A stretch of 40,129 nucleotides of DNA from an uncultured Prochlorococcus sp. (GTDB taxonomy: Bacteria; Cyanobacteriota; Cyanobacteriia; PCC-6307; Cyanobiaceae): contig CACAST010000009.1 of NCBI GenBank assembly GCA_902535185.1, positions 1-40,129 on the forward strand, read 5' to 3'. The position numbers were made by a program, and so were the translations under genes. The notes under the pieces were generated by a model. That model saw only the letters and a list, made by a program, of their open reading frames with translations. It did no database searches and was not told where the DNA came from. Numbering within the stretch: position 1 is the first letter of the stretch; the number at the start of each line of letters is the position of its first letter. Below are positions 1-40,129 of the stretch, in pieces.

Positions 1-2
1 TT

Positions 3-1922
3 GAACCTCATTTTATAAATAATCTACCTACGGTAATTAACAAAATAAATATTAAATCAGTCAGTGAAGTTGGAATAACTCCTAAAGATAAAAGAGAAGA
101 AAAGTCATCAATAGAAATCAAAGGGAAAGATCTTCATATCAAAGTTGGAGATAGCAGAAGAGGCTGGGTAGATAGCTATAAATATCTTCTTGAGGCATCA
201 AGTAATGAAAATCTTGAAAGAGAAATTGATGTTTATATAAATTTGGAAGATATTAGACCTGCTGGAGAATCATTAAAAGGTTTTGGTGGGATGGCAAATC
301 CTATTAAATTGAAAGATCTCTACTCCAGAGTCGCATCACTTCTTGGAAAGGCAATAGGCAGGAAATTAAGTACAGTAGAATGTTGTTTATTAATTGATGA
401 AGCTGCAGTAACTATAGTTGCTGGAAATATAAGAAGAAGTGCTGGAATGAGACAATTTGCTTCCGATGATAGGGAGGCAGCATCGGCAAAAGAAAATTTA
501 TGGAGTCAAGATGAGAATGGTAATTGGAGAATAGATCCTGAAAAAGATGCCCTCAGGATGGCTAATCATACTAGGGTTTATCATACAAAACCCACTTACC
601 AAACTGTTTTGGATGCTGTAACAAAACAATTCCACTCAGGTGAGGGAGCTATTCAATTTGCTCCAGAAGCAATCGCAAGGTCAAATGCAGATATTCTCAA
701 AGATGACGAGTTGAAAAAGGAATTTATTGAAATCTACTCAGAGCAAGGTAAGGATGAAGCGAGAAATTGGATAAATAATTGTTATGGTCCATTCTCTGAA
801 GAAGAGCTAGACCACAGGATGAGCCGATATGGACTTAACCCTTGTGGTGAGATCTTGGGAAATGATTTCCATTGCAATTTGGCTGAAGTTCATTTAAATC
901 AGATAGACCCTGATAATTTTGAAGAGCAAAAAAAAGCTTTTAAGGCAGCAGCTCTTTCTGTAGCATGCTTACTTAATCATGAATTTGAAGTTGAGCGTTA
1001 CAGAAAAAGTAGGGAATATGATCCTATTGTAGGAGTAAGTTTCACTGGATTATTTGATTTTTGTGTCCATGCCTTTGGGACGCCATGGTTGAAATGGTGG
1101 GAAGCAGGAAGGCCAAATAGCGAAGAAGGGAAGGCCTTCAAAGAAAAGGAAGCTAAATTCTTAGATTCTTGGAGAAAGATAGTAAAAGAAACTGTATGGG
1201 AATATTGTGATAAGCATAATCTAAGGAGACCAAATAGATGTACAACAGTTCAGCCAGCTGGAACTAAAAGTCTTCTTACAGGAGCAGCGCCAGGATGGCA
1301 TCCTCCAAAGGCTCAAAGATTCATAAGAAGAATAACTTTCAGGAAAAATGATCCAATTGCTTTAGCTTGCATGGATTATGGTTACTCAGTTGTTCCATCT
1401 CAATCTGATAAAGATGAAAATGGCTGCTTGCTCGATAATCCATTTGATCCAAGATGTACAGAATGGTTAGTTGAAATCCCCACAGAAGTTAGCTGGGCAA
1501 ATATAGAAGGCGCAGACCAAATAGACATTAATAATTTCTCGGCACTAGCTCAATTTGATTTTTACATGCAGGTGCAGAAATTTTACACAGAGCATAATAC
1601 TTCTGCAACCGTAGAATTTAGAGAAAATGAAATCGAGGATCTAGCGAAAGCTATTCATAATGCCATTGAAAATAATGAAGGATATATTTCAGCTGCATTG
1701 TTAGCTCGATTTAGTGCCAACGCTACTTTCCCGAGATTACCATTTGAACCAATAAGTAAAGAGGAATATATATCATTGCAAAATAAAGTAATTGAAAGGA
1801 AAGTTAATAATGATTTCTTTGACGCACTTAATAAATATGATGTTGGAGAACTATCTGAAGCAGGGCCCGCAGGTTGTGATTCAGATAAGTGCCTTCTTCC
1901 CCTTGCGAAACCGAAAGATTAA
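3..1922 (+). CDS. nrdJ: Adenosylcobalamin-dependent (class II) ribonucleoside-triphosphate reductase, C-terminal part; 5' end lies outside the window
   Basis: Frame is open from base 3 through the track ORF at 243; the TTG at 243 is not the true start. Motifs NPCGEIL, VQPAGTKSLLTGAAPGWHPP and a C-terminal Cys pair GCDSDKC are typical of the class II RTPR family. Confidence 0.93.
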   Translation, partial: EPHFINNLPTVINKINIKSVSEVGITPKDKREEKSSIEIKGKDLHIKVGDSRRGWVDSYKYLLEASSNENLEREIDVYINLEDIRPAGESLKGFGGMANPIKLKDLYSRVASLLGKAIGRKLSTVECCLLIDEAAVTIVAGNIRRSAGMRQFASDDREAASAKENLWSQDENGNWRIDPEKDALRMANHTRVYHTKPTYQTVLDAVTKQFHSGEGAIQFAPEAIARSNADILKDDELKKEFIEIYSEQGKDEARNWINNCYGPFSEEELDHRMSRYGLNPCGEILGNDFHCNLAEVHLNQIDPDNFEEQKKAFKAAALSVACLLNHEFEVERYRKSREYDPIVGVSFTGLFDFCVHAFGTPWLKWWEAGRPNSEEGKAFKEKEAKFLDSWRKIVKETVWEYCDKHNLRRPNRCTTVQPAGTKSLLTGAAPGWHPPKAQRFIRRITFRKNDPIALACMDYGYSVVPSQSDKDENGCLLDNPFDPRCTEWLVEIPTEVSWANIEGADQIDINNFSALAQFDFYMQVQKFYTEHNTSATVEFRENEIEDLAKAIHNAIENNEGYISAALLARFSANATFPRLPFEPISKEEYISLQNKVIERKVNNDFFDALNKYDVGELSEAGPAGCDSDKCLLPLAKPKD

Positions 1923-2010
1923 GTTTTAAATTATTTGTAAATAAAAAATATAAATTAGTTTTTAAAAATTTAATTTATGGCTACCTCTTTAATAGGGACA
2001 TAAATTATTT

Positions 2011-2277
2011 ATGACATTAAGCTTAAATATTGGGAACTTATTTAATGATTCCTCTAGTCATGCTTTAGTGGATGAGCTAAGAAAAAGAAGCTCAGAAGAG
2101 GAAATATTAGACTTTGAAGAAAAATTTAACTCCAAAAATGAAAAAAATCTACATATTTACATATGTAGATTACTAAAAAATAGATCAATATCCAGGGGTC
2201 TTGCCTCTAAATGGTTAGTGACAATAATCAAAAACAAAGAATCAAAAATTAATGCTTTGCAAAAATTAAATAATTAA
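2011..2277 (+). CDS. Small hypothetical protein (88 aa)
   Basis: Complete ORF with ATG, follows nrdJ; no family recognised. Confidence 0.55.
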   Translation: MTLSLNIGNLFNDSSSHALVDELRKRSSEEEILDFEEKFNSKNEKNLHIYICRLLKNRSISRGLASKWLVTIIKNKESKINALQKLNN

Positions 2278-2468
2278 GTAAGAGCTGAAAGTTTCCACAG
2301 AGCAATCCCAAAAATTGAAAATCCCATAATAAAAGTAAAAGCTAACGCATTTACCAATTGCACCTTATCATTCATTCTGTTTGCGAATGGTAGTAATTGA
2401 GCAAATAATGGAGTCTCTTCAACTATTGCAGATTTTTTTACTGTAGGTTTTTTGCTTCTAGAAAACAT
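2274..2468 (-). CDS. Small single-TM protein (64 aa), possibly a divergent Hli/CAB-like protein
   Basis: PFANRMNDKVQLVNALAFTFIMGFSIFGIALWKL has one TM helix and only weak resemblance to the Hli helix; ExxNGR motif absent. Confidence 0.5.
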   Translation of the reverse strand: MFSRSKKPTVKKSAIVEETPLFAQLLPFANRMNDKVQLVNALAFTFIMGFSIFGIALWKLSALT

Positions 2469-2676
2469 AAAACAAATTTTATAATCTTAAGAATTTTACA
2501 TTTAAAAGTTCATTAAATAAAAAATACTTCTCAAAAACGAACAAAATGTAACCTGTAGTAATTACATAAAAAAAATGTATAAATATTTTTAGCAGAAACC
2601 TTATCTATCATTAATATATTAAGTTTATTTATTAAAAACCTAGACAAATAATTTCAATGGATGTTATGATAAATTT

Positions 2677-2760
2677 GTAGCAACCGCTACCAAAACGTTC
2701 AACTTGCGTATAGCAAGCCGCAAATCGACTTAAGCCATGGAACGGGGACTTAAGCGAAAC
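2677..2760 (+). promoter_or_regulatory. Putative glutamine riboswitch, Downstream-peptide RNA type
   Basis: P1 CGTTC (2696-2700) pairs with GAACG (2740-2744). Internal hairpin CTTGC-gtata-GCAAG (2703-2717). CTTAAG (2729-2734) can pair with CTTAAG (2749-2754), giving a pseudoknot just 3' of P1. A very short ORF follows immediately, as expected for this RNA class. Confidence 0.7.
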
Positions 2761-2773
2761 CGGAGCTTAAAAA

Positions 2774-2875
2774 ATGACTCTTATTTACAGAGGACAAAAG
2801 TACGTCCAGAATAAAGAAGCAGCTAAAAAGCAGCATAACGAACTAACTTATAGAGGAAAAGCTTATACTAGCTAG
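2774..2875 (+). CDS. 33-aa DUF4278-like peptide MTLIYRGQKYVQNKEAAKKQHNELTYRGKAYTS
   Basis: Read directly from sequence; below the ORF-track size cutoff. Two YRGxxY motifs characteristic of DUF4278. Confidence 0.8.
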   Translation: MTLIYRGQKYVQNKEAAKKQHNELTYRGKAYTS

Positions 2876-2895
2876 TTCATTTATCAAATAAATTG

Positions 2896-2923
2896 AAAAA
2901 AGCCACTAAATGTGGCTTTTTTT
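2896..2923 (+). terminator. Rho-independent terminator for the DUF4278 ORF
   Basis: AAAAAAGCCAC-TAAAT-GTGGCTTTTTTT, an 11-bp stem with a T run. Confidence 0.85.
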
Positions 2924-3012
2924 ATTGTCCAACATTAAACTAAAAAATCACTTAATACTTGGCAAAAGCATTAAACAAATATGATTTAATTGCATTTATA
3001 GATTTAATAACC

Positions 3013-3177
3013 ATGGCAGACCAGAAACCCTTATTTAAAGCACCTTACGATATAAAAGATGTTGGTGCTCTTTTCGCTATAGTTGCCTTCGTATTAATAA
3101 TTGCTGCCATAGTTGGTAATAACCTATTTGGTTTATTTCAAGAAAATGTGAATTTTGGTCAATTAAATTTCCATTAA
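3013..3177 (+). CDS. Small single-TM protein (54 aa from ATG 3013; track start at 2959 is upstream)
   Basis: MADQKPLFKAPYDIKDVGALFAIVAFVLIIAAIVGNNLFGLFQENVNFGQLNFH; ATG start in frame with the track ORF. Confidence 0.6.
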   Translation: MADQKPLFKAPYDIKDVGALFAIVAFVLIIAAIVGNNLFGLFQENVNFGQLNFH

Positions 3178-3326
3178 ATTCTTAAAAACAAAACTTTAAT
3201 TTGTAAATATACTTTTTTATTAAATTTACCTTTTAACAAGAATTTTTATATTTCTAGCGAAGGAATTGCAAATGATTTTTGTAATTCTTCTAAAGAATTT
3301 TTAAAAAGCATTTAGAAAGTTTATGT

Positions 3327-4148
3327 TTGCACTTTTTAAATTTAAAGCTGGACAAAAGAATAAAAAATGGGATGCTTAGTGTGATTTATAAATTTATGAA
3401 AGTAAAAAAATTATTTAAAAAAAAATATTTTTTTTGCGAAGAACAACATGGATATACTATCGTTGAAATTTTGCTTGTATCTTTAATAATTGGCTTGACA
3501 TTAAGTGTATCTCTACCATTGTTTGGTGCTGTAATAAACAAGGCGAGGCAAAAAGAGGCAACTTTAATAGTTAATAGTGTTCTTAAAGCAGTAAAGGCTA
3601 ATTATGCTTTGGATACATTTTTACCAGCTAAGATAAAACCTCTTAATAAATTTGCAACATTCCATAAGTGTATCTCTGAGGAGGTTGAGGTAAAGGGTAA
3701 TGAAGTTTGTAATTCAAATACTATTACTAAAACTGATGTTAACGATAACTATTTTTATTCTCCATCTGGAAACTATAAAGTTGAACTAAAGACCACTAAA
3801 ATAAGTAATTTTGATATTATTTTTCAAGTAAGAGCTATTCCTAATGGATTAAACTACAAAAATAAGGGGAGCAGTGTGACCGGTTGTTTTAACCCTATTG
3901 GAGGGATTTCATATATAAAAGAATATTCGTTTTTAAATGTTGGAGAAAAAGAATTCATGTCTTGTTTCACAGCACTACAAATTAATGAAGTAGAGGAGGC
4001 AAGAAAAACAGAGGAGGCAAGAAAAGCGGAGGAGGCAAGAAAAGCGGAGGAGGCAAGAAAAGCGGAGGAGGAGATACCTAAATGTATTTTTTGGGATCCA
4101 AGGAGTTCTGGAACAAATCCAAATGATTGTTGGGAGTGGGGCAGTTAA
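3327..4148 (+). CDS. Type IV prepilin (PilA-like) with C-terminal EEARKA repeat extension
   Basis: Prepilin motif G|YTIVEILLVSLIIGLTLSVSLPLF, with paralogy to the 6656 and 8842 pilins (RQKEA...IV..VLKA, GCFNPI..ISYIKEYS). Real start is probably an internal ATG (e.g. 3372 or 3396). Confidence 0.85.
   Translation: MHFLNLKLDKRIKNGMLSVIYKFMKVKKLFKKKYFFCEEQHGYTIVEILLVSLIIGLTLSVSLPLFGAVINKARQKEATLIVNSVLKAVKANYALDTFLPAKIKPLNKFATFHKCISEEVEVKGNEVCNSNTITKTDVNDNYFYSPSGNYKVELKTTKISNFDIIFQVRAIPNGLNYKNKGSSVTGCFNPIGGISYIKEYSFLNVGEKEFMSCFTALQINEVEEARKTEEARKAEEARKAEEARKAEEEIPKCIFWDPRSSGTNPNDCWEWGS
3993..4064 (+). repeat. 18-bp tandem repeat x4 (GAGGAGGCAAGAAAAGCG), encoding EEARK(A/T)
   Basis: Four consecutive near-identical 18-mers, last three identical. 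Confidence 0.97.
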
Positions 4149-4214
4149 TTACTTATTTAGAAATACTTCTCTTTAAATAATCTTTAAAACGCTTTTAAAA
4201 AGATAATTACCTTA

Positions 4215-5063
4215 TCAAATTATTTTCCTGAATCCAATTTGCAAACCTGATGAGTCAAAGCCATTTTTTGCTTCGTAGATATAAGGGGTACCCAATCCAT
4301 CATTTGTGGTGTGGGAATTTGCATCCCTCCAAAATCCTTCTATATAAATAGAATTTTTACCTGAAATTTTATAACTAAAACCACTTTTTAACTGTACAAC
4401 AAATACTTGTCTTAGATATTTAGGAATATAAGGAGCTGAATCTTGGGAACTATTAACAAATCCAAGTCCTAATCCAATATATGGAGATAATTTTTTGCCA
4501 TCTCTAAAATCATAATAAGAATTTATTATGTAAAAATCTTTATGCAATTTTCCTCTATCTTTATCAATTTTTGTAATCCTATTATTGAAATATGTAAGAT
4601 ATTCATCAAATCTTCCATTTTCCTGTACATATGATATTTCTGTCCTCACTTTCCCAAAATCATATCCCAAGCCTATCTCAAATGAACGTCCTAATTTTGT
4701 ATATCTATCATCCCATGTAACTTTATTAGTGGAAGTATTATATACGTCATAATTTTTTAAGCTTGAGTAGCCAGTAGCAAAATTAAGATAAAATCCACTT
4801 TTTATATTTTGCGTACTTTTTACTGCTTTGTCTTTACTTATTTTTATTTCCGTTAGCTTATTTTGTCTGATATTTTTTACAGGAAAATTTGATTCTTCGC
4901 CTAAATTTTGTGATTCCTCTTTATCAATAAATTTTGATATTTTATTCTCTTCAAATATTTTTTCTTTTTGAATCTCATCGGTTTTAATTTTTTTAATCAA
5001 TGCCCAAGATGAAAGGGGAAAGGATAGAAATAAAATTAAAAATAAAATGTTACTTTTAAACAT
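4215..5063 (-). CDS. Outer membrane beta-barrel protein (porin-like)
   Basis: Signal peptide, then alternating amphipathic strands (GFYLNFATGYSS, FEIGLGYDF, SPYIGLGLGFV, QLKSGFSYKI, GLQIGFRKII) ending in a beta strand. Confidence 0.7.
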   Translation of the reverse strand: MFKSNILFLILFLSFPLSSWALIKKIKTDEIQKEKIFEENKISKFIDKEESQNLGEESNFPVKNIRQNKLTEIKISKDKAVKSTQNIKSGFYLNFATGYSSLKNYDVYNTSTNKVTWDDRYTKLGRSFEIGLGYDFGKVRTEISYVQENGRFDEYLTYFNNRITKIDKDRGKLHKDFYIINSYYDFRDGKKLSPYIGLGLGFVNSSQDSAPYIPKYLRQVFVVQLKSGFSYKISGKNSIYIEGFWRDANSHTTNDGLGTPYIYEAKNGFDSSGLQIGFRKII

Positions 5064-5261
5064 TTAATTTAAAAAAATATAAGATTTTTAGATTTTTGTT
5101 ATCTCAATTTAATCTTCAAATTTATTACAAGTCAAAGCCTTATTTTTGAATTTTAATTAAGTTAAGAAAATAAATGAAACTAATAATTTGAAATTCAAAA
5201 AGGATTTCACTTGACACAAATGAATGAGGTTGTTAACTAAATAAAGATACGCTCAAATTAG

Positions 5262-5495
5262 ATGTATCCAAAAGTTTCCTTAATAAACAAAGAGAATAAA
5301 AACTTAGTAGTTTTTGAAAGAGATTCAAACAACCCTCTTAATGAGGGATTTATTATTTATTGGGCAATTATTAAATCAAATAAGAAGCAATTAATTTTCA
5401 AGAAAAGACTTACTAAAATAAGTGCTCTAAACAAATTAAAAAGACTTCATGAAGAGGGTTGGACTAAGACGAATTATTTAGATCAGGCAGCTTAA
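5262..5495 (+). CDS. Small protein, possibly DUF1651-like
   Basis: C-terminal ...LTKISALNKLKRLHEEGWTKT pattern resembles picocyanobacterial DUF1651 proteins; not verified. Confidence 0.5.
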   Translation: MYPKVSLINKENKNLVVFERDSNNPLNEGFIIYWAIIKSNKKQLIFKKRLTKISALNKLKRLHEEGWTKTNYLDQAA

Positions 5496-5844
5496 ACTGT
5501 TGAAACCTAAAGTACTAATTAAATACATCAAGTAAAACTTATTAATGATAAATAATAAATTTTTGCTTAGAATGAAATGCAAAAATTTATCAAGTAATTT
5601 CCTAGATTTTTCAAGAAATATATTGCGATACTATTTAAATAACTTTAATCAAAGTCAAAATAAATACAAAAAGTTTGTTATTAATTCAAATTTCTTTTTA
5701 AAAGGATCTTAAAAAAAAGAAAAAAGACAACATTTTATTTAAAGGAGAAAATGCACTTGGATTGATCCCAAATTAGGCTTAAGATATTAAACATTGTTAT
5801 TAAGCATAATTTAAAAAAAAATTTACTTTAAGAACCTTTTAATT

Positions 5845-6669
5845 ATGAGAAGCATATCGATATTTTATTTATTTATTGGTTATTTAATTCTTTTTATAGG
5901 GAGTATTATTAATAAACCAGTTTATTCATCAATAAGAATTTTGAATTGTACTGGTAATGTCCCAAAAAAAACCGCATGCATTATTAAGGCCACTTCGTAT
6001 GATTTGAAAATAAACAGAATTGATATTTGTCAGAAAGATCCTTTCCCAAACTACCAAAGCACACCTGATTTTAGTCGATCTAAATGTATTAATTTGTTAG
6101 ATAGTGCCCTTTCCACTCAAAATGATCTTAATGGAATAGGGAAATTTTATATTTCAAAAGATTTAAAAACAAAAAAAGGGGAATACAAATATATTTCAGT
6201 ATTATTAAATAACAAATTCATTGTTTCTGGTAAATATAAAACGGACAATTATTTTTGGGCTACAAGTAAAGAAGGTCCCGAGAAAGTTATTCGATCAGAA
6301 AGTAATATTTCAATTCCCACTAAATTCACTAGAAAGCTTACTAATTGGAGAGGAGATAAAAATATCGATAATAAATATTGTGAAAATAATGGGGGCACCC
6401 CCTCCCGATGCGAACTACTATATAACGGTTTTAAAATGACTGGAATAGGATTGGATTCAGATTTAATTGAAACTTCTGGGAGTAAAACAAAATATATGTT
6501 TTTTGTTTCTGAACTATCTCCTTCAGTAAGTTTAAAGGAAGATTCTGAAGGGTACTTAAATATAATTTGGGAAAAAAATCTAGAAGTTTACGGTAACGGT
6601 TCTGTTGTTAAATCAATTTCTATTGCACCTTTTATATTCAAAACAAGATTCATAAGTGAAGCTCAATAA
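5845..6669 (+). CDS. Secreted/periplasmic hypothetical protein (274 aa)
   Basis: N-terminal hydrophobic signal sequence, several Cys residues, overlaps the downstream pilin gene by 14 nt. Confidence 0.65.
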   Translation: MRSISIFYLFIGYLILFIGSIINKPVYSSIRILNCTGNVPKKTACIIKATSYDLKINRIDICQKDPFPNYQSTPDFSRSKCINLLDSALSTQNDLNGIGKFYISKDLKTKKGEYKYISVLLNNKFIVSGKYKTDNYFWATSKEGPEKVIRSESNISIPTKFTRKLTNWRGDKNIDNKYCENNGGTPSRCELLYNGFKMTGIGLDSDLIETSGSKTKYMFFVSELSPSVSLKEDSEGYLNIIWEKNLEVYGNGSVVKSISIAPFIFKTRFISEAQ

Positions 6670-7996
6670 TCAGTTGAATAAAAAAAATCTTCGAAAAAAA
6701 AACTTAAAGAGAAAATCTTTTTTTGAACAAGGATTCACTTTCCTAGAATTTATTATTGTTGTTTCTCTTCTTTCAATTACTGCAAGACTAATAATTCCTT
6801 CCTTTAGAACTTCATTCAATAAATCAAAACAAAAAGAAGCTAGTTTAATTGTTAGTTCGATGATTAAATCTTCGCAATCTTTTTATGGAGTGTACGGATT
6901 TATGCCTAAAAATATAGGGCAATTATTTCGATTCGCAAATTTTCAAAAATGTATAGCTGATCAGGTACAAGAAAGAGGGAATATAGCTTGCAAAAATTCA
7001 TTGCCAACTAAAGTAGAAAAAGAAGATGAATTATATTACTCACCATCAGGGAATTATAAGATTGAATTAAAAATTGGTGATATAGAGAACGAAGGATCAA
7101 TGTTTCTCGTAAAAGCCAACCCAAATGGTGATTTATATTCAGAAGAAGGTAGTGCTGTCATAGGATGTTATAGCCCTATCAGCGGTATATCTCTCGTAAA
7201 AGAATATTCATCGAAAAAGTTTGATAGAGGCCCTAAGAATTACATAACTTGCGGAGCAGGAACGAAAATTGCTAGTGCCTTCTGCGAAATATATCCTAAT
7301 GATCCTACATGTTTTTGCGAACTTTATCCTGATGATCCTAAATGTATTAACCCCATAGATCCTAAACCTAAACCTAAACCTAAACCCAAACCTAAACCTA
7401 CTCCTACCCCTTTTTGTGAACTTTATCCTTATGATCCTATATGTTTTTGCGAACTTTATCCTGATGATCCTAAATGTATTAACCCCATAGATCCTAAACC
7501 TACTCCTCCTCCTTTTTGTGAACTTTATCCTGATGATCCTATATGTTTTTGTGAATTAAACCCTGATGATCCTAAATGTATTAACCCAATAGATCCCAAA
7601 CCTAAGCCTCCTTTTTGCGAACTTTATCCTGATGATCCTATATGTTTTTGTGAATTAAATCCTGATGATCCTAAATGTATTAACCCAATAGACCCCAAAC
7701 CAAATCCTACTCCTACGCCTACTCCTACTCCTACTCCTACTGCTACTGCTACTAATCCTAGCAATAAACCTAATACAAATTCATCAATCACTTCTAATCC
7801 TGAAGATAAAAATATTATTGAATCAACCAAAAAAATAAATAATAATAATTCATCGATAGAAATTACAAAAACAGAAACTATTGAGGAGATTAATTCAATA
7901 AATCAAAAACAAAAAATTAAAGAAAATAAAATTTCTAAATCTGAACTCAATGAAGATGAAGTTGATCTAGGACCTATTCCACCATGGATAAGATAA
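6656..7996 (+). CDS. Type IV prepilin with long Cys/Pro-rich repeat tail
   Basis: GTG start overlapping the upstream CDS; G|FTFLEFIIVVSLLSITARLIIPSF; PilA-paralogous core ending ...GPKNYITC, followed by FCELYPDDPxC / INPIDPKP repeats. Confidence 0.88.
   Translation: MKLNNQLNKKNLRKKNLKRKSFFEQGFTFLEFIIVVSLLSITARLIIPSFRTSFNKSKQKEASLIVSSMIKSSQSFYGVYGFMPKNIGQLFRFANFQKCIADQVQERGNIACKNSLPTKVEKEDELYYSPSGNYKIELKIGDIENEGSMFLVKANPNGDLYSEEGSAVIGCYSPISGISLVKEYSSKKFDRGPKNYITCGAGTKIASAFCEIYPNDPTCFCELYPDDPKCINPIDPKPKPKPKPKPKPTPTPFCELYPYDPICFCELYPDDPKCINPIDPKPTPPPFCELYPDDPICFCELNPDDPKCINPIDPKPKPPFCELYPDDPICFCELNPDDPKCINPIDPKPNPTPTPTPTPTPTATATNPSNKPNTNSSITSNPEDKNIIESTKKINNNNSSIEITKTETIEEINSINQKQKIKENKISKSELNEDEVDLGPIPPWIR
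7280..7755 (+). repeat. Coding repeat array: four (FCELxPxDPxC)2-INPIDPKP modules with variable (KP)n, (TP)n, (TA)n linkers
   Basis: Eight CX8C elements in pairs, visible in both DNA and translation. Confidence 0.93.
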
Positions 7997-8117
7997 AAAC
8001 TAAAGTTTTTTTAATTTATTCTCTGAGAAATTTTTTCATTACATTCATAGTAAATTTTAAAAATCTGTAGAGTCAAAAATAATAATGCTTAATCCCTAAA
8101 GCAATTATTCACAAAGA

Positions 8118-8639
8118 TTAATCTAAAAGAATATCATCTTCAGAAATTAAATTTGATGATTTACCACCCCACCAATCTAGCCAGCCAGGTAACAATCCTT
8201 CTGATGATTTCTCGCCAGTTTTCACATTAATAATTAATGAATAAATTATATTTTCACTATTGATATTTACCCTTGAAACCCTAAGTTGATTTCCACCAAA
8301 TTCAGGCGAACAATCTCCACCAAGACCGGTATAAGAGAAAGTAAATTTATTATTTTTAAAAATTCCTAAATTTATTTCATTCGCAGGCAAAGTATATTGT
8401 GGACTCATCTCATTATTTATTAGTCCTATCTGACACTCTTTAACTGCTTTCAATAAATGCTTTTCTGCAATCAAAACTTCTATAAACTCAACTGCTGGTC
8501 TAAAATTAGGAATTAATATGCTGGCGAGAATGCCAATAATAGAAGTAACAATAATAATTTCATTTATTGAATAACCAATTTGTTTAGAAGTAATTAACTT
8601 TCTTAATAAACTAATTTTTTGAAACCTCTTTATTCTCAC
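8118..8639 (-). CDS. Type IV pilin-like protein, divergent
   Basis: G|YSINEIIIVTSIIGILASILIPNF prepilin motif after a basic leader. Confidence 0.8.
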   Translation of the reverse strand: MRIKRFQKISLLRKLITSKQIGYSINEIIIVTSIIGILASILIPNFRPAVEFIEVLIAEKHLLKAVKECQIGLINNEMSPQYTLPANEINLGIFKNNKFTFSYTGLGGDCSPEFGGNQLRVSRVNINSENIIYSLIINVKTGEKSSEGLLPGWLDWWGGKSSNLISEDDILLD

Positions 8640-8841
8640 AATTAATAAAAGTTTGTTTGTTCAATTTTAGTAAATTTAAATTTTTAAGAAACTAAATTTT
8701 ACATAATTAAAATTAAGAAATTTGGACTATATTTTTCCTTTGGAGTTCATTTTTATACCTTTAAAAAGACCTTTATTAACTACTTAATTGTCATGTTTTC
8801 AAAAATTAACTATTATTAAAAATAGATAATGTATTTTTTTA

Positions 8842-9489
8842 ATGGGAAAATCGTTTTTTGTAAGAGCCCTATCTCCAAAAATTAGGTTTGAAAAAATTAA
8901 AAACCTAACCTCATTAAATCAATTAAAGGATGAAGAAGGCTTTACACTTGTTGAACTTATTGTTGTAGTCATGATGATTGGAATTCTCTCATCAATTGCA
9001 ATCCCTCAATTTATGACTGCCGCAGATAAAGCAAAACAAAAAGAAGCTACTGGCATAGTCTCGGCTCTTGTTAAAGCTGCAACTGCTTATCAAACTGAAT
9101 ATGGTGTTTTACCTACAAATGCTGGTGAATTATCTGAATATGCAAAATTCCAAGAATGCTTTGCCGATGAAGTCGAAGATAGAGGTGGAGCTGCATGCAA
9201 GGTTGATGCTTCAGAAGCAAGTGTTGTTCGAGCAGTGGAGGAAGACGCTACTGATTTTTACACAACCTCAGGAAACTATTTGATTACATTTCAAACAACT
9301 ACAGGTACACCAGGCGACGTAAATAATCCTCCTCTTTTTCAGGTTTTAGCTAATCCCAATGGTAACCCTTACAGAGAGAATGGAAGTGCTGTTACAGGTT
9401 GTTATAACCCAGTGGCCGCTGTTTCAGAAGTTTATGAATTTACCGCAAAGCAAGCAGATAAAGGACAACAAGATTTTAGAGGATGCTAG
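8842..9489 (+). CDS. pilA: Type IV major pilin candidate PilA
   Basis: G|FTLVELIVVVMMIGILSSIAIPQFMTAADKAKQKEATGIV; compact globular domain ending in Cys, with no tail extension. Confidence 0.88.
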   Translation: MGKSFFVRALSPKIRFEKIKNLTSLNQLKDEEGFTLVELIVVVMMIGILSSIAIPQFMTAADKAKQKEATGIVSALVKAATAYQTEYGVLPTNAGELSEYAKFQECFADEVEDRGGAACKVDASEASVVRAVEEDATDFYTTSGNYLITFQTTTGTPGDVNNPPLFQVLANPNGNPYRENGSAVTGCYNPVAAVSEVYEFTAKQADKGQQDFRGC

Positions 9490-9556
9490 TTATTTTCAGT
9501 TAAATTAAATTTAAACAAACTAGAAATAGGATATATTAGAACTCAATATTTGTAAT

Positions 9557-11683
9557 ATGAGTTTTTTCAAAAAAGAATTAAAAAATATCATTAGCGAAAA
9601 ACATAGAGGTTTTGCAATACCTCAAATACTTATATTAGGAATAGGAATTGCAGTAGGGGTTAGTGGCTTGATGGCCGCTTCTATTTTAGGACTAACTGGT
9701 TCAAAAATAACTAGGCAAGAACTATTAGCTAAATCATCTTCTTATTCTGGAATTACTAAACTAAGGGCTTTATTTAATGATAATTCAGAGGGTAGATTAT
9801 TTAATTATTTCTGGTTAGTAGATAACTGTTCAGAAAAAGCGGCAGAATGTGAATCTCTTAGTATTTCCGATCCCACCACTGAATATTGGGCTGATGATTA
9901 TTGGTGCGATGATGAAGAAAATTGTAATGGAAGGCAAAAAGCCCCTGTTTGTACTCCTTATGAGAATTTTTCTTGGATAGATGAAAAACAAATTGTTGAA
10001 AACTTTTTTAGAAATACAAATTATGTAGGTAACTCTCTTACTAATTCAAAAAGAGACTTTGACCAGGCATTCAATTTAATTTCTTCAAAATATATTGGCA
10101 CTGAAGAATCCGGTACTAATTCTATTTTAATAGAAGGTTTATCAATACCAAAAAATTCTAATGATATTTCAGGTTCTAATAAATTAAGAGTAAATATTCA
10201 AGTTAAAGGCGAAACATCAGAAGCAGGCTTTGGATTTTTCTCAGCTGGTGAAAATAATTCTGATAAAACAGATTCTCTTTTTATTGGAAATTTAAATATA
10301 TTACCTTTTAATAATGCTAAAGGTTCAATTATTTGGAGAATGAATATTGATGATATTAGTGAATGTCAAGATTTTCAGGAATTGGCTAAAGCAGAAAATG
10401 CATCATTACCTAGAAGAGGTAATGGGGGAATTTGGATTCAGCCTCTAAATTTACCCAAACAACCAAGATTAAAAAACGTTATTGATATCGGAAGCTTAAT
10501 TTGTACTCAAAAAAGATATGAGGAAAGTAATTCAAGTTGTAAATTAAGTGCCGGGAATTCTCCTCAAAAAACATTTAGAATTTATTCACTTTTTGCGAGG
10601 GGACCGGGTTCAAAATTTGAAATATCGACAACAGACGATTCAAAAGTAATTTTGGAAGTTATGGGAGATATTGATATCAGTAATGGAGGTACATTTTGTC
10701 ATAAAAATGGATCTGAAAATTGTGGTTCAGGAAAACCCGAAAATCTAACAATATTATTTAAGCAAAAAAATAAATCCAACCTTAATAAACTTGTTTGTAA
10801 TAGAGATGGTAATGATGGCGGAATAAAATTTAAAAATGATTATATATATACAGATATTGGGTATCCAATTGATAATAATCGGTTGCCAGGTAATAGCTTT
10901 CTAATTGATAAAACTGGAGAAAATCCCGACCAAAAGTTTGGGGCATTTATTTTTGGACCAAAAACAACTTTTATTTCCGCTAAACCAAAAAGCTCATGGA
11001 TCCAAGATAATAACTCTAATAATCCTAGTATGGTAGTCACTTCAAGAGGTTCTTATGGTTATATTTTAAGTAACGTGGGAGATACTGTAGAAAGTAACAT
11101 TACCAACTTAATATTAGATACCGATTTAACACTTATTCCATATGGAGGAAATCAGGAAAATGGTAATAATCTAGAAATAATTGGAATAGGTCAGAAAGTT
11201 GGTAATATTCCTACTGGGACATTATTTAATTCTTCAACAAATAATGTATTTTTAATTTTTGACAATTCAACCTCAAACTATCATTTAAGAAGTTTCAAGA
11301 CTTTAAATATTAATCGATTAAACAGTGCAAATTTTCAATATTCTTATCCAAGAGCATTCGCCATTCTAGATCCTAAAAATAGTATCAATGATATAAATCT
11401 TGGAAATAATTTAGATGAAAACTCATTAGCCAATAATTGGTTAAAGGCATTTGATATCAAAGTAAAACAAACAAATGAAAACTATTCAAGAAATTTTTCT
11501 GGGGCAGTTTGGGTAAAGAACATATGCTTTGATGATATGGGGGAAAAAACTTGGGAATTCTCAAAGAACTTTATAAATAAATTAGCCACTTGGCATGGTT
11601 CTAATTTCAATTGGGGAATAAAATATTATCGAGGCAAGTCAATTATTCTATGGGATACCTTAAGAGACTTTCAATCTAATTAA
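9557..11683 (+). CDS. Giant minor pilin, PilX/GspK-like (708 aa)
   Basis: HRG|FAIPQILILGIGIAVGVSGLMAASI prepilin-like N-terminus with Gln at position 5; first gene of a minor pilin operon. Confidence 0.7.
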   Translation: MSFFKKELKNIISEKHRGFAIPQILILGIGIAVGVSGLMAASILGLTGSKITRQELLAKSSSYSGITKLRALFNDNSEGRLFNYFWLVDNCSEKAAECESLSISDPTTEYWADDYWCDDEENCNGRQKAPVCTPYENFSWIDEKQIVENFFRNTNYVGNSLTNSKRDFDQAFNLISSKYIGTEESGTNSILIEGLSIPKNSNDISGSNKLRVNIQVKGETSEAGFGFFSAGENNSDKTDSLFIGNLNILPFNNAKGSIIWRMNIDDISECQDFQELAKAENASLPRRGNGGIWIQPLNLPKQPRLKNVIDIGSLICTQKRYEESNSSCKLSAGNSPQKTFRIYSLFARGPGSKFEISTTDDSKVILEVMGDIDISNGGTFCHKNGSENCGSGKPENLTILFKQKNKSNLNKLVCNRDGNDGGIKFKNDYIYTDIGYPIDNNRLPGNSFLIDKTGENPDQKFGAFIFGPKTTFISAKPKSSWIQDNNSNNPSMVVTSRGSYGYILSNVGDTVESNITNLILDTDLTLIPYGGNQENGNNLEIIGIGQKVGNIPTGTLFNSSTNNVFLIFDNSTSNYHLRSFKTLNINRLNSANFQYSYPRAFAILDPKNSINDINLGNNLDENSLANNWLKAFDIKVKQTNENYSRNFSGAVWVKNICFDDMGEKTWEFSKNFINKLATWHGSNFNWGIKYYRGKSIILWDTLRDFQSN

Positions 11684-12256
11684 ATGAAAACAATAAAAAA
11701 TAAAAAAATTGTTTTTTTACAAAAAAATAGATTTAATAATGGTTTTGGTCTTGTTGATGCTATTTTGAGTCTATCTTTGCTTGCTGGAATAATTACATAT
11801 GGAGTATATTTTTCTTCTTTAAGACTAAGTACTGTGTACAATTCGAACCTTATTCGCTCAGTAAATAAAGAAATTGAAAGGGATATTGAAAGATTAAAGT
11901 TAGATTTATGGAGCTTATTTTATAATCAAAATGAAGGTAAATATGAATTATCTGATCTTGAATGCTCTGATTTAGCAGCAAATATAATTAATTTACCTAG
12001 TTGGAATACTCAATCAAATAAATCTGGAGAGATTAGCCAATCATGGAGACCAGGTGAAGAAAGAAGCAAAGTTTTTAGTGGAAATAAAGTTTTAATTACT
12101 CGAGAGCTTTCAATATCATCACCCTTAGATGATGAATCACTAAATAATTCTATTGGAACTCTCAATTATAGAGTTGAATGGGGAGTAGAAAATAAGCATT
12201 GGTTAAGTATTGATTTAGGTGCTGAAGCACATAGTTGGTGTAAACAAATAATTTAA
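11684..12256 (+). CDS. Minor pilin, PilV/GspI-like
   Basis: NNG|FGLVDAILSLSLLAGIITYGVYFSSLR with Asp at position 5; immediately follows the stop of the 9557 gene. Confidence 0.7.
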   Translation: MKTIKNKKIVFLQKNRFNNGFGLVDAILSLSLLAGIITYGVYFSSLRLSTVYNSNLIRSVNKEIERDIERLKLDLWSLFYNQNEGKYELSDLECSDLAANIINLPSWNTQSNKSGEISQSWRPGEERSKVFSGNKVLITRELSISSPLDDESLNNSIGTLNYRVEWGVENKHWLSIDLGAEAHSWCKQII

Positions 12257-12257
12257 A

Positions 12258-12863
12258 ATGAATTTAAAAATTTTCAAGCTAAAGATGGATAATAAATCCG
12301 CGGGTTTTACTCTTGTGGAATTAATAATTTCAATTGGAATGATGAGTGTTTTATCTGGATTAGTTCTACCCAGTTTTCTTAATTGGATAAGGACTGAAAA
12401 AGTAAATTCTTACACAAGAGAGCTAAAAGAATATTTTCGCGTTGTTAAACTTAATTCAAGGAGATGGGGATCAAGTTGTCAAATTAATATAAATTCATTA
12501 GCACATAATGGGGTTTTAAATGACAAAAATTATTATGGTTATGATGTTTCATGCAGTGGTCGACCCACAACTATAAATAATATGGCACCAGCATTAAATA
12601 ATTCCATTTTTCAAGTTGTAAATAAAGAATTTTTAATTACACCCAATGGAAGAATAAGTTCCGACCAATCAATCGTCATTGTGATTGGATCTAAGTACCA
12701 TACTGCTGGAGCTAAAATATTAAATTGTCTTGTTATACAATCTCCCACTGGCCATATACTAAAAGGAAAATTTTCTCACAGTGATTGGATCACAAATAAT
12801 ATGCTGGTAAGTCAAAAGGATAATAATAATATTCTAACTCCAGACAAATGCGAGTTTTCTTAA
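12258..12863 (+). CDS. Minor pilin, FimT/FimU/GspH-like
   Basis: SAG|FTLVELIISIGMMSVLSGLVLPSFLNWIRTEKVNSYTRELKEYFRVVKLNSRRWG; GspH-like layout. Confidence 0.75.
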   Translation: MNLKIFKLKMDNKSAGFTLVELIISIGMMSVLSGLVLPSFLNWIRTEKVNSYTRELKEYFRVVKLNSRRWGSSCQININSLAHNGVLNDKNYYGYDVSCSGRPTTINNMAPALNNSIFQVVNKEFLITPNGRISSDQSIVIVIGSKYHTAGAKILNCLVIQSPTGHILKGKFSHSDWITNNMLVSQKDNNNILTPDKCEFS

Positions 12864-12866
12864 GAA

Positions 12867-14357
12867 ATGAATAATAAAAAACCTTCAAAAAATGGATTTT
12901 CAATAATCGAACTTATAATAGCTGGTGCCATTTCAATTACAGCAATAGGAGTAGGGTTTTCTTTATTACAAATAGCACTCAAAGGAAACAAAATAGATGA
13001 GACTCAGATGGGTTTAAATGGAAGAATTAATGATACCTTGGACTTTATGTTGGATGAGGTAAAGGCAAGCAAAAGAATTATTGATAATGAGACAGAAATC
13101 TCGCAATATAATCAAAACTGCACTTTCCCTAAAGATAGTGAATTCCTCTTTGGTATAAATCTTCCAGATCAAGCTTTAGTCAAAAGTGATTATGATCCCA
13201 AGGGTGATCAGTTCAGCTTGAGTCAGGTTGAATGTCCTATAGTCTATTCATTAAGACCAAGCTTAAATAATGAAAAAAACCCTTTTTCTTTAATAAGATA
13301 TGGACCACAATACAATGAAAGTGGTTATTATATTTCGCCTTCATATATCCAGTTTCAAGAAACAACATTATTAGACGGAATAACTGAATCTACTAAATAT
13401 AAAAAAATCTCTTGTCCTGATGAATGGAGTGGCATTAAAACTATAAAAGGAATATCTTTCTGTGTAGACCAGTTCAAGAAGGCGATTGAAATTCAAATTG
13501 AGGCAACTGATTTTGAAAGAGGTATTAGAAGTAATGAAATAAGATCTATAGCATCTATAGGGGGATTTACTTCGATTCAAGATGAGAATCAATTAATCAT
13601 TAAATCTACAAACACTAATAATTTAGAGAATTCCCCTCTTTGTGTTGGTGGGCAATGTTGCTGGATGGGTATATGTCTCAAATCTAATAAAGTTACATAT
13701 ATTATTGACAATTCTTTTTTTATGAATGAAGGTTATCCCCACCCAAATGGTCTATTAGTTAATGGTAAGTGGCAAACAGTTGATGATCCTGAGTTCATTT
13801 CTCCAAGAATAAATGGAAAAAATTTATTTGAATATACAATTAATAGCCTTAAACAACATATAAATAAACTGCCCTCTGCTAATAGTCTCTCTGAAAATAA
13901 TAAAATATATATGCAAATTATTTCAAATAATAGCTCTTCTAATTATTTATTCGAAGATGGACCTCAAGAACTTAATACTGAAAATAAAATTGCTGCACTA
14001 AGTTTTTTAAATAACTTAACAGCAGAAGTAGAAGCAGCTATTGACCCTTGGGATGATGTTTGTAGATCTTTAGAATCAGAATATATTGGACAATTGATAA
14101 TATTAAGTGCTTGGAGACCTTCTACAATCACAGCATCATCAGTCCAACCATGTGTGGGTTTAGAAGAAGGAACATTTGAAGAAATTATTAATGATTACAA
14201 TCAATTAACGAGGAGCAAATCTGCTGTAGGAGCTTTAGTTATTGATGCCATATCTCTATATCATAATTTTTGTGAAGCCTCAAAAAATATTTTTGAAAAT
14301 GACTGGTTAGGATCAATTTCAAAAGGCGCTGAATCCTCTTGCATTCATATCAAATAA
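12867..14357 (+). CDS. Minor pilin, PilW/GspJ-like, with C-terminal vWA-like domain
   Basis: KNG|FSIIELIIAGAISITAIGVGFSLLQIALKGNKID N-terminus; Cys-rich linker CVGGQCCWMGIC, then KVTYIIDNSFFM... (degenerate MIDAS DxSxx). Confidence 0.75.
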   Translation: MNNKKPSKNGFSIIELIIAGAISITAIGVGFSLLQIALKGNKIDETQMGLNGRINDTLDFMLDEVKASKRIIDNETEISQYNQNCTFPKDSEFLFGINLPDQALVKSDYDPKGDQFSLSQVECPIVYSLRPSLNNEKNPFSLIRYGPQYNESGYYISPSYIQFQETTLLDGITESTKYKKISCPDEWSGIKTIKGISFCVDQFKKAIEIQIEATDFERGIRSNEIRSIASIGGFTSIQDENQLIIKSTNTNNLENSPLCVGGQCCWMGICLKSNKVTYIIDNSFFMNEGYPHPNGLLVNGKWQTVDDPEFISPRINGKNLFEYTINSLKQHINKLPSANSLSENNKIYMQIISNNSSSNYLFEDGPQELNTENKIAALSFLNNLTAEVEAAIDPWDDVCRSLESEYIGQLIILSAWRPSTITASSVQPCVGLEEGTFEEIINDYNQLTRSKSAVGALVIDAISLYHNFCEASKNIFENDWLGSISKGAESSCIHIK

Positions 14358-14372
14358 ATTAAATAAGCATAG

Positions 14373-16127
14373 TTATTTAATTTCTTTTATGAGATTTTTA
14401 GCATCTTCATTTTGATATTCAAGATTATAGTCTGAAATATTAGATGACCTATCTTCCAGAACTTTTGGGGTTACTAAAATTATCAATTCTCTCTTATCTT
14501 TTGACGATTGTTTGGACCTAAAAAGACCACCTAATATCGGTAAATCTCCCAATAATGGATATTTATAAGTTGTATCAATATCAGTTTCTTGGATAACACC
14601 AGTTAATACTAATGTTTCGCCATCTTTTATACGTATAGCTCCCGTATCTAATCTTCTATTATTTATTTTGGAGACAGCTCCACATCCAACTATGTTAAAG
14701 CTACCTGATATTCCAGTAACAATCGGAGTCATAGTGAAAGTAACATAATTATTTTGATCAATACCTAAAATTTTTGCACCTAGTTTTACTCCAACATTCT
14801 CATAACTATAGGAACATGAACCTCCATCGTCTTTAGTGGCATCTACCGGAACCTTATCACCTATTTCAACAAAACCTTCATTCCCAACTTTTCTACCAAT
14901 ATTACTGCCATCACCAGCTGCACCAGAGGATTCACTGAGTAAAAGAGTTGGACTTGCAAGGACCTTTGTGGAACCATTCTCAATGCTAGCTTCTAATAAA
15001 CCAAAGAAAGATTTATTTGTAAATAATATCTCTCTTGGATCAGTTCCATCAATCTTCTTAACAGCCATACCTGGATTAGTAGTTGGATCTGTATCATTGC
15101 CTTCAGGGAAGACGGGCAAAAAACTTCCAAAAGCTGATTTAATTTTTCCCTGTTTGCCAATTATGAAAGCATCGTCTAGTTTGCCCCCATAATCCTTCAT
15201 AGATGAATTTTTATCTGACATATTAACATCAAGAACTTTGACACTTAAGGCAACCTGTTTTTGTTTAATATCTAATTTCCGCAAAAATCCATTTGCCAAA
15301 TCAATAAGATATTTTTCACCAACCATTGTGACAGTTTGGAGTCGCTCATCAGTTGTAGCAATCAAACCTACTAGTGGGCCAATAGTGGCGCCATAAACTT
15401 TAACTGATGTTTCTGATTGATCAGTTGTTGTAGAAGATGTTGAGGCTCCCTGAACTGCCTGAGATTGTGAGGCTCCAGAAGTAACCGAAGTTGTGATAGT
15501 AAATGTCTTTGTCACGCTAGCTCCTAAATTTGCCAAATAATCAGCAGCAGAACTCGCACTTATCTGATTTAATTGATAAACGTCAGTGCTTCTCGTGTCA
15601 AAAACAGTATTTCTTACGTTTGGGCCAACATAGAGAATATTATTATGCAGCTTTGCTTGCAAACCACTCGCCAATAATAATGAATTAATAGCTTTTTTAT
15701 AACTTACATCTTTTAAAGTCATTGAAATTAATCGCTGATTATCAACGTCATTCTCTTTATTAGGACTATTTTTAACCCATACAAATCCATAGTTTCCTAC
15801 TTCAGCAAGATACTCAAAAATTGCTTTTGCTTTAGCTTGTTTAAAGACTAATGAAACCGAGGGACCATTAATTTCTAATAAATTTGGATTAGAAATTAGA
15901 GAGGATAATAAATAATTATGATTCTGAAAAAAATTATTTTTTTTATGTATTACTTCAGAAGACTTTAGAAGAGTATTGTTATAAAAATTTTTCTCGATAT
16001 TAAATTTATAAAATGGATTAACTTCCCCCGATTTAGCACTAGTACTTAATATTGCAGTTAGTGCTAATAATGAGAATGATCTTTTAAGAGACTTTCTTTT
16101 TAAGGGCAAGTTTTTATGTTTAGTCAC
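14373..16127 (-). CDS. pilQ: Type IV pilus secretin PilQ
   Basis: N-terminal secretin/STN and N1-like domains; C-terminal VLTGVIQETDIDTTYKYPLLGDLPILGGLFRSKQSSKDKRELIILVTPKVLED secretin signature. Confidence 0.93.
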   Translation of the reverse strand: MTKHKNLPLKRKSLKRSFSLLALTAILSTSAKSGEVNPFYKFNIEKNFYNNTLLKSSEVIHKKNNFFQNHNYLLSSLISNPNLLEINGPSVSLVFKQAKAKAIFEYLAEVGNYGFVWVKNSPNKENDVDNQRLISMTLKDVSYKKAINSLLLASGLQAKLHNNILYVGPNVRNTVFDTRSTDVYQLNQISASSAADYLANLGASVTKTFTITTSVTSGASQSQAVQGASTSSTTTDQSETSVKVYGATIGPLVGLIATTDERLQTVTMVGEKYLIDLANGFLRKLDIKQKQVALSVKVLDVNMSDKNSSMKDYGGKLDDAFIIGKQGKIKSAFGSFLPVFPEGNDTDPTTNPGMAVKKIDGTDPREILFTNKSFFGLLEASIENGSTKVLASPTLLLSESSGAAGDGSNIGRKVGNEGFVEIGDKVPVDATKDDGGSCSYSYENVGVKLGAKILGIDQNNYVTFTMTPIVTGISGSFNIVGCGAVSKINNRRLDTGAIRIKDGETLVLTGVIQETDIDTTYKYPLLGDLPILGGLFRSKQSSKDKRELIILVTPKVLEDRSSNISDYNLEYQNEDAKNLIKEIK

Positions 16128-16216
16128 TCATAATAATAGCAATATAGATTAAATTTAACAAAAAGTATTGAAGCTATGAACGAAAGATTTTTCTAGAATT
16201 GAGAATTAAAATTAAT

Positions 16217-17083
16217 CTACTTATTCAAAGAAGGTATTTTTAAAACTAGCCTCGTTTCAACATTCCCTAATTCGGGGGTATTGTTAATCTTATCAACTTG
16301 ATTTTTAGAAATTAATGGTTCCCCTCCTTTATCTAGAGGTATTATTTGTGAATCATATTCACTATTTATTTCAGAAATAGATTCAATTGATTTTTGTTGA
16401 GAATTAACCTCTATACAAAGTGGTATGACGTTAACATCATATAATTGAATTTCTTTTAAAAATTCAACAATATCTAGATAATCTGATTTGAACGTAACTT
16501 CAAAATAATTATCAGCTAGAAGACCTTTTTTTAGAAGTTGAGGCTTCTTTACTGATTTAAATTTTTTAGATTTTTTTTGAAATGAGGAGACCTTACATAA
16601 TTTTGAGCTTTCTGGTCTAAGTATAGGTGTGAAAGAATTAATTTTGACATTTGTTGTCTTTGCAGTTTCATTCAATAATTGAACCATAAAGATAATCTGA
16701 TCATTTCTAATAAAAGAGGAATTTATCTTATCCATTTTAGTTTTTATATCTTTGAACTTAAGGCTTTGATTTTTTAAGTTAGAGATTTTTTTTGGTAAAT
16801 TTTTTGCTTCATATTGATATTTTTTTGCTTTCTTGAAAGAAGAATTAACTGTTTCAAAAGCTGGTATAAATACAAAAATTGATACTAGAGAAGCACTGAA
16901 AATACCTATTGTAGGTTTTAGGTATTTAGAGTTCCTGATATCATAAAATAATCTCCTATAGTTAATATTTTTTAAATCATCAATTTTTAAATTTTGTAGT
17001 TCCTCTAAAATAGAATTCAAATCAATTTCTTTGATTTTTTTTATTGAATCACTAATTATATTTTTAAAATTTTGCAGTTTCAC
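16217..17083 (-). CDS. pilO: PilO-like inner membrane assembly protein
   Basis: Cytoplasmic N-terminus, one TM, coiled coil, ferredoxin-like periplasmic domain; located between pilN and pilQ. Confidence 0.75.
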   Translation of the reverse strand: MKLQNFKNIISDSIKKIKEIDLNSILEELQNLKIDDLKNINYRRLFYDIRNSKYLKPTIGIFSASLVSIFVFIPAFETVNSSFKKAKKYQYEAKNLPKKISNLKNQSLKFKDIKTKMDKINSSFIRNDQIIFMVQLLNETAKTTNVKINSFTPILRPESSKLCKVSSFQKKSKKFKSVKKPQLLKKGLLADNYFEVTFKSDYLDIVEFLKEIQLYDVNVIPLCIEVNSQQKSIESISEINSEYDSQIIPLDKGGEPLISKNQVDKINNTPELGNVETRLVLKIPSLNK

Positions 17084-17090
17084 TTTTTCC

Positions 17091-17843
17091 CTAACCTCTT
17101 AAAAGTGATTTTAAATCATTAAATCTCTTCAATTTTCTAATTAAACCATTTGCTCTAGATTCTTGATAAAGATTCTCACGTTTTTTCAAATCAATTTTAG
17201 CCGTTTGACCATAAATTTCTAAATCATATGTCGTTCTAATTTTGTCATCATTCCGTGAATTAGACTCTAATCGATTCAATTTATTAACAGTAACACTTGA
17301 TTTGTTAATAACAGGAGATTCTATAATTAAAGTAAGAAATTCATTTATTGAATCTAAACTATAAGAACTTAAATTAATATCAAATCCGTTATCACTAAAG
17401 GAATAGCTATTAATTTTGACACCCTCTGGTACTGAATTCTGTAAATAAAATGCAAATAAATATGAAGTTGTTGACTGAGAAAAATATTCTTCAAAATTAT
17501 TTAAATTTTTTTTAAATCTTTTTTTTGAAGAATCTATATCCTTTAATTTTCCTGAAACTATTGAAAATTGCTTATGATCAGCTTCTAATTTTTTTATTGT
17601 AATGTTTGGAAATATATTAACTAGGTAAATACCAAAACTTAAAATTAAAATTAAGGATGATGGATAAAAGATTTCAGCATTTTTATTAAACTCACGGTAA
17701 AGAAAAACTAGTTTTTTGTCTATGCTCGCATTTGTAACTAGTAAATTAGGAGGAGATGGTCTTTGCCATGGACTTAATTTAGAATTTTTAAAGGCAAAAT
17801 TATACTTTATACGCATGATGATAATATTGAAGCCAAAGAGCAA
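17091..17843 (-). CDS. pilN: PilN-like inner membrane assembly protein
   Basis: One TM, coiled coil, periplasmic domain; operon position. Probable start is the ATG at 17816 (MRIKYNF). Confidence 0.7.
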   Translation of the reverse strand: MLFGFNIIIMRIKYNFAFKNSKLSPWQRPSPPNLLVTNASIDKKLVFLYREFNKNAEIFYPSSLILILSFGIYLVNIFPNITIKKLEADHKQFSIVSGKLKDIDSSKKRFKKNLNNFEEYFSQSTTSYLFAFYLQNSVPEGVKINSYSFSDNGFDINLSSYSLDSINEFLTLIIESPVINKSSVTVNKLNRLESNSRNDDKIRTTYDLEIYGQTAKIDLKKRENLYQESRANGLIRKLKRFNDLKSLLRG

Positions 17844-19195
17844 ACACTATGCTCAATAGATTGAGAAACGATTTCATGTATTTGCATTGTTTTAGGTTTA
17901 TATGAGTAATTTGCTAAGTTCAAATTTGCGATAGATTGAAAACCTTTTGGCAAAGCAATTTTAGAATTCAGCAATTTATCTAATCCATTCCCCATTACAA
18001 AAATATTAGTAGGTGTTTCTAAATTTATATCTTTCATTATTAAATCTACTGAGTTTAAAGCTCTTTCAAAATAACTTTTGCTTGATTTGATCAAATCATC
18101 CGTAAGATAAAGAGAATAACCGAATGGTAATTTATAGGAATTTAGTTTGGCTAAATTACTTCCTATTAATAAAGTTGTTTCTGATGATTCAATATCTAAT
18201 AAAACTGTAATTTCTTCTGTAATTTTTGAAGTTATGGAATCAAAAACATGAGCAGAAGCAGGAACTAAGCCAATTATTGGTAAATTAACCATTTCTAGGG
18301 TGTCTGTCCAACTCTGAATAAAATCTCGTTTTGCATAAATAGTTCTAACTAATCCGTTTGATATTTTAACGTCTGTCATTCTTAGAAAATCTACTAATGT
18401 ATTAGCAGGTAAATAAGGACTTTTAGATTCAACTTTTTTATCAGTTTGCGAAATCTGTTTCAAATCAGAGGTATTAAAGGTATGAATATTAAAAAAAGAA
18501 CTTGATAAAACCAATAATAATGGTGAATTTAAAAGTTCTAAAAGAGTAAGAGAATCCAATAAAATATTTGCCAATTCATTTGCATCTTCCACTAGGGAAT
18601 CGCCAATCACATTTCCTGGAATTGGAATTTCATTTAATGCAGTTACTTTTATATTATTATTAAAGTCAATAAGGGCACTTATAATTATTAAATTATGATC
18701 ACCATAAAATGCTACACCAATTTTTTGTTGATATTTTTGGTTGTTTTTATTTTCCGCTATTGTTAATTTTCTTCCTAAAAATTTATAATTTTTTAGCCTA
18801 TCATATACTTCAAAAAAATCTTTTCTTAGAGTTTCTAGTTGAAAAATATTTTGAGGATTGCGAGTCTTCTTATTTTTTTTAGTAGAGATTTTTTGATTTC
18901 TAAATCGATTTATTTTTTCAATTATTTTCTTATATATTTTTGTTTTTGAAAATTCAAAAGTAATGTAGTTAGATCTTTTTTTTGAACTTTTACCTTTTTT
19001 ATTTGAAATTTCGAGATCTTTAAATTGGTTTATCTTTTCTAAAATATTTTTATATCTTTCTTTTTTAGAGATTTGAGAAATAAACGAAACAGATTTTAAT
19101 TTAGGTAATTTTAATTGTGGTAAATAATTAGTAGAGGATAATTGCCCAAATTTTTTTATTAATTTCTTAAAAGAGAATGTTTTATTTATTTTCAT
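17807..19195 (-). CDS. pilM: PilM-like actin-fold protein with basic N-terminal extension
   Basis: EITVLLDIESSETTLLIGSNLAKLNSYKLPFGYSLYLTDDL and IFVMGNGLDKLLNSKIALP match the PilM/FtsA-fold C-terminal half; upstream of pilN. Confidence 0.75.
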   Translation of the reverse strand: MKINKTFSFKKLIKKFGQLSSTNYLPQLKLPKLKSVSFISQISKKERYKNILEKINQFKDLEISNKKGKSSKKRSNYITFEFSKTKIYKKIIEKINRFRNQKISTKKNKKTRNPQNIFQLETLRKDFFEVYDRLKNYKFLGRKLTIAENKNNQKYQQKIGVAFYGDHNLIIISALIDFNNNIKVTALNEIPIPGNVIGDSLVEDANELANILLDSLTLLELLNSPLLLVLSSSFFNIHTFNTSDLKQISQTDKKVESKSPYLPANTLVDFLRMTDVKISNGLVRTIYAKRDFIQSWTDTLEMVNLPIIGLVPASAHVFDSITSKITEEITVLLDIESSETTLLIGSNLAKLNSYKLPFGYSLYLTDDLIKSSKSYFERALNSVDLIMKDINLETPTNIFVMGNGLDKLLNSKIALPKGFQSIANLNLANYSYKPKTMQIHEIVSQSIEHSVCSLASILSSCV

Positions 19196-19671
19196 ATTAG
19201 TTTCTCAATATCTACCATAGAAAGTCTGTAATTTTTAGTTCCATTAGAGATATCTACCGTAACATCCTCTAATGAAATAAATTGAACTACAAATCCATTA
19301 TCGAGAGAATCTCCAACCTCGTAAAATTTTTGGTTGCCATCTGTCTCGATGACGGCAAAAAGCTTATTCTCTGATTTTGCTAATCCTCTGAATTTTAAAC
19401 TTGAATATAAATCTTCTATTGTTGGAAATTCAGTTTTTAAAGGGTCTTGAAAAGGGTTTCTGTTAATATTGACTTTATTCGAAGAAGTGTCAATATCTCC
19501 TTCTGGCATAGGAATTAGATCTTTTGTAATTTTATCAGCTTGAAAATATTTTTTTATAGGAAGTGAGTGTATCTCTTTTTCCTGTGCCGAGAGAAAAGAG
19601 ACTTGGCACAAGTAGCCCAAAACAAGAAATAAACTATATTTATGCAGACTATTAAAAAAAAGATTCCTCAT
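19192..19671 (-). CDS. PilP/GspC-like periplasmic protein
   Basis: Signal peptide; NPFQDPL...LKFRGLAKSENKLFAVIETDGNQKFYEVGDSLDNGFVVQFISLEDVTVDISNGTKNYRLSM resembles the PilP/GspC HR domain; 4-nt overlap with pilM. Confidence 0.65.
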   Translation of the reverse strand: MRNLFFNSLHKYSLFLVLGYLCQVSFLSAQEKEIHSLPIKKYFQADKITKDLIPMPEGDIDTSSNKVNINRNPFQDPLKTEFPTIEDLYSSLKFRGLAKSENKLFAVIETDGNQKFYEVGDSLDNGFVVQFISLEDVTVDISNGTKNYRLSMVDIEKLI

Positions 19672-19837
19672 AAATCTGAAAAAACTGATGAAAAATATAC
19701 TGTATCGATATGTTTAATAAAAATTATAGCTTCATTTTGAAATAAAGTAATATTTATAGTTATCATATATTTATTTTAAATTAGAATTTAATCATTTTGA
19801 TGATTCTGCTCTCAAAATAAATATATAATCAAAAAAT

Positions 19838-21544
19838 ATGAACGATACTAATGAAATAAGTAAATTCCTGACTCCTGAATTATGTGAAGATGCGGGGATA
19901 ATAGTTAATGAAATTAGGGATGGGACTTTAGATTTAGGTGCGATGAATTTAGATTATATTAAAGTTAAAAAAGTTATCAAAACGGTCGAAAGTGAATACA
20001 ACTTAAAAGTTTCTCTAAAACAAATTACTTCTTTAGAATGGGAAACTTGGTTCGAGAATAATCATTCCACCTCAGTTGAAAAAATTCAAAAAAGTTCAGT
20101 TCAAAATCAAGTTTTAGAAAAAATTAATAATCTAGAAGAAGATTTAGTAAGTAATGAAAAAAGAGATTATTCCGAAATATCAACCTTTGAAAGTATTCAG
20201 GACAATCTACATAACTCAGATGAATATTTGATAAATGATGAAACAGATCTTGTCGATGATGCCAACGATGAAGCACTTATTAAATTAGCTCAGGCAAATA
20301 TAGGTGATGAATCGGAAATGGATAATGATATTTTATTTGGAGAGGAACTTACTGCATCAAATGATCCTGTAATAGCAGGTGTTGCCTCTATTTTAAGTAA
20401 GTGTTTTACCTTGAAGGGTTCAGATATTCATGCAGAGCCACTGGAAGATCGCTTAAGGATAAGATATAGAATTGATGGGGTTTTAAAAGAAGCTTTCGCT
20501 TTCCCAAAATCACATGTAAACCCAATAATTAGTAGGATTAAAATAATGAGTAAGTTAGATATATCAGAAAAAAGATTGCCCCAAGATGGAAGAATTAGAT
20601 GCCTCTTAAGAGGAAGAAGGTCTGATTTTAGGGTAAGTACTTTGCCTGGGAGATGGGGAGAAAAAGTTGTTCTTAGAGCTCTTGAAAGTGATAATTCAGT
20701 ACTAAACCTTTCGAAATTAATAACAGAAAATGATGAGCTAAATTTAATAAAAAATATGTCTAAATCTCCATATGGAATAGTAATTGTAGTTGGGCCTACA
20801 GGTAGTGGTAAATCAACAACTCTATATTCGATGCTGAGTGACCTTAATAAACCAGGAGTTAATATTAGTACAGTTGAAGATCCAGTAGAATATACACTTG
20901 ATGGCATTCATCAAGTACAAGTTATTAGAGAAAAGGGACTTGATTTCTCAAGAGCTTTAAGGTCTTTAATGAGGCAAGATCCAGATATTATTTTGGTAGG
21001 AGAAACTAGAGATAAGGAAACAGCACAAGCTGCAATGGAAGCAGCATTGACTGGACATATGGTTTTTACGACAATGCATGCTAATGATACGGCAACTGCT
21101 ATTACAAGGCTTGCCGAAATGGAAATTCCACCTTACCTTATTGGGGCCTCGATCATAGGAGTTGTTGCTCAAAGATTAGTTAGGAAAGTTTGCAAATCTT
21201 GTAGTGAATCAAGAAAAATAAATAATCATGAAAATCACTTGGCATTTTCTTTAGGAGTAGAAAAAGCAAGATTCATAAACAAAAGTAATAAAGGCTGCCC
21301 TGTATGCAATGGAAGTGGCTATAAAGGAAGAATAGGTATCTATGAAGTTATGAAAGTTAATGACTTGATTAGAGATTTAATAATGAAGCAATCCAATGCA
21401 GATGAAATAAGAGAAAGCGCATTTAAAAAGAATGGAAGAAGTCTTCTAACATATGGAATGAATCTAGTAAAAAAAGAACTTACTACTATTGAAGAAGTTG
21501 AACGTGTTTGCTTACTCAATGACACTCAATCAGAGGAATTATGA
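19838..21544 (+). CDS. pilB: Type IV pilus extension ATPase PilB
   Basis: Walker A GPTGSGKSTT, GspE signature LRSLMRQDPDIILVGETRDKETAQAAMEAALTGH, tetracysteine CKSC...CPVC. Confidence 0.95.
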   Translation: MNDTNEISKFLTPELCEDAGIIVNEIRDGTLDLGAMNLDYIKVKKVIKTVESEYNLKVSLKQITSLEWETWFENNHSTSVEKIQKSSVQNQVLEKINNLEEDLVSNEKRDYSEISTFESIQDNLHNSDEYLINDETDLVDDANDEALIKLAQANIGDESEMDNDILFGEELTASNDPVIAGVASILSKCFTLKGSDIHAEPLEDRLRIRYRIDGVLKEAFAFPKSHVNPIISRIKIMSKLDISEKRLPQDGRIRCLLRGRRSDFRVSTLPGRWGEKVVLRALESDNSVLNLSKLITENDELNLIKNMSKSPYGIVIVVGPTGSGKSTTLYSMLSDLNKPGVNISTVEDPVEYTLDGIHQVQVIREKGLDFSRALRSLMRQDPDIILVGETRDKETAQAAMEAALTGHMVFTTMHANDTATAITRLAEMEIPPYLIGASIIGVVAQRLVRKVCKSCSESRKINNHENHLAFSLGVEKARFINKSNKGCPVCNGSGYKGRIGIYEVMKVNDLIRDLIMKQSNADEIRESAFKKNGRSLLTYGMNLVKKELTTIEEVERVCLLNDTQSEEL

Positions 21545-22614
21545 AATTAACTAATCTTATGTCAGAGTTAGTAAAAAGAAATGGTTCTGACCTTCATTTA
21601 ACAGGAGACAGCTATCCTTTTTTCAGAATTCAAGGACAAATTTTACCAGCATCAAGCGAACAATATTCAAGTAAAGAATTGAGAGCAGATCTCACTCAAA
21701 TTCTAGGTCAAGAAAAGCTTGCAAAATTTGACAAAGAAAAGGAACTTGACTGTAGTTACGGGTTGGAGGGGATTGCGAGATTTAGAATGAACATATTTAT
21801 AGATAGGGGTAAAATTTCATGTGTAATGAGAGCACTCAATACTGAAATCCCGAGTTTTTCAAAAATTGGTCTTCCTGATAGTGTTCAACAACTCTTAAGT
21901 AGACCTAGAGGATTAATGCTTGTAACTGGTCCAACTGGATCTGGGAAAACGACAACTCTAGCAAGTGGGATTGATTGGATTAACACAAACTTTGCGCATC
22001 ACATCTTGACTATTGAAGACCCAATAGAATTTATATATAACAACAAAAATTGTTTAGTAAGACAAAGAGAAGTTGGAGAGGATACATTTTCCTTTTCGAA
22101 TGCATTAAGGTCTGCACTAAGAGAAGATCCTGACATTATATTAGTTGGTGAAATGAGAGATTTGGAGACAATAAGTTTAGCCATTACTGCAGCAGAAACA
22201 GGTCATTTAGTATTAGGAACTTTACATACAGCTTCAGCCTCTCAAACAATAGACAGAATAATTGATGTCTTCCCAACATCCCAACAAATGCAAATCAGAG
22301 TTCAATTATCTTCTTCTTTAATAGGTGTAATATCGCAAACACTTTGTAAAACTATTGATAATAAAAGATGTTTAGCAGCAGAAATATTAGTAAATAATAA
22401 TGCCATTGCAAATTTGATTAGAGAAGCAAAAGCTTCGCAAGTTTATTCACAACTACAAATAGGAGGAAAATTTGGAATGCAAACTTTGGAACAATGCTTG
22501 TCAGAACTTGTCGCCAAAAGTGCAATTACCACTGATGAAGCCTTATATAAATGCAATAGACCAAATGTGTTGAAAGGTTTGCTAGAAGAAATCAATTCTG
22601 AAATACCAACGTAA
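21541..22614 (+). CDS. pilT: Type IV pilus retraction ATPase PilT
   Basis: Walker A GPTGSGKTTT, LREDPDIILVGEMRDLETISLAITAAETGHLVLGTLHT; ATGA overlap with pilB. Confidence 0.95.
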   Translation: MKLTNLMSELVKRNGSDLHLTGDSYPFFRIQGQILPASSEQYSSKELRADLTQILGQEKLAKFDKEKELDCSYGLEGIARFRMNIFIDRGKISCVMRALNTEIPSFSKIGLPDSVQQLLSRPRGLMLVTGPTGSGKTTTLASGIDWINTNFAHHILTIEDPIEFIYNNKNCLVRQREVGEDTFSFSNALRSALREDPDIILVGEMRDLETISLAITAAETGHLVLGTLHTASASQTIDRIIDVFPTSQQMQIRVQLSSSLIGVISQTLCKTIDNKRCLAAEILVNNNAIANLIREAKASQVYSQLQIGGKFGMQTLEQCLSELVAKSAITTDEALYKCNRPNVLKGLLEEINSEIPT

Positions 22615-22646
22615 ATTGATATGAACTTAAGAACTAAAAAACAATA

Positions 22647-24008
22647 ATGGACTATAAATATATTGAAAACGCTAAATTAAGAAGGCTTATGCAAAAAGCC
22701 AGGCATAAAAGAAAGGTGCTTGATAATCCAAATAGAATTCCAGAACATAAAAATGCCAAAATAACTCAAAAATATAAAAACGTTATCCCCATACCGTCAA
22801 AAAATCAAAACTTAAGAAAAAAAGAAAAAAATAAACTTTCAATTTTGAAAACTTATGTTGAATTAAAAATACAAGAAAGGAAAGAATTTATTGAAGGTGA
22901 TATGACATCACTTAGAGATAAAAAGAAAATATTAAAGCCAAGGTCTATGGAGGGAAGAAGATTAAAAAGCCCTCCAATCAAAGATTTAGCAGTAGCCACA
23001 AAACAGCTTTCTTCGATGATTAGAACCGGATTACCTTTATTAGAATCCTTAAATATCATTGCAGATACTTCTGAAAATATATCCATAAGATACTCATTTA
23101 AAGAGATAGCCTCAGGCATAAGCAAAGGTTCTACCATGTCTGAAATGTTAGATAAATATCCAGAAGTATTTAATGAAATGTATAGAGCGCTTGTAAGTGC
23201 AGGCGAAACTGCTGGATTATTGCCAAACACTTTAGATCGACAAGCAAAATTATTAGAAAGTCTTGCAAAAATAAAGGGTCAGATAAAAAGCGCTATGGCA
23301 TATCCTTCAGCGATAGCAATACTCACAATAGTAATAGTTTTTATAATGATGCTTTTTGTTATTCCAATTTTTGTAGATATTTATGATCAATCAGGTGCTC
23401 CACTTCCAGGAATTACACAATTTTTAATTGACTTATCAGATCAACTTAGATCAATTGAATTTTATTTCAAAGCGGTTCCATCTGGCCTTGCAATTTTTCT
23501 TTTTTATAAATATATATCAAGTAGATCGGCGGTTATTTGGTGGTATGACAAAACTCTTCTCCAATTACCTATCACAAAAGACTTAGTAACAAAATCATGT
23601 TTAGCTAATTTTTCAAGAACTTTATCCTCTTTAAATAGTGCTGGAGTTCCAATTTTAGAGGCCCTAACAATTGCAAAGAAAACTTTAAAAAATAGAATTT
23701 TCACAAGAATTATAGAAAATGCCTATTACGATATCCAGGCAGGCAATCCCATGCACAAAGCTTTTGATAAAGAATCCGCGATACCGATAATGTTTACTTC
23801 CATGTTTAGGATTGGAGAAGAAACAGGGGAGCTAAGTGAAATGATTACAAAACTCGCTGATTTTTATGAAGATGAAGTTTCTTCAAGCGTCAAAAGTTTA
23901 ACTTCAATAATGGAACCTTTAATGATAATTTTTGTAGCTGTTTTTGTAGGAATTATATTAATTGCTATGTATTTGCCCATGTTTAGTATGATGTCTACAG
24001 TGGGTTAA
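22647..24008 (+). CDS. pilC: Type IV pilus inner membrane platform protein PilC
   Basis: GspF-type duplication (ATKQLSSMIRTGLPLLESL... / FSRTLSSLNSAGVPILEAL...), C-terminal EPLMIIFVAVFVGIILIAMYLPMF. Confidence 0.95.
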   Translation: MDYKYIENAKLRRLMQKARHKRKVLDNPNRIPEHKNAKITQKYKNVIPIPSKNQNLRKKEKNKLSILKTYVELKIQERKEFIEGDMTSLRDKKKILKPRSMEGRRLKSPPIKDLAVATKQLSSMIRTGLPLLESLNIIADTSENISIRYSFKEIASGISKGSTMSEMLDKYPEVFNEMYRALVSAGETAGLLPNTLDRQAKLLESLAKIKGQIKSAMAYPSAIAILTIVIVFIMMLFVIPIFVDIYDQSGAPLPGITQFLIDLSDQLRSIEFYFKAVPSGLAIFLFYKYISSRSAVIWWYDKTLLQLPITKDLVTKSCLANFSRTLSSLNSAGVPILEALTIAKKTLKNRIFTRIIENAYYDIQAGNPMHKAFDKESAIPIMFTSMFRIGEETGELSEMITKLADFYEDEVSSSVKSLTSIMEPLMIIFVAVFVGIILIAMYLPMFSMMSTVG

Positions 24009-24020
24009 ATCTTTTTAATT

Positions 24021-24824
24021 TTATAAAAAGAATACCTCTAAAAAAATCTCATTACCAAAGTACCAAACAAGTAATGCAGAGGAAGCCAAGAAAACCCCAA
24101 AAGGTATTTTTTGATTACTTTTTATTTTTTTAAAAATAAAACCTAAAATCACAAAAATACCAGCCGATATAAATGCAAACCATATTGTTATAAATAATCC
24201 TTGTATACCTAACCAAGAACCAATCATGGCACTTAGTTTTGCATCTCCCCCTCCAATTACGGATTTATTATAAATTTTTTTACCTATACGACTTAATAAA
24301 TTAAAAAAAGTAAAACCTAATAAAGAAGCAAGTAATGTATAAAATGAATAATTAAATTGATAAAAACCATTATTAAGATCAATAAAAAAAGATATAGTTA
24401 TTCCTAAAACCAAACCTCCTGAAGTAAGAACTTGCGGAAGCCAAAAATATTTAAAATCTAATATTGCTAAGGTAAATAAAATAACACTAAAAATGCATCC
24501 CAAAAATAAAATTACATTTATTGGTTGTTGACTATAGATTGTTGGATGAGCGTATAAATTAAGACAAAATAAAAGGCCTGTAGATAATTCAATACAAGGG
24601 TAAGAAAAAGCTATTTTGTTCTTACAAGCTCTGCATTTACCTCTTAATAAAAGCCAACTTATTATTGGTATATTATCAAACCATTTAATTTTTGAATTAC
24701 ACCTAGGACAACTACTACTAGGATAAACTATTGATTGATTTAAAGGTAATCTATGAATCACTACATTTACAAAGCTTCCCATACAACAACCAATTACAAA
24801 TAAATATATCAACATTATTTCCAC
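24021..24824 (-). CDS. pilD: Prepilin peptidase PilD
   Basis: Zn motif CPRC...CRAC, GGGDAKL aspartyl motif, multi-TM; convergent with pilC. Confidence 0.95.
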   Translation of the reverse strand: MEIMLIYLFVIGCCMGSFVNVVIHRLPLNQSIVYPSSSCPRCNSKIKWFDNIPIISWLLLRGKCRACKNKIAFSYPCIELSTGLLFCLNLYAHPTIYSQQPINVILFLGCIFSVILFTLAILDFKYFWLPQVLTSGGLVLGITISFFIDLNNGFYQFNYSFYTLLASLLGFTFFNLLSRIGKKIYNKSVIGGGDAKLSAMIGSWLGIQGLFITIWFAFISAGIFVILGFIFKKIKSNQKIPFGVFLASSALLVWYFGNEIFLEVFFL

Positions 24825-25031
24825 TAGATAATCCTGATTGTGAGGCGAAAAGTTTAAGTTTTAGACAGAAAAATTCTACTATTTTTATTAGTGGATAACA
24901 AACCTTTCTTATTAATAAAAGTTGCCATAAAAAATTAACCAACTAATTAAATCTAAATTTACAAGCAAAATTTAAAAATTCATGATAAGGAGATTTTTCT
25001 GATTTTTTCAGTAAACTAAACCATCTTTTGA

Positions 25032-25037
25032 TATAAT
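25032..25037 (+). promoter_or_regulatory. Putative -10 (TATAAT) for tRNA-Ser
   Basis: Perfect TATAAT 32 nt upstream of the tRNA 5' end; no clear -35. Confidence 0.4.
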
Positions 25038-25069
25038 TATGGGGCTAAAAATTGAATATTTTTTCACCT

Positions 25070-25156
25070 GGAGGGGTGGTCGAGTGGTTTAAGGCTCTAG
25101 TCTTGAAAACTAGCGTGTCTGCAAGGGCACCGTGGGTTCGAATCCCACCCCCTCCG
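25070..25156 (+). tRNA. tRNA-Ser(TGA)
   Basis: Acceptor GGAGGGG/CCCCTCC, anticodon loop CTTGAAAA (TGA), long variable arm, GGTTCGAATCC T-arm. Confidence 0.97.
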
Positions 25157-25240
25157 TCCTTAATACAACGCAACTGAAATTCAACCGAATAATATAACGC
25201 CCTTTTGGTACATCATTGTTAAGATGTTTTTATTTGGACT

Positions 25241-25441
25241 ATGAATAAAGGATTTGCCACAGATAATCTAATATCCAAAAAATCGAATAAAAAAATTATT
25301 TCAAATGAACCTAAAGGTAGATTAATATCTTGGTCTCCTTGGCCACCAGCTAATTTTCAGACAAGATATCCTGCTTTCCCTTTTGTTCTTACAATATTGA
25401 TCATAGTAGTTGGGCAATGGTATCTATCCCTAATGAGATAA
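25241..25441 (+). CDS. Small single-TM protein (66 aa)
   Basis: Complete ORF with C-terminal TM helix. Confidence 0.65.
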   Translation: MNKGFATDNLISKKSNKKIISNEPKGRLISWSPWPPANFQTRYPAFPFVLTILIIVVGQWYLSLMR

Positions 25442-25497
25442 CCTGAAAATGATTTTTTATTTTTAAGTTTTAGAAGAATTTAGTTTGAGAATTTATT

Positions 25498-26082
25498 TTG
25501 TTTTTTTCAATTTTATTATTAGCCCATTTTCAGGCGGCAATCATCCCAATATTATTAGGAATAAGATCGATAAACAAATTCAAACACATTCGCAAGAACG
25601 AATTGATTCCTTTCGGTTTTATTTTTTTAGGATTGGCATCGGTTTCTGAAATGATCGATCATACCCAAACATCTTGGATTTATGTAGATCATTCCTCTTT
25701 ATTTAATTGGTTATTTTATTCTTTCCTATCTTTAGGTCTAACATTTTTATCAATATCAGTTATGAAAAATAAATTTTTTCAAAAAACTAATTTTTGTATA
25801 TCTATATGTTCAATAATCTCATATTTTTTATTTGGTAAAACTATTGCTCTTCTTTTTCAAGTTATTATAAGTATACTTCTAATTATAAATTGGCAAAGAG
25901 TTTTTAAAGATTGGCTTTTTATCCTTTACCCAATATTTGGTATTGTTTTTACTACTTTCTTTGGAACAAGGCTCTCTATTAGTGGCGATCAATTTTGGCA
26001 TGTTTTAATAGGCCCATCTGGAACAATTAGCGTTCTCACCTTTTATTTAGTTTTAAAGAGATCAGACAAAAAATTTACTTAA
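25498..26082 (+). CDS. Multi-TM membrane protein of unknown function (194 aa)
   Basis: Hydrophobic segments throughout; TTG start in track, true start uncertain. Confidence 0.65.
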   Translation: MFFSILLLAHFQAAIIPILLGIRSINKFKHIRKNELIPFGFIFLGLASVSEMIDHTQTSWIYVDHSSLFNWLFYSFLSLGLTFLSISVMKNKFFQKTNFCISICSIISYFLFGKTIALLFQVIISILLIINWQRVFKDWLFILYPIFGIVFTTFFGTRLSISGDQFWHVLIGPSGTISVLTFYLVLKRSDKKFT

Positions 26083-26089
26083 GATTTAT

Positions 26090-26419
26090 ATGAAAAAATT
26101 TGTATTTGCAAGTTTTATAGTGTGCTTAGTCACAATAATTTATCCAGTTGAAATCCTTTCTGATACGGCACTTGATGTTTACATGAATGATTTTTATTCT
26201 AAATCCAATGAAGCTAGCCAGATTCTCAAAGAAATCGAAAATAATCTTAAAGAGGGGTCAAGAAAAAAAGTATGCTCTAGGCAAAGAGAGGCTGCAAGAT
26301 TAGGCCTATTAGCTAACAAATCATTGATTAAAGCCTTTGAAATTGAGGGAGCTAATCCACCAATGCAAGCAATAAAGGCAAGTCAACAAAGATGGGAATC
26401 TATTCTGAATGAGTGCTGA
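26090..26419 (+). CDS. Secreted hypothetical protein (109 aa)
   Basis: Signal peptide; two Cys residues; close behind the 25498 gene. Confidence 0.65.
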   Translation: MKKFVFASFIVCLVTIIYPVEILSDTALDVYMNDFYSKSNEASQILKEIENNLKEGSRKKVCSRQREAARLGLLANKSLIKAFEIEGANPPMQAIKASQQRWESILNEC

Positions 26420-26438
26420 AGAAAGTCAGTAAATCTTT

Positions 26439-26873
26439 TTAAATTTGCATTCTTACAGATTTACTAATTAAGGGAATTTCAGGTTCAACTCCATAAATAC
26501 ATTGAGAAATCGAATAAATAAAAATACATAGTGTAAATATAAAAATTATTGAGCCTAATTGAATTATGGGAAATATTCTCAAGAGATATGAAATTATTAT
26601 TAAAGCAATATCAATTAATAAAGCTTGGCATGCGTTATATCTAACGAAATAGGGAACATTTGGATTTCTTACTAATCCAGCAAACAAAATTATAAATAAT
26701 AAAAAACTACCAAAAGGCAAAGATTTTTCAATTATTGCTATCGGAAAAGTTAGTAATAATAGTATTTTTAATAATGAATATTTGTAGAACAAATAATATC
26801 CAAAAGGTATTGATGCCTTTAATGGCAAAGTATACAAAAATACTGATGAGAGTCTTTGGAATATCTGATTCAA
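26439..26873 (-). CDS. Tic20/Ycf60-like membrane protein
   Basis: Four TMs and VPYFVRYNACQALLIDIALII motif. Confidence 0.75.
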   Translation of the reverse strand: MNQIFQRLSSVFLYTLPLKASIPFGYYLFYKYSLLKILLLLTFPIAIIEKSLPFGSFLLFIILFAGLVRNPNVPYFVRYNACQALLIDIALIIISYLLRIFPIIQLGSIIFIFTLCIFIYSISQCIYGVEPEIPLISKSVRMQI

Positions 26874-27006
26874 TATATTATTGAAATTTCCTATTCATAT
26901 TTTAACCTAATTTTTTGAACTTAATAAAAATACTTACTTTCGAAAAAATCAACTTTGGCAGATGGTTATTAAATATTAGATAATTGATTCAGGTTCATAA
27001 TTCGAA

Positions 27007-27396
27007 ATGCGTATTCTACATACAATGTTAAGGGTTGGAGATTTAGATAAATCCATTGATTTCTACGTCAATAGATTAGGAATGAATTTATTGCGAAAAA
27101 AAGATTATCCTAATGGAAAATTCACTTTGGCATTTGTTGGTTATGGCTCAGAAAAAGAAAACTCAGTAATTGAATTAACTTATAACTGGGACAAAAAGTC
27201 TGAAGACTATGAGCTTGGAGATAAATATGGTCATATAGCTATTGGAGTAAAAGATATTCATCTAATTTGTAAAGGATTAGAAAAAAATGGTTGTAAAATA
27301 ACAACCAAACCTAAAACGATGAAAAACAGTACTACTGTCTTGGCTTTTATTGAGGATCCTGATGGTTATAAAATTGAACTTATTGAGAGAGATTAA
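27007..27396 (+). CDS. gloA: Lactoylglutathione lyase / VOC-family glyoxalase
   Basis: MRILHTMLRVGDLDKSIDFYVNRLGMNLLRKKDYPNGKFTLAFVGYG ... AFIEDPDGYKIELIE. Confidence 0.92.
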   Translation: MRILHTMLRVGDLDKSIDFYVNRLGMNLLRKKDYPNGKFTLAFVGYGSEKENSVIELTYNWDKKSEDYELGDKYGHIAIGVKDIHLICKGLEKNGCKITTKPKTMKNSTTVLAFIEDPDGYKIELIERD

Positions 27397-27616
27397 AAGT
27401 TCGAGAGTTTTAATTAAATAAACATATAACCAAAATTTAAAAAGATTGAATTATCAAATATATCGTTTTCAATTGGCGAAAAAATACCTCTAAAATCATA
27501 TTGGATGGATTCTGCTGTTTCAATTATTGTAAAAGATTATTTCTAAGACGAGGAATTATTAAAAATAAAATTAAAATTTATACAATCTATACATATTCTA
27601 TTTAGAATTTATAGAC

Positions 27617-27630
27617 AATCTATATAGATT
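27617..27630. promoter_or_regulatory. Perfect palindrome AATCTATATAGATT upstream of the RHH-like gene, possible operator
   Basis: 14-bp perfect palindrome, 30 nt before the ATG at 27661; half-site repeated at 27582-27591. Confidence 0.4.
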
Positions 27631-27660
27631 TATATATCATAGAATTATCTTATAAAGCTT

Positions 27661-28158
27661 ATGCCTAGTAATTGGTCAAAAATAAGAGATGAATGGCTTG
27701 ATAGAACCGCGGTTGCGAAAGATGATGCTCAATGGGCATTAGAAGCTTTAATTAATTCTGAAGAAGAGTTATTTGAAATAGAACAAAAAATAAAGAAAAA
27801 AGAGGACGCTATAAGCCAAGTAAAATTTTTGAAGAAAAAAGTTAAAGAAACTATTTCCTCCAAAGAAATTAGTCTCGATGATATTGCATTAAATACTTCA
27901 AATTCAAACAAAGTACAGATCTCAGTACCATCAAATCTTACTTATCTTTTGAAAGTTTGGGCCGCAGCAGAAGGAAGAGATCTATCGAGTGTTGCTTTTC
28001 AATGTTTAGAAACTGGTATAAGGGAAATGAAAAGCAAAGGTTCAATACCTTCAATAGCAGTAAATAGATATGACTCGGCCTGTCAAAAGAGGATTGCACT
28101 AGCAGAAGTAAACAATCTTTTGGAGAAATACGAATTAGCTCAGGATGAAATCAAATAA
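27661..28158 (+). CDS. Hypothetical protein with coiled coil and possible ribbon-helix-helix (CopG-like) domain
   Basis: KVQISVPSNLTYLLKVWAAAEGRDLSSVAFQCLETGIREM is RHH-like. Confidence 0.6.
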   Translation: MPSNWSKIRDEWLDRTAVAKDDAQWALEALINSEEELFEIEQKIKKKEDAISQVKFLKKKVKETISSKEISLDDIALNTSNSNKVQISVPSNLTYLLKVWAAAEGRDLSSVAFQCLETGIREMKSKGSIPSIAVNRYDSACQKRIALAEVNNLLEKYELAQDEIK

Positions 28159-28160
28159 TT

Positions 28161-28553
28161 ATGAATAACAGAAAAATCATTAAAGAATACAAAACATTAA
28201 TATCATCAAGTTTTAATGTAAATACTTCTGTAGATAAATCTAAATATGGAATAATTTATACTCTTTATTCTGATGAATTTAATTTACTTAAAGTTGGTTT
28301 TGCTGAAAATGATAAGATACTAGAAAAAAAATTATCAAGTGAGAAATTTATATTATTGGATATGAAAAAAGGCAAAAAGAAAGATCTATTTTTATTAATA
28401 AACACTCTAAAGGAACTTGGCATCAAATATTCATACAATTTTTATTTCAAATACTCAGGTTCTTTAATGAAACATTTATCTACTTTAGGTTGGCCTGTTG
28501 GAAGATCACTTTATAAACAAAGAAAGATTAAAAAAGAACTTGTATGTGCATAA
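28161..28553 (+). CDS. Hypothetical protein, possibly GIY-YIG/T5orf172-like
   Basis: GIIYTLYSDEFNLLKVGFAEN resembles the beta-hairpin start of GIY-YIG-like domains; follows the 27661 gene by 2 nt. Confidence 0.5.
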   Translation: MNNRKIIKEYKTLISSSFNVNTSVDKSKYGIIYTLYSDEFNLLKVGFAENDKILEKKLSSEKFILLDMKKGKKKDLFLLINTLKELGIKYSYNFYFKYSGSLMKHLSTLGWPVGRSLYKQRKIKKELVCA

Positions 28554-28555
28554 AT

Positions 28556-29029
28556 TTAAATGTAATCGCACTCTAAAGTTTCTCTAGTTTCTCTATTTGT
28601 AATTGGATTAGTTCCAGTAGCACTTTCACAAAATTTCCTAATAATATCTTTTGGCAAAAAAACATTTGTGAAGTCTGCGCCTTGTATTTTTACATTTTCA
28701 AACTGGGTACTATAAGCAAAAGAATCCTCCAAGTTAGTATTTGATAAATCTGTTCCATCTAAAACAGCTGAGTCTAAAGTTACTTCTCTTAAGTTGGAGT
28801 TACTTAAATTAGTATCTTTCAATTTTGCTCCATAAAGAGTCGCATTTTGGAGCTCACAACCTGACAAATTTGCGTCTTGTAAATCAGTCAAATAGAAAGT
28901 TGCTCCTTTTAAATCAGATCCAGAAAAATCAACCCCTACCAAAGATTGTTTACCATAATCCAACGCAGCGAAGCTTCTAGAAGGGAGGGATAAAACAACT
29001 ATTAAAAAAGTTAAAATTATAAATCTCAT
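28556..29029 (-). CDS. Secreted pentapeptide-repeat protein
   Basis: Signal peptide and A(D/N)Lxx repeats (DLKGATFYLTDLQDANLSGCELQNATLYGAKLKDTNLSNSNL). Confidence 0.9.
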   Translation of the reverse strand: MRFIILTFLIVVLSLPSRSFAALDYGKQSLVGVDFSGSDLKGATFYLTDLQDANLSGCELQNATLYGAKLKDTNLSNSNLREVTLDSAVLDGTDLSNTNLEDSFAYSTQFENVKIQGADFTNVFLPKDIIRKFCESATGTNPITNRETRETLECDYI

Positions 29030-29136
29030 TTGTTTGAGTAGTATTTCAATAAATTCTAACTTCTTAAGCTGAAATCTAAAAATTAATTATTTACTGAATG
29101 CTATATTTATTGAAATAGCAAATCACGAAATAGGTT

Positions 29137-30777
29137 TTGGATATAAGTCCTTATGATGCAATTGTTGTTGGTTCTGGAGCAACAGGAGGAATAGCAGCAC
29201 TTACATTGGCAGAAGAAGGGATCAAAGTTTTAGTAATAGAAGCAGGGCCTCAAGTTAAAAGGGATGAAGCTAGTAATCATGAGCCAAAAAGTACATTAAA
29301 AAGATTATCAGGAGTCATAACAAAAAAACATGCCAATCAGTGCCAACATCCTGGTTATTGGAAAAATAATCCTGACTTATATTCAAATGAATTGAAGCAT
29401 CCTTATGACTTCCCAAAAAAAAAGCCATTTCTTTGGACACAAGGTAAACAATATGGGGGGAGATCATTAACTTGGGGAGGCATAACATTAAGACTTTCCT
29501 CAGATGACTTTCGTCCGGCTAAAAAAGACGGATTCGGGCCAAACTGGCCTATTTCATACGAAGAAATTTCCCCACACTACGATTTTATTGAAAATTTCTG
29601 CGGAATTTATGGACGAAAAGATGATATCAAGGAGGTCCCAAACGGTAAATATATTGGTGAAATTTCTCTTACAGAAAACGAAAATATTTTTGGCCGCAAA
29701 ATTAAATCAAAATTAAACTATCCATTTATCCAATCAAGAGGATTTGACCGTAATTCATCTGTAAAAGAAAAAAATTGGCCCAAGTCTTCGAGCATAGGAA
29801 GCTCTTTAAAAAAAGCTTTAGATACTGGAAATGTACAAATAATATCAAATTACCTAGTAGAGTCTTTTGAGATTAACAAGATAACAGAGCTTGCCTCAAA
29901 ACTAACGATTGTAAACCTAGAAAATGGACACAAAGAAGTATTGGATTGTGATTTGATTCTTCTTTGCGCATCAACAATTTCAACACTGAGAATACTACTG
30001 AACTCAGAATACAAATCAAATTCCTCAGGGTTTAAAGATAATTCTGGGAAATTAGGTAAATACCTAATGGATCACATATCTATCTGTAGATTTTTTTCAG
30101 TCCCAAAAGCAAAAAACTCAGATAATTCACTAGATAGTCCTCCCGATCTTTCTGGAGCAGGCAGCTTCTTTATTCCTTTTGGTTCAAATTTACCAGAAAT
30201 TGACGACATAAATTTCCATAGAGGTTATGGAATCTGGGGGGCAATTGATAGATTAGGAATACCTAAATTTTTACAAAAAGACGCGAACAAATCCATTGGC
30301 TTTCTTATCGCCCATGGTGAAGTTCTTCCTAGAGAGAAAAACTCAGTTTCTCTCTCAAGAAAAACAGATGAATGGGGAATACCAATTCCCTTCATTGAAT
30401 TTGAATGGAGCGAGAATGAGTTAAATATGGCAAAACATATGGAAAAAACAATACAAAAATCAGTCAAAGCTGCAAATGGGAAAATAAAAAATATTGATGA
30501 ACTAATGAATATTCCATTAGGGAGTTTATTTACAAAGAATTTGATAGCACTTTCAGATAGTCCTCCTCCTCCTGGATATTATATTCATGAGGTAGGGGGA
30601 GCCCCAATGGGGTTAAATGAAGAAAATAGCGTAGTTGATAAATTTAACAAATTGTGGAGATGTAAGAATGTACTGGTACTAGATGGAGCATGCTGGCCCA
30701 CATCATCTTGGCAAAGCCCCACACTTACAATGATGGCCTTGAGTAGAAGAGCCTGTTTGAATATTAAAAAGACTTAG
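29137..30777 (+). CDS. GMC-family oxidoreductase
   Basis: N-terminal FAD motif VVGSGATGGIAALTLAEEGIKVLVIEAGP; GGRSLTWGG; C-terminal VLDGACWPTSSWQSPTLTMMALSRRA. Confidence 0.9.
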   Translation: MDISPYDAIVVGSGATGGIAALTLAEEGIKVLVIEAGPQVKRDEASNHEPKSTLKRLSGVITKKHANQCQHPGYWKNNPDLYSNELKHPYDFPKKKPFLWTQGKQYGGRSLTWGGITLRLSSDDFRPAKKDGFGPNWPISYEEISPHYDFIENFCGIYGRKDDIKEVPNGKYIGEISLTENENIFGRKIKSKLNYPFIQSRGFDRNSSVKEKNWPKSSSIGSSLKKALDTGNVQIISNYLVESFEINKITELASKLTIVNLENGHKEVLDCDLILLCASTISTLRILLNSEYKSNSSGFKDNSGKLGKYLMDHISICRFFSVPKAKNSDNSLDSPPDLSGAGSFFIPFGSNLPEIDDINFHRGYGIWGAIDRLGIPKFLQKDANKSIGFLIAHGEVLPREKNSVSLSRKTDEWGIPIPFIEFEWSENELNMAKHMEKTIQKSVKAANGKIKNIDELMNIPLGSLFTKNLIALSDSPPPPGYYIHEVGGAPMGLNEENSVVDKFNKLWRCKNVLVLDGACWPTSSWQSPTLTMMALSRRACLNIKKT

Positions 30778-31021
30778 AGGGTGTAAATAATTGATTTAAA
30801 TAAATTTCTGAGACAGAATTATCTGTACAACCGTTTTGAACGAGAAAAGTAGCTAATGCTGAATTTATAAGCTTATATTGATCCCAAGTCGGGTTACTTA
30901 ATACAAAATCTTTCATAGTGTTGTAAAGAGTTTCTGAAAGCTCTGTTTCTAATGAGACTTTATTTGAAGAACACTCTACGAATTTCTTATCAGTTAAATT
31001 TGTTTGGTTGATTTGATCCAT
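30764..31021 (-). CDS. DUF2811-like small protein
   Basis: VSLETELSETLYNTMKDFVLSNPTWDQYKLINSALATFLVQNG. Confidence 0.75.
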   Translation of the reverse strand: MDQINQTNLTDKKFVECSSNKVSLETELSETLYNTMKDFVLSNPTWDQYKLINSALATFLVQNGCTDNSVSEIYLNQLFTPSKSF

Positions 31022-31241
31022 AAATTTATTTTCCTACAGCATCAATAATGATATTTTTCTACAAAAATATCAAGAATAATCTTCTGGTAATTTTTTCAAA
31101 TTATCAAATAAGACTCATGTTATATTTGTGTTTTTAGAAAACTTCTTTTTCAAATAAGGAAATTGAATAGATCTTTAAAAAAAGTCAACAATAATGTTGA
31201 AGTCCTGTTTTTTTTGAAAAATACTGCAATTTCTAATCCAG

Positions 31242-31283
31242 TGTGGATTTGGACGTGGAAAACAACCTGTAAATTGTGGAAAA
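31242..31283 (-). promoter_or_regulatory. Cluster of three DnaA-box-like sequences
   Basis: TGTGGATTT (31242-31250), CGTGGAAAA (31254-31262), TGTGGAAAA (31275-31283). The last is the reverse complement of TTTTCCACA, the commonly cited cyanobacterial DnaA box. Confidence 0.4.
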
Positions 31284-31401
31284 TCTAGCTCAAAATACTT
31301 TCACGATTTTACATTAAGAATACTTATATATGCTGAGTCTATTAAGACTAACTCGAGAAAGAGACAGTTGATTCATTGATTTCAATGGATTTTCTTAAGA
31401 T

Positions 31402-32607
31402 TTAGTCTTTATTAGGCAAGCGAAGCGTGACAGGTCCTAAAGGATGTTTTGAATTTGGATAAATACTTTGGTGATGGTGATGGTGATTATGTTCATGTTG
31501 ATGAGCCTCTAAATGTTCATGTTCTAAGTAATCACTTCCTCCTGTGTTTGATTTTTCTTGATAATGAGTTGGTATTTGATTTTGTATTTCACAAGCACCA
31601 TTACATTCAGGATCACATAAATCACAGCTGATACCCAAGCCCTCTACATGGTCATGATGACTTTCTTGGACCATTCCAACTTCTTTTTCAAAGCCAAATA
31701 AATTTGATCTATATTTACATGTTGAGCAGTTCATAAAATTATTACCTTCGTTATTAAGAATCTCATCAATCCTTTCTACAAAAGTGTCGACCACATAAGA
31801 CTGTGACGAAAGATATTTTGCATGTATAAATGAAATATTTGGATTATTAATCGCAACTAAATCACTTTGCCTTTTTATTCTCGTAACAAGGACACCTGAA
31901 AAAAGGAAATAAGGGAAAACAATTATATTCTTATAACCAAGTCTCACAACATTTTTCAAGCCAGGTTCAACAAGGGGGAAAGTTACTCCAGAAAAAACTG
32001 TTTCCCCCCACCCTAAACCAATACCCTCAACGATCATTCTCGTAATTTTTGAAACATTGGAATTCGCATCTGGGTCAGAAGAGCCTCTACCCACAACAAC
32101 TAATAATGATTCTTCAGGTTTAAGATTATTATTTTGTTTAAATACATCTTTTACTCTTTCACAAGCTGCACTAATCATTAAATTATTAATACCTAATTCT
32201 CTTCCATAAATTATTTCAATTCCTGTTTTACTTGAGTAATTCATAAGGAGGCTAGGTATATCATTTTTTACATGGCCAGCAGCGAAAAGCATTGCAGGTA
32301 TTGCAATTACTTTTTTTATAGAAAGATCTTTTAACTTGTCTAAAGCATCAACAATCGAAGGTTTAGCAAATTCCAAGAAACCATATTCAACTAAAAAGTT
32401 TGGATATCTTTTTTGGATGAAATTAGTTAATTCTTGAAATTCAGAAATGGCTAATTTATTTCTACTCCCATGTCCACATATAAGTATCGCGACTTGATTA
32501 TTTAACTTCAAATCTAAATTATCCAAATTCAAATTATTACTTATACCATAATAGTAAAGAACAATATCATGTAGTGAAAAATAATAATAACTTGCTTGAA
32601 GTTCCAA
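31402..32607 (-). CDS. CbiX/sirohydrochlorin chelatase-like protein with Cys- and His-rich tail
   Basis: VAILICGHGSRNKLAISEFQEL..., duplicated chelatase fold, MNCSTC motif and HEHLEAHQHEHNHHHHHQ tail. Start uncertain because the ORF overlaps the divergent gene. Confidence 0.8.
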   Translation of the reverse strand: MELQASYYYFSLHDIVLYYYGISNNLNLDNLDLKLNNQVAILICGHGSRNKLAISEFQELTNFIQKRYPNFLVEYGFLEFAKPSIVDALDKLKDLSIKKVIAIPAMLFAAGHVKNDIPSLLMNYSSKTGIEIIYGRELGINNLMISAACERVKDVFKQNNNLKPEESLLVVVGRGSSDPDANSNVSKITRMIVEGIGLGWGETVFSGVTFPLVEPGLKNVVRLGYKNIIVFPYFLFSGVLVTRIKRQSDLVAINNPNISFIHAKYLSSQSYVVDTFVERIDEILNNEGNNFMNCSTCKYRSNLFGFEKEVGMVQESHHDHVEGLGISCDLCDPECNGACEIQNQIPTHYQEKSNTGGSDYLEHEHLEAHQHEHNHHHHHQSIYPNSKHPLGPVTLRLPNKD

Positions 32608-33854
32608 ATATCAACTCAAAGGATGCAAAATTAAAGAAATTAATTTATGACGTGAATGAATCCTTATTTAATGAGGATAACTATTCTTACGAAAAATTCG
32701 AGCATCTTTGTGTTTGTAGTGGAGGTACAACTTCTAGCTGTGCAAAAAATGGTTTTACAACTCTTGATCTAAGAAAAAATCACAGCAAAATTCATCTAGA
32801 TAGAAAAACCAATTTAGTAACAATTGGAGGTGGTGTAATAATGGGGGATCTATTGAATCATTTACAAAAATATAATAGAAGTTTTCCAATAGGACTTTCT
32901 AAACTTCCTGGAGCAGGCTATATACTTACTGGTGGAGTAAGCCCGCTAAGTAGAACCTACGGATTAGCAATTGATAATATTGAATCAATAAAAGGTTTTT
33001 TGGGTAATGGCACATTTATTTCTTTAAAAAAAAATCAAATAAATCCAGAAGAACAATTGATTTGGGAAGCAATTAAAGGCGCAGCACCCTTCTTTTCAAT
33101 TATTACCGAAATAGAACTTAAGACTATCCAATCTAATTCAATTAAGGTTATTGAAGGATTTGTAAATCTAAATGAACTTACAGAAATAATAAAACTATCA
33201 GAGGAATTTCCAGAAAATATTAGTCTTCAATGGATTTATGCCAAAAAAATTTACATATATATTTTTGCTGAACTAAAAAATAATTTAGAGGATAAAAGAA
33301 CAGAAGAATGCCTAATGCTTCTAGACAAATTCCCTACTCTAGAAAAACAATTTCATGAAAACTTTAACAAAATAAATTTCTTCCCTAAGGAATTGAATTT
33401 ATATGAGCTGAATGCAAATAACCATTCTGAGGTAATTAGTCTTCTTGGAGAAGATTTAAAAAATGATGTCCCAATTTTCATAAAAATTTTGGATGAAATA
33501 ATGGATAATAAACCTAATAATTCCTGTTACATTGCTTCTCAACAATTAGGTTGCAAAACTAAAAAGTTAAATCATGGCTCAAGCTTTTTTGTACATAGAA
33601 AAAGCACTTGGAAACCATGGATATATGCATCATGGAAAAAAAATGATCTTCAAGAAAAAGAAGTCGCTTTGGAATGGATTTATAAATCGTGGAGCAAGCT
33701 AAAAAAGTTTTATCCAAATATTCACTTAGCCCAATTGCATAATCATTTGAATTCTCATGATGAAGAAATTACATTAGCCTTTGGAGATAGAATGAATGAA
33801 TTAAAAACTTTAAAGAATATTTTTGACCCACAAGGTATTTTGCCTCCTTTATAA
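32574..33854 (+). CDS. FAD-binding (BBE-like) oxidoreductase
   Basis: SGGTTSSCAKNGFTTLDLRKN...TIGGGVIMGDLLNHL...GLSKLPGAGYILTGGVSPLSRTYGLAIDNI; C-terminal NIFDPQGIL. GTG start. Confidence 0.82.
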   Translation: MKNNNNLLEVPNINSKDAKLKKLIYDVNESLFNEDNYSYEKFEHLCVCSGGTTSSCAKNGFTTLDLRKNHSKIHLDRKTNLVTIGGGVIMGDLLNHLQKYNRSFPIGLSKLPGAGYILTGGVSPLSRTYGLAIDNIESIKGFLGNGTFISLKKNQINPEEQLIWEAIKGAAPFFSIITEIELKTIQSNSIKVIEGFVNLNELTEIIKLSEEFPENISLQWIYAKKIYIYIFAELKNNLEDKRTEECLMLLDKFPTLEKQFHENFNKINFFPKELNLYELNANNHSEVISLLGEDLKNDVPIFIKILDEIMDNKPNNSCYIASQQLGCKTKKLNHGSSFFVHRKSTWKPWIYASWKKNDLQEKEVALEWIYKSWSKLKKFYPNIHLAQLHNHLNSHDEEITLAFGDRMNELKTLKNIFDPQGILPPL

Positions 33855-33884
33855 GGTAACTTTTTAATTATAAAGAAACTTAAA

Positions 33885-35450
33885 ATGTCAAATTTTTCAA
33901 GATATTTATCTAAAAATTGGTTAGATGATCCAAAGTCAAATATTCTCTCAGGCTTAGTTGTTGCTTTTGCAATGATCCCAGAAGCAATTGCTTTTTCAGG
34001 TATAGCTGGTGTAGATCCAAAAGTTGGCCTTTTTGGTGCATTTTGCTTATCTATAACAATTGCGATTGTTGGAGGAAGAAGGGGGATGATCACTTCAGCT
34101 ACAGGTTCAACAGCTCTTTTGATGACTGGACTTGTTGCTTTTGGAGAATCACAAGCTCCTGGATTAGGAGTCCCATATCTTATTGCAGCTGGAATATTAA
34201 CTGGAGTTTTCCAAATTCTTTGGGGATATTTAAGACTTGCCTACCAAATGCGATTCGTGCCAACAGGAGTATTAAGTGGATTTGTAAATGCACTGGCGCT
34301 TTTAATATTTCAGGCACAACTACCTCAGTTAGGAATAGGTATTAAAGAATCAAAAGGATTAATTGAACAAACTTTGAGTCAGTATCCAGTTAACTCTCAG
34401 ATCCCATTAGTTTGGATTCTTGTAATCCTAGGATTAATAATTATCTATGGGCTTCCAAAAATCACAAAAGTAGTCCCATCTCAACTTATTGCGATAGTAG
34501 TAATTACTCTCATAAGCATATTCTTGAATCTAGATGTCCCAACAGTTAGCGATTTGGGTAAATTACCTGATGGATTACCAAGTATTTCTCTTCCTTTTGG
34601 ATCAATAGAAAATGGGAAAGTACCTTTTAGTCTTGAAACATTAGGAATTATTTTACCGACTTCACTTGCAATATCTCTCGTGGGTTTAATGGAAACCTTT
34701 TTAACTCAAGACATTTTAGACGATGTAACTGATACAAGTTCTAATAAAAATAAAGAAGCAAGAGGACAGGGAATCGCAAATATTGTGGCATCCTTATTTG
34801 GTGGAATGGCTGGATGTGCCTTAGTTGGGCAATCTGTTATGAATACTGAAAATGGTGGTAAATCTAGATTATCAACTCTCTCCTCAGGTATATCTCTACT
34901 AATTATGATTATCATCTTTAAGTCTTGGATTGGAGCAATCCCAATGGCTGCTTTAGTAGCAATCATGATAACGATCGCGATTAGTACAGCAGATATAAAT
35001 GGATTAAAAAATATTAGAAATATACCTAAAAGTGATACTGCAGTAATGCTTATGACTTTTGCGGTTACGATGCTGACAAAGCCTCATAATCTTGCACTTG
35101 GAGTTATTGCGGGAGTTGCATTAGCTGCAATCCTTTTCAGCAGAAAAGTCGCAAAAGTTATAACTGTCTCAAGAGCTAAAGAAAATAAACTTACTACCTA
35201 CAAAGTAAAAGGACAATTATTTTTTGTAAGTAAAATTTATTTCTTACAAGGATTTGATATTCATGAACATCCAGAAAATATTGTGATTGATATGTCTTTA
35301 GCTCATATTTGGGATCAAAGTGGCGTTGTTGCTCTTGAGCAAATTATTAGAAAGTTCCAGAATGGTGGTTCTAAAGTTGAAATTGTAGGATTAAATAAAG
35401 AAAGTCTTAACTTATTTGAAAGACTAGGTGGTATGGAAAGCGCTCATTAA
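33885..35450 (+). CDS. SulP-family anion (sulfate/bicarbonate) transporter with STAS domain
   Basis: SGLVVAFAMIPEAIAFSGIAGVDPKVGLFGAF N-terminus and C-terminal STAS-like region IVIDMSLAHIWDQSGVVALEQI. Confidence 0.9.
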   Translation: MSNFSRYLSKNWLDDPKSNILSGLVVAFAMIPEAIAFSGIAGVDPKVGLFGAFCLSITIAIVGGRRGMITSATGSTALLMTGLVAFGESQAPGLGVPYLIAAGILTGVFQILWGYLRLAYQMRFVPTGVLSGFVNALALLIFQAQLPQLGIGIKESKGLIEQTLSQYPVNSQIPLVWILVILGLIIIYGLPKITKVVPSQLIAIVVITLISIFLNLDVPTVSDLGKLPDGLPSISLPFGSIENGKVPFSLETLGIILPTSLAISLVGLMETFLTQDILDDVTDTSSNKNKEARGQGIANIVASLFGGMAGCALVGQSVMNTENGGKSRLSTLSSGISLLIMIIIFKSWIGAIPMAALVAIMITIAISTADINGLKNIRNIPKSDTAVMLMTFAVTMLTKPHNLALGVIAGVALAAILFSRKVAKVITVSRAKENKLTTYKVKGQLFFVSKIYFLQGFDIHEHPENIVIDMSLAHIWDQSGVVALEQIIRKFQNGGSKVEIVGLNKESLNLFERLGGMESAH

Positions 35451-35455
35451 AAAAG

Positions 35456-36346
35456 TTAATTAAGACTAACTTGTTGATAACAGAACCAAAGCCATTGTTG
35501 AAAAAGTAAATTCCTATGAGACCTCCAAGCGGTTTTTGAACTATTTGGATCAAAATTTTTAGGAGGTGGGACATCTCCCTTTTCTTTATCTCTTTCAATT
35601 TCACTAATAATTCTATGCACCGTATATTCAGGATGACCTAAATGCATAAGTTGTTTTTGATCATTAGATTCAAATATTGTATATCCAACGTTTTCTCCAT
35701 AAGCCAACAAATTCAATTTCCCTTCCTTTTGGGCTTTCTCCATTTCCAAATCTGGTAATCCAGCAAATCTACTTTGAGGACAAATAAATTCATCATCTTG
35801 TGTACCCATCAAAGGGTGTCCAGGAACAAGACTTTTTAGAGGGAATACCCCAAATAATTTCCTATCAAAAACTTTCTTATCGACCCCTGCCAAATAAGCA
35901 AGCGCAAAGCCAGCCCAACATAATCCCAGAGTACTCGCACAAGAATTTCTGGCTTCATTTACAATTTTTACAAATTCGTCCCAATACTTAACCTCCTCAA
36001 AGGCTAGGTGTTCAATAGGTGCTCCAGTAATAATGATTCCATCTAACGGTTCTGGATTATTTGCTTCTTCCCAAGTAATGTATAGATTATTCAGATGATT
36101 AAGATCCCATGTTTTATAAGAGTGAGTTTTAAGCTTTATCCAAACTGGCTCAATTTGTAGGGGAGATAAACCAAGTGGATGTAGCAAGTTAAATTCATAC
36201 TGCTTGCCTAGAGGCATGATATTTAAAATACCAATCCTAAGAGGACGTATATCCTGTCTTTTTGCCAATTCTGGTTCGATCCAAGATATATGATTTTTCT
36301 CAACATCACTGATCTTGTGATAGTTACTAGGAATTATTAAAGCCAA
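35456..36346 (-). CDS. metA: Homoserine O-succinyl/acetyltransferase
   Basis: RPLRIGILNIMPLGKQYEFNLLHPLGLSPLQIEPVWI; GAPIEHLAFEEVKYWDE; GLCWAGFALAY. Confidence 0.92.
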   Translation of the reverse strand: MALIIPSNYHKISDVEKNHISWIEPELAKRQDIRPLRIGILNIMPLGKQYEFNLLHPLGLSPLQIEPVWIKLKTHSYKTWDLNHLNNLYITWEEANNPEPLDGIIITGAPIEHLAFEEVKYWDEFVKIVNEARNSCASTLGLCWAGFALAYLAGVDKKVFDRKLFGVFPLKSLVPGHPLMGTQDDEFICPQSRFAGLPDLEMEKAQKEGKLNLLAYGENVGYTIFESNDQKQLMHLGHPEYTVHRIISEIERDKEKGDVPPPKNFDPNSSKTAWRSHRNLLFQQWLWFCYQQVSLN

Positions 36347-36359
36347 TAAATCTCCTTTC

Positions 36360-37703
<1,344 letters not shown>

Positions 37704-37759
37704 CTATTATCTATTTAACTTAGAAAAGTCCAAAAAAAAAACAAAAAAAAGATAAATAT

Positions 37760-38461
37760 TTATAAATCCTTTTTTAATGAGGGGTAATTATCTTTCATAT
37801 ATGTACTCAAATCCTCTTTTATCGCAGATCTGAGTTTCTCAATATTTGCAGATTCAATTATTGGAAAGTTTTTATTAGCCTCAGGATCTTTTTCAGTAAT
37901 TGATTTCCAATTCCTACCAACATCTTTTTCAGAGTTGTTTAAAACTTCATCAAAGTTGAAAACCTTGTCATTACTTTTAGCATCAAATTCTCTAAAAGCT
38001 TTATTTATAAGCTCTTTTCTATTTTCGAATAGATTTTTAGCTTTTAAAGTATCTGGAAGACCCATAACTGGTTGTAATTCCTTAAGAAGTTTTATTTCCT
38101 CTTCAATTAAGAGTGTCCAAACACCATATTTATTTTTTGGAAGATTAGAATTACTAAAAATATTAATTTCATCGAGGTAAAAATTTAACCATAGATAATA
38201 AGATTTCTCTTCAATATTTTTTTTAACGGATAACTTTTTATTTTGGATCTTTGGGAGTAACTTTTCTGCCTTCTTTAAAAACTGTCTATCTTCTCTTTCT
38301 AAATTTATTAATCCCCATCTTTGACTGTAGTCCCATAAATCTTCGTATCTTGTTAAGTCTTCTTGATTCCAACCAAGAGCTTTAAGTTCATGAGAACGAT
38401 GAGTTAATTCCTTTTTCAAAAAAAACCTTTTAAACAATAATAATTCTAACCCTGCAATCAA
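37760..38461 (-). CDS. Hypothetical protein (233 aa)
   Basis: Complete ORF; no family recognised. Confidence 0.6.
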   Translation of the reverse strand: MIAGLELLLFKRFFLKKELTHRSHELKALGWNQEDLTRYEDLWDYSQRWGLINLEREDRQFLKKAEKLLPKIQNKKLSVKKNIEEKSYYLWLNFYLDEINIFSNSNLPKNKYGVWTLLIEEEIKLLKELQPVMGLPDTLKAKNLFENRKELINKAFREFDAKSNDKVFNFDEVLNNSEKDVGRNWKSITEKDPEANKNFPIIESANIEKLRSAIKEDLSTYMKDNYPSLKKDL

Positions 38462-38509
38462 GATTAGTAAATAAATTAAGAACTTTGCTTTCTAGCAAAT
38501 AAACAATAA

Positions 38510-40018
38510 TCAATTATTAAAATATTTATTAATAATTTTCAATACATTGATATAACTAGGATTTTTTTTAGAAATTTGATTACTATGTTTATTTTTTTTA
38601 AGGGCATTTTGCTCTTTGTCAATAAATAATTTCTTATAAAAGTTTTCAATATCATCAAAAAGATAATCTCCTTTTAATTTTTCATTTAGTTCGAAAGATA
38701 ATTCAGATTTCACAGATTCTTGGCAAAAATTAGTTATTTCTTCTGAACTAATTAAAACCTTATAAATTTCTTTTTTTTCTTCTGAATTAGCATTAAAGCA
38801 TAAATAAATCAGATTAATCATTGAACAATTGTTATTTTTAATTTTGAATTCTTTATAAATGTCTGGCCAAAATTTTAAAGATTTTAGACCTTCTAAACCT
38901 CCTTGACTGAGAGAGTATTTATTACACCAATCTACAAATTCTAAGACATCTTCTGGACATCTTTTGAGTTGCAAAAGCATATCTGATAAAACTTGTCCTG
39001 CTTGAAAATTCCGTGTTGGTTTTCCTTCAGTTGGTAGAGTCATACTCCCTAAGACATCAGCTTTAACAGCATTTAATTGAGAAAAAGTATAATCTCCTTT
39101 TTCACAAAATTTATCATTCATTATTTCCCTTGCACTAATTATTTCTTCACCATAACCAAGTTCTTTTAATGAAAGATATTTATTCTCTAATTTATTTTCT
39201 TTTCTAACTTTTATTGATACTAATGCGGCCTGATCTAAACATTGAGTTAACAAAATCGTATTAATGGTAGGCAGCATTCCTGGCTTATCTGAATGAAAGT
39301 TATTTACAAAACCTGCAAATATTGATGAGATATTTTTTATTGATTTTATATATTGACATTCAATATTGTGAACTCCAGGAGAAACTTGTATTTTCGGTGA
39401 TAATTGATTCAAAATACGTGCTCCTATTAATGCTGTTAGCGCATCAGGATGACAGAAATTTGCAGTAAAACTATCATTAGGATTTCGTAAAGCTCCGTGA
39501 CGATGAAATCCTGTAAAAAAAGCTAAATTTGGATATTTATTACAAAGAATAAAAGGGTTTTTATTTTTATTATCAATACAAAAAGAACCGACTAGACAAC
39601 CAAGAACCACATTGTCTCGTTTTAAATTTTTTCTGAGTTCTAAAGCATTTTTAACATCATCTTGTATGTGATTACTATTTGAAGCAAGAATAACCATCTC
39701 ACATTTCAAGAGAAGATCTTTTAGATCAAAAGACTTTATTTTCCCCTCTGAAGAATAATTTCCCATTCTCTTAATCTTTTCAATAATCTCATTATCCATA
39801 TCAGAAATAACATCATTTGAGAAAGCACCTAACAAATCTCTATCTTTCCTAGGGGCCAAGAGAATATTATTTGATTTTCCATGCATAGCACAGTTGTATG
39901 CTAGTGATGCAGGATATAAACCAACACTGTAAAATCCAACTTTGCTATTCTCTATATCTTCAATCAATGAATAAAAATATTTTTCATCTTTGATGTTTTC
40001 TACGAAATTATTCTTCAT
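38510..40018 (-). CDS. Hypothetical protein (502 aa), possibly Rossmann-fold dehydrogenase-like N-terminus
   Basis: Long ORF; KVGFYSVGLYPASLAYNCAMHGKSNNILLAPRKD and LLKCEMVILASNSNHIQDDV are G3PDH-like in layout; assignment weak. Confidence 0.6.
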   Translation of the reverse strand: MKNNFVENIKDEKYFYSLIEDIENSKVGFYSVGLYPASLAYNCAMHGKSNNILLAPRKDRDLLGAFSNDVISDMDNEIIEKIKRMGNYSSEGKIKSFDLKDLLLKCEMVILASNSNHIQDDVKNALELRKNLKRDNVVLGCLVGSFCIDNKNKNPFILCNKYPNLAFFTGFHRHGALRNPNDSFTANFCHPDALTALIGARILNQLSPKIQVSPGVHNIECQYIKSIKNISSIFAGFVNNFHSDKPGMLPTINTILLTQCLDQAALVSIKVRKENKLENKYLSLKELGYGEEIISAREIMNDKFCEKGDYTFSQLNAVKADVLGSMTLPTEGKPTRNFQAGQVLSDMLLQLKRCPEDVLEFVDWCNKYSLSQGGLEGLKSLKFWPDIYKEFKIKNNNCSMINLIYLCFNANSEEKKEIYKVLISSEEITNFCQESVKSELSFELNEKLKGDYLFDDIENFYKKLFIDKEQNALKKNKHSNQISKKNPSYINVLKIINKYFNN

Positions 40019-40129
40019 TTTTGGAAACTCTTGATAATTTTTTTAATTTCTTACCCATACCAACATTTTTCTACATTAAAGCAATTTTTGACCATAGCAA
40101 ATTATTTATTGAAAATATTGAGTTTTTTA

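Follow-up and report, generated by a model that had tools for sequence, protein, structure and literature searches.

A type IV minor pilin encoded by an uncultured Prochlorococcus carries a C-terminal von Willebrand A (vWA) domain whose metal site (MIDAS), judging from alignments and a tree, has been eroded while the domain itself was kept under purifying selection. Prochlorococcus ranks with the most abundant phototrophs. The gene lies in the window, meaning here the whole stretch of DNA that was analyzed (40,129 nucleotides; contig C9 of a source genome of 1.02 Mb that is 65% complete), where it closes a minor-pilin gene set beside a type IV pilus locus (Table 1). Taken as a whole, the protein is rather probably a modular tip pilin, in which the MIDAS was ancestrally present and then lost, the domain being retained as a tip or cork element.

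Table 1. Features of the vWA-pilin gene and of its surroundings in the window.
Feature	Position	Strand	Basis and remarks
GspG/PilA-like pilin	8842..9489	+	Pfam/NCBIfam search; upstream in the pilin set
PilX/GspK-like minor pilin candidate, 708 aa	9557..11683	+	GFAIPQ, Glu5 replaced by Gln; without family match
PilV/GspI-like minor pilin candidate (GFGLVD)	11684..12256	+	sequence and gene order
FimU/GspH-like minor pilin	12258..12863	+	Pfam/NCBIfam search
vWA-pilin gene	12867-14357	+	ORF bounds exact; 496 aa, ATG start
Class III (prepilin) leader MNNKKPSKNG	12867..12896	+	translation; cleavage expected after Gly10; N_methyl cut-off passed by homologues
Pilin module, residues 11-240	12897..13586	+	hydrophobic alpha-1 helix and beta-rich domain; full-length conservation in relatives
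Cys-rich linker, residues 241-272, with CVGGQCCWMGIC	13587..13682	+	fast-evolving; alignment and dN/dS
vWA domain, residues 273-496 (~224 aa)	13683..14354	+	profile-profile, Pfam and Foldseek evidence via relatives
Remnant of MIDAS DxSxS, D281-N-S283-F-F285	13707..13721	+	alignment, codons checked; D281 and S283 retained, F285 in place of the second S
Insertion of 24 aa, residues 288-311	13728..13799	+	alignments; directly after the DxSxS loop
I392 at the MIDAS Thr position (GGT-nPW in relatives)	14040..14042	+	alignment, codons; gapped stretch, residue assignment approximate
A415 at the MIDAS Asp position (LSDG in relatives; Asp319 in S. sanguinis PilB)	14109..14111	+	alignment, codons
PilQ secretin, transcribed toward the vWA-pilin gene	14373..16127	-	Pfam Secretin 3e-28
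PilO-, PilN-, PilM-, PilP-like alignment subcomplex	16217..19671	-	PilN E 1.4e-4; T2SSC E 1.5e-3; rest by position
PilB ATPase, PilT retraction ATPase, PilC platform (+); prepilin peptidase (-)	19838..24824	mixed	profile matches

The open reading frame can be taken as a real gene, since stop-free, full-length orthologues with 71-82% identity are found in other Prochlorococcus genomes; the closest records to the window are Prochlorococcus single-cell genomes. Elsewhere, one vWA-pilin frame (L033; G250:C32:6819-7934) is broken by three stops (one TGA and two TAG), and is either a pseudogene or an assembly error. In the window, the leader MNNKKPSKNG is followed by FSIIELIIAGAISITAIGVGF, which gives a mature protein starting with FSIIE, with Glu at mature position 5 and a hydrophobic alpha-1 helix, as expected of a type IV pilin. 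The canonical class III-signal pilin N-terminus described in the initial annotation can thus be read directly from the translation, and the Cys-rich linker that it reported was found in its place. The window protein itself hits none of the Pfam pilin models and remains below the N_methyl threshold, which its homologues pass. The secondary structure of the pilin module comes from low-confidence AF2 modeling (pLDDT 36 for the full-length protein). The label PilW-like agrees with the position in the minor-pilin gene set, but no PilW or GspJ model matched the window protein at E 1 or better in the Pfam/NCBIfam search; the pilin module is, therefore, kept as a candidate PilW/GspJ-like module, named from gene order. 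Five cysteines (C264, C270, C429, C469, and C492) are conserved in the clade of the window protein.

Sequence searches of Pfam, NCBIfam, and the PDB with the window protein gave no match for the C-terminal region, and the AF2 model of this domain is weak (pLDDT 55, pTM 0.61, built on only 7 sequences). Both points would suit another alpha/beta fold that resembles vWA by chance, which is nevertheless extremely improbable in view of the relatives. In the first alignment, relatives that align over their full length, with identities as low as ~31%, have IDxSGSM, GGTnPW, and LSDG. The VWA_3 model of Pfam was matched at E 0.01 or better by 9 of the 11 canonical domains, and several of the relatives with a canonical MIDAS scored above its cut-off, with a best E of 1.5e-10. 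When a profile of the canonical relatives was compared with all PDB sequences, the top match was Streptococcus sanguinis PilB (7b7p, E 3.4e-7), followed by the PilB D319A mutant (7ba2). HHalign joined the profile of the window clade to that of the canonical relatives with probability 100 and E 4.3e-39, the match spanning the entire domain. Because the window clade is tied in this way to relatives that themselves match VWA_3 and PilB, residues 273-496 can be assigned to the vWA superfamily, by a path that is transitive via intermediates, but strong. A fold comparison by Foldseek against the PDB, using the weak AF2 domain model, returned almost only vWA structures (top E 7e-6, TM about 0.4), including PilB D319A at E 8.6e-4. 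A chance resemblance is effectively refuted by the profile evidence, and the pilin-vWA fusion proposed at the outset is supported.

The metal site is another matter. Of its five positions, the window protein keeps D281 and S283, with F285 in place of the second Ser, I392 in place of Thr, and A415 in place of the distal Asp; by alignment, it lacks the complete DxSxS, T, D motif of metal-dependent vWA adhesins. The initial annotation had recognized a MIDAS-like DxSxx in which the second Ser is replaced, which is correct, but the site proves more degenerate than that. The strand QLIILSAWRP, also quoted there, is present and bears the lost Asp position (ILSDG in relatives), and the other strands quoted all occur in the translation. 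In S. sanguinis PilB, the metal ligands are Ser206, Ser208, Thr291, and Asp319 (PMC8179133), and their counterparts in the window protein are S283, F285, I392 (approximate), and A415. The PilB motif DGIPN aligned with the lost-Asp position in the PDB profile match, and reads AGIPN in the D319A entry. With this mutation, PilB no longer bound metal, and twitching and adhesion were lost, although the fold and piliation remained normal (PMC8179133). A415 occupies the position of the engineered D319A, a mutation that has already been made and characterized and that the natural loss of the MIDAS parallels. By comparison with this mutant, the window domain presumably no longer binds Mg2+ or Mn2+. As the loops of the old site are only weakly modeled, a metal site that is weak or altered and includes the remaining D281 and S283 could still exist.

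The loss can be followed among homologues. In a set of 78, the MIDAS (DxSxS, T, D) is intact in 57, degenerate in 20, and intermediate in one; it is intact in all 43 homologues added in a second round, mostly from larger genomes. The intermediate, L029, has DKSYS and TDG, and has lost the Thr. In the 78-row tree, two canonical rows with an insertion beside the site (L031 and L032) are followed by L029, and then by 18 degenerate rows, in successive nesting (SH-aLRT 99/97/91). Alignment and tree together indicate that the MIDAS was eroded in one well-supported clade via a graded intermediate, in the direction from intact to lost. A second, separate loss concerns L041 and L042, in this tree as well as in a smaller, more careful one. 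Some branches are long, and the precise count of losses could therefore shift, but the starred branches require two or more label changes. L041:949-2361 and L042:420-1832 stand on a long stem branch and have also lost the first motif Asp (AIATNSSL).

In the window clade (19 rows), D281 and S283 are kept throughout, and position 415 is occupied by A in 14 rows, S in four, and D in one. For pairs with measurable dS, the dN/dS of the vWA module is 0.09-0.21, slightly higher than that of the pilin module, at about 0.06-0.18 (NG86 estimates, saturated for some pairs). As these values are close to each other, the vWA domain is maintained under purifying selection. The decay of an unused domain was considered and ruled out, given a dN/dS of ~0.1-0.2 and the conservation of D281, S283, and the cysteines.

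What the domain now does may be connected with the 24-residue insertion. It is missing after the DxSxS loop in one group of canonical relatives; an insertion next to the MIDAS is already present in the canonical L031 and L032, and precedes the loss of the MIDAS on the tree. The motif H.NG....G.W of the 24-residue insertion (H292, N294, G295, G300, and W302) is invariant in seven Prochlorococcus rows, and this conservation speaks for some surface function. Both the invariant residues and the order of events would favor a new site that binds a ligand, such as a glycan, without metal and is made from the insertion and from the residues that replace the metal ligands. Such a site is on balance unlikely: the replacing residues vary in the clade (position 285 is F, Y, L, V, N, or A), and the insertion evolves faster than the remaining domain in most pairs (dN/dS analysis).

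The gene context bears on where the domain is displayed. The vWA pilin is the last gene of a plus-strand set of PilX-, PilV-, FimU-, and PilW-like pilins, beside a complete type IV pilus locus that includes PilT (NCBIfam TIGR01420, 455 bits against a cut-off of 319). The order large X-like, V, U, and vWA pilin is common to larger-genome relatives. The product of 9557..11683 was assigned as PilX/GspK-like because its mature position 5 is Gln, and PilX/GspK lack Glu5 (PMC7541494); this large protein could be the actual tip adhesin. Two further pilin-like frames were seen. The first is a lone ORF at 8118-8639 of the window, on the minus strand, opposite to the minor-pilin set, with a weak signal, and an ORF of the same length stands at the matching place in L050. 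The second, L045:9920-11263 (G283 cluster), is another PilW-like pilin, in which weak matches to RTX calcium repeats (E 0.003) replace the vWA domain, possibly a modular pilin as well.

Placement at the tip is suggested by the minor-pilin set, by PilB modeling (PMC8179133), and by work on PilY1 and minor pilins in Myxococcus (PMC7541494). At the pilus tip, the PilW-like module would enter the priming complex of minor pilins, and the fused vWA domain would be displayed there, standing in for a separate PilY1. The ancestral domain would have bound metal through its MIDAS, like S. sanguinis PilB. An insertion beside the site would then have arisen in this Prochlorococcus clade, and the subsequent loss of three of the five metal-site residues would have left a domain without Mg2+/Mn2+-mediated ligand binding. 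It would be retained as a tip or cork element, possibly with a metal-free contact surface provided by the insertion. The role as tip adhesin, the retained role as tip or cork, and any new ligand are all presumptive. A stronger version, put forward tentatively, comes near to an even call. Here, a metal-dependent tip adhesin would have been converted throughout the clade, by an insertion and then a stepwise loss of the site (lost at least twice in picocyanobacteria), into a tip protein that needs no metal and has a new surface for binding or corking, so that the tip would no longer grip in the manner of PilB.

Picocyanobacterial pili are thought to serve flotation and escape from grazing, not attachment, and the tip protein has so far not been considered. 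Adhesion may simply have been given up, the domain acting only as a structural cap or cork, which would prime assembly and halt retraction at the secretin, while the pili provide drag, buoyancy, and grazing defense in open water. This fits because picocyanobacterial PilA1 pili slow sinking, hold cells in suspension, and hinder grazing (PMC7994388). The PilB D319A mutant, which retains fold and piliation without twitching or adhesion (PMC8179133), points the same way, as does the proposal that the vWA part of Myxococcus PilY1 is a plug or cork of the priming complex (PMC7541494). The presence of PilT nevertheless implies that the pili presumably retract, the invariant residues of the insertion exceed the needs of a passive spacer, and several small-genome relatives retain a canonical MIDAS; a pure cork is somewhat doubtful. 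A role for the domain as a mechanosensor of tension or contact through the secretin, for which metal would not be needed, is improbable. It has been proposed for CpaL, a pilin-vWA fusion (PMC12607857), and for PilY1 as a surface sensor acting by force-induced change (PMC8806160), but CpaL has a MIDAS motif. The cork, the new ligand, and the mechanosensor overlap as readings. The natural series of sites (intact, intact with insertion, partial, and lost) asks whether the metal of vWA tips serves adhesion or something else.

The pilin-vWA fusion is widespread in picocyanobacteria. Query A4 matched 143 of 398 genomes of the family, many by the N-terminal pilin part alone, and the full fusion is present in roughly 70-75 of the 398 among the matches listed. 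In 146 genomes drawn from the class, no full fusion was found outside the family among the matches listed, which were limited to the pilin end or, rarely, to a short vWA stretch in frames of 800-900 aa. Among these listed matches, there was no sign of a vWA-pilin family spanning all cyanobacteria. The fusion accompanies the window type of PilQ (47% identity or more, or split or fragmentary) in 27 of 27 genomes, and six genomes of the same genus with a PilQ of 37-39% identity are without it.

Some genomes carry two vWA pilins, all with an intact MIDAS: G200, G266, G318, G371, G389, G395, and G419 (L069/L070, L079/L080, L046/L088, L081/L082, L084/L085, L073/L074, and L086/L087, respectively). 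The two are on the same contig, ~6.5-13.5 kb apart, in six of these seven genomes, and are possibly paralogous tip sets. G382 has two canonical vWA pilins that are closely related (L051:7836-9209 and L052:6596-7957) and stand ~12 kb apart on one contig, one within a full minor-pilin set and the other outside it.

The PilY1/PilC beta-propeller (PF05567) is not found in the window protein by Pfam. The initial annotation had seen no separate pilY1, and PF05567 had no match in 100 relatives or in 12 genomes positive for the vWA pilin (most of them 99-100% complete). The positive control rang in none, then in only one (Haloferax), of 14 genomes, and because it was nearly silent, the absence of PilY1 is unproven.

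Pilin-vWA fusions are already known, from PilB (PMC8179133) and, as a prediction, from CpaL (PMC12607857). The openly accessible papers searched yielded no report of vWA pilins in picocyanobacteria, nor of a vWA pilin whose metal site was lost under selection. What is new is a clade that has lost the MIDAS but conserved the vWA domain. S. sanguinis PilB (7b7p; 7ba2; PMC8179133) is, like the window protein, a minor pilin of type IV pili that ends in a vWA module; it is the best PDB match of the family vWA profile, and its motif follows the same order (DxSxS, T, D). However, PilB binds Mg2+/Mn2+ and host proteins, whereas in the window protein three of the five motif residues are missing; it also has a 24-aa insertion, a Cys-rich linker, and extra conserved cysteines, and its source is a diderm phototroph. 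CpaL of Caulobacter crescentus Tad pili (PMC12607857) is also a predicted minor pilin with a vWA domain, modeled at the tip, but it belongs to a Tad system, and its vWA domain is split by a beta-rich insertion and has a reported MIDAS motif. PilY1/PilC (PF05567) place a vWA domain at the type IVa pilus tip in several species, as proposed for the window protein, although they are non-pilins with a beta-propeller, which the window protein lacks. The canonical vWA pilins of larger-genome picocyanobacteria (such as L046, L047, and L048) share gene order and full-length homology with the window protein, and differ from it in having an intact DGSGSM/GGT/DG site and no C-terminal cysteine set.
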